64,000 bases of DNA from Anaerolineae bacterium. GTDB lineage: Bacteria; Chloroflexota; Anaerolineae; Aggregatilineales; Phototrophicaceae. Each line of letters begins with the position of its first letter. The first letter of the stretch is position 1. Of this stretch, positions 1-64,000 are shown piece by piece. Location: NCBI GenBank assembly GCA_022823945.1, contig JAJEBK010000022.1, forward strand, positions 1 to 64,000. Reading direction: 5' to 3'. The position numbers and the translations under genes are program-made. Under the pieces are notes generated by a model, which worked only from the letters and a program-made list of their open reading frames with translations, had not been told where the DNA came from and did not search any database.

Positions 1-137
1 CGAGGTAGTCTACAATCAGCTACGACCGCATAGCGCTCTAGGCTACAAGACGCCGGCAGAAACCGAGGCGCAGTGGCAGCAGCAAAACTCCCTCAAAGTT
101 TCTGAGATTTTGTGTCCAATAAAATAGGACCATTACA
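1..137 (+). mobile_element. Right end of an IS3-family insertion sequence (left part outside window)
   Basis: The segment holds the C-terminus of an IS3-type transposase followed closely by a plausible terminal inverted repeat. Read from the outside, the end begins TGTAATGGTCC, matching the TG...CA termini usual in IS3 elements, and a GTCC/GGAC inverted repeat lies just inside it. The exact boundary at about base 137 is inferred; the other end lies outside the window, so no target duplication can be checked. Confidence 0.6.
2..127 (+). CDS. IS3-family transposase (OrfB, integrase core), C-terminal 41 residues
   Basis: Frame 2 is open from the window edge and encodes a tail containing RPHSALGYKTPAE, the very conserved C-terminal signature of IS3/IS150-type OrfB transposases (DDE integrase fold, rve domain). 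This motif sits just after the last catalytic Glu, which lies outside the window. The frame stops at TAG (125-127), about 10 bases before the inferred IS end, the usual arrangement. Only the last 41 codons are visible, so it cannot be said whether the copy is intact. The neighbouring gene starts on the other strand and is not interrupted by it. Confidence 0.8.
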   Translation, partial: EVVYNQLRPHSALGYKTPAETEAQWQQQNSLKVSEILCPIK

Positions 138-165
138 GGTAGACCCTCACATGCGCGCCCTTGGA

Positions 166-218
166 AACCTGTCCTGTCCTCAGCCGACTATTCGGGGGGA
201 CTGAGGGGGTTCAGGGCC
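166..218. repeat. Palindromic repeat, family A copy
   Basis: This GC-rich imperfect palindrome carries the core GGGGGGACTGAGGGGGTT preceded by a C-rich arm. The same core recurs at 18691-18765, 22133-22272 and 60168-60206. It lies just beyond the 3' end of the isomerase gene and could act as a transcript end, but no U-tract follows. Confidence 0.55.
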
Positions 219-1524
219 GCGGCATGTAATCCAGCCAGCTATCGTAGATTTCTATGCTGTCGCTGTTGGCTTCGCGCAGCTGCTCTTGCAGGTCGCTGAG
301 CTCGGTTTGTCGGGCTCGTTCTCGTTGCGGGTCTTGGTCTTCGCCTGTCCGTTCTTCTTTGTGCCGCACTTGCAAGATGTGAAAGCCGAACTCGCTTTCG
401 ACCGGACCGACCAGCGCGCCGATTTCTGCGCTTTCGATCGCTTTGCGGAAGGGTCGCACATAATTGCCGATGAAGCTTTCGCCCAGCTCGCCGCCGCGCA
501 TGCCGCTGCCGCTGTCGGTGGAGATGGCGCTTGCCAGCGCAGCAAAGCTTTCGCCAGCCCGCAAGGCATCCAGCGCCGCGATTGCCGTCGCTTCGTCATC
601 AACCAGGATATGGCGGACATCGGCATAGATGAGTGGGGCATCATCGGGCAAGAGGGCTTCGCCCAGCAGATTTTCCAAGGCATTGTGAGCGAAGAACTTG
701 TCGTAGGTTTCGCTGCTGACGCCGGCGCGGTCGAAGTAAGCGCGGTAATCTTGTTGATTCTGCTCGAAGCTGTCGCGGACTTCGTCGGCGCTCTGCGTGG
801 GTTCAATGACGGTCGGCTGCGGTGTGATGGTGGGCGTGGCAGTGGGCGCTGCCGTGGCATCGGGGTCGGGCGTCGGCGTGGGCTGGGGCGTGTTGGTGGG
901 CGTGGGCGAAACGAAGGGCGTCGGCGTGATCGTCGGTTCGGGCGTGGCGGTCGCTTCAACGCCGATTAGAGCCACAGCTGTGGGGTCGAAGCCGAAAAAT
1001 GCCTCGACCGCGCTTTGGATGGCGGCGTCATCGACGGCCAATCCACGCGCAGCCGCATCGGCCGCCAGCAGCCGCTCGTCGACCAGGTCGTTAATGACGC
1101 GCAAGCCCAGTTGGTCGGGCACATTGGCTTCGTTGAGCCAGGTGCGGTAGGGCTCTTGCTGTGCCAGCTGCTGCATATCAATGCCGGCGTTCTCAACCTG
1201 GTTCAGTTGCAGCAGCAGGCGATTGCGCTCAAACAAGTAGGCTTGGCGGAACTCGGCGACGCTGATCGGCTCACCATTGACCTGGGCGACCGTCTGGCTG
1301 GGGATGATCAACTGCTCGACGACCAAGGTGCCGACTACCAGCAGAGTCAGCGCGATGGCAGCGATGATGCTGCCGCGGATGACACGCCGCTGCAACAGGG
1401 CTTCTCGCTCGGCGCGGCTCTTGTATTCTGCTCCCTGCTGGTCGGTCGCGGGGCTGCCTTCAGCCGTGGTTTGTCGGCGTCTTCTGCGTTTCGGGGCGCC
1501 GGTGGTCTGCGCGCGTTTGGACAT
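211..1524 (-). CDS. Membrane-anchored peptidyl-prolyl cis-trans isomerase (SurA/PpiC parvulin type)
   Basis: This 437-residue protein should help fold exported proteins outside the membrane. A basic N-terminus (about 1-50) precedes one membrane segment (about 51-73) and then a SurA-N-like helical domain beginning QVNGEPISVAEFRQAYLFER. Next comes a strikingly Thr/Pro-rich linker (about 190-250), typical of surface proteins in Chloroflexota. The C-terminal parvulin domain (about 300-400) has the family hallmarks VRHILV, GGELGESFIG and FGFHILQV. The ATG is preceded by a GAGGAG ribosome site. It lies 23 bases downstream of rpsR and is probably cotranscribed with rpsF-rpsR, an unusual partner for ribosomal protein genes. 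The fold is clear; its client proteins are unknown. Confidence 0.9.
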   Translation of the reverse strand: MSKRAQTTGAPKRRRRRQTTAEGSPATDQQGAEYKSRAEREALLQRRVIRGSIIAAIALTLLVVGTLVVEQLIIPSQTVAQVNGEPISVAEFRQAYLFERNRLLLQLNQVENAGIDMQQLAQQEPYRTWLNEANVPDQLGLRVINDLVDERLLAADAAARGLAVDDAAIQSAVEAFFGFDPTAVALIGVEATATPEPTITPTPFVSPTPTNTPQPTPTPDPDATAAPTATPTITPQPTVIEPTQSADEVRDSFEQNQQDYRAYFDRAGVSSETYDKFFAHNALENLLGEALLPDDAPLIYADVRHILVDDEATAIAALDALRAGESFAALASAISTDSGSGMRGGELGESFIGNYVRPFRKAIESAEIGALVGPVESEFGFHILQVRHKEERTGEDQDPQRERARQTELSDLQEQLREANSDSIEIYDSWLDYMPRP

Positions 1525-1547
1525 AGGGCTGCGGGCTCCTCAAGCAG

Positions 1548-1832
1548 TCAGTCGGCGGCGACATAGGGCAGCAGCGCCAGATGTCGGGCGCGTTTGATCT
1601 CGCGCGCCAGTTGGCGTTGGCAGCGCGCGCAATTGCCCGTCTGTCGGCGCGGCTTGATCTTGCCGCTCTCGTTGATAAAGCGCGAAAGGATATCGATGTC
1701 TTTGTAATTGAAGCAGCGCCCTTTGGGGCAATAGCTGCTCTTGCCACGGCGGCGGCCTCGTCTGCGACCTTGATAGCCGCGGCGGCGGGGTGGCCTGGAA
1801 GACGACTGGCCGGGTCGGGTATTCTCGCTCAC
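1548..1832 (-). CDS. rpsR: 30S ribosomal protein S18
   Basis: This 94-residue protein matches bacterial S18, which binds S6 on the platform of the small subunit. The diagnostic core [20 protein letters not shown] and the C-terminal basic helix are present. Four cysteines (35, 40, 68, 71) make it the zinc-binding (C+) form. The first 30 residues are an unusually Arg/Gly-rich extension. It lies between rpsF and the isomerase gene, 21 bases after rpsF. The ssb gene that usually separates rpsF and rpsR is absent, and rplI does not follow. Confidence 0.95.
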
Positions 1833-1853
1833 GGGTTTGCCTCCTGCTAGAGA

Positions 1854-2180
1854 TTAGCGGTCACGCTCAGCAGATGTCTTGACTTCGCCTTCGTCGCGCA
1901 CCAACAGATAGCGCAAGACGGAATCGAAAAGCTTGAGCTCGGTTTCCAATTCGTCGATATGGTCGGGATTAATAGCGGCGCGGATGAAAACATAGTGGCC
2001 TTCGCGCTGGCCATCAATCTGATAAGCGAGGCGGCGGCGCCCAAAAATCTTGCGGTCGACGCTCTTGACGACGCCATTTTCGCCCAATTCTATGAAGCTG
2101 ATGACCTGGTCGATAGCTTGATTAACTTCTTCGTCTGAGGGCAAAATGCGGACGATAAAAGTGAGTTCGTAATCTCGCAT
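1854..2180 (-). CDS. rpsF: 30S ribosomal protein S6
   Basis: This 108-residue protein is the S6 partner of S18. It starts MRDYELTFIVRILPSDEEV, matching the first strand of S6, and contains GRRRLAYQIDGQREGHYVF, the conserved region facing S18 and rRNA. The ATG at 2180 was chosen over the longer open frame because it matches the family N-terminus and has the ribosome site AGGAAAGGAA upstream. It is the first gene of the rpsF-rpsR-isomerase unit and has a good promoter at 2259-2287. Confidence 0.95.
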   Translation of the reverse strand: MRDYELTFIVRILPSDEEVNQAIDQVISFIELGENGVVKSVDRKIFGRRRLAYQIDGQREGHYVFIRAAINPDHIDELETELKLFDSVLRYLLVRDEGEVKTSAERDR

Positions 2181-2258
2181 ACGAGTTCCTTTCCTCGGGT
2201 TGCAGCCCCAAACCTGTTTCGCCTGGAGCGGAAAGCGAAGATTCAATTGTGACGCAGC

Positions 2259-2287
2259 AGTGTACAGCACTCCCTAGTCTCTGGCAA
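2259..2287 (-). promoter_or_regulatory. Promoter of the rpsF operon
   Basis: On the minus strand a -35 box TTGCCA (2287-2282) and a -10 box TACACT (2264-2259) are separated by exactly 17 bp, about 80 bases before the rpsF start. The -35 lies inside the 3' end of the upstream gene. The same -35/-10 style recurs at rpsB and araB. Confidence 0.65.
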
Positions 2288-3746
2288 TGGCGGCTTTCTC
2301 GCCCGGCACCGGTGGAATTGACAAGCGCGAACTGGCAATGCACAGCGCCACGATCAACCAAAACCAGGTGATAGAAGACTGAAAGTCCAGGCGGAAGAAA
2401 TACAGATCGGCGACAGAGTTCACCAGCGCAGTCAGCAGCGCGGCATGATAGCCCAGGTGAATGGCAGCGAAGCCAGGTGACGATTTGACAAAGCGCCAGG
2501 CGCGCCATCCATAAACAAAAACACCCGCCATCGTCAGCAGATAGATCAGCACACCGGTCAGCCCAATCTGGTTTGCCATGATCAAATACAGGTTGGCGAC
2601 ATCGGTATAAATGTCGATATCCGGCGTGCCGGTGAAGCCGACGCCGACCAGTGGATAGCGGCTGATCAAGCGCAGCGAGTCGCTGGATTCGCCGATGCGC
2701 ATCTGCACAGCCAGGTCTTCCCCTGCGAAGCCCTGTCGCAGTCGTTCGACATAAGTCTGGGTCTGTGGCAGCAAGAGGAATAGCAGCCCGCCGGCCAGCA
2801 GAAGCGGGATCAAGCGCCGATAATTCACAAGCGCGATCGCCAGCAAGCCAATCGCCAGCGCCACAAATGAGGCCCGCGAATTCGTGAGCAGCAGCGCCAG
2901 GAAGATCCCCGCGCATACCAGCCGCGTCAGCCAGCGCGAGCGCAGCACGGGCTGCCGGGCAAACAACTGCGGCGCAATCATCAAAGCCGCGCTCGCCAAA
3001 ATGCCACCCAGCGCGTTGGGATCGACCCAAGTGCCGATGGCGCGCTCGCCCAGCGCCGGATTGTCTTCAATATAACGAATGACGCCGCCATCGGGATAAC
3101 CGATGCGCGAGAGCCGCACCAGCAGCGCCTCGGCCAGGCTGTCAGGAGCTGCGTACAGGGCGATCGCAAGCATAGCCTGCGCGCCCGCCAGCAGCAAAAC
3201 AACCAGCACCAGCCGCCGCAGCATAAATCGGTCGCGCAGCAAGTCGACCAATATGAAGACCAGAGAAATGCTCAGCAGTGTCTCGGCGAATTGGCGTATG
3301 GCGGTCGAGGTCGGCGGCGCATGGCGCAATCCCAGGGCAAAGGCGAAGATCAGCCACATTACATAAACCGCGATCAGGGCTTGGGGCGGAGCGAATCGCA
3401 GCCCAGCGCGGTCGCCACGCATCCGGCGCGCGATATACACCAGCAAGAAGCCAGCGAAAGCCAGGTCGAGCAGGGTCGGCGTCAGCGCGATTTTGACCGG
3501 AAAGACGCCAAATGGCAGCAGCAGCACCGTGGCGATGATGGCATAGAGCGCGGCGCGTAGCTCGGTGATGACATACAAGCCGGCCAGCATGCCAAGCAGC
3601 GCAGCCAGAGCCAGCAGCGGTCCCAACACGGCGATCAACAAGCCCAGCCCCGCGCCAGTGATGCCGATGCCCAAGCCGACCGCCAGCGCATATTGCCGAC
3701 GCTCAAGCTGGCTGATCCAAATCTGCATAGCCGTGGCGGCGCGCAC
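2274..3746 (-). CDS. O-antigen ligase-like polytopic membrane protein
   Basis: This 490-residue, highly hydrophobic protein has about 11-12 predicted membrane segments. It also has the large periplasmic loop (about residues 330-380, with RLISRYPLVGVGF) typical of the Wzy_C/O-antigen ligase family. Such proteins polymerise or transfer lipid-linked glycans at the outer face of the membrane. The start is a GTG at 3746 with GGAGAT just upstream; an ATG six codons later is an alternative. It lies 3 bases downstream of the YfhO-like gene and is the last gene of the polysaccharide operon. Whether it acts as a ligase or a polymerase cannot be told from the sequence. Confidence 0.8.
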   Translation of the reverse strand: MRAATAMQIWISQLERRQYALAVGLGIGITGAGLGLLIAVLGPLLALAALLGMLAGLYVITELRAALYAIIATVLLLPFGVFPVKIALTPTLLDLAFAGFLLVYIARRMRGDRAGLRFAPPQALIAVYVMWLIFAFALGLRHAPPTSTAIRQFAETLLSISLVFILVDLLRDRFMLRRLVLVVLLLAGAQAMLAIALYAAPDSLAEALLVRLSRIGYPDGGVIRYIEDNPALGERAIGTWVDPNALGGILASAALMIAPQLFARQPVLRSRWLTRLVCAGIFLALLLTNSRASFVALAIGLLAIALVNYRRLIPLLLAGGLLFLLLPQTQTYVERLRQGFAGEDLAVQMRIGESSDSLRLISRYPLVGVGFTGTPDIDIYTDVANLYLIMANQIGLTGVLIYLLTMAGVFVYGWRAWRFVKSSPGFAAIHLGYHAALLTALVNSVADLYFFRLDFQSSITWFWLIVALCIASSRLSIPPVPGEKAAIARD

Positions 3747-3749
3747 CGT

Positions 3750-5984
3750 CTATCTCCGTTTCAACCAAGCCAAGGCCAGCATGCCCAGGCACAGCCAGGT
3801 CAACGCGCTGATGGCTGAGCCCAGCGCATAAGAAGCTGGCGCGAATGTCAAGGTGATCGTGTGCTGCCCGGCCGGGATTTCCAGCGCCATCAAAGCGGCA
3901 TAAGCGCGGATGATCTCGATGGGTTCGTCGTTCAGACGCGCTTGCCAGCCGACATAATCCGGCAGCGATACCGACAGGATGACGTTGTCTGGCGTATCGA
4001 CCTGGATGACGATCTCTTCTGGCGCGAAACTGACGACTGTGGCTTGCCCGCTGGCGGCGGCGGGCAGAGACAGTTCGGGAGCGCGCTGCATGACGATTTT
4101 GTCGCGCTCATGAAAGCGAATATCGCCCATATACTCCATCATCCATTCGTTGTTGTTGGCGACTGCCACATCGGCCATCAGCAAGGCAAAGGGGCGCGGA
4201 TCGGCCAATTCGTGCAGATAAACCGCCCCCAGGCTGTCATGCCCCTCGCCGACGAGCTTGGTGTCGACCGACAACTGCACTTTTTCGCTAAAGACATATT
4301 TGACCGCAAACAGCTCCCAGGCCAGCGGGTTTTCGACATAGTCAATGAAGACCAGCCTGCCCACCCAATTCAGAAATAGCGGGCTGATGCCGCGCATATC
4401 CATCACGCCATACAGGCTGCCATTGTTTTCGCGCAGGCCTCGAAAACCATCGACGCGGAAGGGCTGTCCGCCATTGCTGTCGTCCAGCGCCTGCTGTACG
4501 AGGTTTGGCGGCTGCATGCTCAGTTGTTCATGGTGGGGCTTGTCGTCATAATTGGCAGGATGATCCATATTGACGGCGAAGAGCTCAAAGACGATCAACG
4601 CGACGACTGCCACCTGAATTGTGGCGAGCCTGGGCGCATCGGCGAAGCGCAAAAGCACGAAATAAGCCGCTGCCGCCACAATCGCGCTGCGGGCCGCGAT
4701 TTCTACAAAGCCGCCCCAGGCGCGCGAGTCCAGCGTCCACGCAACCAAGACAGCCAGCGCAATCGCAGCCAGCAGACAGGTGAAACCCAGCCAGTAGCGC
4801 AGAGTCCGCAAGCGCTGGGCACGATTGGGGAAGCTGGCAAAAGCCGCCACGCCCAGCCCCGCCAGCGTAGCCAGGCTATAGGCGACAACCACCGCCGCGC
4901 GCTCTTGCCCGCGGAAGTAGCGCAAACCCGGCACAAGATTGTAAGTTAAGTCGAATAGAACGCCCTTGTCGCCCAGACTGTGCAGCAAGCCAAAGAGCGT
5001 CACAGCCAGCCAAAAGCGGCTTTCTTGTGGTCGCTGGCGCAAGGCTATAGAAATGAAGAACAGTGCTGGCAGCCCCACATACAGCGGCGACCACTGGCTG
5101 ACCGAACCCGGAAAGACAAATTGCGCAATATCCTGGAATGGGAAGCCATGCCCCTTTGCCACGAATCCCAGCCCGCTGCGCGATGTGTATCGCAAGTATT
5201 CCAAGCCCGGCAGCATAGTCACCGCCGTCACCCCAAAACTCACCGCCGCGAACAGCGCCAAGCTGAACAGAAATCGCCGCCAGCCCAGCCGCAGCGCAAA
5301 ACAGCGATAAGCCAGGTAGGCGGCGCCCAAATAAGTGAGGAAGAAGCTCGTCTGTGGATGGCCCGCCAGCCACGACATACCCAGGCCGACGCCCGCCAAA
5401 GCCAGATAATGCGGCGAAAGCGCGGCGGCGCGCGTGGCTTCCAGGATGCCCAGCGCAATCAGCGGAAACCAGATCGCGGCTTCCAATACCGCCAGCTGCA
5501 GCGGTGGATAGCCTGTCATATAACCGCCATAGCCGATGACCAGCGCGGCCACCAGCGAGGCGAGAGGGCTGCAGACGACGTCTCGCGTCAATCGCCGCAC
5601 AAAAGCGTACATCAGCAGCGTGCCCAGCAGCACATGGAAAGCCATCTCCAGCTGCAGCGAGTTGTAAGTCCAGCCGCCCAGGTGGTAGCTCAACCCGATA
5701 GCCAGCCAGCGCGGCGGATAGAAGACCGCTGCCTGCGTATCGGCGATGAAGGGCAAGCCACCGTTGTTGTAGGGATTCCACAGGGGGATCTGTCCCTGCG
5801 TCATGCGCTGATATTGATACCCGCCAAATGCGACAAATTGCCCGCTGAAGTCGCCTTTTGCCAGCGATGCCTGGTCGTCCGCGACAGGCGTGAACAAACG
5901 CCAAAAGAAAAACAGCCACAGCACGATCAGCGAGCCGACCGCCTGCGCATCCACATTCCCGCCCAGCCGCCACAATCCGCTCAT
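3750..5984 (-). CDS. YfhO-like large integral membrane protein, probable GT-C glycosyltransferase
   Basis: This 744-residue protein has a dozen or more membrane segments followed by a C-terminal extracytoplasmic domain (about 560-720) and a last membrane helix. The layout and the early motif PLWNPYNNGGLPFIADTQ match the YfhO family, which shares the GT-C fold and is thought to transfer sugars from lipid carriers on the outer face of the membrane. Its ATG overlaps the stop of the preceding glycosyltransferase gene (ATGA), showing translational coupling. The sugar and acceptor are unknown. The operon context suggests a role in the same surface polysaccharide or glycolipid. Confidence 0.8.
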   Translation of the reverse strand: MSGLWRLGGNVDAQAVGSLIVLWLFFFWRLFTPVADDQASLAKGDFSGQFVAFGGYQYQRMTQGQIPLWNPYNNGGLPFIADTQAAVFYPPRWLAIGLSYHLGGWTYNSLQLEMAFHVLLGTLLMYAFVRRLTRDVVCSPLASLVAALVIGYGGYMTGYPPLQLAVLEAAIWFPLIALGILEATRAAALSPHYLALAGVGLGMSWLAGHPQTSFFLTYLGAAYLAYRCFALRLGWRRFLFSLALFAAVSFGVTAVTMLPGLEYLRYTSRSGLGFVAKGHGFPFQDIAQFVFPGSVSQWSPLYVGLPALFFISIALRQRPQESRFWLAVTLFGLLHSLGDKGVLFDLTYNLVPGLRYFRGQERAAVVVAYSLATLAGLGVAAFASFPNRAQRLRTLRYWLGFTCLLAAIALAVLVAWTLDSRAWGGFVEIAARSAIVAAAAYFVLLRFADAPRLATIQVAVVALIVFELFAVNMDHPANYDDKPHHEQLSMQPPNLVQQALDDSNGGQPFRVDGFRGLRENNGSLYGVMDMRGISPLFLNWVGRLVFIDYVENPLAWELFAVKYVFSEKVQLSVDTKLVGEGHDSLGAVYLHELADPRPFALLMADVAVANNNEWMMEYMGDIRFHERDKIVMQRAPELSLPAAASGQATVVSFAPEEIVIQVDTPDNVILSVSLPDYVGWQARLNDEPIEIIRAYAALMALEIPAGQHTITLTFAPASYALGSAISALTWLCLGMLALAWLKRR

Positions 5985-7117
5985 CGCTGATCGTCAATTA
6001 CTTCGCGGTAGAAATCGGCAGTTTCCTTTGCGATAAGGTCCCAGTCGAAGCGCCGCCGCAACATCCTTGCCCCCTCTCGCAGTTGGCAAAGCCGCCCGTC
6101 ATCCGTCATCAGCCTCTGGATGCCTTGCGCGATCGCCTCGGCAGATCGCGGTCGGACCAGCCACAAATTGTCGCCATGTTGAAAAGCCGGCACTTCGAAG
6201 GCGGGCTGCGTGGTGAGAATGGGGCAACCCAAGGCTATGGCGGCCATCAGGCTGCTGCGCCGATACGACGCGCCATCGGCAAAGGGCAAGGCGAGCAGGT
6301 CAACCGCTCCCAGCCAGGCTGCCACTTGCGACTCGTCCAGGTAGCCCGTCCACTGTACCGCAGCGCCCAAACCCAGGCGCTTGATGCTGGCGTCCAATCG
6401 CGACGCATATTCGCTTTCTTCGCCTGTTTCGGGATATCCGCGCCGTCCACCGATGAAGACCAGCCGCAAGTCGCGCCCGGACCTTCGCAGCCCCGATATC
6501 GCCTCCAGCAGATAGTCGATGCCTTTTAACGCATTGAGAAATCCGAAATGCCCCAGCACAAAGCTGCCTGGAACCGCGCCCAGCTTTTGCCGGATCTGCT
6601 CGCGCTGCGCCGCCGACACAGTTTGGGGGGCGATGCTGCTGCCGATGGGGATTACGCGCCGCCGCGGCAGAGCCTGCAAGTGGGCATTGTCTTCCTGATT
6701 GGTCGTGATGACACCAGTCGATGCGCGCGCCAGACGCATGACGATCCAGTTGCGCAGCCGCCCCGCTTTGGGAAACAAATAGGGAAAGCGCAGATCATGA
6801 AAAGTTGTGACGAAGGGTGCCTCGCAGAACCCGGGCAAGAAATGCGCCAGTGGCGACATATCATAAGCGGCGGTTTGAAATTGCATATTGACCACATCGG
6901 GCTGGATACGGCGCACCCAGGCGCGTACAGACGCCGTGCCGCCAACACCCCAGTTGTCGACTGTGCTCATTGGCAGCAGCTCATCGCTACATCCCGCGCG
7001 ACACAGCAAGCGCACATCGTGCCCGTGCCGCATCAACCGGTGTGACAGCATCCGCGTAAAATCGCCGACGCCGCCGGGCATGGGCGGGTATTCGCCGCTG
7101 ATCATGCCGATCCTCAT
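5981..7117 (-). CDS. Glycosyltransferase, GT4/GT1-like (GT-B fold)
   Basis: This 378-residue cytoplasmic or membrane-associated enzyme should transfer a nucleotide-activated sugar. The N-terminus MRIGMISGEYPPMPGGVGDF carries the glycine-rich loop of GT-B enzymes. The C-terminal half contains GHFGFLNALKGIDYLLEA and a later region of the donor-binding type (LGCPILTT). The ATG at 7117 overlaps the stop of the GT2 gene (ATGA), and the alignment starts exactly there; the longer open frame upstream is overlap only. It is part of the rmd-gmd-tatD-GT2-GT4-YfhO-ligase operon, so GDP-rhamnose is a plausible donor (inference). Confidence 0.85.
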   Translation of the reverse strand: MRIGMISGEYPPMPGGVGDFTRMLSHRLMRHGHDVRLLCRAGCSDELLPMSTVDNWGVGGTASVRAWVRRIQPDVVNMQFQTAAYDMSPLAHFLPGFCEAPFVTTFHDLRFPYLFPKAGRLRNWIVMRLARASTGVITTNQEDNAHLQALPRRRVIPIGSSIAPQTVSAAQREQIRQKLGAVPGSFVLGHFGFLNALKGIDYLLEAISGLRRSGRDLRLVFIGGRRGYPETGEESEYASRLDASIKRLGLGAAVQWTGYLDESQVAAWLGAVDLLALPFADGASYRRSSLMAAIALGCPILTTQPAFEVPAFQHGDNLWLVRPRSAEAIAQGIQRLMTDDGRLCQLREGARMLRRRFDWDLIAKETADFYREVIDDQR

Positions 7118-8067
7118 GGCTTGGCTTTCAAGCCGCTGCGCAGTACTTTCCAATAATGTCGCACGCGCTGTGTCCGCAGATCGCGCTTGTGCCCGAGCGC
7201 TCCTTTCAGGCTTTCCAGTGCCAGTTGCCAGCCGAATTGCGCCAGCAGCAGCGTCCGCAGCAGCGCATACGCGGCTGTGCCATGATGTTTTCGAAAATAA
7301 CGCAGCTTGCTGGTGTGAAAGTGTATCTGGGTGTGTTCGGCGGCTTGTTGGCTGGATTGCCCCCCATGATGTGTGATAAAGGCTTTGCCATGATAAACGA
7401 CTCGCCAGCCGGCCCGCCTGGCGCGCCGACAATAATCCAGCTCTTCAGAATACATGGTGTAGGCTTCGTCCAGTCCGCCGATTGCGCGGTAGACTTCTCG
7501 CCGCAGCATCAGCGCCGAGCCTTGCACCCAGTCGACATCCAGTACAGCGCCATTGGAAGTATCCAGCATTCGATACGCGCGTTCCACCCCAGCCGGCGCG
7601 AACCCCGCCAGCCAGGTGCTTTCAAAAATGCCCGTCCAAATAGTCGGGAAGCGCCGCCGCGTCGACTGGTGACTGCCATCGCTGTTGAGCGTGTGCGGCC
7701 CGATGATGCCCGCGTCCGGATGGGCGTTCAAGTAGGCAATCAGCGCGCCGATGGCGTCCGGCTGGACCTCTGTATCAGGGTTCAGCAGCAGGATGAAGCG
7801 CCCACTCGCCTTTGCCATGCCGATGTTGTTGCAACGCGAGAAACCGAGATTCTGGGATTGTGGCAGAACCTGCACAGCCGGATAACTTTCGCGCACCATG
7901 TCGACGCTGCCATCGCTGCTGTCGGAGTCCACTACGATGATTTCAGCGCTGGGCAAACTGCCATCCACGCCAAAAAGCGAGAGCCGCGCCCGTTGCAAGC
8001 TGGCGAGGCAGGCATCCAGCAAGTCGCGCACATTCCAGCTGACAATGACGATGGACAGGTCACGCAC
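7114..8067 (-). CDS. Glycosyltransferase family 2, rhamnosyltransferase-like
   Basis: This 317-residue GT-A enzyme begins VRDLSIVIVSWNVRDLLDAC, the classic start of GT2 rhamnosyltransferases of the WbbL type. It continues with VVDSDSSDGS (nucleotide binding), LLLNPDTEV (metal-binding acidic motif) and GGLDEAYTMYSEELDYCRRA (acceptor/catalytic region). I chose the GTG at 8067, with GGGGAA upstream, because family similarity begins there. A C-terminal hydrophobic/basic segment may anchor it to the membrane. It sits between tatD and a GT4 gene. With GDP-rhamnose synthesis genes two genes upstream, a rhamnosyl donor is likely but not shown. Confidence 0.88.
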   Translation of the reverse strand: MRDLSIVIVSWNVRDLLDACLASLQRARLSLFGVDGSLPSAEIIVVDSDSSDGSVDMVRESYPAVQVLPQSQNLGFSRCNNIGMAKASGRFILLLNPDTEVQPDAIGALIAYLNAHPDAGIIGPHTLNSDGSHQSTRRRFPTIWTGIFESTWLAGFAPAGVERAYRMLDTSNGAVLDVDWVQGSALMLRREVYRAIGGLDEAYTMYSEELDYCRRARRAGWRVVYHGKAFITHHGGQSSQQAAEHTQIHFHTSKLRYFRKHHGTAAYALLRTLLLAQFGWQLALESLKGALGHKRDLRTQRVRHYWKVLRSGLKAKP

Positions 8068-8102
8068 GCCCAGTTCCCCGCGGCCGGCAGTCGACTGGCA
8101 GT

Positions 8103-8914
8103 TTAGCAGGCTTTGCCCGATTGCGAGAGCGCAAACAGCATCTCTGCGTTGTCTGTCGTCTGTCGCGCCATCTGGTCGGGGGGCATGCCGCGCAATTTCG
8201 CCAGCGCCGCGTTGATATGGCAGACCCAAGCCGGCTCGTTGCGTTTGCCGCGATAGGGCGCTGGGGAAAGGAAGGGCGCGTCGGTCTCGACCAACAGCCT
8301 TTCTAGCGGCGTCTCGCGGGCGATCTCGCGCAGCTCGTTGGCTTTCTTAAATGTCAAAGGACCGCTAAAGCCGAGATAGAAACCCAGCTCGGTGGCGCGC
8401 GCAGCGATATCAGCCGATGCCGAAAAGGAATGCAGAACGCCCAGACGCCCTTGCATGCTGGCAGGTGCAGTCGCCGCCCAATCCGCCAGCCTATCAATGA
8501 CATCAGCGCTCGCCTCGCGGTTGTGGATGATGACGGGCAGCGCCAATTCGGCCGCCAGTTCCAGCTGCTTTTCCAGCGCGGTGGCTTGTACGGCTTTTGG
8601 GCTTTTGTCCCAGTGATAATCCAGCCCGATCTCGCCGATTGCCACGACCTTGGGGTGCGCGGCCAGTTCGCGCAGCTTGTCAATGCTGCTGGTGTCAAAG
8701 CTGCGGCTGCTGTTGGGATGGATGCCGACCGCGGCGAATAGTCCGGGGTGCGCCTCCGCTAGCTGCAGGGCTTCGGCACAGCTCGGCAGGTCAATGGCTG
8801 GGATGATAATCCGCTCGACCCCAGCGTCCTGCGCGCGCTTCAGCACGGCGTCGCGATCTTTGTCGTAGCGATGGAAGTTGAGATGGCAGTGCGTATCGAC
8901 CAGCGGCGCAGGCA

Positions 8915-8915
<1 letters not shown>
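8103..8915 (-). CDS. tatD: TatD-family metal-dependent hydrolase (DNase-like)
   Basis: This 270-residue TIM-barrel protein has all the metal ligands of the TatD family: VDTHCHLNF near the start, the Glu of AIGEIGLDYH, the His of IIHNREA, the His of VLHSFSA and the Asp of LLVETDAPFLSP. Family members are 3'-5' exonucleases or deoxyribonucleases in DNA repair and quality control. Its ATG overlaps the gmd stop (TGATG). It appears to be a housekeeping passenger in the polysaccharide operon, with no obvious link to glycan synthesis. Confidence 0.92.
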
Positions 8916-9895
<980 letters not shown>

Positions 9896-10855
9896 CTAGG
9901 TCTCTCCTTGCTGGACGCGCTGCCGGCAATCCTTCAGCACATCGCGCAGCGTCTCTTTGAACGACAGGCGTGGCTGCCAGCCCGTGTCCTCGCGCAGCTT
10001 GCTCGCATCGCCACGGATCTCTGGCACATCGACAGGGCGCAACCGAGCCGGGTCGACGCGCGCTTCGATGTGAATTGACGACAAACCCAACAACACATCC
10101 AGGAGCGATTTGATGCTGCGCGCCACGCCCGATGCGATGTTGTAGGCTTCCCCTGCTTTGCCACGCGCCGCGATCAAGTGATAGCCGCGCACGATATCGC
10201 GCACATCGGTGAAGTCGCGTTTTGCCGACAAGTTGCCAACATAGATAACCGCTTCGCCGCGGTTTGCCTCAATTTTGGCGATTTGCAGGGCAAAAGCCGG
10301 CGCGACAAACCGGGCGTTTTGGCCTGTCCCGATGTGGTTGAAGGGCCGCGCGCGCATGATGGGCAGGTCGTGACTCAGGTGATATTGCAAAGCCAGCATG
10401 TCTTGCGCGACCTTGCTGACGCTGTAGGGATTGGTCGGGCGGATGGGCGCGCTTTCGTTCATGGGCAACTGCGATGTCTTGGCAGAGCCATAAATCTCGG
10501 CGGAACTGACGACCAGGATGCGCGGCCGGATATCCAGCGCCAGGCAAGCGCGGATGATATTCAGTTGGGCGCGGATATTGTTTTCCAGCGTCTCCCAGGG
10601 GTCGTCAAAAGAGCGCGGCACAAAGGCTTGCGCAGCCAGATGATAGATCGTTTCGGGGCGGCAATCGTCCACCAGCGCGCGCACGGCATGTTCGTCCACC
10701 AGGTTGATGTGCCGCGAATCGTGCAGCGCGGGATGGACTGTCTCGCCAGGCAGCAGCGTCGTACCGATCAGTTTAGCCGCTGGTTCTGCAACAGCCAGGT
10801 ACGCGGAAAGATGCCTGCCGACAAATCCGCCTGCGCCAGTAATCAGTATTCGCAC
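9896..10855 (-). CDS. rmd: GDP-6-deoxy-D-mannose reductase (GDP-D-rhamnose synthesis)
   Basis: This 319-residue SDR protein has ILITGAGGFVGRHL at the start, SSAEIYG and catalytic YSVSK (Tyr/Lys), and NHIGTGQ plus SAKRDFTDVRDIVRGY later, as in Rmd enzymes. These reduce the 4-keto group of the Gmd product to give GDP-D-rhamnose. It is 28 bases downstream of ahcY and abuts gmd. The pairing with gmd is the main reason for choosing Rmd over other sugar-nucleotide epimerases or reductases. Confidence 0.85.
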   Translation of the reverse strand: MRILITGAGGFVGRHLSAYLAVAEPAAKLIGTTLLPGETVHPALHDSRHINLVDEHAVRALVDDCRPETIYHLAAQAFVPRSFDDPWETLENNIRAQLNIIRACLALDIRPRILVVSSAEIYGSAKTSQLPMNESAPIRPTNPYSVSKVAQDMLALQYHLSHDLPIMRARPFNHIGTGQNARFVAPAFALQIAKIEANRGEAVIYVGNLSAKRDFTDVRDIVRGYHLIAARGKAGEAYNIASGVARSIKSLLDVLLGLSSIHIEARVDPARLRPVDVPEIRGDASKLREDTGWQPRLSFKETLRDVLKDCRQRVQQGET

Positions 10856-10883
10856 AATCGGCTTCCTGCCCGGCGCGCTTGAC

Positions 10884-12209
<1,326 letters not shown>

Positions 12210-13169
12210 TTAGACCAGCAGCGCATTCAGGCAGCCACCGTCGTCTGCCAGCCGCCGAAAGCGCGCCACGAACGCTTCGGGCGAAAAGTCATGGGTCTGC
12301 GTGCCCACATGTTCCAGCGCATAGGTCGCGCATAAAGTGCCGATCTGCGCCGAAAGCCGCAAGGACATTCCGCTGCTCAAGCCGACAAGCATACCAGCCC
12401 GATAGGCATCGCCTGCGCCGGTCGGGTTGGCGATTTGACCAGGCGCAAACGACTTGACTTTGGTGATCTCGCCATCCTGGTACAATGTTGAGCCGTGTTC
12501 GCTTTCTGTGATGACAGCGATGCGCACGCGCTCACGGATGTCATCCAACGAGAGACCGGTTTTTTCATAGATGACATTGGCTTCGTAGAAATTGACAATC
12601 AGCATATATGCGCCATCCAGCCCGCGCCGCAGCTCATCGCCATCCAGACGAGCGACTTGCTGGCCGGGGTCAAAGATAAACGGGATGCGCTGTTGCCGGC
12701 ATTCGTCGCAAAGCTGGATCATGGCGACGGGATCGTTTGGAGAAATGACAGCCAGGTCGGGCTTGTCCGCCAGCACAGCGCCAATGCGATAATTGCGCGC
12801 CAGGTTCATCGCGCCGCCATAAAAGAAGGCCAGTTGGTTGTTGTCTTCGTCCGTGTTGGAGAAGAACGAAGCGGTGAAAACCTCGTCCAGTTGAATGACG
12901 GTGCTGCAGTCGACGCCGGCTGCTTCCAGCCAGCGCCGATAATCGCCGAAGTCGCGCCCGACCGTGCCCATCAGCTTGGGACGCGCGCCGAAAAGCGCCA
13001 TCGTATAGGCGATGTTGGCTGCTGTGCCGCCCCAGTGCTTGGTCATGTCATCGACCAGGAAACTGAGACTCAGGTTATGCAGCTCGTCGGGCAAGAAGTG
13101 CTGCTGAAAGCGCCCGGGAAAACGCATCAGATAATCGTAGGCGATCGAGCCTGTGATCAGGGTATGCAT
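12210..13169 (-). CDS. PfkB-family kinase, probable adenosine kinase-like
   Basis: This 319-residue ribokinase-superfamily protein has the early glycine pair region HWGGTAANIAYTMALFGARP, the substrate lid region, and the C-terminal signature NPTGAGDAYRAGMLVG carrying the catalytic Asp and anion hole. The ATG at 13169 starts MHTLITGSIAYDYLMRF, matching the first strand. It lies 13 bases after mtnA and upstream of ahcY. The context suggests phosphorylation of adenosine or methylthioribose. MtnA needs a phosphorylated substrate, and SAH hydrolase makes adenosine, so both are reasonable. Substrate choice cannot be settled from sequence. Confidence 0.8.
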   Translation of the reverse strand: MHTLITGSIAYDYLMRFPGRFQQHFLPDELHNLSLSFLVDDMTKHWGGTAANIAYTMALFGARPKLMGTVGRDFGDYRRWLEAAGVDCSTVIQLDEVFTASFFSNTDEDNNQLAFFYGGAMNLARNYRIGAVLADKPDLAVISPNDPVAMIQLCDECRQQRIPFIFDPGQQVARLDGDELRRGLDGAYMLIVNFYEANVIYEKTGLSLDDIRERVRIAVITESEHGSTLYQDGEITKVKSFAPGQIANPTGAGDAYRAGMLVGLSSGMSLRLSAQIGTLCATYALEHVGTQTHDFSPEAFVARFRRLADDGGCLNALLV

Positions 13170-13182
13170 ATTGCCGTCTCGT

Positions 13183-14226
13183 TCAGATTTCGCCGCCGTC
13201 AACGGCCCGCGCCAGGCTTTCGGTATAAGGCGGGCGGGCGATGCCTTGCTCGGTGACAATGCCGGTCAAATAACGGTGTGGCGTCACATCAAAAGCCGGG
13301 TTGCGCGCCTTGAAATGCGCCGGGACGATCGCCACCCCATACGGAGTCGTCACTTCGGCGGGTTCGCGCTGCTCGATAGGGATCTCATCGCCACAAGGCA
13401 ATGCCAGGTCGACTGTCGATGTCGGCGCGACGCAATAGAAAGGGATGTCGTGCGCAGCCGCCAGCACCGCCAGTTGATAAGTGCCGATCTTGTTAGCGAA
13501 ATCTCCATTGGCGGCGATGCGATCTGCGCCCACCAAAATAAGATCGACTTCGCCATTTTGCATGTAATAGCCCGCCGCCGTATCGGGGATGATGTCATAG
13601 CTGACGCCCAGCTCTTCCATCTCCCAGGCGCTCAGCCGCGAGCCTTGCAAACGCGGACGCGTCTCGTCCAACAGGACATGCAGCTGCTTGCCAGCTTCGT
13701 GCGCCGCGCGGACGACGCCCAGCGCCGTGCCATAGTCCACGCAAGCCAGCGAACCGGTGTTGCAATGGTGCAGGATGGTCGCGCCATCGTTCACCAGCGC
13801 CGCTCCACGCGCCCCCATGCGCCGATTGATAGAGACATCGTCATCAGCGATCTGTTGCGCCGCCAGCAGCATCGCCTCTCGCAATTCGTCAGGCGTCTTG
13901 CACTCGCCGCTGCGCGCGACCTCCAGCATCTGCTCGACCGCCCAAGCCAGATTCACCGCGGTTGGGCGCGCCGTCTTTAGCAATTCGCCTTGCCGTTCCA
14001 GGAATGCCAGCAAGGATGTCATATCATCATCTGCAGATTCGTGGGCTGCCAGCGCCATGCCAAAAGCCGCGCTGGCTCCGATAGCCGGCGCGCCACGCAC
14101 AGTCATGTTGCGGATGCTTTCGGCGACTTGGGAGACTGTCTCCAGGCGCGCGAATTCCAGCCGCCAGGGCAGCTCTCGCTGGTCGATCATTTTGACTGCG
14201 CCATCATCCCATGCAACGGAGCGCAT
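13183..14226 (-). CDS. mtnA: S-methyl-5-thioribose-1-phosphate isomerase
   Basis: This 347-residue protein converts methylthioribose-1-phosphate to methylthioribulose-1-phosphate in methionine salvage. Family marks are MTVRGAPAIGASAAFGMALA, the catalytic Cys in HHCNTGSLACVDYGTALG, and the catalytic Asp in GADRIAANGDFANKIGTY. Length and start (MRSVAWDDGAVKMIDQRELP) fit MtnA rather than the related eIF2B subunits. It lies 17 bases downstream of the DsbA-like gene and upstream of the PfkB kinase and ahcY. Confidence 0.95.
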   Translation of the reverse strand: MRSVAWDDGAVKMIDQRELPWRLEFARLETVSQVAESIRNMTVRGAPAIGASAAFGMALAAHESADDDMTSLLAFLERQGELLKTARPTAVNLAWAVEQMLEVARSGECKTPDELREAMLLAAQQIADDDVSINRRMGARGAALVNDGATILHHCNTGSLACVDYGTALGVVRAAHEAGKQLHVLLDETRPRLQGSRLSAWEMEELGVSYDIIPDTAAGYYMQNGEVDLILVGADRIAANGDFANKIGTYQLAVLAAAHDIPFYCVAPTSTVDLALPCGDEIPIEQREPAEVTTPYGVAIVPAHFKARNPAFDVTPHRYLTGIVTEQGIARPPYTESLARAVDGGEI

Positions 14227-14243
14227 TGTGTTGAACCTCGCGC

Positions 14244-14933
14244 CTAGGGATTGGCTTGCTCGACCAACAGGCTCAACTGTTCGAGATTGGCCTGGCGGCC
14301 GAACGGATTGTGCTGTGGCGTGCTGCTGCCATAGCGAACCATGATGGTCGGCGTGCCGGTCACGCCCAGTTGCGTCCCCAGCTGTGTGTCGATATCGGCC
14401 TGCTTGGCATCCGCTGTGCAGGCCAGCAAATCGGCATAAGACAAATCCATGCTTTCGGCGAAAGTGCGCGAAGACTGGTCGCTGAAGGCGCGGGCGCTGG
14501 CGATATCAAAGAGTACATCGTGCGCATGCCAGAAGGAACCCGGGCGCAAGGTATCGGCGCATTCCGCCAACTTGCCCGCCAATGGCGAATAACCGGGATG
14601 CACAGCTGGAAAAATGCGATATTCAAAGCGCGCCATGCCAGTCGCCACATATTCGGCAATGAATTGATCGACGGTCGGCTTGAAGCGCTGGCAGTGGCTG
14701 CACAAGAAGTCTTCGAAAGCCACAATGGTGATCGGCGCGTCGGCGCTGCCCAGCACAAATCCGCCATCGTCTTGACGCCCCTGCGGGATATCGGCATAGG
14801 CGCTGCCATCGCTGTTGCTGCCGCCCTGGCTCGACAAAATGACAAATGCCAGCGCGACAATGGCGGCGGCGGCAATCACGAGAGCGATGATCAACCGATT
14901 GTTGGGTCGGCTCGTTTTGGCTTTTGCGGTCAT
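14244..14933 (-). CDS. DsbA-like thioredoxin-fold protein, membrane anchored
   Basis: This 229-residue protein has an N-terminal membrane anchor (about 14-36) and an extracytoplasmic DsbA-type thioredoxin domain. The redox site is CSHC, in FLCSHCQRFKPTVDQF. The cis-proline loop is GVTGTPTIMV, and a helical insertion lies between them. Such proteins oxidise or shuffle disulfides in exported proteins. The ATG has a strong GAGGTGAAGT ribosome site, and a promoter is readable at 14976-15004. It is the first gene of a unit leading into mtnA-kinase-ahcY, with no obvious functional link to them. Confidence 0.88.
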   Translation of the reverse strand: MTAKAKTSRPNNRLIIALVIAAAAIVALAFVILSSQGGSNSDGSAYADIPQGRQDDGGFVLGSADAPITIVAFEDFLCSHCQRFKPTVDQFIAEYVATGMARFEYRIFPAVHPGYSPLAGKLAECADTLRPGSFWHAHDVLFDIASARAFSDQSSRTFAESMDLSYADLLACTADAKQADIDTQLGTQLGVTGTPTIMVRYGSSTPQHNPFGRQANLEQLSLLVEQANP

Positions 14934-14975
14934 ACTTCACCTCGCTCAATCTATGGCAAGCCAGCGAATGGCTGC

Positions 14976-15004
14976 ATCGTACCGATAGACGCGCCGTTCG
15001 TCAA
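14976..15004 (-). promoter_or_regulatory. Promoter of the DsbA-like gene / mtnA-ahcY unit
   Basis: On the minus strand -35 TTGACG (15004-14999) and -10 TACGAT (14981-14976) are spaced by exactly 17 bp, about 43 bases before the DsbA-like start codon. Confidence 0.55.
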
Positions 15005-15070
15005 TTATTGGCCTGGCCGAACCTGATTCTGGCGGGTGTATCTGCTTATTTGGATATGGTAACCAAGTCG

Positions 15071-15168
15071 CCCGCCCCGGTCCCCTTCCCCAAAATGAGG
15101 GATGAGGAGTTTTCCAAGCGATTCCGCAGAGTGTAAGTCTCTCCTGGGGAGGGTTTGGGATGAGGGGA
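15071..15168. repeat. Palindromic repeat, family B copy (about 98 bp)
   Basis: Two GC-rich half-units, one with TTCCCCAAAATGAGGGATG and one with CTCCTGGGGAGGGTTTGGG, lie in opposite orientation around an AT-richer spacer. The same arrangement recurs at 25055, 46141, 49369 and 55040. The rest of the 333-base gap 14934-15266 holds the two divergent promoters for the DsbA-like gene and araB. Confidence 0.75.
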
Positions 15169-15204
15169 AAAGAATAGCTGCGATTTACTCGCAGACGACG
15201 CCAT

Positions 15205-15233
15205 TTGCCATCTGCAGGCGACTTCGGCATAAT
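15205..15233 (+). promoter_or_regulatory. Promoter of the ribulokinase gene
   Basis: A -35 box TTGCCA (15205-15210) and -10 box CATAAT (15228-15233) are spaced by 17 bp, about 34 bases before the araB start. The -35 is identical to that of the rpsF promoter. Confidence 0.55.
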
Positions 15234-15266
15234 TCCGCCAGCATCCACCAGGTGACAGGCGCGCGC

Positions 15267-16925
15267 ATGTATACGATCGGATTGGACTTTGGAACGCTTT
15301 CGGGACGAGCCGTATTGGTCGACACACGCGATGGCGGGGAGATCGCCGAGTCGGTATTCGACTATCCCCATGGCGTCATGGACAGCCAACTGCCCTCGGG
15401 CGCGAAGCTGCCGCCGGACTGGGCGCTGCAGCATCCGCAAGACTATATCGATGTCTTGAGTCACACGGTGCCGGCCGTGCTGCGACAAAGCGGCATCGAT
15501 TCGGCGGATGTCGTGGGCATCGCCATCGACTTCACCGCCAGCACCCCCATGCCCACCACCAGCGATGGCACGCCTCTCTGTTTCTTGCCCGAGCTGGTCG
15601 ACGAGCCGCACGCCTATATCAAGCTGTGGAAGCATCACGCTGCCCAGCGCCAAGCCGACCTCATCAACGAAACTGCTCGCCAGTTGGGCGAAAGCTGGCT
15701 GCCTCGTTATGGCGGCAAGATCTCTTCCGAGTGGTTCTTCAGCAAGCTGCTGCAGATCTTGCAAGAGCGCCCGGATATCTATGCCAAAATCGACCGCTTT
15801 GTCGAAGCCGCCGATTGGGTCATTTGGCAGCTGACCGGCACAGAAACGCGCAATACCTGCACAGCCGGCTACAAGGCGATGGTGCAAGAGGGCGACTTCC
15901 CCAGCCGCGCCTATTTCAAAGCGCTGGGCCCGGCTTTTGAACATGTCGTTGACGAAAAAGTCGGCCGAGAATTCGCCGAACTGGGCGACAAAGCTGGCGA
16001 ATTGACCCCGCAGCTGGCGGCATTGACGGGCTTGCGCGCTGGCATTGCCGTGGCGGTTGCCAATGTAGACGCCCATGTTACCGCGCCGGCTGTCAAGGCG
16101 ACCGACCCGGGCATCATGGTCATGGTCATGGGCACATCGTGCTGCCACATCCTCTCTGGCACGCAGCTGCAAGTGGTGGACGGCATGTGCGGCGTGGTCA
16201 AAGGCGGCATCATTCCGGGCTTGTATGGCTACGAAGCGGGTCAAAGCGCTGTGGGCGACATCTTCGCCTGGTTTGTGGATCATGCTGTACCGCCGGCATA
16301 TCACCGCGCGGCTGCCGATGCCAATCTCAATTTGCACAGTTTTTTGGAGCGCGAGGCGGCGCAACAAGCCGTTGGGCAGCATGGCTTGATCGCGCTGGAC
16401 TGGTGGAATGGCAACCGCAGCACCTTGGTCGATGTCGACTTGACGGGTTTGATGCTGGGCATGAACCTGGCAACGCGCGCGCCCGATATCTATCGCGCCT
16501 TGATAGAAGCGACTGCCTATGGCACTCGCGAGATCATCGACGCCTTTGATGCGCAAGGCATCCCGGTCAACGAGCTCGTCGCTGCGGGCGGCCTGCCAGA
16601 GAAGAACGCGCTGCTCTGCCAGATCTTTGCCGATGTGACGGGCCGGCCACTCAAGTTGGCGGGTTCCGCCCAAGCGCCGGCTCTGGGCGCAGCCATGCAC
16701 GCCGCTGTCGCCGCTGGCATCTATTCCGATATTCATGCCGCTGCCGAGAAGATGGGCAAGCTCAAAGACCAGGTCGTGACGCCCATCACCGACAACCAGC
16801 GCCAATATGACAAGCTCTTCGCCGAATACAAGACGCTCTATGACTATTTTGGGCGCGGCGCAAACGATGTGATGAAGCGCCTGAAAACGATCAAACACGT
16901 TGCGTTGAGCGAAAGGCATGGCTAG
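15267..16925 (+). CDS. araB: Ribulokinase (FGGY carbohydrate kinase)
   Basis: This 552-residue protein starts MYTIGLDFGTLSGRAVLVDT, the phosphate-1 loop typical of ribulokinases, and has GIAIDFTASTPMPTT. The later sequence DWWNGNRSTLVDVDLTG followed by ATAYGTREIIDAF is diagnostic of AraB. It phosphorylates L-ribulose (and often other ketopentoses) for entry to the pentose phosphate pathway. The ATG at 15267 matches the family N-terminus, so the 55 extra upstream codons of the open frame are not used. No araA or araD is adjacent; the gene stands alone with its own promoter. It is also the only FGGY kinase in the window, while a rhamnose pathway without a kinase lies at 53733-57401. Confidence 0.92.
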   Translation: MYTIGLDFGTLSGRAVLVDTRDGGEIAESVFDYPHGVMDSQLPSGAKLPPDWALQHPQDYIDVLSHTVPAVLRQSGIDSADVVGIAIDFTASTPMPTTSDGTPLCFLPELVDEPHAYIKLWKHHAAQRQADLINETARQLGESWLPRYGGKISSEWFFSKLLQILQERPDIYAKIDRFVEAADWVIWQLTGTETRNTCTAGYKAMVQEGDFPSRAYFKALGPAFEHVVDEKVGREFAELGDKAGELTPQLAALTGLRAGIAVAVANVDAHVTAPAVKATDPGIMVMVMGTSCCHILSGTQLQVVDGMCGVVKGGIIPGLYGYEAGQSAVGDIFAWFVDHAVPPAYHRAAADANLNLHSFLEREAAQQAVGQHGLIALDWWNGNRSTLVDVDLTGLMLGMNLATRAPDIYRALIEATAYGTREIIDAFDAQGIPVNELVAAGGLPEKNALLCQIFADVTGRPLKLAGSAQAPALGAAMHAAVAAGIYSDIHAAAEKMGKLKDQVVTPITDNQRQYDKLFAEYKTLYDYFGRGANDVMKRLKTIKHVALSERHG

Positions 16926-17154
16926 TAAAAATATACAAAATCGCCGCTGGCAGCGCGCCACAGACTGGTGAATGAACGCCATCATCTGCCTTTATCATGA
17001 GGAATCCGCGAGCGAACTCCTGCGGTTTGTAAGAACTAGCCAAAACAATTGCTGCAAATTGGGATACAATTAGTCTTACCGACTGCTTGCGGGCAGCCGT
17101 AGACTGGGCATACATCGCATTTTGCAGCGATTGCGACTGCATGGGGAGGCTGGC

Positions 17155-18585
17155 ATGAACAAACGCAAGTTCGTCTACCGACTGATTTCCATATTTATCG
17201 GAGCAAGCATTCTCTATAGCTTCGGCTTTGGCACAATCGCACAAGACGATCCACCCGCCGAAGAAGCTGTCGCAATCGAGACGGTTGAAATGACCGCCGC
17301 CGATGCCTTCGCAAAGGCAGAAGCAGTACAATACAACCTCGACCATGTCTGGATTTTGTTGGCGGGCTTCCTGGTCTTCTTCATGCAGGCGGGCTTTGCC
17401 ATGCTGGAAGGCGGCATGATCCGCGAAACTGGGGTGGTCAACTCGCTCGCGGAAAATTTCATGGACGCCTGTGTCACGGGCATCGTATTCTTTCTGGTTG
17501 GCTACGGCATCGCCTATGGGACCTATGACGCCGGGCTGGAAGGCGGCAGCCTGTTGCCAGAGCACATCGCGCTGCTGCTGGATGGCGTAGATGGCAGCCA
17601 GCCTGGCGATGGCGCGATACTGGTAGGCTTCTTCTTCCAATTTGCCTTTGCGGGTGCCGCGGCGACGATCGCCACGGGAGCGATGGCAGAGCGAACAAAT
17701 TTCGTCGGCAAGCTGCTCTATAGCGCGATTTTGGGCGCGATCATCTATCCCGTGGTGGTTTTTTGGACCTGGGGCGGCGGCTGGCTGGCCGAGCAAGGTT
17801 TTATGGACTTCGCTGGCTCGACCATCGTGCATATGACAGGTGGCGTCGTGGCCTTGGTCGGCGCGTATGTACTGGGTCCCCGCGCTGGACGAGTCTTCGG
17901 GCGTCCACCAGAGGCCTCCAACCTGGCAATCGCCGCATTGGGCACATTCATCTTGTGGGTCGGCTGGTATGGCTTCAATGTCGGTTCGACACTGGGCGCG
18001 GGCGATGTCAATCAACTTGGCCTGGTCGCCGTGAATACCACTTTGGCGGCCACGGCTGGCGCATTGGGCGCGATGTTCCTCAAGCACTATTTGACTGGCA
18101 GCTGGAATGTCAGTTTCATCTTGAACGGATCGCTGGCAGGTTTGGTGGGCATCACAGCGGGCTGCGCTTGGGTGACGCCAGTCGCTTCCATCGTCATCGG
18201 CGCGCTATCTGGCGCTGTGCTGGTGGCATCCATTCGTATCGTTGAGAATATGAAAATCGACGACGCTGTGGGGGCATTTTCTGTGCATGGCGCTTGCGGC
18301 GCATTTGGCACATTGATGATAGGCGTTGTCGGCTCATCAGCCCTGGGCGCGCCCAGCATCATTGATGGCGGCACCTTTGATACGCTGGGGGCGCAAATCC
18401 TGGGCGTGGCCGTTGTGGCGATCTGGACAGGCATCACCAGCTTTATCATGTTCACCGTGCTGAACAGCCTGAATGTTCTGCATGTGGATCCAGCGGCAGA
18501 TCAAATCGGCATTGACGCCTACGAGCACCACGCATCGGTGTGGCCCAATGTGCTGCCCCTGCGTGAAGAGGGCGATCAAAGCTAG
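17155..18585 (+). CDS. amt: Ammonium transporter (Amt/Mep/Rh family)
   Basis: This 476-residue membrane protein has 11 predicted transport helices after an N-terminal signal-like helix (about 7-25). A short acidic outside segment follows the signal. Amt hallmarks are AGFLVFFMQAGFAMLEGG, FAFAGAAATIATGAMAER, DFAGSTIVHMTGGVVALVGA (with the first pore His) and FSVHGACGAFGT (second pore His). It imports ammonium. The ATG at 17155 has GGGGAGG upstream, and a TACAAT box lies at 17065-17070. No glnK/glnB gene is next to it. A strong terminator follows. Confidence 0.93.
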   Translation: MNKRKFVYRLISIFIGASILYSFGFGTIAQDDPPAEEAVAIETVEMTAADAFAKAEAVQYNLDHVWILLAGFLVFFMQAGFAMLEGGMIRETGVVNSLAENFMDACVTGIVFFLVGYGIAYGTYDAGLEGGSLLPEHIALLLDGVDGSQPGDGAILVGFFFQFAFAGAAATIATGAMAERTNFVGKLLYSAILGAIIYPVVVFWTWGGGWLAEQGFMDFAGSTIVHMTGGVVALVGAYVLGPRAGRVFGRPPEASNLAIAALGTFILWVGWYGFNVGSTLGAGDVNQLGLVAVNTTLAATAGALGAMFLKHYLTGSWNVSFILNGSLAGLVGITAGCAWVTPVASIVIGALSGAVLVASIRIVENMKIDDAVGAFSVHGACGAFGTLMIGVVGSSALGAPSIIDGGTFDTLGAQILGVAVVAIWTGITSFIMFTVLNSLNVLHVDPAADQIGIDAYEHHASVWPNVLPLREEGDQS

Positions 18586-18610
18586 CGCAAGGCAATCCTC
18601 TCAACAACCA

Positions 18611-18646
18611 GCGCCTCTCCTCAATCGGGGAGAGGTGTTTGTTTTT
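18611..18646 (+). terminator. Rho-independent terminator of amt
   Basis: The stem CCTCTCC/GGAGAGG with an 8-base loop is followed by TGTTTGTTTTT, 25 bases after the amt stop. It is the clearest intrinsic terminator in the window. Confidence 0.75.
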
Positions 18647-18690
18647 CAACCCCCTCCCGGCGAATCGGAATAGGTAGTCCCGGGTTCAAC

Positions 18691-18765
18691 TTCCCCCTGA
18701 CTTGTCGGGGGATTGAGGAGGGTCATGCCGCCCCTGATTTGTCGGGAGACCGAAGGGGTTAGGCA
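18691..18765. repeat. Palindromic repeat, family A, two adjacent copies
   Basis: Two imperfect copies stand in tandem between the convergent amt and dtd genes. The cores are CCCCTGACTTGTCGGGGG and CCCCTGATTTGTCGGGAG, each followed by a purine-rich arm. They match the copies inside the TPR gene at 22133-22272. Confidence 0.7.
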
Positions 18766-18771
18766 ATTTCC

Positions 18772-19221
18772 CTACAACTCGGCGCTGTCCAGCCAGATGG
18801 TCACAGGCCCATCATTGTGAATCTCCACTTGCATATATGCGCCAAACACGCCGTGCTGGATGGTTTGCACCCCCGCCTCTGCCAGACAATCGGCAAAGTG
18901 GCGCACCAGCGGCTCAGCCAGTTCGGGTTGCGCGGCAGCAATATAGCTGGGTCGGCGACCTTTTCGCGCATCGGCATATAGCGTGAATTGCGACACCACC
19001 AGCGCGCCGCCACCCGCATCCAGCAGCGACAAGTTCATCTTGCCGTCCGCATCGCTGAAAATGCGCAGGTTGGCTGTTTTCTGTGCCAGTCGCCGGGCAG
19101 TTTCTTCTGTGTCAGCTTTCGTCACGCCGACCAGCGCCACCAGCCCTGGACCAATCGCGCCGTTCACGCTGCCAGCGACGCTGACAGACGCGCTGCTGAC
19201 TCGCTGCAAGAGCACTCGCAT
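18772..19221 (-). CDS. dtd: D-aminoacyl-tRNA deacylase
   Basis: This 149-residue enzyme hydrolyses D-aminoacyl-tRNAs (and glycyl-tRNA-Ala) and so protects translation fidelity. The two chirality motifs of the DTD family are both present: [10 protein letters not shown] (SQxT) and [11 protein letters not shown] (the Gly-cisPro motif). The start [15 protein letters not shown] matches the family exactly. It is the last gene of a run of four small genes on the minus strand. Confidence 0.96.
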
Positions 19222-19236
19222 CGCCTAGCCTTTCTT

Positions 19237-19527
19237 TTATTCGCGCTGGTTGAGGATCTGCATGACGCGCAGCAGGAAGCTTTGGCAGCAAGTATCGACA
19301 TGATAGCGCAGGTCCATCTGTTCTGTCGCGCGGTCATATACGCCGCTGATGGTGAACTTGGGCGCGCTGCCGTGTTCGCCACAAACCACAGCCGCAAACT
19401 TGCGCCGCAGCGAATCGCCAGTCGAGCGCCGCGTGCCGGCAAACATCAACTCCAGCTCGGTCGAATCCAGAAAGGCATCGGGCAGTTCGTCTCCCTCGGC
19501 GCGCAGGTCGAATTCGATTTGCAGCAT
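19237..19527 (-). CDS. Conserved small protein of unknown function (96 aa)
   Basis: I do not recognise a family. The protein is soluble and mixed charged, with a Cys pair near the end (HVDTCCQSFLLRVMQIL) and a basic patch (TRRSTGDSLRRKF). It is accepted as real because it lies tightly between the VOC-protein gene (1 base away) and dtd (15 bases), on the same strand, and shows normal composition with no strong alternative frame. Confidence 0.6.
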   Translation of the reverse strand: MLQIEFDLRAEGDELPDAFLDSTELELMFAGTRRSTGDSLRRKFAAVVCGEHGSAPKFTISGVYDRATEQMDLRYHVDTCCQSFLLRVMQILNQRE

Positions 19528-19528
19528 G

Positions 19529-19954
19529 TCAGTCGATCATCTTTTGACGGCGTTGCACAAGTTGAATGGTGAAGCCCCAGGGGTCGCGCAGAAAAGCCAA
19601 CCGGTCGCCATTCGCTCGGTTGTTGATGTCGCCATCCAACTTTGCGCCGGCTTTCGCCAGTTCTTCGCTTTTCGCCTCGATATCATCGGCGGCAAAAGCC
19701 AAATGGAAAGTTACGGGATGGTGCTGCGCATAGTCAATCACGCTGCCAGAGGCATCGCTGTAGACTTCGATCAAGCTCTTGCGGGCGCTGTCGGCCAAGA
19801 AGTGAATGTAGGGTGGCTCGTCAACAGCGCGCACGATCTGCATGTCGAGGTTGGCGACATACCACTTTGCAAGCGCCTGCACATCGGGCACATTAAAGGC
19901 TATGTGTTCCATTCGCATGATTGTCTCGCTTTCTGCCAGATTGTCGTGTTTCAT
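19529..19954 (-). CDS. VOC-fold (glyoxalase/dioxygenase superfamily) protein
   Basis: This protein of 127-141 residues has one VOC domain. It begins MEHIAFNVPDVQALAKWYVANLDM and ends LAFLRDPWGFTIQLVQR, the paired beta-alpha-beta-beta-beta modules of glyoxalase/bleomycin-resistance proteins. The metal-site residues are His of MEHIAF, an internal His of FHLAF and Glu of LIEVYSD. Substrate is unknown. The ATG at 19954 overlaps the stop of the preceding small gene (ATGA). In-frame ATGs at 19918 and 19912 give a better family N-terminus, so the start is uncertain. Confidence 0.75.
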   Translation of the reverse strand: MKHDNLAESETIMRMEHIAFNVPDVQALAKWYVANLDMQIVRAVDEPPYIHFLADSARKSLIEVYSDASGSVIDYAQHHPVTFHLAFAADDIEAKSEELAKAGAKLDGDINNRANGDRLAFLRDPWGFTIQLVQRRQKMID

Positions 19955-20139
19955 TCCAATTCAAAGTGTTCGCCGTCGGTTTCGAGCGGGTCGGCTTCGG
20001 CCTGGTCGTCTATCTGCTGGCTGCGCAGCCAACTGACGCCCATCATGCCCAGGAAGGCAACGGCGATGCCCAGAAAGATGATCTCATCGAAGGGTCCCAA
20101 CGCGCCATGCGCCAATATCGGGGGCATCTGCACATCCAC
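19951..20139 (-). CDS. Small single-span membrane protein (about 58-62 aa)
   Basis: This short frame encodes one clear membrane helix (IIFLGIAVAFLGMMGVSWL) and an acidic tail rich in Asp/Glu. No family is recognised. It is supported by the ATGA overlap with the VOC gene and a TATAAT box at 20165-20160. The first codon is a GTG (20139), and an ATG four codons later (20127) is the other possible start. Confidence 0.55.
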   Translation of the reverse strand: MDVQMPPILAHGALGPFDEIIFLGIAVAFLGMMGVSWLRSQQIDDQAEADPLETDGEHFELE

Positions 20140-20159
20140 TTCTAGGGCGAACGCCGCAA

Positions 20160-20165
20160 ATTATA
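20160..20165 (-). promoter_or_regulatory. -10 box TATAAT for the small-protein/VOC/dtd unit
   Basis: A perfect TATAAT on the minus strand lies 20 bases before the GTG of the small membrane protein gene. No convincing -35 box lies 16-18 bp upstream, so this is a weak call. Confidence 0.35.
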
Positions 20166-20292
20166 TGCGCAAAGCAACCGTTCTGCACGGGGCGACCTGG
20201 ATGTTGGAGCCTGCCTCGCTTCCATCTGTGTCTGCCGCGCCGTCTGTGGTCTAATTCATCGTGCAATCCCCCGAAGATAGGGTCCTACCCCG

Positions 20293-21939
20293 ATGCAGAT
20301 CCTCCGCGTAAGCCAGCTGCAGAAGTATTACGGCGCAAAGCTCATCCTCGACGAGGTGAGCCTCAGCTTGAATCGCGGCGACCGGGCAGCGCTGGTTGGG
20401 GAAAATGGCGTGGGCAAATCGACCTTGGCGCGGCTCATCTTGCGGCAAGAAGAGGCGGAACGCGGCGATATCTGGCTGAGGCCCGGCGCGCAAGTGGCTT
20501 ATCTGCCACAAGAAGTGCAGGTCTCAAACCAGCTCAGCGTGGGCAACTACATAGAAGCGCGCATCGGCGAGCTGCACATCATGCGCGACCGCCTGCACGA
20601 GCTGGAAAGGCAGATGGGCGAAGGCGGCGATCTTGATGAGTTGCTGGACGAATATGGGCGACTGCAAGAGCGCTTTGAGGTGCGTGGCGGCTATACGCTG
20701 GATGGCCGGCTCGAGCAGATCTTCGCCGGGCTGGCGTTGGAACATATTCAGCCCGGCCGCAGCATGATGTCACTCAGCGGAGGCGAACAAACACGCGTGG
20801 GCTTGGCTGCGCTGTTGCTGCAAGCGCCCAATCTGCTCATCCTTGACGAGCCGACCAATCACCTGGATTTCGCTGGTTTGGCGTGGCTGGAAGAATACCT
20901 GCTGGGTTACCCGCATGCCTTGCTGATGATCACGCATGATCGGCGCTTCATCAATCGGCTGGCGACCTGCATATTGGATTTATCCGCGGTTACGCGCAGC
21001 CTGACTGCCTATCATGGCAACTACGATGATTATCTGGCGCAGCGGCAAGCGCAGTATGAAAGCCAGGTCGCCGCCTATCACGTGCAGATCAACCAGATGA
21101 AGGCGCTGCGGACGCGCATCAAAAAAGAGACGCACGGGCATCGAAAAGCCAAACGACCCGACGATGGCGACAAATGGATCAAGTTCACCGCCCAGCAACA
21201 AGTCGCGCGCACAGTTGGCAAAGCTGTGCGCAGCGCCAAAACCCAGCTGCAGCAACTCGAGGCGAATGCGCTGGAGAATCCGCGCCATGTCTGGCACATT
21301 GAATTTGACTTTGACCCGCTGCCGCTGACCAGCCAGGAACCGCTGCGCCTGGACGACCTGGCTTTGCATTTTGGCTCGCTGGAGATCTTTGCGGGAGCGA
21401 AAGCCGTGTTGCGCAAGGGCGAGCGCGTTGCCCTGGTCGCGCCCAATGGCGGCGGCAAAACCAGCTTGCTGCGTCTGATCGTCGGCGAGCTGATGCCCAC
21501 CAATGGCGCTGTCACAATCATGCCCGGCGTGGAACTTGGTTACCTCGACCAAACAGGCGATTCTCTTGATGAAAGCCGCAATATCGTCGACCTGCTGCAC
21601 GAAATCGGCAGCGACACGCCCGACAGTCTCTTAACTTTGCTGCATCAAAGCGGGCTCTTCCGAGACGCTCACCTGGCTCGCAAATCAGTCGCCGAGCTAA
21701 GCCTGGGGCAGCGGCGCAAACTGGGCCTGGCTTGCTTGATTCACAGCCGAGCCAATCTGCTGCTGCTAGATGAGCCGACCAATCACCTGGATCTGTTGAG
21801 CCTGGAAGCGCTGGAGCGGGCGCTGCTGGCTTTTCCTGGCGCGATTTTGGCGGCCACGCACGACCGCGCTTTCATCGAAAAAGTCGCTACGACCATTTGG
21901 CGTCTGCGCGATGGCCAACTGATCATCGAGCCGGTCTAG
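20293..21939 (+). CDS. ABC-F family ATPase (two ABC domains, no membrane part)
   Basis: This 548-residue protein has two nucleotide-binding domains. The first has Walker A GENGVGKST, signature SLSGGEQTRV and Walker B LLILDEPTNHLD. The second has APNGGGKTS, ELSLGQRRKL and LLLLDEPTNHLD. They are joined by a charged helical linker (about 240-330, with many Lys/Arg/Gln) of the P-site tRNA interaction motif type. ABC-F proteins work on the ribosome, either as translation factors or as antibiotic-protection proteins, and do not transport. Which subclass this is cannot be decided here. Its 3' end overlaps the convergent TPR gene by 4 bases. Confidence 0.9.
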   Translation: MQILRVSQLQKYYGAKLILDEVSLSLNRGDRAALVGENGVGKSTLARLILRQEEAERGDIWLRPGAQVAYLPQEVQVSNQLSVGNYIEARIGELHIMRDRLHELERQMGEGGDLDELLDEYGRLQERFEVRGGYTLDGRLEQIFAGLALEHIQPGRSMMSLSGGEQTRVGLAALLLQAPNLLILDEPTNHLDFAGLAWLEEYLLGYPHALLMITHDRRFINRLATCILDLSAVTRSLTAYHGNYDDYLAQRQAQYESQVAAYHVQINQMKALRTRIKKETHGHRKAKRPDDGDKWIKFTAQQQVARTVGKAVRSAKTQLQQLEANALENPRHVWHIEFDFDPLPLTSQEPLRLDDLALHFGSLEIFAGAKAVLRKGERVALVAPNGGGKTSLLRLIVGELMPTNGAVTIMPGVELGYLDQTGDSLDESRNIVDLLHEIGSDTPDSLLTLLHQSGLFRDAHLARKSVAELSLGQRRKLGLACLIHSRANLLLLDEPTNHLDLLSLEALERALLAFPGAILAATHDRAFIEKVATTIWRLRDGQLIIEPV

Positions 21940-22793
21940 TCGTCGACGGGGATTCTGAAGGCGGCTGATGCGGGCGGATCGTCTGCGGCTGGCTCGTCAT
22001 CGCCCGTACTGATATCAATCCGCACCGATCGCTTGCCCAACTGTGGCAAAATGCGGCGGCGACCGGCTTTCCTGGTGGGCGGACGAACGGTAACCGCGAC
22101 TTCATGCTCGTCTGCATCGGCAGCAGCATCCTCGCGTGTTTTGCCGCCCCCTGACCTGTCGGGGGGACTGAGGGGGGTTGCATTTTCCGACCTGGCGACA
22201 GTATCCGCGCGTGTTTCGCCTCCCTCTGACTTGTCGGAGGGACTGAGGGAGGGTGCATTTTCCAGCCTCGCGCGCATCTGTCGCACCACCTGCTTGATAT
22301 CGTCTTCGAAGATATCCCATCGCGAAGGCGCCAGCGACTCCAGCATCAACTCCAGCGCGTCCAGCACCGCCACTCGATGCGCGCCTGTGGCTTCCAGCGC
22401 GAAGATCTGCCAGGCGCGCAGCGGACGATAATTCGGATGCAGCTGCAATCCCGCTTGGGCGATTTCCAGCGCCTCCTGGTGTTCGTCCATCTGATGCAAA
22501 GTCGCGCAGAGCTGGGTATACAAGCGTGGCAAGTCTTTGGGCGGCAGGCTTTTTGCCTGGGGCAGCGCCAGCAGTTCGCGGTAATGGGGCAAGGCATTTT
22601 CGGGCACGCCAAATGCCAGCCAGCAATTCGCCAGCTCAAACTGGATGCGCGCGTTTTCCGGGTAGGTCGTAAGCAACTGGCGGAAGTGCTCAATCGCGCC
22701 GCGCAATTTCCGCTGCTGCTTCAGGCGCAGTCCGCTGTCAATGAGTTCGCTGATGACCGCCACTGGCGCAAGACCCCTTTCGGCAAGTTTCAA
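21936..22793 (-). CDS. Tetratricopeptide-repeat protein with in-frame palindromic repeats
   Basis: This 285-residue protein has TPR-like helical repeats over about residues 10-130, for example GAIEHFRQLLTTYPENARIQ and AEALPHYRELLALPQA-like units, suggesting a scaffold role. The C-terminal third is different: a 25-residue unit occurs twice (about 175-225), each copy encoded by a family A palindromic repeat, giving SLSPSDKSEGGETRAD and PLSPPDRSGGGKTRED. The tail ends in an acidic, Pro/Ala-rich stretch. It follows the glycosyltransferase gene by 16 bases. No specific function can be assigned. Confidence 0.75.
   Translation of the reverse strand: MKLAERGLAPVAVISELIDSGLRLKQQRKLRGAIEHFRQLLTTYPENARIQFELANCWLAFGVPENALPHYRELLALPQAKSLPPKDLPRLYTQLCATLHQMDEHQEALEIAQAGLQLHPNYRPLRAWQIFALEATGAHRVAVLDALELMLESLAPSRWDIFEDDIKQVVRQMRARLENAPSLSPSDKSEGGETRADTVARSENATPLSPPDRSGGGKTREDAAADADEHEVAVTVRPPTRKAGRRRILPQLGKRSVRIDISTGDDEPAADDPPASAAFRIPVDD
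22133..22272. repeat. Tandem pair of family A palindromic repeats inside a coding region
   Basis: Two copies of a 75-bp unit start at 22133 and 22208. Each carries the GC-rich palindrome plus the same flanks (CGCGTGTTT before and TGCATTTTCC after). The period is 25 codons, so the reading frame of the TPR gene is kept. Confidence 0.8.
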
Positions 22794-22809
22794 ATCAGTA
22801 TAACACGCG

Positions 22810-24240
22810 TTAGTTCGCCAGCCTCATGGAGTTGTGGCGCGAGATGGGCACGACAAATCCTTCATCCAGCCAACTGTGCAAGCTTGCTGCATCGACAGTT
22901 GCGCCAGCAAAGCCATCTGGATGCTCGCGCGACAATCGCAGCAAAGTCTCGTCGAGTGTGTAATCGCTGCGGAAGTCGTGAAATATGCCGCGTCGGGCAG
23001 ACACGGAACACCAAGGTGCCAGACGATAGCGCGTGGATTCGTCTAGCTGTGGCGCTCGATAAGCCAGCGGCGGCAGCTTGCGCGCGTTCACGATGACATC
23101 GGCATAACGCGATACCATCTGCTCCAATGAGAAATGCGCGCGCAGATAGGCTTGCGTGGCGGTGGATGTGCGGCGGCGCGTGCGCAGCAATTGATCGGCA
23201 AGTTCGGCGGCGGCCTCGATATCGCCATAATCGACGCGGCTGATATGCTCGTCGGGCAGCAGGTCGCGATAAGTCGCCACCCGCGCGGCGATCACTGGCG
23301 TGCCACAGCCCAGCGACTCAAAGACTGTGTTGCCAAAGGTCTCTACGCAGCTGCCGATGCACAATGTCGCATCCGCCAGGCTGTAATATTCGGCGATTTG
23401 CGCTTCGTTAATCCAGTCATGAAAGACAAAAATATCATCCAGAGCAGCTTCGTGTATCGTCCCGCGCAGCTTGGCATAATAATCGCGGTTGGCGGGCGCG
23501 GTATCGGCATCCAGCCAGCGCGGTGCCAAAATGCGCAGGTCATGCCAGCCCCGCTCGTGCACCAGCTTGCGCGCGACTTGCACGACTTCGTAGATGCCTT
23601 TTGCCTCTTCGGGACGATGCGGGAATAACAGCGTGGGATGCCCGGCGATATGGCGCGGAATGATCTCGAAGATAGCCTGCGGCGGCGTATATTGGAAGAA
23701 ATCCCAATCGAAGCCGTTGTGAATGGCGTGCATGCGCTCGCCGACAGCCGAGGCAAATTGGGCTACTGCCGCGTGATAGCTATCGCGCGTATGTTCTGAC
23801 GGCAGTATCCAGGCATCGCCCTGAAACAGAAAAGCGCATTGCAGGGTCTCGGGATAGATGATGCTGCGCAGCGAAATCACGGTCGGTTTGCGCTGATAAA
23901 CATAAGGGAAGATCAGACCGCCATCATGGCTGTAATGCACATCGGCGTTTTCGATCGCCTCGCCCACATTGCGCATGGCATTGGCAATATGGTAGAGCGG
24001 TGTGAAGTAGGGCTCGGGATAAGGCTGCTTAAAGCGCAGGATGGGCAAGATCTCGACATTTTCGTGCCAGCGGAAGGGAGTCTGCGAACCTTCCCGGCGC
24101 GTCGACAAGATCGTCAGCTTGTGCCCCAGCTCGCCCAGATGCAGCGCAACCTTTTTCAGCTGCGCCTGCCCGCCGCCCATGACAAATTCGGGGAAGAGTG
24201 GCGTCATGGAAAAGACGGCGATATGTTTGCCTTGCGCCAT
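22810..24240 (-). CDS. Glycosyltransferase, GT4/GT1-like
   Basis: This 476-residue GT-B-fold protein has an N-terminal acceptor domain (HIAVFSMTPLFPEFVMGGGQ, with the Gly-rich loop) and a C-terminal donor domain. The latter shows PEEAKGIYEVVQVARKLVHE and the family motif CVETFGNTVFESLGCGTPVI (EX7E type). The last 100 residues are an extra C-terminal region of unknown role. The gene follows pyrH by 17 bases. No other glycan genes are adjacent, so donor and acceptor are open. Confidence 0.85.
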   Translation of the reverse strand: MAQGKHIAVFSMTPLFPEFVMGGGQAQLKKVALHLGELGHKLTILSTRREGSQTPFRWHENVEILPILRFKQPYPEPYFTPLYHIANAMRNVGEAIENADVHYSHDGGLIFPYVYQRKPTVISLRSIIYPETLQCAFLFQGDAWILPSEHTRDSYHAAVAQFASAVGERMHAIHNGFDWDFFQYTPPQAIFEIIPRHIAGHPTLLFPHRPEEAKGIYEVVQVARKLVHERGWHDLRILAPRWLDADTAPANRDYYAKLRGTIHEAALDDIFVFHDWINEAQIAEYYSLADATLCIGSCVETFGNTVFESLGCGTPVIAARVATYRDLLPDEHISRVDYGDIEAAAELADQLLRTRRRTSTATQAYLRAHFSLEQMVSRYADVIVNARKLPPLAYRAPQLDESTRYRLAPWCSVSARRGIFHDFRSDYTLDETLLRLSREHPDGFAGATVDAASLHSWLDEGFVVPISRHNSMRLAN

Positions 24241-24257
24241 GGCAGTTGCTCGCGCGG

Positions 24258-24986
24258 CTAGTCGCAGATCAATGTGCCCACGCTGGTATCGCCCTGCAGC
24301 GCCTTGACCAGGTCGGCGGGATTCCAGAAGTTCAGCACGATGATGGGCATATTGTTTTCCTGACAGAGTGTGAAAGCGGTGGTGTCCATCACCCGCAGTT
24401 GCTGATCCAGCACATCCTGGTGGCGAAGACGCTGGTATCGTTGCGCATCAGGCTCTTGCATGGGATCGGCAGCATAGACACCATCGACCTTGGTGGCTTT
24501 GACGATGACATCGGCGTGGATTTCGCTGGCGCGCAATGCCGCTGCCGAGTCGGTAGTGAAGTAGGGGCTGCCGATGCCGCCGCTGAGGATGACCACACGC
24601 CCTTTTTCCAGGTGGCGGATGGCGCGCAGGCGGATGTAGGGCTCGGCCACGCTGTTCATTTGAACGGCAGTTTGCACGCGCGTGACGATGCCCAGCCGCT
24701 CAATGGCATCTTGCAGTGCCAGACCGTTCATTACCGTGGCGATCATGCCCATGTGGTCGGCGGTGCTGCGGTCCATGCCCAGACGGGCAGCTGGCTCGCC
24801 GCGCCACAGATTGCCGCCGCCGATCACGATCGCGACTTGCATACCCAGCTCATAGACTTCGTGGACGCGCTGGGCGATATAGGCGGCTTTATCGGGATCA
24901 ATGCCAGCGCCACCATTGCCAGCCAGCGCCTCGCCGCTCAGCTTCAGCAATATGCGCCGATAGGTCAGGGCATCGCGTTGTATCAT
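24258..24986 (-). CDS. pyrH: UMP kinase
   Basis: This 242-residue hexameric kinase phosphorylates UMP to UDP for RNA and nucleotide-sugar synthesis. It has the amino-acid-kinase fold, with RILLKLSGEALAG at the start, VIGGGNLWRG (phosphate loop) and ADHMGMIATVMNGLALQDA, which is diagnostic for PyrH. Its position downstream of rpsB-tsf is the usual bacterial order, but here a MerB-like gene and a palindromic repeat lie between. frr does not follow; a glycosyltransferase gene does. Confidence 0.96.
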   Translation of the reverse strand: MIQRDALTYRRILLKLSGEALAGNGGAGIDPDKAAYIAQRVHEVYELGMQVAIVIGGGNLWRGEPAARLGMDRSTADHMGMIATVMNGLALQDAIERLGIVTRVQTAVQMNSVAEPYIRLRAIRHLEKGRVVILSGGIGSPYFTTDSAAALRASEIHADVIVKATKVDGVYAADPMQEPDAQRYQRLRHQDVLDQQLRVMDTTAFTLCQENNMPIIVLNFWNPADLVKALQGDTSVGTLICD

Positions 24987-25025
24987 GCTCGCTCCTTGCT
25001 TTGTGTTGACCAGCGCCGTTCAGCT

Positions 25026-25183
25026 AGGAGTGGTGATTTTAGTGGAGTTGGCAACCCGCCCCCATCCCCCAGCCCCTTGCCCCCAAAATGAGGGAAGGGG
25101 AGCGCTACTACGTTTTGAAGTCCCTCCCTCTTTATGGGGGAGGCATTTAGGGTGGGGGCATATCCACGATTCTCACCACTCCT
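25026..25183. repeat. Palindromic repeat, family B copy, with 11-bp outer inverted repeat
   Basis: A family B element (core 25055-25158) is bracketed by a perfect inverted pair, AGGAGTGGTGA (25026-25036) and TCACCACTCCT (25173-25183). It fills most of the gap between the MerB-like gene and pyrH. A worn family A-like piece follows at about 25200-25240. Confidence 0.7.
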
Positions 25184-25248
25184 GTTCAGTTGCATTCAGG
25201 CAATCTGTGCTCCTCTCAGGATCCGTCCGGGCGACCGAGGGGTTGCAA

Positions 25249-25932
25249 TCAGGCCGGCGTATCGCGCCAGAATTCTCCTGTCAGGTCGAGCTGGCGGAAG
25301 ATGGCTTGTGCCTCGTCAGCTGTCCGACCGCGAAAAGCCGGCGATATGCGATCGACATACCAGCGCTTTGCCAATTCCCAAACGCGCTGCAAGCTCAAGA
25401 CGGCACCCCGTTCCAGGCATTTGCGCTGCAGCCAGCTTTCAATCTCCTCGTCCGACCGGAAGAGCAAGATGCCCGCTCAGGTTTCTACAATATCATCATA
25501 CCAATGGCGAAATGGCTGGGCGAAATGCACAAGCCCGTCTTCTGCCCCGACCAGTTGCCCGCCGCGTATCGCAAAGCGGATTGGCTGGCGCGTCAAGGGA
25601 TGCAGCGCTTCAATCTGCGCGTCATCGCCGAGCATGGCCGGTATGCCCAGCGAATCCCAGGCACAGTTGGCATAGAGCCAGCGACCATCGATGCGCGCGC
25701 GATAATCGGTCTGCACAGCCGAAAGCGGATGCGCCATCAGCACAGCGCCGTCATCAGCCAGCACCAGGGCGTGCGCGTCATGCAGTCGTTGCAAAGCTGC
25801 CTGTGCTTGCGCAGGGCGCAGGTCAAATCGCGCGGCGATGTCACGAGTATCGGGCGCGCAGCCTGTTGCGACCAGGCACGCATAGATAACCTGGCGGATC
25901 TTCCAATCGCTATCGGTAGGTGGCAAGCTCAT
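25249..25932 (-). CDS. MerB-like (alkylmercury lyase family) protein with in-frame TGA, predicted selenoprotein
   Basis: Read through one TGA (25479-25477), this gene gives 227 residues. The N-terminal part is a winged-helix-like domain (about 10-65). The catalytic core shows RIDGRWLYANCAWDSLGIPA (77-99), which aligns with IDDRRLYAWCALDTL of MerB. Cys90 and Asp93 match MerB Cys96 and Asp99. The TGA is codon 152 in IVET-U-AGILLFRS and falls on MerB Cys159; the spacing from the first Cys is 62 versus 63. After the TGA the frame stays open for 75 codons with family-like sequence (LSLQRVWELAKRWY). A SECIS-like hairpin follows the TGA. Known MerB cleaves carbon-mercury bonds; the substrate here is unproven. 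It lies 47 bases after tsf, without a strong ribosome site. The alternatives are a pseudogene or a sequence error. Confidence 0.82.
25442..25470 (-). promoter_or_regulatory. SECIS-like hairpin downstream of the in-frame TGA
   Basis: On the minus strand, starting 6 nt after the TGA, the RNA can fold as AUCUU-(G)-CUC-U-UCC / GGUC loop / GGA-C-GAG-GAGAU. This is an 11-bp interrupted stem with a four-base GGUC apical loop at 25457-25454. The loop starts 19 nt after the UGA. The E. coli fdhF SECIS also has a GGUC loop, about 18 nt after its UGA. Position and loop therefore fit the bacterial SelB-binding element. Confidence 0.75.
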
Positions 25933-25979
25933 ACGCCAGCCAGCTGCGCTATTCGCTCGACTATCGGCTGGCTGCGCGC

Positions 25980-26585
25980 TTAGCTGTCGCTGCCGATGGC
26001 CAAGCGCTGGAAGCGGCCGATGTTGATGGTTTCGCCCACCTCGGCGACAGTCTCTTGCAGAACCTGACTGACTGTCTTGTCATCGTCCTTGATAAAGTCT
26101 TGCTCGAGCAAGACGATATCTTCGTACCATTTGTTCATTCTGCCAGCGACGATCTTGTCGGCGATATGCGGTGGTTTGCCTTCGCCCAGCGCGCGCTCCA
26201 GCTGGATGCCTTTTTCAGCCGCGACCACATCGGCGGGCACATCCTCGCGCCGTACATAGCGAGGGTTCATGTTGGCGATATGCATGGCGATATCTTTGGC
26301 GAAGGATCGAAATGGCGCGGTGGCGGCTACGAAATCTGTCTCGCAATTGACCTCCACGATGACAGCCAGCCGATTGTCAAAGTGCACATAATTGCCGATG
26401 ACACCTTCGTTGGCGCTGCGTCCCTTGCCCTGCAGCTTGATGCCGTCTTTCAGCGCTTTTTCGCGCAAGAATTCGGCCGCCGCGTCAATATCGCCGTCGT
26501 GCATGACCAGCGCATTCTTGCAATCCAGTGGTCCGGCACCGGTTTTGTCTCGCAGTTGCTTGACTTGCTTTGCCGTTACTGCCAT
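25980..26585 (-). CDS. tsf: Elongation factor Ts
   Basis: This 201-residue protein recycles EF-Tu by exchanging GDP for GTP. It has the N-terminal UBA-like domain (VKQLRDKTGAGPLDCKNAL) and the core motif VEVNCETDFVAATAPF with the conserved TDFV that contacts EF-Tu. The length is that of the short EF-Ts form found in Thermus and several other phyla, with a reduced C-terminal region. It lies 66 bases after rpsB. Confidence 0.96.
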   Translation of the reverse strand: MAVTAKQVKQLRDKTGAGPLDCKNALVMHDGDIDAAAEFLREKALKDGIKLQGKGRSANEGVIGNYVHFDNRLAVIVEVNCETDFVAATAPFRSFAKDIAMHIANMNPRYVRREDVPADVVAAEKGIQLERALGEGKPPHIADKIVAGRMNKWYEDIVLLEQDFIKDDDKTVSQVLQETVAEVGETINIGRFQRLAIGSDS

Positions 26586-26651
26586 TTCAAAATTTGTCTC
26601 CCTCGTTCGCTCATCTTCTCTTGTTTGTTCCCATGCCGATGAGCGGCTGGC

Positions 26652-27524
26652 TCATGCCTGGGTGTTTGGTTCTTCTCTGGCTGCGTCTTCGCTCGTTGCG
26701 TCTTCGCCATCGTCAAAGAGGCTGGAATCCCGCAGCTTCGCCAGGGTCGATTCGCCAAGCAACTCTTCGTCAGAGAGGTCGTCATCATAAACATCGGTGA
26801 CTTGTTGTGCTTCGTCGTCTTCGATACCGGCCGATTGGCGCAGGTTGTGCCCTTCCATCACAGCATCAGCCAACGCGCCGATCAACAGACGGATGGAACG
26901 CATGGCATCATCGTTGGCGGGCAGAATATGGTCGACCAGGTCGGGATTGGCGTTGGTATCGACGAGAGCCAGCACGGGGATCTTGAGAATGTTGGCTTCT
27001 TTGACTGCCGTATGCTCGCGTTCGGCATCGACGACGATCAGCAATTCGGGTATGCTCTTCATCTCGCGGATGCCACCCAGGCGCAACTGCAGCTTGGCTA
27101 TTTTGCGCTGCAAGACCAAGCCTTCTTTCTTGGTCAGCCGGTCAAATTCGCCGGCATCGCGCCGCTTTTCCAACTGCTTCAAGGTGTCAATGCGGCTGCG
27201 GATGGTTTTCCAGTTGGTCAATGTGCCGCCCAGCCAGCGATAATTGATATATGGCATGCCACAACGAGTGGCTTCGCGCTGGACGATCTCCTGCGCCTGA
27301 CGTTTGGTGCCGACGAAAAGCACATTGCCACCGCCCGCAACTAAATCGGCGATCATGTCATGAAAGCTGTGGAGATTTCGGAGCGTAATCTGCAAGTCGA
27401 TGATGTGAATCCCGTTGCGATGCGTGAAGATGAACTCGTCCATCTTGGGATTCCACTTGTTGGTGCGATGCCCGAAGTGCACGCCGGTTTCGAGCAAGGT
27501 TCGCATTCGTACTGCTGAAGGCAT
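26652..27524 (-). CDS. rpsB: 30S ribosomal protein S2
   Basis: This 290-residue protein has the full S2 fold: LLETGVHFGHRTNKWNPKM, VLFVGTKRQAQEIVQ, YINYRWLGGTLTNWKTI and LALVDTNANPDLVDHILPANDDA. The last 60 residues are a strongly acidic extension not needed for the fold. The ATG has a CAGGAG ribosome site, and a good promoter and a leader hairpin lie upstream. It is the first gene of the rpsB-tsf-MerB-like-pyrH unit. Confidence 0.97.
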   Translation of the reverse strand: MPSAVRMRTLLETGVHFGHRTNKWNPKMDEFIFTHRNGIHIIDLQITLRNLHSFHDMIADLVAGGGNVLFVGTKRQAQEIVQREATRCGMPYINYRWLGGTLTNWKTIRSRIDTLKQLEKRRDAGEFDRLTKKEGLVLQRKIAKLQLRLGGIREMKSIPELLIVVDAEREHTAVKEANILKIPVLALVDTNANPDLVDHILPANDDAMRSIRLLIGALADAVMEGHNLRQSAGIEDDEAQQVTDVYDDDLSDEELLGESTLAKLRDSSLFDDGEDATSEDAAREEPNTQA

Positions 27525-27582
27525 AAGGATACTCCTGTCGGTGGTGTTTTAGGCTCGCACATCATTCATCCTCCGATGCAAA

Positions 27583-27597
27583 TCCGCCTTTTGCGGA
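27583..27597 (-). promoter_or_regulatory. Leader hairpin upstream of rpsB
   Basis: In the roughly 125-base untranslated leader of rpsB, TCCGC/GCGGA forms a five-base-pair hairpin with an AAAAG loop. Ribosomal protein leaders often bind their own product. That this one does is only an inference. Confidence 0.3.
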
Positions 27598-27654
27598 CAA
27601 CACCCACCGAGAGTCCTGATGTGTGGAATTTGTTGGCGAAAAGCGCCGCGCGGC

Positions 27655-27683
27655 AGTGTAGCAGATGCAGCTATAGGCGGCAA
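27655..27683 (-). promoter_or_regulatory. Promoter of the rpsB operon
   Basis: On the minus strand -35 TTGCCG (27683-27678) and -10 TACACT (27660-27655) are spaced by 17 bp, giving a leader of about 125 bases. The box pattern is nearly the same as at rpsF. Confidence 0.65.
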
Positions 27684-27760
27684 TGCCCTGTTTTGGCGGC
27701 ACCTGCCTTTTTTGTCGTCTGGTTCGGGCTTGTTTTGGCAGATGCCTTCTGCTCTTCCGC

Positions 27761-28993
27761 CTATCCATATTCGTCGCCGCGCAGGTGCTCGTACATATAA
27801 TAGGCGGGCTGATAATCCAAATCGCTGGCTCGGCGTATGCAGTTCTCCCCATAGGTATCCCACAGTTTGTCCAGGACGGCTTGCAAGCTCCCCGCTTTTT
27901 TCCAGGCATTTTGATCTTCCCACACGCCCCATTGCCAGGCTGTTTGCTCAAACTGGCTCAGCCCGATTCCGATTAAGCGGACAAGCTCTCCCTGGATCCA
28001 ATACTTGTCGAACAATGTCAGCGCAGCGGTATAGATTTGGTCATCCCGGTCGATGGCGTTGCGTGTCGTCATTTGTCGAGAGAAGGTGGAGTAATCTGCC
28101 CAGCGCAATGTGAGCGTTATGGTGCGTCCGCGCAAGCCTGCTTTGCGCACTTGCCGCCCGACTTCACCAGACAAGCGGCGTAGCGTGAGCTTCAATTCCG
28201 CTGGGTCATTGGTGTCGCGAAGAAATGTCATCTGCCGGCCAGCAGACTTCAAAGTCGGCAGTGGCAGCACAGGGCTTGGGTCGATAGCGTTGGCGTGATA
28301 CCACATATCCCGTCCCGGCTTGCCGAAGCGGGCGCTGAGCAAACTTTTGGAACTCGCGGCAAGCTGCCCGATTGTGCTTATGCCAAGTTCTTCCAGAGCT
28401 CGCGCGGTTCTTGAGCCGACTCCGCACAATTTCCCGACTGGCAAATCCGCCAGATATTGTTTTTCTGTGCCTGGCGGGACGATCGCAATCGTGTTCGGCG
28501 GCTTGTCTTTGGGCTGCTGCGCTTTGCCGACGCCATTGGCGATTTTGGCAAGCAGCCGACTCGTCGCCCCACCCAGCGAACAAGGCAAGTCTAGCTCGGT
28601 GTTGACGCGCTGTTGGATGCCATGCGCGATTTGTTCAATGGGATCGCGCAGGATTGTCACATCGGCGAAAGCCTCGTCAATGGACGCTGGTTCGACATAA
28701 GGCGCAATGTCCAGCAAAATCTGCATTACCGCCTGCGAGCGCTCGACGCAAACGCGGACGTCGGGCCGCGTGATAATCAACTCGGGGCATAGTCGCAGCG
28801 CTTGTCCCATCGGCATGCCTGACCGTATGCCATAGCTGCGCGCGGGATACGATGCCGAAGCCACAGCGCCGCGTTCGCTCGGCTTTGCGCCAACCACGAC
28901 AGCCTTGCCTTTTATCGTCGGGTCGAGCTGTTCGGCCACCGAACAAAAGAAGGCGTCCAGGTCGAGGTGCAAAATCTTGCGCGTCTTCGCCAT
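27761..28993 (-). CDS. dinB: DNA polymerase IV (Y-family translesion polymerase)
   Basis: This 410-residue enzyme copies damaged DNA. The palm motif ILHLDLDAFFCSVAEQLDP carries the first metal ligand, and SIDEAFADVT carries the catalytic Asp-Glu pair. Helix-hairpin-helix elements (KLCGVGSRTARALEELG) and the little-finger domain follow. I chose the ATG at 28993 since the family alignment starts three residues later. A LexA-type box overlaps its promoter (29025-29053), so induction by DNA damage is likely. It lies upstream of rpsB on the same strand. Confidence 0.95.
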   Translation of the reverse strand: MAKTRKILHLDLDAFFCSVAEQLDPTIKGKAVVVGAKPSERGAVASASYPARSYGIRSGMPMGQALRLCPELIITRPDVRVCVERSQAVMQILLDIAPYVEPASIDEAFADVTILRDPIEQIAHGIQQRVNTELDLPCSLGGATSRLLAKIANGVGKAQQPKDKPPNTIAIVPPGTEKQYLADLPVGKLCGVGSRTARALEELGISTIGQLAASSKSLLSARFGKPGRDMWYHANAIDPSPVLPLPTLKSAGRQMTFLRDTNDPAELKLTLRRLSGEVGRQVRKAGLRGRTITLTLRWADYSTFSRQMTTRNAIDRDDQIYTAALTLFDKYWIQGELVRLIGIGLSQFEQTAWQWGVWEDQNAWKKAGSLQAVLDKLWDTYGENCIRRASDLDYQPAYYMYEHLRGDEYG

Positions 28994-29024
28994 ATGCTTG
29001 CCAATTCTCACAGTTGACAAGCAA

Positions 29025-29053
29025 ATTAGAACATATATTCTATTTTCGCGCAA
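29025..29053 (-). promoter_or_regulatory. dinB promoter with overlapping SOS-like (LexA) box
   Basis: -35 TTGCGC (29053-29048) and -10 TCTAAT (29030-29025) are spaced by 17 bp. The near-perfect palindrome AGAATATATGTTCT (29041-29028) covers the spacer end and part of the -10. It differs by one base from the GAAC-N4-GTTC box of Bacillus-type LexA. Confidence 0.6.
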
Positions 29054-29069
29054 GACCTTCCGACTCTCG

Positions 29070-29105
29070 GTGGACGCTTTCCGTTCGCTACACTCGGTGG
29101 TTGAG
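29070..29105. repeat. Dispersed repeat, family D (CTCGGTG type)
   Basis: Two CTCGGTGG blocks stand about 25 bases apart. Related blocks occur at 35015-35060, 59856-59873 and 60041-60090. The copy lies between dinB and the aminotransferase gene. Confidence 0.45.
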
Positions 29106-29113
29106 GCTTTTCG

Positions 29114-30310
29114 TCACTTGCCGTGCAATATTTCCGCCAGCGCATCGACAAATGCCGCATTCATAGCTCGCGTACCCAGGCTGACGCGCATGCAATAGGG
29201 CAGCCCGATGCGCGTTTGCGGACGCAGCAAAAAGCCGCGCTCCAGCAGCTTTTGGTTGAGATCGTCGGCGGGCATTTTTGTCTCGAACATGACGAAGTTG
29301 GCGGCCGGCTTCCAATAGCGGATGTCTAGCTTGTCGAGCTGCTCGCACAGCCAGCGCGCTTCGCCACGCAGGAATTCCACCGCGCGCAACAGATGTGCCT
29401 GGTCTTGGCAAGCTGCGATGCCAGCCGCCAGCGCGAGCTTGTTCTGATGAAAACCTCGCTGCAAGCCGGCGATATAGTCGGCGATTGCTGGCTTGGCAAT
29501 GCCATAACCCAGACGCAGGCCAGCCAGGGCATAGGCTTTGGAGAAGCTGTGCACGATGACGAGATTCGCTCCGTCCAGCACATATTGCAGCGAGTCGGGA
29601 TAAGCCGCGTCCGATACAAAATGATGATAAACCTCGTCAGCGACCACCAGGACATGTTCTGGCAAGCCGCGCATCAATTCGTGCATGGCTTCGGCTGTGA
29701 TGACCGTGCCGGTCGGGTTGTTGGGGTTGCAGACCATGATCAGGCGCGTCTTGTCTGTCACAGCAGCCCGCACCGCCTCTGGGCGATAGCGAAAAGTTTC
29801 GGCTTCCAGCGGCACATCAACCACGCGCGCGCCCAAGGGCAGGGCAACTTTCTGGTATGCGCCGCTGAAGGTGGGCGAGGACAAGATCAACTCATCGCCA
29901 GAGCGCAGCAATGCCCGGACGATCAACTCCAGCGCTTCAAAGCCGCTGCAGCCCGTGTAGACATGCTCCGCCGTCAGCCCGCGTCCCAAACAGTCGACGA
30001 TGGCGCGCCGCAAACCGATATCCGACCAGTCAGGATAGGCATTCAGCTCGGGCGCGGCACGGGCGATCGCTTCGATCACGCGCGGCGACGGACCCAGCGG
30101 GTTTTCATTGTTGGCCATGTTGTAGATGCGCTCCACGCCATACTGCTGGCGGATATCGGGGCTGGCATCGCGTTCGCCCGTGCGCGTGAATGGTTGGATA
30201 TGCGGATTGAAGTGCAGGGTGTCTGGGCGCAAAGATGATGTCTCCAATCGGTCGCGGCTGGCTTGTGCCGGGCGCGTCAGCGGCGGTTGTCGCGCAGCAT
30301 AGCGGCGCAT
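29114..30310 (-). CDS. Class I/II aminotransferase, histidinol-phosphate aminotransferase-like
   Basis: This PLP enzyme of up to 398 residues has MANNENPLGPSPRVIEAIA near the start, as in HisC. It also has NPNNPTGTVI (PLP contact), VADEVYHHFV (PLP ring Asp/Tyr) and SFSKAYALAGLRLGYG with the Schiff-base Lys. HisC transfers an amino group to imidazole acetol phosphate in histidine synthesis, but no his genes are nearby, so another amino acid is possible. The first ATG at 30310 overlaps the acetyltransferase gene by 34 bases. A TTG at 30247 is another possible start. Confidence 0.85.
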   Translation of the reverse strand: MRRYAARQPPLTRPAQASRDRLETSSLRPDTLHFNPHIQPFTRTGERDASPDIRQQYGVERIYNMANNENPLGPSPRVIEAIARAAPELNAYPDWSDIGLRRAIVDCLGRGLTAEHVYTGCSGFEALELIVRALLRSGDELILSSPTFSGAYQKVALPLGARVVDVPLEAETFRYRPEAVRAAVTDKTRLIMVCNPNNPTGTVITAEAMHELMRGLPEHVLVVADEVYHHFVSDAAYPDSLQYVLDGANLVIVHSFSKAYALAGLRLGYGIAKPAIADYIAGLQRGFHQNKLALAAGIAACQDQAHLLRAVEFLRGEARWLCEQLDKLDIRYWKPAANFVMFETKMPADDLNQKLLERGFLLRPQTRIGLPYCMRVSLGTRAMNAAFVDALAEILHGK

Positions 30311-30681
30311 TCTTTCTGGCTGAAGCCAAATCTGTCATAGAAGGGTACCAGTTCAACATCGCAATCGAGCATGACTTGCTCAATGTGTTCCAGCCGTTTC
30401 AGCAAGGTATCCAGCATATGCGAAGCGATGCCGCGTCCGCGATAGTCGCCGTCCACGACCACATCGTCAATCAGCGCGCGGTAGCGATCGTCGGTGATGA
30501 CGCGCGCGAAGGCAATCAGCCGCTCTTCGTCCCAGACGCCCAGGGTCAGTTGACTGTGGTCGAGCAGGTACTGGATATCGAGCGGGTCGCGCGATTGCGC
30601 CCAATCGGTCTGTTGGAGCAGCCGATGCAAGTCTTCGGGATTGATCGGCTCGCCAAACGAGTAGATGTAGCGTGCCGGCAT
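30277..30681 (-). CDS. GNAT-family acetyltransferase
   Basis: This 134-residue protein shows the acetyl-CoA binding motif A: VVDGDYRGRGIASHMLDTLL (Arg/Gly loop after beta 4). The C-terminal VPFYDRFGFSQKE is the motif B strand typical of GNAT enzymes. The substrate is unknown. It overlaps the 5' end of the downstream aminotransferase gene, suggesting coupled expression, and it is divergent from the esterase gene. Confidence 0.85.
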   Translation of the reverse strand: MPARYIYSFGEPINPEDLHRLLQQTDWAQSRDPLDIQYLLDHSQLTLGVWDEERLIAFARVITDDRYRALIDDVVVDGDYRGRGIASHMLDTLLKRLEHIEQVMLDCDVELVPFYDRFGFSQKECAAMLRDNRR

Positions 30682-30788
30682 GTCTCACCCCTTTTGCACT
30701 TTCCGATGCTGATAGTCGGTTATCATAACGCAAGCGGCGGCTCTCGCGCAGGCTGGCGGCGGCATTTTCGTCATTGCCAGGCAGATGC

Positions 30789-30794
30789 TACAAT
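30789..30794 (+). promoter_or_regulatory. -10 box TACAAT before the esterase gene
   Basis: TACAAT stands 14 bases before the chosen ATG. No good -35 box is seen 16-18 bp upstream. The transcript would have a very short leader. Confidence 0.35.
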
Positions 30795-30807
30795 GCCCAT
30801 GCGCAAT

Positions 30808-32031
30808 ATGCGACGAGAAGGCGTTGTGGCTGCTTATCGTTGGAAGTCGTTCATCCAATTCTTGTGCGAAGTCTACCAGACACCCGCACCAAACCGGCAG
30901 GCGCTGGCTGATGAGTTGCTGGCGAGCCCGGGCGGCTTCCCTTGGGTCGAGCGCAACAAAGCTACTTTCGTCTTCGACTCGCCCAGCGCCCAGAATGTCG
31001 CGCTGAATATCGACATCGTCAATCGCGACCCGCCCTTTGAAACGATGATTCGTCTCGACGACACCAACCTGTGGTACTTCCAGCGTCACTTTGAGCGGGA
31101 TGCGCTGGTCGATTACATGTTCGCGGTCGATGATCCTGGCACGCCACTCGCGCAAGAGCTCGACCTGATGCAGCGCGTTGGCCGGCATTGGCAAGCCGAC
31201 CCGCTGAATGCGCAGTCCATCCAGGCGCAATCGGTGGATACATCCATCTTGCAGATGCCGCGCGCGCGGCCTGTCCCCAACTGGCGGTCGATGCCCGGCG
31301 TGCCGCGTGGACGCATTTATCGCTACCGATTTAGCTCGACCCAGCTCAACTTCAGCCAGCGCAGCCTCTGGGTCTACACGCCGCCCGACTATGATTCAGC
31401 CGAGGCAAAGAGCTACCGCCTGTTAATTTTGCTGGATGGGGGATGGGCGATGAACACGTTGGAAGCGCCATATATTGCCGATGCGCTGATCAAACATGGA
31501 CGCATGCAGCCCATCATCATGGCTATGCTGGCCAGCGGTTCGCAGTCCGAGCGGCTGGACGAATATATCGGCAACGAAAAGCACTATGCCATGCTGGCGG
31601 CGGAGTTGCTGCCTTTCTTGCAAGCCGAGCACCGCATTCAGCCGCTCAACCTGGGCTTGGGCGGGGTTGGCGAAGGCGCGGTGGCTGCGGCGCACGCGGC
31701 ATTGAAGAACCCGGCCATCTTCGAGCATCTCATCATGGTTTCGCCACCGCTGGGCAGCCGTATCGCTGTGCATCTGTTAAAAGAAGTTGCCGAGCGCTTT
31801 CGTGACCTGCCCATATTGCCCAACCGCATCTTTCACTCGGTCGGGCGCTATGAGCATGATATGCGCTATGTGCAGCCAGCGCTGGCGCTGCGTGGCATCT
31901 TGGAACGGCGCATGCTGCACGACCCCGACCTGGCGTATCGCTTCGTAGAGCTGGGCAGCGGGCACAGCCTGGCCGCCTTCAAGAGCGTCATGCCCGAGGC
32001 ACTGGCGCACACATTCCCGCCAGAAAGCTGA
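30808..32031 (+). CDS. Alpha/beta-hydrolase of the esterase-D / enterochelin esterase-like family
   Basis: This 407-residue protein has an N-terminal beta domain (about 1-165) like that of enterochelin esterases, followed by an alpha/beta-hydrolase domain. The latter has SLWVYTPPDYDSAEAKSYRLLILLDGGWAM (strands before the oxyanion hole), LGLGGVGEGAVAAAHAAL at the nucleophile elbow, and a late GSGHSLAAFKSVMPEAL with the catalytic His. The elbow reads GVGEGA where a Ser (GxSxG) is expected, so the catalytic nucleophile is missing and the enzyme may be inactive or altered. GTG at 30826 is an alternative start. rsmI follows by 2 bases. Confidence 0.75.
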   Translation: MRREGVVAAYRWKSFIQFLCEVYQTPAPNRQALADELLASPGGFPWVERNKATFVFDSPSAQNVALNIDIVNRDPPFETMIRLDDTNLWYFQRHFERDALVDYMFAVDDPGTPLAQELDLMQRVGRHWQADPLNAQSIQAQSVDTSILQMPRARPVPNWRSMPGVPRGRIYRYRFSSTQLNFSQRSLWVYTPPDYDSAEAKSYRLLILLDGGWAMNTLEAPYIADALIKHGRMQPIIMAMLASGSQSERLDEYIGNEKHYAMLAAELLPFLQAEHRIQPLNLGLGGVGEGAVAAAHAALKNPAIFEHLIMVSPPLGSRIAVHLLKEVAERFRDLPILPNRIFHSVGRYEHDMRYVQPALALRGILERRMLHDPDLAYRFVELGSGHSLAAFKSVMPEALAHTFPPES

Positions 32032-32033
32032 AC

Positions 32034-32864
32034 ATGGGAACACTATATATCGTGCCGACGCCGATCGGCAACCTCGAAGACATGACCCTGCGCGGGCTGC
32101 GGATTCTGCGCGAGGTTGTGTTGATCGCCGCCGAAGACACGCGCACTTCTCGTGTGTTGCTGCGCCACTTCGAGATAGACACACCCATCACCAGCTATCA
32201 CGAGCACAACAAGCTGTCCAAGCTGGACAAGCTATTTGCGGCGCTGGACTCTGGCGATGTCGCGCTGATATCCGATGCTGGCACGCCGGGCATTTCCGAC
32301 CCCGGCCTGGAGTTGATCCAAAAGGCGATTGAGCGCGATTACCTGATTGTGCCTTTGCCGGGCGCCTGCGCCTTGACGACAGCGCTGGTCGGGGCGGGGC
32401 TGGCGACCGACCGTTTCTTGTATGTGGGTTTCTTGCCGCGCAAACCGGCTGCGCTGCGCGACCTGCTGCACAGTGTGAAAGAGCGGCGCGAAACATTGGT
32501 CGCCTATGAAAGTCCTTATCGGCTGGGCGCTGCGCTGCATTCGATTGCCGATATCCTGGGCGCGGAACGGCGCGTCTGTGTGGCGCGTGAAATAAGCAAG
32601 AAGTTCGAGCAGTTCTATCGCGGCACAGCAGCGGAACTCCAGCAGCTATTCGCAGAAGAATCGCCGCGTGGCGAAGTGACCCTGGTGATTGCCGGCGCAA
32701 AAGCGAGCCAAAGCAACTGGTTGCAGCCACAGGTGGAGGCGGCGCTGATGGAGCGGCTGGCGGCTGGAGAGTCTTTGTCCAGGGCGGCGCGCGATGTCGC
32801 CCGGCTGACTGGCTGGAAGAAAGGCGCTGTCTATCAACTGGGCATCAAGCTGGCGAGCGACTAA
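32034..32864 (+). CDS. rsmI: 16S rRNA (cytidine-1402-2'-O)-methyltransferase
   Basis: This 276-residue SAM-dependent enzyme modifies C1402 in the ribosomal P site. Family marks are GTLYIVPTPIGNLEDMTLR, AAEDTRTSRVLLRHF, LISDAGTPGISDPG and FLPRKPAALRDLL. It is the classical tetrapyrrole-methylase-fold protein (YraL family). The gene begins 2 bases after the esterase stop, and its end overlaps the convergent gene by 4 bases. Confidence 0.95.
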   Translation: MGTLYIVPTPIGNLEDMTLRGLRILREVVLIAAEDTRTSRVLLRHFEIDTPITSYHEHNKLSKLDKLFAALDSGDVALISDAGTPGISDPGLELIQKAIERDYLIVPLPGACALTTALVGAGLATDRFLYVGFLPRKPAALRDLLHSVKERRETLVAYESPYRLGAALHSIADILGAERRVCVAREISKKFEQFYRGTAAELQQLFAEESPRGEVTLVIAGAKASQSNWLQPQVEAALMERLAAGESLSRAARDVARLTGWKKGAVYQLGIKLASD

Positions 32865-34588
32865 TCCTGCCCGCGTTCTAGGCGCGAGGCATCCACATCA
32901 ATATCGTCTTCGCCAAGTCGCGCTTGCAACTGCTGCCATTGGTCGGCGCGCACAACACATGCCATCGGTCCCAGTCGCGCGCCCAGATAGCGGCGATAAG
33001 CGGGAAACGCGAAGATCTTGTCCATTTCTTCTTGCGATGTCGTGCGCAGAACGATGTGCGTCTCCAGGCTCACGCGGGTGCTGGTCCCCGTTCCCCAATC
33101 GCGCAGCAGCTTGATGATCGGCAGCGGCAGCGGGCTTCCTGACAACTGCTTGGCGATGAAAGTGTGGATTTGTTGGCGGCTGATGCCTTGCGCCTCCGCT
33201 CGCTCTATGCTCTCGCCATCAATTATGTAGATGTAGGGATCGGCAGCCAGCAAACAATGGGCGAAACGCGCCAACTGAAAGCGTTCAAAGCGATTCGTCC
33301 GCCGCGATACCAGCAGTGCGCCATCGTCGCGGGCGCTGAACGGCGTGAGTTGCTCGGTCATGGGCGGCCAATCGCTGTTGCCGAGGAAAGCGCGACCATA
33401 GGCCGTCAGCCGCAGCAGATCATCGCCGATATCCACCAGCCCCAGCCAGTGCATGGGACCAGCTACCAGGTATTCGATCAAAGCGCCTTCTACCGCATCC
33501 CAACTTTCAAATCCCCGCAGGAATTCGCCCTCGTCGTTGCGGATATACCAGCTGTCGTAATCGCCATCGGGCCGCTGAAAGTCAGGCTGGGTGCCTTTGA
33601 TCAGCTCAATCAGCTCGCTGAGGGAGACCCAGCCACTCGCGGGCAGCAGCTCGGCCAGCAAGCGCATGATGGCATTGCGCGCCGCCGCGGCATCATAGGC
33701 CCAACCCGAGTCGTCGGGCAGCAGACCGTCAATATGCCACATGTCTCGCCAGCTTTGGCTCTTGCGCCAGGCGTCTGCCAGCATCCGCACTTGCGATGCG
33801 CGCGTGGCCGACAGCCAGTTGCGCGCTTCCTGGCGGCGGGGCAGGGCTTTGCCGTCTTCGATGGCGATCAGCTTCGCGCTGCTGCCGATTCCCAGCAGAA
33901 AGGGCAAACGGCTGGTGGCGTCGCTCAGCATTACCGGTCTGATTTGCGCCAGGCTGTCGGCATGAAATTGCCCGTCTTGCAGCGTCACTGCGCCGGCTTG
34001 CAAGATCGCCAGCAGACTGGTCATGTCATCGACGATGGTGGTATCAGCCGGCTGAAAACCGTCGGCCGGCAGCGAGTCGATGACTTCCAGCGCCAGCAAG
34101 TTGATGGCATGCGCGGGGTCTGCCGCATCCAGGCTGCCATAACTGGTCTTTTGCAGCGGCAGGCGCGTCATCAGGTCGTCGGGCACATAGACGAAGCTGA
34201 CGATATTGCCAGCGGCTTTGTCGTGCGCCTCGCCAATCAACCCGCGGTAATACAAAGTCTCGGCGATGTTCTCGGATTCAATATGCGGTCGCAGCCGGGC
34301 GATTTGCGCTCTGCCCAGTTTGCGGATTTTGCCGTTGCCAGTGTGGGCGAACAAGCTGCTGGTCATTCTGCCCTGCGCGCTGCCGGCCAAGGTGCGCAAT
34401 GCGCCTTGCGAGCTCTCCCCCAGCTTGTCCCAGACTGCCTGGACTGCTTCTTCATCCTGCATGTGCGCATGCAGCGCTTCAATCAGCTCGTCATCGTTGA
34501 AACGTTTGGCATCTACGCCCCAAACATCAGCCAAAGCCGGCAGCATGCCCGGGTCATAGTCGTGCAAAGTCGCCAGCAGATTCTTCAT
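32861..34588 (-). CDS. Helicase-associated (XPB/Ssl2-like) domain protein of unknown function
   Basis: This 575-residue soluble protein lacks a helicase core. The C-terminal region (about 440-560) resembles the helicase C-terminal-like domain found next to XPB/Ssl2-type proteins. It includes YIYIIDGESIERAEAQGISR, SLETHIVLRTTSQEEMDKI and RYLGARLGPMACVVRADQW. The N-terminal half is helical and may contain winged-helix units. The ATG at 34588 overlaps the stop of the zinc-ribbon-like gene (ATGA), so the two are coupled. A DNA-related role is only a guess from the domain. Confidence 0.65.
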   Translation of the reverse strand: MKNLLATLHDYDPGMLPALADVWGVDAKRFNDDELIEALHAHMQDEEAVQAVWDKLGESSQGALRTLAGSAQGRMTSSLFAHTGNGKIRKLGRAQIARLRPHIESENIAETLYYRGLIGEAHDKAAGNIVSFVYVPDDLMTRLPLQKTSYGSLDAADPAHAINLLALEVIDSLPADGFQPADTTIVDDMTSLLAILQAGAVTLQDGQFHADSLAQIRPVMLSDATSRLPFLLGIGSSAKLIAIEDGKALPRRQEARNWLSATRASQVRMLADAWRKSQSWRDMWHIDGLLPDDSGWAYDAAAARNAIMRLLAELLPASGWVSLSELIELIKGTQPDFQRPDGDYDSWYIRNDEGEFLRGFESWDAVEGALIEYLVAGPMHWLGLVDIGDDLLRLTAYGRAFLGNSDWPPMTEQLTPFSARDDGALLVSRRTNRFERFQLARFAHCLLAADPYIYIIDGESIERAEAQGISRQQIHTFIAKQLSGSPLPLPIIKLLRDWGTGTSTRVSLETHIVLRTTSQEEMDKIFAFPAYRRYLGARLGPMACVVRADQWQQLQARLGEDDIDVDASRLERGQD

Positions 34589-34956
34589 CGGCGGGCTTTC
34601 CCCTCGCCCACCAGCGCGGCATACAGGTCGAAGTGACAAGCGGAGCCGCCGCTGTCGGTCACGCTGTAGACGATGCGCGTTGCCGCCTGACAGGTCGGGC
34701 AGTGGAAGTCGAGGCAGTTGCGCGCGTCCAGCTGCGGTGTCAGGTCATCGAGGATTCGCCGCACATTGCGCTTGAAAGGGCTGCTGCCAGCCGCCTGGTA
34801 AAAGCTGCGCCAGCGAAAACGGATGCGATGCCCACAGCGCGGACATCCATATATGCAACTGCCGCCGACGCGATTCGCAAAATCCGCGCCTTGCAGCAAG
34901 CCACGAAAGACCGAGCGCGCCTCAAAATGTTCGATGACGCCACGCTGCATTTTCAT
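34585..34956 (-). CDS. Small protein with two CxxC zinc-binding pairs
   Basis: This 123-residue protein has CPRCGH (about 38-43) and CPTCQ (about 86-90) as likely zinc ligands, plus two further Cys upstream and downstream. I know no named family. The start at 34956 follows a TACACT box by exactly six bases and lacks a ribosome site, suggesting a leaderless mRNA. The stop overlaps the next gene's ATG. A nucleic-acid-binding role together with the helicase-associated protein is possible. Confidence 0.65.
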   Translation of the reverse strand: MKMQRGVIEHFEARSVFRGLLQGADFANRVGGSCIYGCPRCGHRIRFRWRSFYQAAGSSPFKRNVRRILDDLTPQLDARNCLDFHCPTCQAATRIVYSVTDSGGSACHFDLYAALVGEGKARR

Positions 34957-34962
34957 GGGGGG

Positions 34963-34968
34963 AGTGTA
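34963..34968 (-). promoter_or_regulatory. -10 box TACACT placed for a leaderless start
   Basis: TACACT on the minus strand ends six bases before the ATG at 34956, so transcription should begin at or next to the start codon. The CopC-CopD gene (59754) has the same geometry. Confidence 0.4.
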
Positions 34969-35014
34969 GCATATTCCGATTGTGGCGGCTGGTTTCAGGG
35001 CAAACGAATCAAAG

Positions 35015-35060
35015 AACTTCAACACAGAGAGCACAGAGGGTAAAGAGGGCACAGAGCTAC
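35015..35060. repeat. Dispersed repeat, family D (CACAGAG type)
   Basis: Three CACAGAG blocks (ACACAGAGAGCACAGAG, then GGGCACAGAG) stand in the divergent gap between the zinc protein and RraA-like genes. They are the degenerate complement of the CTCGGTG blocks found at 60041-60090. Confidence 0.45.
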
Positions 35061-35165
35061 TGTATTATCAGGGCAAATCATGTGTGCATTTGCCCACGCA
35101 CTCTGTGTAAAAATGGTTACAATAGCAATCTATTTGCCGACTTGCGGACAGACAAGGGGGAGACG

Positions 35166-35879
35166 ATGCATCCAGGCGTGCTGGACAAACTGCGACGATA
35201 CGACACCGCCACGATCTGCAATGTGATCGAGCTTTTTGAGGTGCGGCCCCGCAATTGCGGTTTCATGGGCAAGCGTGTCAAAGCGGGCTTCCCCGAGCTG
35301 CCGCCCATGGTCGGCTTTGCATCGACCGTCACCTGCCGCACTTTCACGATGCCGCCCGATCGACAGTTGCCGATCGTGCCCGACTTGATCAGCCGCTGGG
35401 ACGAGTTGGATGGACCGGCGGTCGTTGTCATGCAAAACCTGGATACGCATGGCGCGGCGGCTATTTTTGGCGATGTGCTCTGCAATTCCTTTGCGGCATT
35501 TGGCGCGGCCGGGCTGGTCACCGATGGGCAGGGCAGAGACTTGGCCGGCATCGCGCCGCTGAACTTCCCCGTCTTTTGCGATGGCATTGTCTGCGCGCAC
35601 GGCTACATGCACCTGCTGACTCTTCACGAGGCTGTGCAGGTGGGCGGGATTGTGGTGCAGCCCAACATGTTGCTGCATGGCGATGCCAACGGCGTCACCA
35701 CCATCCCCCATGACATCGCGTCTGATGTGGCCGATGCCTGCGCGGAATATGCCCAGGCCGAAGCGGTGGTCATTGCTGCGGCGCAGTCCGGCGCTGCCAG
35801 ACCTGAAGACCTGCGCGCGGCTTATGCAGAAATGGCGGAGCGCATCGCCAGGCTCAATACGCGCTTGCGGAAAAACTGA
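35166..35879 (+). CDS. RraA-like family protein (possible 4-hydroxy-4-methyl-2-oxoglutarate aldolase type)
   Basis: This 237-residue protein shows the RraA/dimethylmenaquinone-methyltransferase-like fold. It has VLDKLRRYDTATICNVIE at the start, GAAAIFGDVLCNSFAAFGAAGLVTDGQGRD in the core (metal/substrate loop GD...D) and GGIVVQPNMLLHGDANGV near the end. Many members are metal-dependent aldolases or decarboxylases of keto acids, not RNase regulators. The ATG has GGGGGAG seven bases upstream, and a TACAAT box lies at 35118-35123. It leads a unit with a reductase and a sulfatase, fitting a sugar-acid pathway. Confidence 0.8.
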   Translation: MHPGVLDKLRRYDTATICNVIELFEVRPRNCGFMGKRVKAGFPELPPMVGFASTVTCRTFTMPPDRQLPIVPDLISRWDELDGPAVVVMQNLDTHGAAAIFGDVLCNSFAAFGAAGLVTDGQGRDLAGIAPLNFPVFCDGIVCAHGYMHLLTLHEAVQVGGIVVQPNMLLHGDANGVTTIPHDIASDVADACAEYAQAEAVVIAAAQSGAARPEDLRAAYAEMAERIARLNTRLRKN

Positions 35880-35887
35880 GGTGCGAT

Positions 35888-36844
35888 ATGAAATTGTATG
35901 TAACTGGCGGCACGGGACTGGTCGGCAGCAATGTGATTCGTCTGGCGCGGCGGCGCGGTATTGAGGTCGTCGCCTCGCAATTTGGACCTGAGCCAGAATG
36001 GCAGGTTGACTATACGCTCGACCCGCTCGACCTGTCCGACCACGAAGCGATCCGCCGTTCGATCTTGCGGCACGAGCCCGATGCGGTGATTCATGCCGCG
36101 GCCATCCTCGATCATCGTTTGATGTATGACCGCCGCGACATGTGCTGGTCGATGATGGTCGATGGCACGCGCGTGATGGGCGAGGCTTGCCGAGAGGTTG
36201 GGGCGCGCATGGTTTTTGTGTCGTCCGACTGGGTCTTTGATGGCCGAGCCGGGCTGGTGGACGAAAACTCGCCGCCCAATCCCGTCAATTTTTATGGCGT
36301 GATGAAAGTTGTGGCCGAGCGCGACCTGCTGGCGATGGACGGGCTGGACGCGGCCGTGGCCAGGCTGGCTGGCATCTATGGGCTGAATTATGCGGCTCAG
36401 TCGCTGCAGCGCAAAGACAACGGGCTGGGCTTCGACTTCTCGGTTTATGTAATGTATCGGCTGGCGGCGGGTTTGCCGGCTGCGGTCTGGACGGGACCCA
36501 AAGTCAATGACGAAGCCAATCCGACCCTGGCGTCCGACTGCGCGGAACTGTTGCTGCGGCTGGCGGCGCATGATGAGCGGGGCATCTTCCACTGCTTCGG
36601 CAGCGAGTGGATCGGGCGCATGGAGCTGGCTTATCGCATCGCCGATGCCTTTGACGCCGACCGCTCGCTCATCTATCCCATGCTCACGCCCGAAGCGGTG
36701 CTGGACGAGGCGCTGCATATCGGCATCCCATATCGGACGCGCGCCAAAACCGAGCGCACCGCCGCGGCTTTGGGCAGACGCGCCTGCAATGTGGACGAAG
36801 GGCTGGCTGCCTTCCGTCAGGAATGGGACGCCTTCTGGAGCTAG
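35888..36844 (+). CDS. Extended SDR reductase, RmlD (dTDP-4-dehydrorhamnose reductase)-like
   Basis: This 318-residue protein has MKLYVTGGTGLVGSNVIRLA (NAD(P)-binding) and MVFVSSDWVFDGRAGLVDEN, the RmlD substrate-binding type motif. The catalytic pair appears as FYGVMKVVAE (Tyr and Lys). It belongs to the sugar-nucleotide reductase-like group, but no other dTDP-sugar genes are around. In this catabolic context it may oxidise or reduce a free sugar or sugar acid. It lies 8 bases after the RraA-like gene and 20 bases before the sulfatase start. Confidence 0.78.
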   Translation: MKLYVTGGTGLVGSNVIRLARRRGIEVVASQFGPEPEWQVDYTLDPLDLSDHEAIRRSILRHEPDAVIHAAAILDHRLMYDRRDMCWSMMVDGTRVMGEACREVGARMVFVSSDWVFDGRAGLVDENSPPNPVNFYGVMKVVAERDLLAMDGLDAAVARLAGIYGLNYAAQSLQRKDNGLGFDFSVYVMYRLAAGLPAAVWTGPKVNDEANPTLASDCAELLLRLAAHDERGIFHCFGSEWIGRMELAYRIADAFDADRSLIYPMLTPEAVLDEALHIGIPYRTRAKTERTAAALGRRACNVDEGLAAFRQEWDAFWS

Positions 36845-36864
36845 GCAATCGCGAGGAGCGCAGC

Positions 36865-38205
36865 ATGACCAAGCCCAATGTCGTCTTTTTGCTGACCGAC
36901 CAGTGGCGCTTGCAGGCGCTGGGATATGCCGGCAATACACAGGTGCAGACGCCCAATATCGACCGGCTGGCGGGCGAGAGCATCAGCTTTCCCAACGCCA
37001 TCTCCGGTTATTCGGTATGCTGTCCCTGGCGAGCCAGCTTTCTGACCGGGCAATATCCCTTGACGCATGGCGTGATCGTCAATGATGTGCCAATCAGCAG
37101 CGAGCCGGTTGGTTTGGGCGATGCATTCAAGCGAGCAGGCTATAGCACCGCGTACATCGGCAAATGGCATGTGGATGGGCGCGGCCGCAGCAGCTACATC
37201 CCGCCAGAGCGCCGACTGGGCTTTGAATATTTCAAGGCGCTGGAATGCAGCCATGACTACAATCGGTCGGCATATTACGCCGGCGATGACGACACGAAGC
37301 AGTATTGGGATGGCTATGATGTCTTCGCGCAGACAGCCGATGCGCGCAGCTATATCGAGTCGCGGTCGGGCGAGAGGCCATTCATGCTGGTGCTCAGCTG
37401 GGGACCGCCCCACAACCCCTATGAAACAGCGCCCAAGCGATTCCGCGACATGTACGCTGCCGCCGCGATCACACTGCGACCCAATGTGCCGGCGGAAATG
37501 GCGGACGCTGCGCGCGAGTGGCTGGCTGGCTATTATGCCCATTGCAGCGCCATCGACCACAGTGTCGGCGAACTTGTGCGGACGCTGGACGATTGCGGGC
37601 TGGCGGACGACACCGTGCTGGTGTTCGCCTCGGATCATGGCGATATGCTGGGCTCGCAGGGCTTGGAACGCAAGCAAAAGCCCTATGAAGAGTCGATTCG
37701 TGTGCCCTTTTTGCTGCGTTATCCAGCCAATTATGGTCGTCAGCCGCGTGAAGCCAGCTCCTTTTTGAACGCCCACGACATCATGCCGACCCTGCTGGGC
37801 ATCTGCGATCTGCCCATCCCCGACACAGTTGAAGGCTCGGATGCGTCGCCGACGCTTTCGGGCGCATCAACCCCAAGCGATTGCGCTCTGTTGGCTTGCT
37901 TTCACCCGTTCGGCGAATGGACGCGGGCTGTCGGCGGTCGTGAATATCGCGGCCTCCGCACGGCGCGCTATACATACTGCCGCTCGCTGGATGGCACCTG
38001 GCTGCTCTTCGACAACGAGACCGATCCATTCCAACTGGACAACCTGGTCGATCGCTCCGACTGCGCCGAATTGCAAGCCGAACTCGAATCGCTGCTGCAA
38101 CGCGAGTTGGCTGCGCTGGGCGACGAATTCCTGGATGGCATGACCTACATCAATCGCTGGGGCTATCCGCTGGACGAAACGGGCACTGTGCCGTTCCGGG
38201 GCTGA
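36865..38205 (+). CDS. Sulfatase (formylglycine-dependent)
   Basis: This 446-residue hydrolase starts KPNVVFLLTDQWRLQALGY, with the first metal-binding Asp. The sulfatase signature CCPWRASFLTG lies at residues 52-62; Cys52 fits C-x-P-x-R and would be turned into formylglycine. The second metal cluster is VFASDHGDMLGSQG. No signal peptide is present, so it should act in the cytoplasm on imported sulfated compounds. The ATG has GAGGAG upstream. It follows the reductase gene and faces the PhyH gene across a palindromic repeat. A sulfatase-modifying enzyme (FGE) is not in the window. Confidence 0.9.
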   Translation: MTKPNVVFLLTDQWRLQALGYAGNTQVQTPNIDRLAGESISFPNAISGYSVCCPWRASFLTGQYPLTHGVIVNDVPISSEPVGLGDAFKRAGYSTAYIGKWHVDGRGRSSYIPPERRLGFEYFKALECSHDYNRSAYYAGDDDTKQYWDGYDVFAQTADARSYIESRSGERPFMLVLSWGPPHNPYETAPKRFRDMYAAAAITLRPNVPAEMADAAREWLAGYYAHCSAIDHSVGELVRTLDDCGLADDTVLVFASDHGDMLGSQGLERKQKPYEESIRVPFLLRYPANYGRQPREASSFLNAHDIMPTLLGICDLPIPDTVEGSDASPTLSGASTPSDCALLACFHPFGEWTRAVGGREYRGLRTARYTYCRSLDGTWLLFDNETDPFQLDNLVDRSDCAELQAELESLLQRELAALGDEFLDGMTYINRWGYPLDETGTVPFRG

Positions 38206-38217
38206 TAGGCCCTCAGC

Positions 38218-38263
38218 GTTTGAAGTCCCTCCCTCACTTTGGGGGAGGGATTTAGGGTGGGGG
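38218..38263. repeat. Palindromic repeat, family B half-unit
   Basis: A single hairpin-forming half (CCCTCCCTCACTTTGGGGGA followed by TTTAGGGTGGGGG) is placed between two convergent stop codons. It is nearly identical to the right half of the 25055 copy, including the leading GTTTGAAGT. It may end transcripts from both sides. Confidence 0.7.
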
Positions 38264-38268
38264 ATCCC

Positions 38269-39081
38269 TCAGCCACCCGGATAGGGCTTGCTGCGATGGT
38301 AGATCAGCGGAGTTTGCCGTTCATCGTCCAGCACATCGCCGATCTGGTAGCTGTCGACTTGTTCCTGCGACAAGATATTGCGCTGGCCGTTGAAGACGCT
38401 GCCATCGGGCATGTAGGCGCAGGTCATGGCGCGGCGCGCATGAGGAGTCATATTGGCGGCAGCGCCATGCGCCACCAGGCCATTGTGAAATGAGCAGCTG
38501 CCGGCTTTCATCTCGACCGCCACAGCGCTATGCCCAGCCCACTGCGGATAGGCGTTGAACAGGTCGCTGATATTGCTGCCGATGCCGACATTGTCATAAG
38601 TCGCGGTTTTGTGCGTGCCGGGCAAGAAGTAGAGGCAGCCGTTGTCGCGCGTCACATCATCCAGCGCCACCCAGATGCTGATGGCAGCGCGCGAATAGAA
38701 CGACCAATAGGGATTGTCGAGGTGCCAGGCGGTGGGGTTGCCCCAGGCTGGTTTGACAAGCGCCTGGTCGTGCCAGATGCGCACGCCGTCAACATCAGCC
38801 AAAGTAGCCGCCATTTTGCCCAGCCGCGCGTCCAGCATCAACTCGCGCATGCCGGCGTGGTCGGTCCACAGATTGATGCGCTGGGCAAAGACGCGCGAGT
38901 AATAATCGTCTTCCTCCAGCATGCTGCCGTCCGCCAGTTTGCGCACCCCGCGGTTTTCCACTGCCTCGCCGACAAACGTTCGCCAGGTTTCCAGCTCGTC
39001 AAGATCCAAAAAATCTTGAATCAGCACAAAGCCATTGGTTTGATAATCGTCCACCTGCCCGGCGCTGATTTCACAATTCAT
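38269..39081 (-). CDS. Phytanoyl-CoA dioxygenase (PhyH)-family Fe(II)/2-oxoglutarate oxygenase
   Basis: This 270-residue double-stranded beta-helix protein has the iron site His-x-Asp in WHLDNPYW and the distal His in SFHNGLVAHGAAANMTPHARRA. The Arg of that stretch would bind 2-oxoglutarate. The N-terminus YQTNGFVLIQDFLDLDELE is typical of PhyH proteins. Bacterial members hydroxylate diverse small molecules, so the substrate is unknown. The ATG at 39081 follows GAGGACGAA. It lies 10 bases downstream of the GMC oxidoreductase, so the two may act on one substrate. Confidence 0.87.
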   Translation of the reverse strand: MNCEISAGQVDDYQTNGFVLIQDFLDLDELETWRTFVGEAVENRGVRKLADGSMLEEDDYYSRVFAQRINLWTDHAGMRELMLDARLGKMAATLADVDGVRIWHDQALVKPAWGNPTAWHLDNPYWSFYSRAAISIWVALDDVTRDNGCLYFLPGTHKTATYDNVGIGSNISDLFNAYPQWAGHSAVAVEMKAGSCSFHNGLVAHGAAANMTPHARRAMTCAYMPDGSVFNGQRNILSQEQVDSYQIGDVLDDERQTPLIYHRSKPYPGG

Positions 39082-39091
39082 TTCGTCCTCC

Positions 39092-40750
39092 TCACCAATT
39101 GGCCACGATATGTTCGCTTGTCCGCCAGGCCAGCGCCATGATCGTCTCAACCGGATTGAACCCGCCGTTGGTTACATGTGGCGATCCATCGGCGACAAAT
39201 AGATTGCTTTGGCTGTGCACGCGGCAGAAATTATCGACAACCGAATGCGCTGGGTCTTCGCCCATGCGACAGGTGCCGGCCTGATGCTGCCCGCCCGACA
39301 GGTATTGCTGCGGTTTCCGCCCCCACACAGCTATAGCGCCCGATGCCCGCAGCCACTCGATTGCCCGTTCGCGCATGAATGAGGCGGTGCGCACGGTCTC
39401 GGGGTGGCTCGTCCCAGACAGATGCGCCACCGGAATGCCATAGCGGTCGCGCACAGCCGGATTGACCTGCACGCGCGCGTCTGGATTTGGGATCTCTTGC
39501 ACAGGTCCTTTGATGTCGTTGATGCGGCAGAAGTTTTCGCGCATGAATTGCTTGGCAGCTGGCCCCCAGCGCGGCACATCGGGCGGATAATCGCGCTTCC
39601 AGAAGGTGATCGGCGTCACGATATCTTCATCCGTCAGCATGCCGCCGCCGATGAGACCCTCGTTGCCATGATTGAATTCGCAAGTGGCCAGCGATGCGCC
39701 CGGACCGACGCCATCGTATAGCTGTTCCGGGAAAAGGCCCACTGCGCCAGGATAATAATGCCCTTGCAAGTGCCGGCCGACCTGGTCGCTGCCATTGCCG
39801 ATGCCGCCTGGCTCTTGCGCTGTCGCCGAGTTCAGCAGCAGGCGCGCCGTCTCCACTGCGCCACAGCTGAGCACAACGACATCGGCGCTGATGCTTTCGC
39901 GGGAGCCATCGGCAGTGATGATCTCGACGCCAGTGACCGCTCCGCCGACGCTGCACATCAGCCGCTCGACCATGACCTCAGTGCGCAGGCTGCAGTTGCC
40001 GCTCTCCAAAGCGCGAGGGATGGTGGTGTTGTGGCTGCCGTTCTTGGCGTCCACCGGGCAGGCATAGCCTACGCAGTGCTGGCAATTGATGCAAGCGGGA
40101 CGGCCGTTGTAGGGCAGGGAATTGATAAGCCGTGGTACGCGCAAGCCCTGCCAGCCCAGCGCATCCAAGCCGCGTCGGTGCACGCTGGATTTGTGCGGCA
40201 GGGGCAAAGCCGGCATGGGATAGGGCCTGGCATAGGCGGGCAGGTGAGTCATGCTGCGGTGGTCGCCACACACGCCAATCTCCCATTCAATGCGCTCGTA
40301 ATAGGGCAGCAGGTCTTCGTAGCCGATAGGCCAGTCGGCCAAAGAGCTGCCTGCTGGAACGCCGTACTCGCTTGCCATGCGGAAGTCTTGTGGCATGAAG
40401 CGCCAGGCTTGCCCGGCATACACGCGCGTGCCGCTGCCAACGCAGGCGGCATTGTTCTGGTAACCCGGCTCGTGCGGGCGCAAGATGCGATGTTCGCCCT
40501 GCCGCTCGCCCACGGGCATCGGGAAAGACGCGGGATCGAGCGTGCGGGGATTGCCCTCGATATCGGGTCCGGCGTTGTGTCCATAAATCGCCAGCCGCTG
40601 GTTGCGCAGATGATCGCGCCCAACCTGCTCAAAGCTCAGCGCCCGTCCACGCTCCAGCAGCAGCACCGATTTTCCCGCCTCGGCCAGCACAGCCGCAGCC
40701 ACGCCACCGCCCGCGCCCGACCCCACCACAATCGCGTCATAGTCGCTCAT
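39092..40750 (-). CDS. GMC-family FAD-dependent oxidoreductase
   Basis: This 552-residue flavoprotein has the FAD-binding DAIVVGSGAGGGVAAAVLAEAG and a following LLERG. An internal Cys-rich stretch (CINCQHCVGYACPVDAKNG) is typical of gluconate-dehydrogenase-type GMC enzymes. The C-terminal HQAGTCRMGEDPAHSVVD plus FVADGSPHVTNGGFNPVETI carries the active-site His/Asn. Such enzymes oxidise sugar or alcohol hydroxyls. Its ATG overlaps the end of the small-subunit gene by 4 bases, as in membrane-bound two-subunit sugar dehydrogenases. No Tat signal is visible. Confidence 0.9.
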   Translation of the reverse strand: MSDYDAIVVGSGAGGGVAAAVLAEAGKSVLLLERGRALSFEQVGRDHLRNQRLAIYGHNAGPDIEGNPRTLDPASFPMPVGERQGEHRILRPHEPGYQNNAACVGSGTRVYAGQAWRFMPQDFRMASEYGVPAGSSLADWPIGYEDLLPYYERIEWEIGVCGDHRSMTHLPAYARPYPMPALPLPHKSSVHRRGLDALGWQGLRVPRLINSLPYNGRPACINCQHCVGYACPVDAKNGSHNTTIPRALESGNCSLRTEVMVERLMCSVGGAVTGVEIITADGSRESISADVVVLSCGAVETARLLLNSATAQEPGGIGNGSDQVGRHLQGHYYPGAVGLFPEQLYDGVGPGASLATCEFNHGNEGLIGGGMLTDEDIVTPITFWKRDYPPDVPRWGPAAKQFMRENFCRINDIKGPVQEIPNPDARVQVNPAVRDRYGIPVAHLSGTSHPETVRTASFMRERAIEWLRASGAIAVWGRKPQQYLSGGQHQAGTCRMGEDPAHSVVDNFCRVHSQSNLFVADGSPHVTNGGFNPVETIMALAWRTSEHIVANW

Positions 40751-41178
40751 CCGCGCACCTCGAAGCCGATCATCTGCCAGGCGATGCCCTCGCGATTGCC
40801 GCCATTGCCCGGGTCGCTATAAAAGCCCTCGCCGCAATGCTCGACGACTTGCGCGAAGAATGCGCCCGGCTCAATCGGCCAGTTTGTTTCCAACCGGTTT
40901 TTTTCGATTCTATGCAGCAAATCGCTACGCTCGTCGTTTGCCAGGTCGGCGAAGTCGCACTGGTGCAAGTACTGCGCTTCGGCATCCAGGCAGCGCAAGA
41001 AGGCGCGATAGCTCGTCTGCAGATGCGCCAGATCGCCCGTCAATTGGCGCAGCAGATAATCGCCAACGCCGGCTTGCCACGCGCCGGGATAGTCGTCAGG
41101 CGGGATCAAAGTGTCCAGTACGGCTTCCAGACAGCGCAACTGGTTCTCGTCAAATAGCGCGCTCATATTTGTGCTCAT
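40747..41178 (-). CDS. Gluconate 2-dehydrogenase subunit 3-like protein
   Basis: This 143-residue protein begins with LRCLEAVLDTLIPPDDYPGAW, the diagnostic motif of gluconate 2-dehydrogenase small subunits (Dehydrogenase gamma-chain family). It ends GEGFYSDPGNGGNREGIAWQMIGF, which is also conserved. It is the partner of the GMC flavoprotein encoded next with ATGA overlap. A TACAAT box lies at 41196-41201, just upstream. ATG at 41166 is an alternative start. The twin-arginine signal seen in some homologues is absent. Confidence 0.85.
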   Translation of the reverse strand: MSTNMSALFDENQLRCLEAVLDTLIPPDDYPGAWQAGVGDYLLRQLTGDLAHLQTSYRAFLRCLDAEAQYLHQCDFADLANDERSDLLHRIEKNRLETNWPIEPGAFFAQVVEHCGEGFYSDPGNGGNREGIAWQMIGFEVRG

Positions 41179-41195
41179 TTCTTGTGCGTCAGGCA

Positions 41196-41201
41196 ATTGT
41201 A
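41196..41201 (-). promoter_or_regulatory. -10 box TACAAT before the GMC dehydrogenase unit
   Basis: TACAAT on the minus strand lies 18 bases before the ATG at 41178. No matching -35 box at the right distance is clear. Confidence 0.35.
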
Positions 41202-41251
41202 ACCACATACCCCGCCGCAAGCGCACAAATTGGCTCGCTAATGGCTGCGGG

Positions 41252-42148
41252 CTAGGCATCGCGCAGGACTGCTCGCCACAGCATGACGATCGCAAGCTCG
41301 CGCAACAGCAGAAACAACCCGCAGACCAGCCACAGACGCGGCACATTCAGCAGGACTGCGCCGGCAATCGCCAAGGCATACGAAAGCGCTTGCAACAGAA
41401 CGAACAAGGCGAAGGCGGCGCTCGCCCGATCCAGCGCGCTTGGCGAACGCCTGCCGAAGTAGATGCCCAGCGCGCAAGCCAGCACGCCCGATTGCGCCCC
41501 TTCCAGCAGAATAGCCAGCGCCAAGATCAGCACATCGAGCAGCAGCAGCGCCAGCTCTTGCCAGTCCACTCGCTCGATGTTCACAAGCGTGATGCACATG
41601 CCCATGAGCATCAACAACAGCGCCAAACCCGCGAGGCAGCGCCGCAGCATGCCCAGCCACCAAGCCGCATCGCTCTCGCTGAGAACGACCTGGCAGGCGA
41701 CTGTGAAAATGAAGCGCCGGCCAGCCGGGATCAAGCTCAGTTCGTCCAGCCGGCCCGCGCGCGATTGCCGTGCCAGCAGCGCCACGATCCTTGCCATCCA
41801 GAGCGCGCAGGGGCAGGCGCTCAGCAGCATCAGCCACAGCGGCAGCGACCAGATTATGTTCGAGCTGAGGACCGTGTAGCTGTGCGCGGCGGCAGCGAAG
41901 ACCAACAGAGCGCAGAGCAGGCTGGCTGGCAGCACAGGCACCAGTCTCGAACTGCGGTTGTGGCGCGAAAGCTGCCCGACGACCGCATGATGCGGGTGCT
42001 TGCCCAACGATTCGTAAAGCGCTGCGCTCGTTGTGAATCGTAGCGCCAGCCGGGAGCGGAGTCGGCTGTTTGCGTTGAGCGCGCGCGTGAATTCAACCCA
42101 GCGCAGGCGTTGCAACTTTCTGGCTCGTGGGCGCGCCATCGTCTTCAT
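41252..42148 (-). CDS. Multi-span membrane protein of unknown function
   Basis: This 298-residue protein has a basic N-terminal tail (MARPRARKLQRLRW) and about 7-8 hydrophobic segments from residue 70 to the end, with no known family motif. It overlaps the end of the OppF-like gene by 56 bases on the same strand, so it may be the last gene of the importer operon. The sequence has the gene-like third-position GC bias seen nearby, and its antisense frame encodes only low-complexity Gln/Arg-rich sequence. ATG at 42136 is another possible start. Confidence 0.65.
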   Translation of the reverse strand: MKTMARPRARKLQRLRWVEFTRALNANSRLRSRLALRFTTSAALYESLGKHPHHAVVGQLSRHNRSSRLVPVLPASLLCALLVFAAAAHSYTVLSSNIIWSLPLWLMLLSACPCALWMARIVALLARQSRAGRLDELSLIPAGRRFIFTVACQVVLSESDAAWWLGMLRRCLAGLALLLMLMGMCITLVNIERVDWQELALLLLDVLILALAILLEGAQSGVLACALGIYFGRRSPSALDRASAAFALFVLLQALSYALAIAGAVLLNVPRLWLVCGLFLLLRELAIVMLWRAVLRDA

Positions 42149-43211
42149 AGAGGAAGCACTTCACGCTGCGCCCCTGATGCTGCACGCTGGGCGGGATGTT
42201 GTCGTGGCAGATGTCCATAACGGCTGGACAGCGCCCCGCGAACTTGCAGCCGGTGCGCGTGTATTCGTCCGTCTCGATGACCGCCAGGTCGATCTTTTCA
42301 TTCCAGGCATCGCTCGTGCGGATGCTGGGGATGGAGTTCTTCAGGTTCTGCGTATAGGGATGCAGCGGATTGCCCAGCACCTGTTCTGTCGGTCCCATTT
42401 CGACGATCCAGCCGCGCAACATAACAGCGATGCGATCGCCGGCATAAAATGCGGTCGCCAGGTCGTGCGTGATGTAGATGACGCTGACCTCGCTGTGGTC
42501 TTTCAGATTGCGAAACATATTGACGATCGACATGCGCAACGAAGCGTCCAGCATTGACACCGGCTCGTCAGCGACGATGAGCGATGGCTTGGTGATGAGG
42601 GCGCGGGCGATGGCGACTCGCTGTGCCTGCCCGCCAGACAGCTCGTTGGGGTAGCGCCCGGCGATCTCTGCCAGCGTCAAACCGACTTCGCTGAGCACTT
42701 CGTTGATATAGCGGGGCGCTTCTTTTTTGTCCGCCATTTTGTAATTGGCGGCTGTTTCGAAGAGATAGCCATCAATGCGCTTGAGCGGGCTGAAGGCGGC
42801 GAAAGGATCCTGGAATACCGGCTGCACTTCGCGGTAGAACCAGGTCTTCATCTCCTTGCTGCTGATATCGTTGATGACGCGATTTTTGTAACGAAGGATT
42901 CCTTCAGAAGCCGCCTCCATGCCCAGCACCATTTTTGCCAGGGTGGTTTTGCCGCTGCCGCTTTCGCCAACGACCGCGAAGATCTCTGGTTTGTCCGAGT
43001 CGATGACGATGGAGGCCTTGTCCACCGCGTGGAATTCTTGCGACGAGAAACCTTGCCGGATGTGAAATACCTTGCTCAGGTTTTCGATTTGCAAAAGAAC
43101 CCCCCTCGCCCCCCCCGACGAGTCAGGGGGAGGCAATCTTTGGCTACCCTCTCCGTTTTGACGGGGAGGGGCTGGGGGAGGGGTTTTAAGACCATCAGAC
43201 TGCTGAGGCAT
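42093..43211 (-). CDS. Opp/Dpp-type ABC transporter ATP-binding protein (OppF-like), N-terminus carrying repeats
   Basis: This ATPase of up to 372 residues has Walker A VVGESGSGKTTLAKM, signature ELSGGQAQRVAIARAL and Walker B LIVADEPVSMLD. The OppF/DppF-type C-terminus has a Cys-containing motif (CKFAGRCPAVMDIC) that may hold an iron-sulfur cluster. It energises uptake with the OppD-like subunit. The first ATG (43211) overlaps oppD by 17 bases. Codons 9-38 are made of palindromic repeat sequence before the true domain start (LLQIENLSKVFH). A TTG at codon 40, preceded by GAGGGGGG from the repeat, could instead be the real start. Confidence 0.88.
   Translation of the reverse strand: MPQQSDGLKTPPPAPPRQNGEGSQRLPPPDSSGGARGVLLQIENLSKVFHIRQGFSSQEFHAVDKASIVIDSDKPEIFAVVGESGSGKTTLAKMVLGMEAASEGILRYKNRVINDISSKEMKTWFYREVQPVFQDPFAAFSPLKRIDGYLFETAANYKMADKKEAPRYINEVLSEVGLTLAEIAGRYPNELSGGQAQRVAIARALITKPSLIVADEPVSMLDASLRMSIVNMFRNLKDHSEVSVIYITHDLATAFYAGDRIAVMLRGWIVEMGPTEQVLGNPLHPYTQNLKNSIPSIRTSDAWNEKIDLAVIETDEYTRTGCKFAGRCPAVMDICHDNIPPSVQHQGRSVKCFLYEDDGAPTSQKVATPALG
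43100..43186. repeat. Palindromic repeats (families A/B-like) at the 5' end of the OppF-like gene
   Basis: Two GC-rich palindromes stand side by side. One is around CCCCCCGACGAGTCAGGGGG, the other around CCCTCTCCGTTTTGACGGGG. They lie in the first 40 codons of the gene and keep its frame open. Confidence 0.75.
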
Positions 43212-44199
43212 GGCTCAATTCCTCTTCGACGACATGACAGGCGGTGAAGTGCTTGGGCGCGATTTCGATTAGCGCGGGCTCAATCGTCTTGCAAATGTCC
43301 TTTGCCAGCGGGCAACGTTCGTGGAATCGGCAGCCACTGGGCGGCCGGTCCAGCGCTGGCGGGCGGCCGGGGATGCTCAGGCGCTCTTCGCGCGAATCCA
43401 GGCTGGGCAGCGATTCGATCAAAAAGCGGGTGTAGGGATGGCGTGGGTTCTCCAAGATTGTTTGGGTAGCGGCTTCTTCGACCAGTTTGCCGGCATAAAG
43501 GATGGCGATGCGGTCGGCGAGGTTGGCATGCACGCCGATATCGTGCGTGATTAAAACAAGCGTGCTGCCTTCGTTTTGCTGCACATCTTTCAGCATCTGG
43601 ATGACGCCGCGCTGCACGACTACATCCAAGGCGGTGGTCGGCTCATCGGCGAAGATCAGCTTGGGCCACAAGATCGTCGCCAACGCAATCGTGACTCGCT
43701 GGCGCATGCCACCAGAAAGCTGATGCGGATACGAAGCCATCACTTTTTCGGGCAAGCCCAGGTCGCGCAGATAATTCGCGGTCAGCGCAAAAGATTCCGA
43801 TTTGGTCACATCGCGGTGGGCGCTGATGAAGTCGTGAAAGGAATCGCGGATGCGCCGCACCGGGTTCAACACATGCATCGAGCCTTGCGGGATATAGGAG
43901 ATCGTCCGCCAGCGCAGATCGCGTTGCTGCTCGTCGGTCATTTCAGCGGCGTTGACCCGTTCGCCATCCAGGTGATAGACGACCTCGCCACCAACGACCG
44001 TGAGCGGCGGATCGTAGGCATTCAGCAGCACGCGCAGCAGGGTCGACTTGCCGCAGCCGCTTTCGCCGGCGATGCCATAGACCTCGCCTTCCTGGATGCG
44101 CAGGGTGATGTCATCGACCGCTTTGACCGTGCGCTCGACTCCGTAGGCATTCGTGATGTAATAGGCGCGCAGGTTGTTCGTCTCGATTATCGTGCCCAT
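43195..44199 (-). CDS. Opp/Dpp-type ABC transporter ATP-binding protein (OppD-like)
   Basis: This 334-residue ATPase has Walker A GIAGESGCGKSTLLRVLL, signature QLSGGMRQRVTIALA and Walker B LIFADEPTTALD. The C-terminal oligopeptide/dipeptide transporter motif follows (NPRHPYTRFLIESLPSL and CRFHERCPLAKDIC). It pairs with the OppF-like ATPase. The ATG at 44199 overlaps the stop of the oppC-like gene. In this neighbourhood of sugar-degrading genes the importer may carry oligosaccharides, as some SBP_bac_5 systems do. Confidence 0.92.
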   Translation of the reverse strand: MGTIIETNNLRAYYITNAYGVERTVKAVDDITLRIQEGEVYGIAGESGCGKSTLLRVLLNAYDPPLTVVGGEVVYHLDGERVNAAEMTDEQQRDLRWRTISYIPQGSMHVLNPVRRIRDSFHDFISAHRDVTKSESFALTANYLRDLGLPEKVMASYPHQLSGGMRQRVTIALATILWPKLIFADEPTTALDVVVQRGVIQMLKDVQQNEGSTLVLITHDIGVHANLADRIAILYAGKLVEEAATQTILENPRHPYTRFLIESLPSLDSREERLSIPGRPPALDRPPSGCRFHERCPLAKDICKTIEPALIEIAPKHFTACHVVEEELSHASAV

Positions 44200-45125
44200 T
44201 ACTGTTCCTTCTCTTTGCGGGGGTCATCGTCGTGGTCGGCTGCTGCGTCGTCCTGAGCATGCGTCTGCAAGCGGACGAGCCGTTTGCGCGGGTCGAGGTA
44301 TTCGCTGATGCCGATGGAGACCAAATAAAAGCCAACCGCTACCACGATCACCGAGACCACCGGCGCGATCATCACCCAGGGCTTGCCGGCGAAAATCGAG
44401 CTCCATTCGTTCGCCCAATAGATCTGAGTCCCCAGGCTCAGGCTGTTGAGGTCGTTCAAGCCCAGATAAGAAAGCGTGACTTCGATGCCGATGGAAAAGA
44501 CGAAGCCGCTGACCATATCCGCCAGCAGGAACGGGATGATAAAAGGCAGATGCTCTTGAACGACGATTTTGCGCGTGCTCATGCCGCTGAATATCGCCGT
44601 ATGCGTGAAGTCTCGCTCGCGCAAGCTGAGAACCTGGGCTCGGTATCGCTTGGATGGATACGCCCAATCCAAGAGCCCGATCAAGATCCCCAGCGAAACG
44701 AAAGTCAAGCCGCCTTTCAATATCACGGCAATGAGAATGAGCAAGGGTAATCGCGGGATTACGATGACGCTCTCGACAATGGACTGGATGACGCGGTCGG
44801 TCGTCCCGCCCAGATAGCCGGAAATCATGCCCAGCATAACGCCGATGCCGCGACCGATCACGACCGCAATGCCGGCGATGATCAGCGTGTTGCGTATGCC
44901 GGTGACGGTCATCCAAAAGACATCTTGACCCAGCGTAGTCGTGCCCAGCACATATTGCGCCGACGGCGGCTCGCCCCGAAACTTGCGCGGCACCACCCGG
45001 CGCTTCTCGGGCGGATCAGCCGCGAAAAATGAAGTCGCGACAGCAACGGCGACCAACAGCAGGATGAGCGCGCCAAACCGAAACGACAGACTGAAGCGCA
45101 ACAGGTCTCGCAGAGTGGTTAGCAT
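44199..45125 (-). CDS. Opp/Dpp-type ABC transporter permease (OppC-like)
   Basis: This 308-residue membrane protein has an N-terminal helix followed by the OppC-type domain (GTTTLGQDVFWMTVTGIRNTL). It has about six membrane spans and the EAA-like coupling loop (region RDFTHTAIFSGMSTRKIVVQEHLP). It forms the channel with the OppB-like subunit. The C-terminal tail is charged and ends in a low-complexity Asp/Lys stretch. It lies 11 bases after oppB. Confidence 0.92.
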   Translation of the reverse strand: MLTTLRDLLRFSLSFRFGALILLLVAVAVATSFFAADPPEKRRVVPRKFRGEPPSAQYVLGTTTLGQDVFWMTVTGIRNTLIIAGIAVVIGRGIGVMLGMISGYLGGTTDRVIQSIVESVIVIPRLPLLILIAVILKGGLTFVSLGILIGLLDWAYPSKRYRAQVLSLRERDFTHTAIFSGMSTRKIVVQEHLPFIIPFLLADMVSGFVFSIGIEVTLSYLGLNDLNSLSLGTQIYWANEWSSIFAGKPWVMIAPVVSVIVVAVGFYLVSIGISEYLDPRKRLVRLQTHAQDDAAADHDDDPRKEKEQ

Positions 45126-45136
45126 GGCGGCGGTCC

Positions 45137-46135
45137 TTATCTCAGGCGGACGCGCGGATCAAAAACGGGGTAGAGCAGGTCGACGATCAGCGAGCCGGTC
45201 GCGATGCCAACAATAGACAGCAGCACAATGCCCATGATGATGTTGTAATCGGCGTTGCTGATGGCGGTAAACAACTTCGAGCCCAAGCCCGGATAGCCGA
45301 ACATCACCTCGACGATCAAAGCGCCTTCGAACATCGCGCCCAGCGACAGCGCCAGGTCGTTGACATGCGGCAGCATCGTGTTGCGAATCACATAGGACAT
45401 GACGATTCGGCGCTTGGGCACCGCCGCGAGTTCGGCATATTGCACATAGTCGCTGGCGATCTCGCTGGTGGAAAGCGCCTTCGCCATGATGAAGCGAAAG
45501 GCAAAGCCGCCGATGACGATGGAAAGCGCCGGCAAAAAGCCAAAGCGCAAAATGCTGCTGATGTAATCCCAGGTCAACGCTGGCGTACCCTGCGCGCCGC
45601 CTGTCATGGGGAATACGGGCCAATAAAATGCAAAGATAAAAATGAGTATCAACGCGATGATGAGGTAGGGCGTGGGATACACCACAATGACCACACGCTC
45701 GAGCGCCTGCGCCCAGCGCCGATGTTGATTATATCCGACCAGCGAGCCAACCAGGATGCCCAGCAGCCAGGATATTATCGTCGTCGTGGTCAGCAGACCG
45801 ACTGTCCAGGGCAAGCCAGCCGAGATGAATTCGTTGACTGGCGTCGGAAAATTCTGAAATGACGGACCAAGATCGAATTGAATCAAGCGCCGCCAAAAAG
45901 CCAGGTATTGTTCCAGCAGGCTGCCGTCCAGGCCGTAGAGGTCTTCCATGGTGGCGCGCATGGCGACCACCGCTGCCGGGTCGATGGTCTGGAACGCCGT
46001 CATGCGACCGATCATCTCATCGACCGGATTGACCGGCGAAAAGCGCGGTATCAGAAAGGTGACAGTCACGCCGACAAAGATGACCACCGCCCACTGGGCA
46101 ACGCGCGGCAGAATGTAACTCTTGAGCAGTTGCAT
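45137..46135 (-). CDS. Opp/Dpp-type ABC transporter permease (OppB-like)
   Basis: This 332-residue membrane protein begins ILPRVAQWAVVIFVGVTVTFLIPRF, the typical OppB first helix. It has an external domain, then five more spans, with the coupling loop ASDYVQYAELAAVPKRRIVMSYVIRNTMLP. It pairs with the OppC-like subunit. It is separated from the binding-protein gene upstream by a palindromic repeat of about 106 bases, which could lower downstream expression relative to the binding protein. Confidence 0.93.
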   Translation of the reverse strand: MQLLKSYILPRVAQWAVVIFVGVTVTFLIPRFSPVNPVDEMIGRMTAFQTIDPAAVVAMRATMEDLYGLDGSLLEQYLAFWRRLIQFDLGPSFQNFPTPVNEFISAGLPWTVGLLTTTTIISWLLGILVGSLVGYNQHRRWAQALERVVIVVYPTPYLIIALILIFIFAFYWPVFPMTGGAQGTPALTWDYISSILRFGFLPALSIVIGGFAFRFIMAKALSTSEIASDYVQYAELAAVPKRRIVMSYVIRNTMLPHVNDLALSLGAMFEGALIVEVMFGYPGLGSKLFTAISNADYNIIMGIVLLSIVGIATGSLIVDLLYPVFDPRVRLR

Positions 46136-46140
46136 GATTT

Positions 46141-46246
46141 TCCCTCCCCCATCCCCAGCCCTTCCCCCATGAAGAGGGAAGGGAGGAAGATTCGCCGAAC
46201 CCAGTAAGCCCCTCCCTCATTTTGGGGGAGGGGTTTGGGGTGGGGG
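46141..46246. repeat. Palindromic repeat, family B full-length copy
   Basis: Two opposed half-units start CCCTCCCCCATCCCC and end GGGGTTTGGGGTGGGGG. They fill the whole gap between the binding-protein stop codon and the oppB start region. The element abuts the TAA stop. Confidence 0.8.
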
Positions 46247-48178
46247 TTAACTCGTCGGGTGCAGGTTTTGGATGGCGTACTTGCCGCCCTGGAACCAATA
46301 CAGTGGCTGATAGTTCGGGTTTTCCGCAGTCGGGAAGCCCGTCCAATAGGTTTCGTCCCAAGTGACGAACTTCTTGAACGCTATGGCGGTGATATCGAAC
46401 ATGTTCTCCACCCAATGTTGCAAGAGTTGGGTGTTTAGGGCGATGTTCTCCGCCTCTTGGGAAACGGGGTTAACCGATTCCATGGCGTCGATCAGTTCAT
46501 CCAGCGTGTCGTCGCGCATACGCCGCACACTATCACCGCCCAGCGGACGATAGTCTTCGCCGGCGGGCGCATAATAGCGGGAATGACGTCCGCGGATCTG
46601 CGGCCACATATCGCCGGAAGCCAGCGCGAAGCTCGTCCAGGGCGTGCTGACCTCATAGCTGCCGACCCAGTGGTTCTGATTCCAGGTATTGCGATCGAGC
46701 GTGCTGAAATTGACCTCGATGCCGAAATCTGTCCACATGTCGAAAGCCGCTTGGCCCATGCGATAGGCGTCGTTCTCGCTGGGGTCGGATTGCAGGTCCA
46801 GCACCCAGGGCTCGCCATCGGGCGTCATCCACATGCCATCGCCGCCGCGGCTCAAGCCGGCATTCGTCAGCAGCTTCTCAGCCGCATCCGTGTCGTACTT
46901 CCACCAGCCACTGCCGAAGACTTCGTGCGGCTCGCCCGGCACAGTGTAACCCTGCTCTGCCGCCCAGGCCGCGATCTGGTCGGGGATGGTCGGGTCGTAG
47001 GGGTTGTACATTTCGCCGTCGCCCAGGTCGATCTGCAAGTTGGTCAGCCATTCAGTCATGGGACCATGATACAGCTCGTACAGCTTGGCGGTGGGCGGGA
47101 CGGGGAAGGGCGTAACTTTGGCGACGCCGCCGACATATTCGGTCTGCAGCTCGACGATATCGATGGCCAGCGCCAGCGCCCAGCGAACTTCCTTGTGCGC
47201 CAACAGCGGATCGCCTTCCATATTCATCGCCAACTGCCGCGAACTGACTTCATTGGGATATGCCCAGGGGAACTCTGAATACCAGCTGCGAGCATTCGGC
47301 GCGTTGTCCAGGGTGAACTCGAAGGACTCGATATCGACATCGAAGTAAACATCCAGCTCGTTGCGCGACATGGCGATGGCTTTGCGGATGTTCTCGTTGC
47401 CATAGAAGATGCTCAAGGCGTAGGGAGGTCCAGAACCGCCGGTGATGATGCCGGCCAGCGAATTTTCTGGATCATCGCGGCGCTTGAACAATTCCCAATA
47501 GCCATTCGGGTCGGCTTCGACCGGCAGGTAGTTGCCGAGCACGACGACATCTTCCGCAGCCCATTCCCATGCGCCGAGGTTCTCTGTGCCCATCTCGTCA
47601 GCGGCCGCCGACACGATGTGCGAGGGCATCATGTAAATGCCATTCCAGCGCGATTCAAACAAGGTGTGGAAGCGCGGATTGGATCGATTCAGCGAGAAGC
47701 TCACGCTGAAGTCGCCGGTCTTTTCGACAGCGACATCAAAGTCGGCCAATTGCGCGTGCCAACCGCCTTGACCCAGCTCGGGCACAGCTTTGATTGTCTC
47801 GATGGTGTAGACAACATCATCGGCGTTGAACTCTTCGCCATCGCTCCACATCACGCCTTCGCGCAAGTTGACCGACATCTGGGTGAAGTCGTCGTTATAG
47901 ACCGGATCGCCATTCGCCAGCGCGTGAATGAACTCGCCGGTTTCTTGATCGCGATTCCAGAAAGTCTCGAGCATCAGAGCATGGTGGAAAGGCGTCGACC
48001 CGCCGATGCGCCAGACATTGTAATTGCCGACCGTGCCCCAGCGGAAGATCTGGTCAAACACCCAGAGATCCTCGCGCGGGAGGTCCACCGGCAGACCGTC
48101 GGGCTCTTGCGCGAAGCCGACAAGCGTTGGCAGCACGAGCAACGCCAACAACAATAGAAATACGAACTTTCTGAACAT
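46247..48178 (-). CDS. ABC transporter substrate-binding protein (SBP_bac_5, peptide/oligosaccharide type)
   Basis: This 643-residue exported protein has a signal peptide (KFVFLLLLALLVLPTLVGFA) without a lipobox Cys. The mature part is a family 5 solute-binding protein. VNLREGVMWSDGEEFNADDVVYTIE is the diagnostic N-terminal motif, and EVRWALALAIDIVELQ and the late DMWTDFGIEVNFSTLD fit the family. It is larger than most dipeptide receptors, which would suit a bulky ligand. The ATG has AAGGAGATAA upstream. It leads the importer operon and diverges from the AlkP-superfamily hydrolase gene. Confidence 0.92.
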   Translation of the reverse strand: MFRKFVFLLLLALLVLPTLVGFAQEPDGLPVDLPREDLWVFDQIFRWGTVGNYNVWRIGGSTPFHHALMLETFWNRDQETGEFIHALANGDPVYNDDFTQMSVNLREGVMWSDGEEFNADDVVYTIETIKAVPELGQGGWHAQLADFDVAVEKTGDFSVSFSLNRSNPRFHTLFESRWNGIYMMPSHIVSAAADEMGTENLGAWEWAAEDVVVLGNYLPVEADPNGYWELFKRRDDPENSLAGIITGGSGPPYALSIFYGNENIRKAIAMSRNELDVYFDVDIESFEFTLDNAPNARSWYSEFPWAYPNEVSSRQLAMNMEGDPLLAHKEVRWALALAIDIVELQTEYVGGVAKVTPFPVPPTAKLYELYHGPMTEWLTNLQIDLGDGEMYNPYDPTIPDQIAAWAAEQGYTVPGEPHEVFGSGWWKYDTDAAEKLLTNAGLSRGGDGMWMTPDGEPWVLDLQSDPSENDAYRMGQAAFDMWTDFGIEVNFSTLDRNTWNQNHWVGSYEVSTPWTSFALASGDMWPQIRGRHSRYYAPAGEDYRPLGGDSVRRMRDDTLDELIDAMESVNPVSQEAENIALNTQLLQHWVENMFDITAIAFKKFVTWDETYWTGFPTAENPNYQPLYWFQGGKYAIQNLHPTS

Positions 48179-48274
48179 CGGTTATCTCCTTGACATACGG
48201 ATAGATTGTTAGCGAGCGCCTGTGTAGCGCCCGGTCTTGCCAAAGCAATAGCGCCAGCTTATGGTAGCGTATCG

Positions 48275-48288
48275 TTGACAGCAGTCAA
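48275..48288. promoter_or_regulatory. Inverted repeat TTGAC-N4-GTCAA in the divergent control region
   Basis: A 5-bp inverted repeat lies midway in the 244-base gap between the binding-protein gene (minus) and the hydrolase gene (plus). On the minus strand it also supplies a -35-like TTGACT spaced 16 bp from TACCAT. It could be an operator for the divergent units, but the arms are short. Confidence 0.3.
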
Positions 48289-48422
48289 AAGCAACTGCGC
48301 AGAGAGAATGACAGGTTTGCTACGCGTTGTCAAAGAAATTGGGGCAAATTGCTTTGTTCAATGTGTAGCGCGCGCCCAAACCGAGTGTTAGACTGCCGCC
48401 CAGCCCAAGTGAGGAGCAGCCC

Positions 48423-49901
48423 ATGCCACGACAGCCCAACATATTGCTAATCGCGATTGACTCGATCCGCGCCGACCACATGTCTTGTTATGGTTACAAC
48501 CGCCTGACCACGCCGCATATCGACCGCTTTGCCCAGTCTGGCACACTCTTTGAAAACACTTTCAGCCCGCACATCCCCACCACCCCCGCCTATGCCTCTA
48601 TGCTGACCGGGCTCGACTGCTTCGGCACGCAAGTTGTCGCGCTGCGCCACCAAGGACCGCTGCGCGCGGAAGCGCCCACTGCCGCCGAGATCCTGCGCGA
48701 GCATGGCTACAACAGCACTTGCGTCGGCTTCACGGGCAACCCCAGCGCGCGTGGCTTCGACAACTACATCGACTATGCCGGCTGGGGCAGTTGGAAGCAG
48801 GGCAGAAGCCCCAAAGCCGAGAATCTCAATCAAGTCGCCATCCCGGAACTGGAGCGGCTGAGTGCGGACGACAAGCCCTGGTTCGTCATGCTGCGCCACA
48901 TGGACCCGCACGCGCCCTACCTGCCGCCGGCACCCTACGAGCGCATGTTTTATCATGGCGATGAGACCGACCCCGACAACCGCAGCATGGACCCCGTGCT
49001 GGCCTTCAAGCCATTCGCCGACTTCTTCAAATCGTGGATGCCGCCGGGAATCAGCGACAAAGACTATGTCATCGCCCAATATGACGGCGCGATCGCCTAT
49101 ATGGACGCTTGCATCCAGAGCATTTTCGAAGCGCTGGATTCGCTGGGCGTGGCGGACGACACCATTATCGCGCTGAATGGCGATCATGGCGAAACGCTCT
49201 ATGACCACGAATGCTGGTTCGACCATCATGGCATCTATGACAATGTGCTGCATGTGCCGCTGATTATTCGCTATCCGGGCGTAGTGCCGGCCGGTGCCCG
49301 CGTCAGCGGCTACAACCAGCACAAAGACCTGCTGCCCACGCTGCTGGATTTGGCGGGCTTGGACGCTGCCCCCCACCCTAAATCCCTCCCCCAAAATGAG
49401 GGAGGGACTTCTAGCGAGACTGGCTCCCCTTCGCTCTATATGGGGGAAGGGGCTGGGGGATGGGGGTTCGATGGCAAATCACTGCTGCCGATGATGCGCG
49501 GCGAAGTCGCATCGCACGAAAGCGAATTCTTCATCAGCGAATGCACCTGGATGCGCAAACAGGGCTGGCGCACGCCGACCTGGAAACTGATGATCGCGCT
49601 CGAGCCCGACTTTCACTTCAAGCCGGAAGTCGAATTGTACAACCTGGTGGAAGATCCCGATGAAGACAACAACCTGGCGGAAGCGCATCCCGATGTGGTC
49701 GCGGCGCTGCGCGGCAGGATGGATGCCTTCATCGCCCGGCGCGAAGCCGAAACGGGCTTGCCCAACCCCATGCTGCACCAGGGCGACTGGCATGGGCAAG
49801 CTGGCGTCGGCGCGTTCACTTCATCGCAGCAAGCCTATGACACTTTGTATATTGGCGACCTGGACGAGGCTATCCGCCTGCAAGCAGAATCGCGCAAGTA
49901 G
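48423..49901 (+). CDS. Alkaline phosphatase-superfamily (sulfatase-like) hydrolase lacking the formylglycine motif, with in-frame repeat
   Basis: This 492-residue protein has the sulfatase-fold start NILLIAIDSIRADHMSCYGY and the metal-binding IALNGDHGETLYDHE. Where sulfatases have C/S-x-P-x-R, it has TTPAY (53-57), so the formylglycine residue and the Arg are lost and a Thr may be the nucleophile. It could be a phosphodiesterase or phosphonate-type hydrolase instead. Residues about 316-349 are encoded by a palindromic repeat inserted between GLDA and FDGKSLLPM, normally adjacent parts. GAGGAG precedes the ATG. There is no signal peptide. The stop codon lies within a family C repeat. Confidence 0.82.
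   Translation: MPRQPNILLIAIDSIRADHMSCYGYNRLTTPHIDRFAQSGTLFENTFSPHIPTTPAYASMLTGLDCFGTQVVALRHQGPLRAEAPTAAEILREHGYNSTCVGFTGNPSARGFDNYIDYAGWGSWKQGRSPKAENLNQVAIPELERLSADDKPWFVMLRHMDPHAPYLPPAPYERMFYHGDETDPDNRSMDPVLAFKPFADFFKSWMPPGISDKDYVIAQYDGAIAYMDACIQSIFEALDSLGVADDTIIALNGDHGETLYDHECWFDHHGIYDNVLHVPLIIRYPGVVPAGARVSGYNQHKDLLPTLLDLAGLDAAPHPKSLPQNEGGTSSETGSPSLYMGEGAGGWGFDGKSLLPMMRGEVASHESEFFISECTWMRKQGWRTPTWKLMIALEPDFHFKPEVELYNLVEDPDEDNNLAEAHPDVVAALRGRMDAFIARREAETGLPNPMLHQGDWHGQAGVGAFTSSQQAYDTLYIGDLDEAIRLQAESRK
49369..49467. repeat. Palindromic repeat, family B full copy inserted in frame in a coding region
   Basis: This 99-bp element (33 codons) has the left half CCCCACCCTAAATCCCTCCC and the right half ending GGGGCTGGGGGATGGGGG. 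It lies inside the AlkP-superfamily gene without breaking its frame. It matches the intergenic copies at 46141 and 55040. Confidence 0.88.
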
Positions 49902-49975
49902 GGGCGAGCCACTGGGTCGCCCGCAACGACAAACAATTGTAGGGGCGGAGCCACTGGGTCGCCCGCCATATAGAC
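49897..49975. repeat. Palindromic repeat, family C, two tandem copies
   Basis: Two copies of GTAGGGGCG-(A/GA)GCCACTGGGTCGCCCGC are spaced by 19 bases. The first copy contains the TAG stop of the hydrolase gene. Other copies lie at 53690 and 60112. Confidence 0.75.
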
Positions 49976-49989
49976 AAGGAGATCCCTTC

Positions 49990-51006
49990 ATGACACTTCG
50001 CGTAGCCATCATCGGCTTGGGCGGCATCGGCAACAATCATGGCCGCTGTTATCGACAGCATCCGGGCGCGGAAGTCGTCGCTGTCTGCGATATCATCCAG
50101 GAGCGCTCTGACAAAGCCGCCGAGACCTTCGGCTGCCAGGGCTTTTACTCGGTCGAAGCGCTGCTGGCCAGCGGGCTCGAATTTGATGCAGCCAGCGTCA
50201 CCACGGCGGGGGTCGAAAATGGCGGCGACCACTATCAGCCGACCATGCAGCTGCTGCGAGCTGGCTACCCCGTCTTGGGAGAAAAACCGATTTCCAACAG
50301 CTTGTCCGAAGCCGAAGAAATGGTGGCGCTGGCCAAGGAGCAGAACCTGCGCTATGGCATCAACCTCAACCATCGCTTCACGCCGGCGGCCGAACTGGCA
50401 AAAGACTGGGTCGATGCCGGGCGGCTGGGCGAGATCAACATGATCGACATGACCATGTGGATCAACAACCCCAACGAAACTTCCCCGCATTTTCACATGC
50501 GCGCGCTGCACCCGCATTCGCTGGATGTCATGCGTTATTTCGCAGGCGCAGAAGTCGTCAAAGTACAGGCCTTCTTCAAGAAAGGCGCGGGACGGATGAT
50601 CTGGTCAAATGCGCAAGTCAATTTGCTCTATGACAACGGCATCATCGGGCATCTGCGCGGCAGCTACGATGGCAACTTCGGCCATACCAGCCTGGGCGGT
50701 GGCAGCTATGGCTTGGAGACCCTGGATATCTTCGGCTCGGACGGGCGCATCTTCCTGCGCGACGCCTGCGAAGAACTCACCTTTTATCCTCGTTTTACGG
50801 GCTCGCTGGAACGGCACGAGAATGTTGGCGGCATGAGCCACTTCGGCGAGACCTTTTACAGCCGCATTTCGCGTTGGGTCGAGCAGAATCTGGAAGAGGT
50901 TGCGCCAGACGATATCGATGCCTCGGGCGCGGATGCCCTGCGCGTCCAGCAGGTGATTGAAGGCGCGATTGAATCGTGGCGGACGGGCGAGGTCATCAGC
51001 CTGTGA
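49990..51006 (+). CDS. Gfo/Idh/MocA-family NAD(P)-dependent oxidoreductase (first copy)
   Basis: This 338-residue enzyme has an N-terminal Rossmann domain (LRVAIIGLGGIGNNHG) and the family motif GEKPISNSLSEAEEMV with the EKP Lys. The C-terminal alpha/beta substrate domain has HPHSLDVMRYFAGAEV holding a likely catalytic His/Asp. Members oxidise or dehydrogenate sugars and inositols. The ATG has AAGGAG upstream; the frame is open further upstream but that part overlaps the hydrolase gene. It is about 45% similar by eye to the second copy at 51812 and its stop overlaps the sulfotransferase GTG. Confidence 0.9.
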   Translation: MTLRVAIIGLGGIGNNHGRCYRQHPGAEVVAVCDIIQERSDKAAETFGCQGFYSVEALLASGLEFDAASVTTAGVENGGDHYQPTMQLLRAGYPVLGEKPISNSLSEAEEMVALAKEQNLRYGINLNHRFTPAAELAKDWVDAGRLGEINMIDMTMWINNPNETSPHFHMRALHPHSLDVMRYFAGAEVVKVQAFFKKGAGRMIWSNAQVNLLYDNGIIGHLRGSYDGNFGHTSLGGGSYGLETLDIFGSDGRIFLRDACEELTFYPRFTGSLERHENVGGMSHFGETFYSRISRWVEQNLEEVAPDDIDASGADALRVQQVIEGAIESWRTGEVISL

Positions 51007-51815
51007 TCACAATTATAGGTCGCGGGCACAGCGGCACGCGGGCGATCTCGCATACGCTTTATGCCTCGGGCGTCTATATGGGGCAGGCGCTGAACCCGAG
51101 CGGCGACCTGGTGCCACCGCATGATATGTACGATGCCTGCCGCATTTTCGCGCGCTATGTGGATTGGCAGGGCGGGCTGCAATGGGGTTTCAGCCGCGTG
51201 CACGACGCCGAGATTCCACAGCGCTTTCTGAACCAGCTGGAACGCTACTTGCAAACGGTGCTGCGGCATGGCGGTGCGAAAAAAGGCTGGAAAATCCCCG
51301 AAACCACTTTGATCTATCCCTGGCTGACGCGGCTCTATCCCGATATGCACTACATCTTTTGGATTCGCAACCCGCGCGACTGCATCATCGGCGCGCACAA
51401 AACTGATGACCTGCGCGACTTTGGCATTCAATATCCCGTGCCTCCCGAAAATGAAGCGGATCCACAACAGGCGCAGACGAACGAAAGACTGCGCCGTGCC
51501 ATCTCGTGGAAGTATCAATACGACCTGGTCATGTCCATGCCGAAGCCGCAGCGCTGGATCGAAGTGCGTTTTGAAGATTTTGTCACACAGCAGGAAGCCG
51601 AGTTGGCGCGGCTGGAAGCTTTCCTGGACATGCCGCTGGCACGTATCGTCATGCGGCAAGACACAATTGAACGTTGGCGGCGCGATGCGGGCATCAATTA
51701 TTTTGACTTCCTCGAGCCGGCCATGCGGGCGTATGGCTATGAGATTCCGCAACACGAATCGTCGTATGGGCTGGTCGCCGGCTCGCCCACAAAGATAAAT
51801 GAGGCAGACAAATGA
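51003..51815 (+). CDS. Sulfotransferase-family protein
   Basis: This 270-residue protein starts at a GTG overlapping the previous stop (GTGA). The N-terminal ITIIGRGHSGTRAISHTLY is the 5'-phosphosulfate-binding loop. FWIRNPRDCIIGAHK resembles the 3'-phosphate-binding motif of PAPS-dependent sulfotransferases. The C-terminal VRFEDFVTQQEAELARLEAFL is also usual for the family. It would add sulfate to a hydroxyl or sugar, the opposite of the nearby sulfatase. It is tightly placed between two paralogous oxidoreductases, with ATGA at its 3' end. Acceptor unknown. Confidence 0.82.
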   Translation: MITIIGRGHSGTRAISHTLYASGVYMGQALNPSGDLVPPHDMYDACRIFARYVDWQGGLQWGFSRVHDAEIPQRFLNQLERYLQTVLRHGGAKKGWKIPETTLIYPWLTRLYPDMHYIFWIRNPRDCIIGAHKTDDLRDFGIQYPVPPENEADPQQAQTNERLRRAISWKYQYDLVMSMPKPQRWIEVRFEDFVTQQEAELARLEAFLDMPLARIVMRQDTIERWRRDAGINYFDFLEPAMRAYGYEIPQHESSYGLVAGSPTKINEADK

Positions 51816-52804
51816 CATTGCGTGTCGCCGTCATCGGCATGGGACCCATCGGCAATCGCCATGCCAGGCTATATGTCGAAGACGAACTGGCCGAGCTGGT
51901 CGGCGTCTGTGATATCTTGCCAGAACGGGCAGCGCGCGCGGCAGCGGCACATGGCGCGCCAGCTTTCACCGATGCCGAGACCATGCTGCGCGAGCTTGCG
52001 CCCGATGTCGTCAGCGTGACCACCGGCGGCTTTGAAAACAGCAGCGACCATTATGCGCCGACCATGCAGGCGCTGGAAGCGGGCTGCCATGTCCTGGGCG
52101 AAAAACCTATCTCCAACGAGATCCCGCTGGCTGAGGCGATGGTCGCGAAGGCGCGCGAGATGGGCGTCTGTTATGGCATCAACCTGAACCACCGCTTCAC
52201 GCCGGCCGCGCGCCTGGCCAAAAGCTGGATTGAAGACGGACGGCTGGGGCATTTGCTTTTCATCAACATGGCGATGTGGATTATGAACCCCGCCGAGACC
52301 TCGCCGCATTATCACATCAAATCGCTGCATCCGCACACAATCGATGTGATGCGCTATTTCTGTGGCGATATCGAAGCGGTGCACTGCTTCGCAACCAAAG
52401 CGCCGGGTCGCCAAATCTGGTCGACCGCCCAATTCAGCTTTCGCTTCCGCAACGGCGTGGTCGGCGCGCTGACGGGCAGTTATGATATCGAACGCGGCCA
52501 CCCGATGGAGCGTTGCGAGGTGGCGGGCACGGGCGGGCGCTTCGTCCTGGACGACATGTGGCGGGAGTTGACCTTGTACCCGGCCGGCGACTTGCAGAAA
52601 ATCGTCTACACCGACCCGCTTTTTGGCGGCTTCCACAATTTTGAAAATACCTTCCGCGAGCGCATCCATACTTTCTTGGAGCAGGTGACCGAAGGCGTCG
52701 CGCCGGCAGATATTGATGGCAGCGGGGCGGAAGGCTTGGCGGCGCAGAAGGTGCTGGCCGCGGCGATCGAGTCGCTGGAGACGGAGTCGGTGGTTTATTT
52801 GTAA
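51812..52804 (+). CDS. Gfo/Idh/MocA-family NAD(P)-dependent oxidoreductase (second copy)
   Basis: This 330-residue paralogue of the 49990 gene has LRVAVIGMGPIGNRHARLY at the start and GEKPISNEIPLAEAMV (EKP). The substrate-domain motif is HPHTIDVMRYFCGDIEAV. The region YGINLNHRFTPAARLAKSW is almost identical to the first copy, so the two arose by duplication and now flank the sulfotransferase. Its ATG overlaps the sulfotransferase stop. The sugar isomerase gene follows after 41 bases. Confidence 0.9.
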   Translation: MTLRVAVIGMGPIGNRHARLYVEDELAELVGVCDILPERAARAAAAHGAPAFTDAETMLRELAPDVVSVTTGGFENSSDHYAPTMQALEAGCHVLGEKPISNEIPLAEAMVAKAREMGVCYGINLNHRFTPAARLAKSWIEDGRLGHLLFINMAMWIMNPAETSPHYHIKSLHPHTIDVMRYFCGDIEAVHCFATKAPGRQIWSTAQFSFRFRNGVVGALTGSYDIERGHPMERCEVAGTGGRFVLDDMWRELTLYPAGDLQKIVYTDPLFGGFHNFENTFRERIHTFLEQVTEGVAPADIDGSGAEGLAAQKVLAAAIESLETESVVYL

Positions 52805-52845
52805 TTGCGAAAGAAAGTGACAATACTGAGGAGCAAACAGAAACC

Positions 52846-53649
52846 ATGAAACTCGGCGCGAACTCACTTTTATTCGGCAGTTGGGATATGGAAACGGCTT
52901 TCAAATACTTGGCGATGGCGGGCTATGACGGCATCGAAATGTCTGCCATCGACAGCATGAGCCAGCATCTTGTCTTGTCGCGCTGGCGGGAATGCGCGCC
53001 CGAAATTGTGCGCCTGTCCAAAGCCTACGACCTGGAACTGCTGGCGATGGAACAATCCTCTCGCGATGCCGACTTGATGGAACTGGCATTCCAGGCCGCT
53101 GTCGAAACGGGTATCCCCATCATCAACTGCGGGCCGGGCGGGGTCGCTGACGACGAATCCACCTATCCGCAGGTGCTGGACGAGCTGGGCGCACTGGTCA
53201 CCCGCGCCGAGCATTATGGCGTTACCCTGTGCGCCAAGGCGCATGTCGGGCAATATGTCTACAATACGCCGACCAGCCTGCGCGTGCTGGAAGACATTCA
53301 GTCACCCAATTTTGGGTTGGACATGGACCCTTCGCACATTCACCGCGCTGGCGAAAACCCGGTCGAGGCGATAGCGGCGGTTGTCGACCGCATCAAGCAT
53401 GTGCATATCCGCGATTGCAAGGGACGACAGCAAGGTCCTGGCAAGCCGCATGAACAAGCCAATGGGCGCGGCGATATCGACTTGGTCGGCTACATCCGCG
53501 TCTTGCACGAGCACGGTTATGCTGGTCCGCTCAACCTGGAAGTCATCGGCACCAAAGCAAAAGAATATACGCTGGAACAATGCTGCATCATCGGCGCAGA
53601 ATCACGCGGGCACATGCAAGCCTGCCTGCAAGCCGCTGGCGCAAGGTAG
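52846..53649 (+). CDS. Sugar phosphate isomerase/epimerase (xylose-isomerase-like TIM barrel)
   Basis: This 267-residue AP-endonuclease-2-type TIM barrel has [19 protein letters not shown] at the start and [12 protein letters not shown]. The metal-site residues are in [17 protein letters not shown] (Asp/His), HVHIRDCKG and the late LNLEVIG (Glu). Such enzymes epimerise or isomerise keto-sugars and inositol derivatives, and often occur next to Gfo/Idh/MocA enzymes, as here. The ATG has GAGGAG about 10 bases upstream. The natural substrate is unknown; the rhamnose isomerase follows. Confidence 0.85.
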
Positions 53650-53689
53650 GGATATGCCCCCACCCCACAACCCATTCGCCATTTCAATT

Positions 53690-53719
53690 GGTAGGGGCGA
53701 TCTGGCAGGTCGCCCGCGT
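53690..53719. repeat. Palindromic repeat, family C copy
   Basis: GTAGGGGCGA then AGGTCGCCCGC forms an imperfect palindrome of about 28 bp between the isomerase and rhaA genes. It lies 14 bases before the rhaA start, next to the ribosome site. Confidence 0.7.
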
Positions 53720-53732
53720 AAGAAAGGCAATC

Positions 53733-55007
53733 ATGAACTTCCAAATATCTGACGCGCAAATCCAAGCTGCCTACACTTTGGCGGAAGAGCGCTATGCCGC
53801 TTTTGGTGTGGATGTCGGGACGGCGCTGGACAGCTTAAGCAAGGTTCCCATCAGCCTGCATTGCTGGCAGGGCGATGATGTGCTGGGCTTTGAAGACCCC
53901 GAACGCGGGCTGAGCGGCGGCATCATGGCCACGGGCAATTACCCCGGCAAGGCAACCAATATCGACGAACTGCGCGCCGACCTCGACCAAGCCTACAGCT
54001 TGATCCCCGGGCGGCATCGGCTGGCGCTGCATGGCTCTTACCTCGATAGCTCGACCAAGATTCCCCGCGATGAGCTTTTGCCGCAGCATTTCGCCTCCTG
54101 GGTCGATTGGGCGAAGGCGCAGGACCACGGGCTGGATTTTAACCAGACGCTCTTCTCGCATGAGTTGGCGGACGATGGCTTCACGCTCTCGCATCAAGAC
54201 GCGGGCATACGCCAATTTTGGATCGACCATTGCATCGCCTGCCGTGATATCGGCGCCTATTTTGGCGCGGAGCTGGGCGAGGCGTGCATCACCAATTTGT
54301 GGATTCCCGATGGCTACAAAGATACGCCTGCCGACCGCCTGGTGCCCCGCCAACGGCTGCTGGAGTCGCTGGATGCAATCTATGCGAAAGAGATCGATTC
54401 CGCGCACAACCTGGACGCGGTTGAATGCAAGCTGTTTGGGCTGGGCAGCGAGAGCTATGTCGTAGGCTCGCACGAATTCTATCTGGGTTATGCCGCCACG
54501 CGCGGGCTGCTGCTCTGTCTCGATGCAGGGCACTTTCATCCCACCGAAACCATCGCCGACAAGCTCTCGTCGGTGCTGCTGTATGTGCCGGAGATCTTGC
54601 TGCATGTCAGCCGTGGCGTGCGCTGGGACAGCGACCATGTCGTCACGCTGACTGACGATCTGCAAGCCATCATGCAAGAGATCGTGCGCTGCGATGCGCT
54701 GGAAAATGTGCATATTGGCCTGGACTTCTTCGATGCCAGCATCAACCGCATCGGCGCTTGGACGATAGGCACGCGCAATGCCCTGCGCGCCCTGTTGATG
54801 GCGCTGCTGGAGCCGCGTGAGATGCTGCGAAAATATGAAAATGCAGGCGATTTCACGGGGCGACTGGCGCTGCTGGAAGAGCTTAAGGGGCTGCCTTTTG
54901 GTGCAGTCTGGGACTACCATTGCGCGCAGCAAGGCGTGCCGGTCGGGATGGCGTTCATGGACGAGATCCGCGAGTACGAGCGCCGCGTGCTGGCGGGGCG
55001 GGGCTAG
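53733..55007 (+). CDS. rhaA: L-rhamnose isomerase
   Basis: This 424-residue enzyme converts L-rhamnose to L-rhamnulose. Characteristic sequence includes [24 protein letters not shown] and [44 protein letters not shown] holds the metal-binding residues. The length fits RhaA. The ATG at 53733 has AAAGG upstream and matches the family start; the longer frame overlaps the previous gene. Next comes the aldolase/dehydrogenase. A rhamnulokinase (rhaB) is not adjacent, and neither a regulator (rhaS/RhaR) nor a mutarotase is seen. Confidence 0.95.
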
Positions 55008-55039
55008 AGACGGTTGCGAACTTCGTTTGCACGGCGCTT

Positions 55040-55153
55040 TCCCCCACCCCAAACCCCTCCCCCAAAATGAGGGAGGGGCTAACAACACGCAGCTCATGTG
55101 CTGGATTTGCTCCCCTTCCCTCGTTCTGGGGGCAAGGGGCCGGGGGATGGGGT
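55040..55153. repeat. Palindromic repeat, family B full copy
   Basis: Left half CCCCCACCCCAAACCCCTCC and right half CGGGGGATGGGG are separated by an unrelated spacer. It fills the gap between rhaA and the aldolase gene. The frame of the downstream gene is open through it, but translation should start later, at 55206. Confidence 0.85.
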
Positions 55154-55205
55154 ATCCGATTGCATCCACACATCTTGTCACGACCGCAACTTCTATGGAG
55201 ACGCT

Positions 55206-57401
55206 ATGCAATTGTTTGAACGCGCCGAATATCGCCATGTCAAATATCTATGGGACGATGCCCACGCCGCGACTCTCGATGCAGTGGACCGGCTGGTCTA
55301 TCGCTCCAACCTGCTGGGCGCTGACCAGCGCATTACCAACACGGGCGGCGGCAATACATCCAGCAAGTTGACGCAGACCGACCCGCTCACCGGCGCGTCC
55401 GTGCAGACGTTATTCGTCAAGGGCTCGGGCGGCGACCTGCGCACCGCCAAGCGCGAGAATTTCGCCTCGTTGCTTATGGACAAGCTGCTGAGCCTGGAAG
55501 CGATCTACATGGCCGCCGCAGAGACTGGCGCCAAAACGCCGATTGAAGACCAGATGGTGGCGATGTATCCGCATTGTGTCTTCAACTTGAATCCCCGCGC
55601 CAGCAGCATCGATACGCCGCTGCACGCCTTCATCCCGGCCGCGCATGTCGACCACACCCATCCCAACGCCGTCATCGCCATCGCCGCCAGCAGCAACGGT
55701 CGCGAATTGACGCGGGAGATTTATGGCGGTGCGGTCGCATGGGTCGGATGGCAACGTCCCGGCTTCGATCTCGGTTTGGCGCTGCGCGATTGCATAGCGG
55801 CGAATCCCGGCATTGTGGGCATCGTGCTGGGCGGGCATGGGCTGATCAACTGGGCGGACGACGACAAAGCCTGCTACGAGCTTTCGCTGTCTCTGATTGA
55901 AATGGCGGCGCGTTATCTGGACGAGCGCGACCTGGGTGCCCGCGTCTTTGGTGGTGCGCGATTCGGCAGCCTGCCTGCGGCGGAACGAAGCAACCTGCTT
56001 GCCGACATCCTGCCCCGCCTGCGCGGACTGGTCTCGCAACAGAATCGTTTCATCGCCACTGTGCAGCACGACGCCGATACGCTGGCTTTCGTCAATAGCG
56101 TCGATGCGGCGCGCTTGTCGGAGCTGGGCACATCTTGCCCCGATCACTTCCTGCGTACAAAAATCAAACCGCTCTATGTCGATTGGGATCCACAGGATGA
56201 AGATAGCGCGGCGCTGCTGGAGAAACTGGCAGCAGGCATAATTCGTTATCGCAGCGACTATGCCGCCTATTACAGCAGCTGCCAACGCCCGGACAGCCCG
56301 CCTATTCGCAATGCCAACCCCACCGTGATTCTGATCCCGGGCTTGGGCATGGTCGCTTTTGGCAAGAACAAGAGCGAATCGCGCGTGACAGCCGAGTTCT
56401 ATACTTGCGCGATTGCGGTGATGCGCGGGGCAGAGGCGGTCGGCGACTATGTTGCGCTGCCGCGGCAAGAAGCCTTTGATATCGAATACTGGGCGCTGGA
56501 AGAAGCCAAGCTGCGCCGCATGCCACCCGAAAAGTCGCTGGCGCGCAAAGTGGTCGTGGTGGTGGGCGCGGGCAGCGGCATCGGCGTCGAAACTGCCCAG
56601 CGCGTTGCCAGCGAAGGCGCGCATGTCGTTTGCGCCGATCTGAACGCAGAGGCCGCGCTTGCCACAGCCGATTCATTGACAGACCAATATGGGGGTGGCA
56701 TCGGCGTGGCGGGCAGCGGAATCTCCAGTTGCGGTCCCGCTATTCCGTTGCCGGTGGATGTGACCTGCGCCGAGAGCGTCGAAGACCTGCTGCGGCAGAC
56801 CATCATGGCTTACGGCGGGGTTGATGACATCATCGTGACGGCGGGCGTCTTTATCACGCCAGACGCGGATGGCCGCAACACAGCCGAGCAATGGCAGACG
56901 ACCTTTGATGTCAATGTGCGTGGCGGCTATCTGGTGGCGCAGGCGGCGCGAGATATCTGGCGGGCGCAGGGACTGCCGAGCGCGCTGGTGCTGACGACCA
57001 GTGTCAATGGCGTCGTGCCCAAAGCGGGCAGCCTGGCTTACGACACAAGCAAAGCAGCCGCCAATCATCTGGTCCGCGAGCTCGCGCTGGAACTGGCACC
57101 TCTCGTGCGCGTCAATGGCGTGGCACCGGCGACCGTCGTGGCTGGCAGCAGCATGTTCCCGCGCGAACGGGTGAAAAATTCGCTGCGCAAATATTCGCTT
57201 GAATTCCACGATGACGAAGACACCGAGACCTTGCGCAGCCGCCTGGCGCAATTTTATGCCCAGCGCACCTTGACCAAAGGGACCATCCATCCGACAGACC
57301 AGGCTGAAGTCGCTTACCTGCTCATCAGCGCTGCCTTCAGCAAGACGACCGGGCAGATCATCAATGTCGATGGCGGCTTGCACGAGGCATTTTTGCGTTA
57401 A
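55206..57401 (+). CDS. Bifunctional rhamnulose-1-phosphate aldolase / lactaldehyde (short-chain) dehydrogenase
   Basis: This 731-residue fusion cleaves L-rhamnulose-1-phosphate to glycerone phosphate and L-lactaldehyde and then oxidises the aldehyde. The N-terminal class II aldolase part (about 1-430) has RITNTGGGNTSSKL, IPAAHVDHTHPNAVIAIA (zinc His) and GIVLGGHGLINW. The C-terminal SDR part (about 445-731) has VVVVGAGSGIGVETAQR, LTTSVNGVVP and YDTSKAAANHLVREL (Tyr/Lys). The order equals that of Bacillus RhaEW-type enzymes. TATGGAGA precedes the ATG. It completes the rhamnose route except for the kinase. Confidence 0.93.
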   Translation: MQLFERAEYRHVKYLWDDAHAATLDAVDRLVYRSNLLGADQRITNTGGGNTSSKLTQTDPLTGASVQTLFVKGSGGDLRTAKRENFASLLMDKLLSLEAIYMAAAETGAKTPIEDQMVAMYPHCVFNLNPRASSIDTPLHAFIPAAHVDHTHPNAVIAIAASSNGRELTREIYGGAVAWVGWQRPGFDLGLALRDCIAANPGIVGIVLGGHGLINWADDDKACYELSLSLIEMAARYLDERDLGARVFGGARFGSLPAAERSNLLADILPRLRGLVSQQNRFIATVQHDADTLAFVNSVDAARLSELGTSCPDHFLRTKIKPLYVDWDPQDEDSAALLEKLAAGIIRYRSDYAAYYSSCQRPDSPPIRNANPTVILIPGLGMVAFGKNKSESRVTAEFYTCAIAVMRGAEAVGDYVALPRQEAFDIEYWALEEAKLRRMPPEKSLARKVVVVVGAGSGIGVETAQRVASEGAHVVCADLNAEAALATADSLTDQYGGGIGVAGSGISSCGPAIPLPVDVTCAESVEDLLRQTIMAYGGVDDIIVTAGVFITPDADGRNTAEQWQTTFDVNVRGGYLVAQAARDIWRAQGLPSALVLTTSVNGVVPKAGSLAYDTSKAAANHLVRELALELAPLVRVNGVAPATVVAGSSMFPRERVKNSLRKYSLEFHDDEDTETLRSRLAQFYAQRTLTKGTIHPTDQAEVAYLLISAAFSKTTGQIINVDGGLHEAFLR

Positions 57402-57408
57402 TCCCGCG
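57374..57408. repeat. 35-bp direct repeat, copy 1
   Basis: The last 28 bases of the aldolase/dehydrogenase gene plus 7 following bases reappear at 57565-57599 with one mismatch, in the same orientation. The two copies bracket a segment with a family B half-unit. Confidence 0.85.
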
Positions 57409-57509
57409 TGAGCAACCGCCGCGGTCCCCGATATAAGTCGACGGAAGCAATCGCCGGGCGCTGCTTCACGCAGCTAGTTCTCTGGCAGAAACTCCAAGTC
57501 GGCTTTCGT

Positions 57510-57553
57510 TAGCTCCCCTCCCTGATGCTTCGGGGAGGGGCCGGGGGCGGGGT
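57510..57553. repeat. Palindromic repeat, family B half-unit
   Basis: A hairpin CCCCTCCCTGATGCTTCGGGGAGGGG followed by CCGGGGGCGGGG lies between the convergent aldolase and CopC-CopD genes, between two 35-bp direct repeats. It may serve as a two-way terminator. Confidence 0.65.
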
Positions 57554-57564
57554 AGATCAAGCAG

Positions 57565-57599
57565 CGGCTTGCACGAGGCGTTTTTGCGTTAATCCCGCG
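57565..57599. repeat. 35-bp direct repeat, copy 2
   Basis: This copy differs from 57374-57408 at one base. Here its complement encodes the end of the CopC-CopD gene, including the TAA stop (57591-57589). Confidence 0.85.
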
Positions 57600-59754
57600 C
57601 TACCAATGTGCGCAGGAAGTTGACCACATCCCACCTCTGGCTGTCGGACAGTTCGTCCTCGCAAGCACCCAAATTACGCCAGCCATCGCGCACGGAAGCG
57701 AAGAGGAACTCGTCGCGCGCCTTGCCCATGCGCCGCAGCAAGGATTCGAAGTCGTCGTTTGCGCGCCAAGCTGGACAGCGCTCGTCAAAAAGCGCCTCGC
57801 CACGCGCCAATGACTCAGCATCGGGCAGGATGCTATTGACGATCAGCGGCGGCGGATTCAAGGTGCGTTCATAGTCACGCTGCTGCTGCGCGATCATCAG
57901 CGCGCCGCTCACCATTACAGCGACAGATATGACCACTGCGCCCACGGCAAGTAGCGCGCTCGCCCAAGTCAATTGCAGCGCCACGATCAATCTGCGCGCA
58001 TGGGGCGCGGCCAGATGCGCCAGCAGCCCGGCGATCCCCAGCAAGAGCAGCGCATGCAGCAGATTGGGCTGGCGTGAAACTTCGATTGCGGCTGCCTCGC
58101 TGATATTCCAGCCGAAGGCAGCCCGTGTGACAGCGCCGTCCTCTTCGGTGATATCAACCAGCGACCACCACTTGCCGGCTCGGTCGATTTCGTCGCCAGC
58201 CGCCACAAAGAGCCCGGCATCAAGCGCTTCTGCCAACTGCCAGGCGCTGCGCCGGTCTCGCGCTGGGTCGACCATTTGCAAATGCACGCGCACATTATCT
58301 ACTGGCTGGCCGGCGCGTTCGATGACGATATCGGTCGTGTTGACGCCCGGTCCGCCAGGCAAGAGAGTTATGCTGATTCCGTAGTCGCCGACCGTCTGGC
58401 TGGCTTGCGGCGCTTCAATATCGACGCCCGGTGTGGCTGGTTCGGGCAGTGGAGTCGCGCTCAGCCAAGCCACCGCCACGAGCACAGCCAGCAGAAAGAA
58501 CGATTCCAGCCGCAGCAGACTCTTGGCCGGCGAGCCCGCTCGCAGCGATCGTCTGTGCCAGCCACCCAGCAGCAAAACCGGCGCGACCAGCAGCAGCTTG
58601 ATGCCCAAGGTTTGCCCATAGCTGGTGACCAGGTCGCTCGGAGCAGTCAGGTAGTTGAGCGCGTTGTACACGCCACTGACCAGCACCAGCAAAACCAGCG
58701 GCAAAACCAGACGCGAGAATCGACTCAAGACAGCCTGCAGCGCGATTTGCCGCGCTTCTGCGTCCAGTGGTTGCAGCGCCGTGGGCAAGATCAGTGTCAA
58801 GCTCAGGATGCCACCCAGCCAAAATGCTGCCGCCAGCGCATGCAGCCAATCGACTGCAATCGCCAGCCATGGTAGCAGCAGCGAACCGGCCGAGTGGCTG
58901 GTGACCATGCTCAAACCGATGAAAAGCGCGCCCAGCCAGGGCAATCCCCGCCAGATGCCAGCCGCCAGCCCGGGGAATAACTCGCGATAATACGCAGCCG
59001 CAAAGAGCAGCGCCGCGCTGAAAACCAGCAGCACCATGCGGAATGTCCAGACATCGCCGAAGCGCGAGCCGATCAGCACGACTTGCCAGAGGTTCTGCGC
59101 CAGCACTTGAGCCGCGCCGGCATTGAAGAAGACCATCGACTGCTGCACGAGCGACACGATGTTGGCTGCTATGGCCAGAAGCAGCGCGCCCGCGACAAGG
59201 TGAAGCAGGCGGCGCATGACTCGCGGGGGCAGGTTCTCTTTGTAGCGCGCGTTGCCCCAGGCCGGCAGCAGCACCAGCGTAAACAAACTGGCTGCGCCAA
59301 AAAACAGGAAGTTCGCCAGGTTCAGCGCCGCCCGCCACAGCGCTTCCAGAGGTATGGCGCGGTCGTCTGCGGCTGTCCCGCCGATGCCACCCACCGCCTC
59401 GCCCACGAAGAAGACGCGGCTTTCGGCGATGACATGCCCGTCGCTGGCAAAAGCCGGGCGCAGCTCGACGATGTAAGCGCCATCGGGCAAATCGGCTGGC
59501 ACCGGCATGGTCAGCAGCGCCGAGTTGCGTTCGTCGACGCCGCCACTGGCGATGATGCTGCCGGCTTGGTCGCGCAGGTGAATCTCGCTGAAGCGCGCTT
59601 CCAGCGCCTCGCTGAACCAGTATTGCAAGCGCGTCGGCGGACGATCCAGTGTACTGCGGTCGGCGGGGATGGCGCGCACCACATACCCATGCGCCTGCGT
59701 CAGGGCGGCGAGCGGCAAGATGATAAGCAAGATGAGCCAGCGCAGGGAAAACAT
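57589..59754 (-). CDS. CopC-CopD fusion protein with a degenerate cytochrome c-like tail
   Basis: This 721-residue protein begins with a signal peptide cut before His22 (QA-HGYVV). The CopC domain follows (about 22-117), with the N-terminal copper His and PADRSTLDRPPTRLQYWFSE. Then come the eight-span CopD domain (about 150-440), an outer beta domain, a further span, and a C-terminal helix bundle (about 645-721). The last part looks like a cytochrome c (RGEALFDERCPAWRAN, WDVVNFLRTL) but CxxCH is replaced by CPAWR, so haem cannot be bound in the usual way. A role in copper uptake or handling is likely. The start follows a TACAAT box by six bases (leaderless). Confidence 0.85.
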   Translation of the reverse strand: MFSLRWLILLIILPLAALTQAHGYVVRAIPADRSTLDRPPTRLQYWFSEALEARFSEIHLRDQAGSIIASGGVDERNSALLTMPVPADLPDGAYIVELRPAFASDGHVIAESRVFFVGEAVGGIGGTAADDRAIPLEALWRAALNLANFLFFGAASLFTLVLLPAWGNARYKENLPPRVMRRLLHLVAGALLLAIAANIVSLVQQSMVFFNAGAAQVLAQNLWQVVLIGSRFGDVWTFRMVLLVFSAALLFAAAYYRELFPGLAAGIWRGLPWLGALFIGLSMVTSHSAGSLLLPWLAIAVDWLHALAAAFWLGGILSLTLILPTALQPLDAEARQIALQAVLSRFSRLVLPLVLLVLVSGVYNALNYLTAPSDLVTSYGQTLGIKLLLVAPVLLLGGWHRRSLRAGSPAKSLLRLESFFLLAVLVAVAWLSATPLPEPATPGVDIEAPQASQTVGDYGISITLLPGGPGVNTTDIVIERAGQPVDNVRVHLQMVDPARDRRSAWQLAEALDAGLFVAAGDEIDRAGKWWSLVDITEEDGAVTRAAFGWNISEAAAIEVSRQPNLLHALLLLGIAGLLAHLAAPHARRLIVALQLTWASALLAVGAVVISVAVMVSGALMIAQQQRDYERTLNPPPLIVNSILPDAESLARGEALFDERCPAWRANDDFESLLRRMGKARDEFLFASVRDGWRNLGACEDELSDSQRWDVVNFLRTLVARD

Positions 59755-59760
59755 GCCGCT

Positions 59761-59766
59761 ATTGTA
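59761..59766 (-). promoter_or_regulatory. -10 box TACAAT placed for a leaderless start of the CopC-CopD gene
   Basis: TACAAT on the minus strand ends six bases before the ATG at 59754, and no ribosome site is present. The -35 region (TTTCGC at 16 bp) is weak. Confidence 0.4.
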
Positions 59767-60040
59767 CTGAAAGCGCCGCCCAGCGAAATCCCAAGCGGGC
59801 AACTGGCTCTTGGCAATTGCATCAAAGCGAAAACCCGCGCCCACAATGCTTTGCCACCGAGTACAGCGAGTTTATTAAGTACATCGATGAGGAAAGCAAA
59901 GGCTTTGCGAAGTGTCGGCGGGTTGTGTCTACGCGCCCAGAATACCGATGAGTTGAATCAAGGATCTGGTTGCGTTTATCGGCGAACCGTCCAGGCCACA
60001 AGTGCACATAGCGAAGTCATTTTGAGCCTGCCTGTACAAC

Positions 60041-60090
60041 AAACTCTCGGTGAACTCTTGCAACTCGGTGTACTCGGTGGTGAAAAAGAT
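60041..60090. repeat. Dispersed repeat, family D (CTCGGTG type)
   Basis: Four blocks of (A/C)TCGGTG are spaced by about 8-17 bases and followed by GTGAAAAAG. The same block type occurs at 29070, 35015 (complement) and 59856. Confidence 0.5.
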
Positions 60091-60111
60091 GGAATGCGGT
60101 TGTCCTGGGCA

Positions 60112-60140
60112 AGCGGGCGAGTCGCCGCCTCGCCCCTACT
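60112..60140. repeat. Palindromic repeat, family C copy
   Basis: GCGGGCGAGTC then GCCTCGCCCCTAC is the reverse orientation of the copies at 49897 and 53690. Confidence 0.65.
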
Positions 60141-60167
60141 CGAAGTTGTTTCGGAGTCCGGGGGTTC

Positions 60168-60206
60168 AGCCTCCCCCTGACCTGTCGGGGGGATTGCGAG
60201 GGTCAG
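60168..60206. repeat. Palindromic repeat, family A copy
   Basis: The core is CCCCTGACCTGTCGGGGGG with a purine arm, matching the copy at 22145 almost base for base. It lies just upstream of the glnS -35 box. Confidence 0.7.
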
Positions 60207-60221
60207 ATGTTGGCGACAGGC

Positions 60222-60250
60222 TAGACAAGCGCGCCCAAACTCGACTACAC
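60222..60250 (+). promoter_or_regulatory. Promoter of glnS
   Basis: -35 TAGACA (60222-60227) and -10 TACACT (60245-60250) are spaced by 17 bp, about 38 bases before the glnS ATG. The ribosome site GGGCGAGG lies nearer the start. Confidence 0.6.
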
Positions 60251-60287
60251 TGCGCCGCCAGGAACCGCAACTGGGCGAGGTGCCGTC

Positions 60288-62006
60288 ATGCCCGAGACAG
60301 AGGCAAAGCGAAACTTCATCACCGAGATCATTGACGAGCACAATGAAACTGACCGCTATCAGGGACGGGTACATACGCGCTTCCCACCCGAGCCCAATGG
60401 TTACCTGCATATTGGGCATGCCAAGTCGATCTGCCTCAACTTTGGCATCGCGCAGCAGTATGGGGGGCTCTGCAATCTGCGCTTTGACGATACCAATCCC
60501 GCCAAAGAAGAGCAGGAATATATCGACGCGATCATCGACGATGTGCGCTGGCTGGGTTATGACTGGGGCGTCCGTCTCTTCTTCGCCTCCGATTACTTCG
60601 ACCAGCTCTACGACATGGCTGTCGACTTGATCCGCATCGGGCGCGCCTATGTCGACCAGCTAAGCCCGGACGAAATCCGCGCATACCGCGGCACCTTGAC
60701 TGCGCCGGGCATCGAAAGCCCGTATCGCGATCGACCTGTAGAAGAGAATCTGGCGCTTTTTGAGAAAATGCGCGCTGGCGGCTTCCAGGAGGGCGAGGCG
60801 GTGCTGCGCGCCAAGATCGACATGAGCAGCGGCAACATCAACCTGCGCGACCCGGTCATGTATCGCATCCTCGATACGCCCCATCCGCGCACCGGCGATA
60901 CCTGGCGCATTTATCCTATGTACGACTTCGCCCACGGCCAGTCGGATTCGCTGGAGGGCATAACGCATTCCATCTGCACCCTGGAATATGAAGACCACCG
61001 CCCCCTCTATGACTGGTACCTGGACAATATCGAGCTCTATCATCCGCAGCAGATCGAATTCGCGCGGCTGAATCTGAGCCACACCGTGCTCAGCAAACGC
61101 AAGCTGATCCGCCTGGTGCAAGAAGGCTATGTAGACGGCTGGGACGACCCGCGCATGCCGACCATTTCGGGTTTGCGCCGCCGCGGCTATACGCCAGAAG
61201 CCATCCGCGAGTTCTGCGACGAGGTCGGCGTGGGCAAGGTCAAGGGTGTGGTCGCGCTGCACAAGCTGGAATATCACATCCGCCACGACCTCAACAAACG
61301 CGCCAACCGTGTCATGGCTGTGCTGAATCCGCTGCGAGTGGTGATCGAGAATTATCCAGAGGACTTGACAGAAGAGCTGGACGCAATCAACAACCCGGAA
61401 GACGCAAGCGCCGGCACGCGCAAAGTGCCGTTCGCGAAAGTGCTGTATATCGAGCGCGAAGATTTCATAGAAGACCCTCCGCGCAAATTCTTCCGCCTGG
61501 CGCCAGGCCGAGAAGTGCGCCTGCGCTATGCCTATTTCATCACCTGCCAGGAGGTCATCAAAGACGCGAATGGCGAAGTGATCGAGCTGCGCTGCACATA
61601 CGACCCCGAAACCCGCGGGGGCAGCGCTCCCGATGGCCGGCGTCCCAAAGCGACTTTGCACTGGGTCGCAGCGGCGCATGCTATCGAAGCTGAAGCGCGG
61701 CTCTATGACACGCTCTTCTCAGTCGAAAATCCCGAAGCCGACCGCGATCAGGACTTCACCGCTTTCATCAACCCGCAGTCGCTGCAAGTGGTCCACCCGG
61801 CGCTTGTCGAGCCGAGCCTGGCGACAGCGCAACCCGGCGATCGCTTCCAGTTCGAGCGGCTGGCTTATTTCGTTGTCGATGCCGATTCGACCAGCGAGCG
61901 CCTGGTGTTTAACCGCACAGTGACCTTGCGCGACCAATGGAAAAAGCAGCAGAAAAAGCAGCCGCGGCGCAGAAAACAGCGGCGGGCAAAGCGCTCGCAG
62001 TCGTGA
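60288..62006 (+). CDS. glnS: Glutaminyl-tRNA synthetase
   Basis: This 572-residue class I synthetase charges tRNA-Gln with glutamine. It has [22 protein letters not shown] (HIGH box) at the start, [19 protein letters not shown], and [12 protein letters not shown] (KMSKS-type loop). [19 protein letters not shown] is typical of GlnRS and separates it from GluRS. The anticodon-binding beta-barrels follow from about residue 340. The last 25 residues form a Lys/Gln/Arg-rich tail not part of the usual fold. Having GlnRS suggests that Gln-tRNA is made directly rather than by the amidotransferase route alone. Confidence 0.97.
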
Positions 62007-62007
62007 T

Positions 62008-63261
62008 GTGCTAGCATACAGGGTGCCCGTGCCGACGAAACAAAAAGCGACAGTTGTGAAATTGCGGTGGCTCTTCTGCCTGCTCATCCTGGTATGTGGT
62101 TTGACGGCTGCGCAAGAAGCCGCTTGCGAACAGGTCGCCCAGCGGGCGCTCGCTGCGATAGACGAGCAATGCCACGATCTGGCGCGGGACAGCTTGTGCA
62201 TCGTCAGCCCGCCCGTGCAAACCGACGCTGCCTCGCTGGCTGAAGTCAAGCGCATTGCCACGTCTGGCTATGCTGCAGAAGACCGAAGTTGGGGCGCTGC
62301 CATAATCCGCCTGGGCGCGAATCTGCCACGAACATACGACGGTCCTGGTGTATTGGCTTTGCTGGGCGGCGACGCGCAGATCATAAACGAAGTAGCAGCC
62401 GACGATGTCATGACCATCGGCGAACCTTTGAGCACGGCGGCCATGTCGGACGCGAAAATATACCGGTTGCCTGGCATTATTCCCGAGCCAGTTGGCGACC
62501 TCCGCCAAGATGACATTGTGCTGGTCGATGCCTGGGACAGCGATGGCGGCTGGCTGCGCGTGGTTTCTGACGGCTTGGTCGCTTGGGTCGAAGCGGACAA
62601 GGTCCAGCGATTGCAAGCCATGGACGCGCTGCCACGCATCACAATCGGGCAACCCTATCCTCTGCGCGCTTTCTCATTGACGACCAGCAGCGCCCATGCC
62701 GAATGTGCCAGCGTCGAACCGCTGGTGGCTGTGCAGACGCCGGGAGATGTACCGGTGAATCTCACTGTGAATGGCGTCGACATTCATGTCGGCTCCATGG
62801 TCAGTTTTCAGCAGGCGCATCGTGGCGCGCTTAGCCTGACTGTGCATCGCGGCGCAGTGACGACGATCTATGGACAACGGATCAACGAGGGCGAAAGCGC
62901 CATTGGCATTTTGTCGCCGGCGCAGAGCGGCTCCACCAGCGCCTTGGCCTGGAGCGGCTCGTTGCCTGCTTCTGCTGTCGAGCATGCGCGGGGCGAACGA
63001 GCGCAAGCCGCATTCAACCTGGTATCGCGCGTCAATGGCTGGGACGAAGAGCAGATTGCGCGTCCGACTGGCGATATCTATCATGTTGTCGAAAGCGGCG
63101 AAAGCGTCTATAGCATCGCCCGGCATTATCAAGCGAGCGTGGCGGATATCATCGCTGCCAACCCGGATGTTGAACCGGGGCGCATCTTCGCCGGCAACGA
63201 ATTGCTGATCCCCAATGCCGGCTCGGGGTTTTCCCCATACAGCCGCGACGAGTCGGCTTAA
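62008..63261 (+). CDS. Exported protein with a C-terminal LysM domain
   Basis: This protein of up to 417 residues has a signal peptide (VVKLRWLFCLLILVCGLTAAQ). The middle of the protein (about 35-340) is of unknown type, with an SH3-like region around DSDGGWLRVVSDGLVAWVEADKV and several Cys. The LysM domain is YHVVESGESVYSIARHYQASVADIIAANPD (about 358-400), which binds peptidoglycan or chitin-like glycans. The start codon is a GTG. Candidates at 62008, 62023, 62029 and 62056 are all in frame, and an extended -10 (TGCTAGCAT) lies at 62009-62017. It follows glnS by one base. The function is probably at the cell surface. Confidence 0.75.
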   Translation: MLAYRVPVPTKQKATVVKLRWLFCLLILVCGLTAAQEAACEQVAQRALAAIDEQCHDLARDSLCIVSPPVQTDAASLAEVKRIATSGYAAEDRSWGAAIIRLGANLPRTYDGPGVLALLGGDAQIINEVAADDVMTIGEPLSTAAMSDAKIYRLPGIIPEPVGDLRQDDIVLVDAWDSDGGWLRVVSDGLVAWVEADKVQRLQAMDALPRITIGQPYPLRAFSLTTSSAHAECASVEPLVAVQTPGDVPVNLTVNGVDIHVGSMVSFQQAHRGALSLTVHRGAVTTIYGQRINEGESAIGILSPAQSGSTSALAWSGSLPASAVEHARGERAQAAFNLVSRVNGWDEEQIARPTGDIYHVVESGESVYSIARHYQASVADIIAANPDVEPGRIFAGNELLIPNAGSGFSPYSRDESA

Positions 63262-64000
63262 GACACGCTTCTCCGCAGCAGCGCCACGAAGGCCTCGCGG
63301 TCGGCGCGCGTCGCCACTTTGACCTGGGGCGGGGTGCCAGTCACGCCAAGCACATCAACCACAGTCAAGCCGCGCGCCAAGCCGTCACCGGTTGTGATAT
63401 CAACGCGGCAATCCCGATAGTCCAGGATGCCAGGATCGATGGCCGCGGCCATGGTGATCGGGTCGGGCAGGTCGAAGCCGCTTAAGCCCGTCTCGGCAAT
63501 GGCAAAGTCGGTCAACGTCGCCTGAATATCGACCACGAATTCGGCCAGGGGCGTGCCAATCGCGCGGATTTCGCTGGCTTGCGCGGCATCAAATGTGGCG
63601 TACTTCCAACTGATATCCCAACCCACCATGTGGATGGGCATGCCCGAGTCAAAGACGATCTTGGCGGCTTCGGGATCAACCCAGATGTTGAACTCGGCCA
63701 GCGGCGTTACATTGCCGTGCCCGCTGCCGATGCCGCCCATGATGAAGCAGTCGGATACGCATTGTGCCAGCTCGGGTTCTCGCAGCAGCGCCAGCGCCAC
63801 ATTGGTCAGCGGACCCAGCGTAACCAGCGTGATATCGCTGGCATGCTGGTGGATGATGCTGCGCAACATATCTGCGGCATGGCCTGGCGTCGGCGCGCGT
63901 TCTTGCAACGGCAAACCGATATCGCCCATGCCATCGTCGCCGTGCACTTCCTGCGCGGTCTCCAGCGGTCGCAGCAGTGGCTTGTCGCAGCCTGCATACA
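63258..64000 (-). CDS. Inosine/uridine-preferring nucleoside hydrolase (5' end beyond window)
   Basis: The frame is open to the window edge. It encodes at least 246 residues of a ribonucleoside hydrolase, which splits nucleosides into base and ribose. The visible start YAGCDKPLLRPLETAQEVHGD is the region after the first calcium-binding aspartates, so the N-terminal DTDxxxDD motif lies outside. Also typical are VTLGPLTNVALALLREPEL and FIMGGIGSGHGNVTPLAEFNIWVDPEAA with the catalytic-site Asn/Asp. PITMAAAIDPGIL holds the last calcium Asp. It converges on the LysM gene with a 4-base overlap. Confidence 0.93.
   Translation of the reverse strand, partial: YAGCDKPLLRPLETAQEVHGDDGMGDIGLPLQERAPTPGHAADMLRSIIHQHASDITLVTLGPLTNVALALLREPELAQCVSDCFIMGGIGSGHGNVTPLAEFNIWVDPEAAKIVFDSGMPIHMVGWDISWKYATFDAAQASEIRAIGTPLAEFVVDIQATLTDFAIAETGLSGFDLPDPITMAAAIDPGILDYRDCRVDITTGDGLARGLTVVDVLGVTGTPPQVKVATRADREAFVALLRRSVS

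Follow-up and report, generated by a model that had tools for sequence, protein, structure and literature searches.

A conserved in-frame UGA, predicted to encode selenocysteine, at the Cys159 position of a MerB-family gene from an Anaerolineae bacterium

The window, a stretch of 64,000 nucleotides of contig JAJEBK010000022.1 (assembly GCA_022823945.1, Anaerolineae bacterium), harbors a gene of the MerB family in which an in-frame UGA occupies the column of the catalytic Cys159 of MerB. Most likely, this UGA is decoded as selenocysteine (Sec), and the product is predicted to be an enzyme that uses a triad of Cys90, Sec152 and Asp93 to cleave carbon-mercury bonds or related bonds of carbon to metals. 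Since the UGA falls on a mercury-binding Cys column and is followed by a hairpin common to dozens of relatives, the enzyme is likely made with selenium. The gene and its elements are the following:

25249..25932, minus strand: MerB-family (PF03243) gene, 227 residues via one UGA, followed by the terminal TGA stop (25249-25251)
25663..25665, minus strand: TGT codon of Cys90, counterpart of MerB Cys96 (alignment)
25654..25656, minus strand: GAT codon of Asp93, counterpart of MerB Asp99 (alignment)
25477..25479, minus strand: in-frame UGA, predicted selenocysteine 152, MerB Cys159 column (profile alignment; same column in relatives)
25447..25464, minus strand: SECIS-like hairpin with the stem CTCTTCC, the loop GGTC and the stem GGACGAG (6/7 pairs), starting 15 nt beyond the UGA's first base

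The read-through frame runs on the minus strand from an ATG at 25932 to the terminal TGA at 25251-25249 (coding part 25252-25932). An earlier note on this DNA had described a MerB-family gene split by a TGA at 25479-25477 with MerB-like sequence on both sides, and both points hold: the TGA is present in this frame, and the two halves reach 60.8 and 20.7 bits against PF03243 and 97.1 bits when joined (profile positions 1-125 of 126; gathering cut-off 27 bits). Profile alignment to solved MerB likewise pairs Cys90 with C96, Asp93 with D99 and the TGA (residue 152) with C159, as had been stated. The spacing from Cys to UGA is 62 residues versus 63 in MerB, and the frame beyond the TGA is open for 75 codons up to the stop. 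The counterparts of Cys96 and Asp99 are thus kept, while the Cys159 column shows UGA (predicted Sec) and no Cys. A predicted model of the protein adopts the MerB fold, with MerB2 and MerB entries heading the structural matches. The equivalog-level NCBIfam models of MerB are not reached (NF009710, 62.7 of 193 bits; NF033555, 50.6 of 200 bits), and a second PF03243 match is not found in the source genome at an E-value of 0.001.

The UGA is widespread among relatives. In a phylum sample of 400 genomes, 59 have a PF03243 match (72 matches in total), comprising 18 matches with one TGA, 7 with two, one with TAG, one with TAA and 45 without a stop. A class sample of 396 genomes yields 52 matches in 50 genomes: 37 with one TGA, 6 with two, 9 with none, and TAA or TAG in none. 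Both searches read through all stops and are the source of these stop-type counts; judging from the sequences, the excess of TGA among in-frame stops of PF03243 matches is not chance. All 11 genus members in the class sample (source genome included) have one TGA; the class-sample genomes without a match, ordered by kinship, start at family level, so that no genus member is among them. The named kin are MAGs of Anaerolineae/Chloroflexi and one of Thermomicrobiales, with UGA at 13/13 loci. Among the 120 listed of 239 database homologues (the window's own included), 117 are 132-171 aa long, and the remaining three (226, 226 and 258 aa) have Cys at the UGA column. The 10 short homologues with fetched sequence all stop after E/D-T, immediately before the UGA. 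After identical loci were merged by sequence (L078=L132, L079=L133, L088=L134), 59 genes have one UGA, 13 have two and 30 have none, in a sorting that split frames at TAA/TAG and could therefore not reveal these codons at the column. The comparison of homologues proposed in the note returns UGA in many members and Cys in P0015, P0038, P0042 and L121.

The part behind the UGA was compared in 14 pairs of relatives. Before the UGA, dN/dS lies between 0.13 and 0.52; after it, values of 0.15-0.49 are found in 13 pairs, and the pair L105-L110, whose dS is only 0.13, gives 0.95. By these ratios, the post-UGA part is a maintained protein sequence under purifying selection. This bears on the idea of a pseudogene or sequencing error, in which the UGA would either truly end translation or be a Cys codon misread in sequencing, with a decaying second half. 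Decayed kin do occur, e.g. a frameshifted Rubrobacter plasmid fragment and the 5'-truncated L074 with the loop AGTC. Yet many genomes assembled separately share this codon in this column, in-frame stops are almost exclusively TGA, the hairpin is conserved, and dN/dS after the UGA stays well below 1 in all but one pair, which renders this explanation extremely improbable. The Rubrobacter fragment, L090, is a gene of 90 aa annotated as merB on the R. radiotolerans plasmid NZ_CP007515.1 (103195-103661). By its sequence it resembles the remnant of a Sec-clade gene that has undergone frameshifts and has its UGA in this column; the clade would then extend to another phylum.

Relationships were approximated by a quick, unrooted tree of 98 rows with SH-aLRT support only, from which L090 (two rows), L064, L045, L046, L040 and L074 had been dropped and in which L118 was counted as single-Sec. 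One group of 67 rows (SH-aLRT 96) contains 57 single-Sec, 6 double-Sec and 4 Cys rows. The Cys trio P0015/P0038/P0042 is nested in the Sec clade beside L086 (SH-aLRT 95), which indicates an exchange between Sec and Cys, of which an unrooted tree gives no direction. L121 (G627 C3), a Cys form in which Cys also replaces the catalytic Asp99 (NCAWCSLG), is a long-branch row of unsure position.

In bacterial selenoprotein genes, e.g. E. coli fdhF, the SECIS is a hairpin within the coding frame immediately downstream of the UGA, and its small loop bears G/U. The corresponding element, defined as seven stem pairs around a 4-nt loop and placed 15 nt beyond the first base of the C159-column UGA, was assessed in 70 genes (L090 and L064 dropped). 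The stem is paired at 7/7 positions in 38 genes, 6/7 in 28 and 5/7 in 4, and the loop reads GGTC in 63, GTGA in 6 and AGTC in one. Resampling of synonymous codons with the proteins fixed (1000 runs, codons drawn from the usage of these same genes) gives a GGTC loop in a mean of 14/70 genes and a maximum of 25, and 370 +/- 6 stem pairs versus the 454/490 observed. For the 67 distinct sequences, 436/469 pair positions are paired; 1000 shuffles reach at most 420, and sliding the partner strand leaves 226-299 pairs. Compensatory stem variants include TTCTTCT/AGAAGAA, CTCTTTC/GAAAGAG and TTCTTCA/TGAAGAA, and the GGTC loop is kept even where Trp-Ser (TGG TCA) replaces Arg-Ser (CGG TCG) in the protein. 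Of 12,189 other positions in these genes, 227 give at least 6/7 pairs with the same geometry. The GGUC hairpin is absent from the Cys relative L121 (loop AAAG, 4/7 pairs), and two farther Cys homologues show 4/7 and 6/7 pairs (the latter L135), neither with GGTC. In the window gene, the 54 nt that follow the UGA do not have an unusual fold energy (z -0.71; range -2.9 to +1.3 over 37 genes), and a search of 25000-26200 against Rfam returned two weak matches, both below the gathering score. As far as sequence comparison goes, the element is set apart by position, loop and covariation, not by fold energy alone.

The source genome (3.5 Mb, 94% complete) encodes what Sec insertion requires. The check suggested earlier recovers all of SelA (546 bits, cut-off 268), SelB (336 bits, cut-off 242), tRNA-Sec (65.6 bits; ARAGORN SeC, anticodon tca) and SelD (392 bits), the last with its own in-frame UGA within ASCAGUASK. 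In the phylum sample, SelA is found in all 21 TGA-MerB genomes versus 322/400 overall (compared by hand), and in 31 of 38 further MerB-matching genomes (one of these 38, G080, has a 5'-truncated UGA copy); because SelA is this common in the phylum, its co-occurrence with TGA-MerB is weak evidence alone. TGA also serves as a normal stop, as had been claimed: it terminates rpsB and a nearby hisC-like ORF (hisC named by eye), and the code is therefore not reassigned. A UGA read as another residue (e.g. Trp, or by near-cognate suppression), or halves forming separate proteins, would agree with an ORF with a TTG start that spans the second half of the gene. Against this speak the ordinary UGA stops nearby, the Cys rather than Trp in the column of near non-Sec relatives, the complete Sec machinery and the hairpin in SECIS position, so that such readings are very improbable. 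Pseudogene, reassigned UGA and split gene were accordingly rejected on the conserved UGA and hairpin, selection, normal UGA stops and the Cys column. The proposal of Sec at the Cys159 column, in turn, is supported by Sec machinery, clade-wide UGA, SECIS-like hairpin, post-UGA purifying selection and Cys relatives.

Several relatives show further unusual features. Double-Sec MerB homologues carry UGA at both catalytic cysteine columns (Cys96 and Cys159) and form two sets, one of L069, L070, L068 (G137), L071 (G356), L127 and L128, the other of L067, L072, L073, L129, L130 and L131. The quick tree does not join the two sequence types; six rows lie outside the 67-row group, and the double-Sec label needs two changes. 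The GGUC hairpin is absent at their first UGA, where two other hairpins are found, each in six sequences and with alifold energies of -8.3 and -12.1 kcal/mol. The second type has the loop CGTGC, and the loops of the first resemble it. As candidate recoding signals these hairpins are suggestive only. The single-Sec gene L118 (G553 C102) has, at a Trp-Cys column, an extra in-frame UGA in place of the TGC of its relative L119; this may be either a second Sec or a recent mutation. L064 (G066 C14), a far MerB homologue, shows UGA followed by Cys (GLUCKIYYF), apparently at a C159-C160 position, and a GCCTCT/AGAGGC hairpin after the UGA, seen by eye. In L109, a DUF1858 protein (1032-1319) is encoded just upstream of the Sec-MerB gene, and a related ORF is present in L116; DUF1858 is listed as a selenoprotein family (CxxU) in the available text of PMC13188914.

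The gene has the following neighbours:

26652..27524, minus strand: rpsB, ribosomal protein S2 (Pfam scan)
25980..26585, minus strand: tsf, elongation factor Ts, directly upstream (Pfam scan), recurring beside the gene across the genus and its closest relatives
24258..24986, minus strand: pyrH, UMP kinase, directly downstream (Pfam AA_kinase, name inferred)

The order rpsB-tsf-merB-pyrH is kept in the genus and its nearest kin, and elsewhere the neighbours vary; in the loci examined, the neighbour clusters of tsf and pyrH comprise 15 and 14 ORFs. A mercury link is not seen in the 10 Pfam-scanned of 53 listed near neighbours (7 loci), of which 9 belong to families lacking such a link and one has no family. 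MerA over cut-off is found in 0/11 genus genomes and in one of the 19 genomes tested (G356). Given no mer operon and no MerA over cut-off in the genus, mercury may not be the physiological substrate. A MerB-fold selenoprotein with a natural job other than organomercury cleavage, e.g. cleavage of other organometals or organometalloids (which overlaps with the preferred reading), metal sequestration or Cys90/Sec152 redox chemistry, is a tentative alternative deserving some weight. It would also fit the missed equivalog-level MerB score and the NCBIfam name of SaoL, a MerB-like 'organometallic' lyase, not a mercury lyase. On the other hand, the Cys/Asp/Cys triad of MerB is retained with Sec at one cysteine position, and MerB2 and MerB are the top structural matches.

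The best reading of the predicted function is organometal cleavage, most likely of organomercury. The latter is favoured because selones as lyase mimics cleave Hg-C bonds faster than their sulfur analogues, according to the available text of the review PMC11639659. In the proposed mechanism, the GGUC hairpin, starting 15 nt beyond the UGA's first base, would recruit SelB with Sec-tRNA, leading to insertion of Sec152. An organometal would then be bound by Cys90 and the Sec152 selenolate and its carbon protonated by Asp93, and the metal would be held on the S/Se pair until its removal by small thiols or selenide.

A wider and doubtful suggestion is that a Chloroflexota branch of Sec organometal lyases (Sec at Cys159; both thiols Sec in two lineages), without MerA over cut-off, demethylates methylmercury in sediments and animal hosts, possibly leaving inert mercury selenide. 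Such a methylmercury sink would have been overlooked because annotation cuts at the UGA and surveys seek two cysteines. The survey of methylmercury degraders PMC9948709, in its available text, describes MerB by the conserved cysteines 96 and 159 and screens on them; two-cysteine screens of this kind and UGA-truncating annotation would likely miss these genes. If Sec is confirmed, selenium would be placed at a mercury-binding residue of a methylmercury-breaking enzyme family, and its gain in Hg-C cleavage would be testable via Sec-to-Cys swaps and the Cys relatives that occur in nature. The double-Sec homologues would provide naturally occurring metal sites built from two selenolates.

The note's further statement that no selenoprotein of the MerB family had been described does not stand, as the available parts of reviews count two such proteins among the predicted selenoproteins, SaoL and an 'organic mercuric lyase MerB2'. 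SaoL (NF040728) is a MerB homologue listed as a selenoprotein (PMC13188914; PMC9312934, as far as available); its motif is CU, and the SAO operon contains six selenoprotein genes (PMC13188914, same text). Against the NF040728 cut-off of 140, the window protein reaches 44.2 bits and the first row of the double-Sec genes 42.9 bits. Judged by their best E-values (6e-14 and 3.3e-15), the remaining rows in the two scanned alignments also score far below the SaoL cut-off, and matches over this cut-off occur in 0/400 phylum genomes. By Pfam families only, an SAO gene is recognised in 0/4 scanned window neighbours (rpsB, tsf, pyrH, a glycosyltransferase) and in 0/10 scanned neighbours of other members. 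The 'MerB2' of the 2020 review PMC7435645, in the available part of its table, is MerB-type too; the entry gives neither sequence nor organism and may or may not be the same clade. MerB and lyases are unmentioned in PMC2398784 and PMC12013277, as is MerB in PMC5029168. The available literature searched contains no description of Sec at Cys159 in a Chloroflexota clade, nor of a double-Sec MerB; subscription papers lie mostly outside it, and an earlier mention may exist.

Compared with the organomercurial lyases MerB2 (5c17) and MerB (3f0o, 3f2f, 1s6l) of PF03243, the window protein shows about 20% identity, a predicted Sec at position 159, scores below the equivalog-level cut-offs and a gene outside any mer operon. 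Compared with a bacterial SECIS such as that of E. coli fdhF, its putative recoding element has the same placement but a specific GGUC loop and a TCTTCC-type stem common to the clade.
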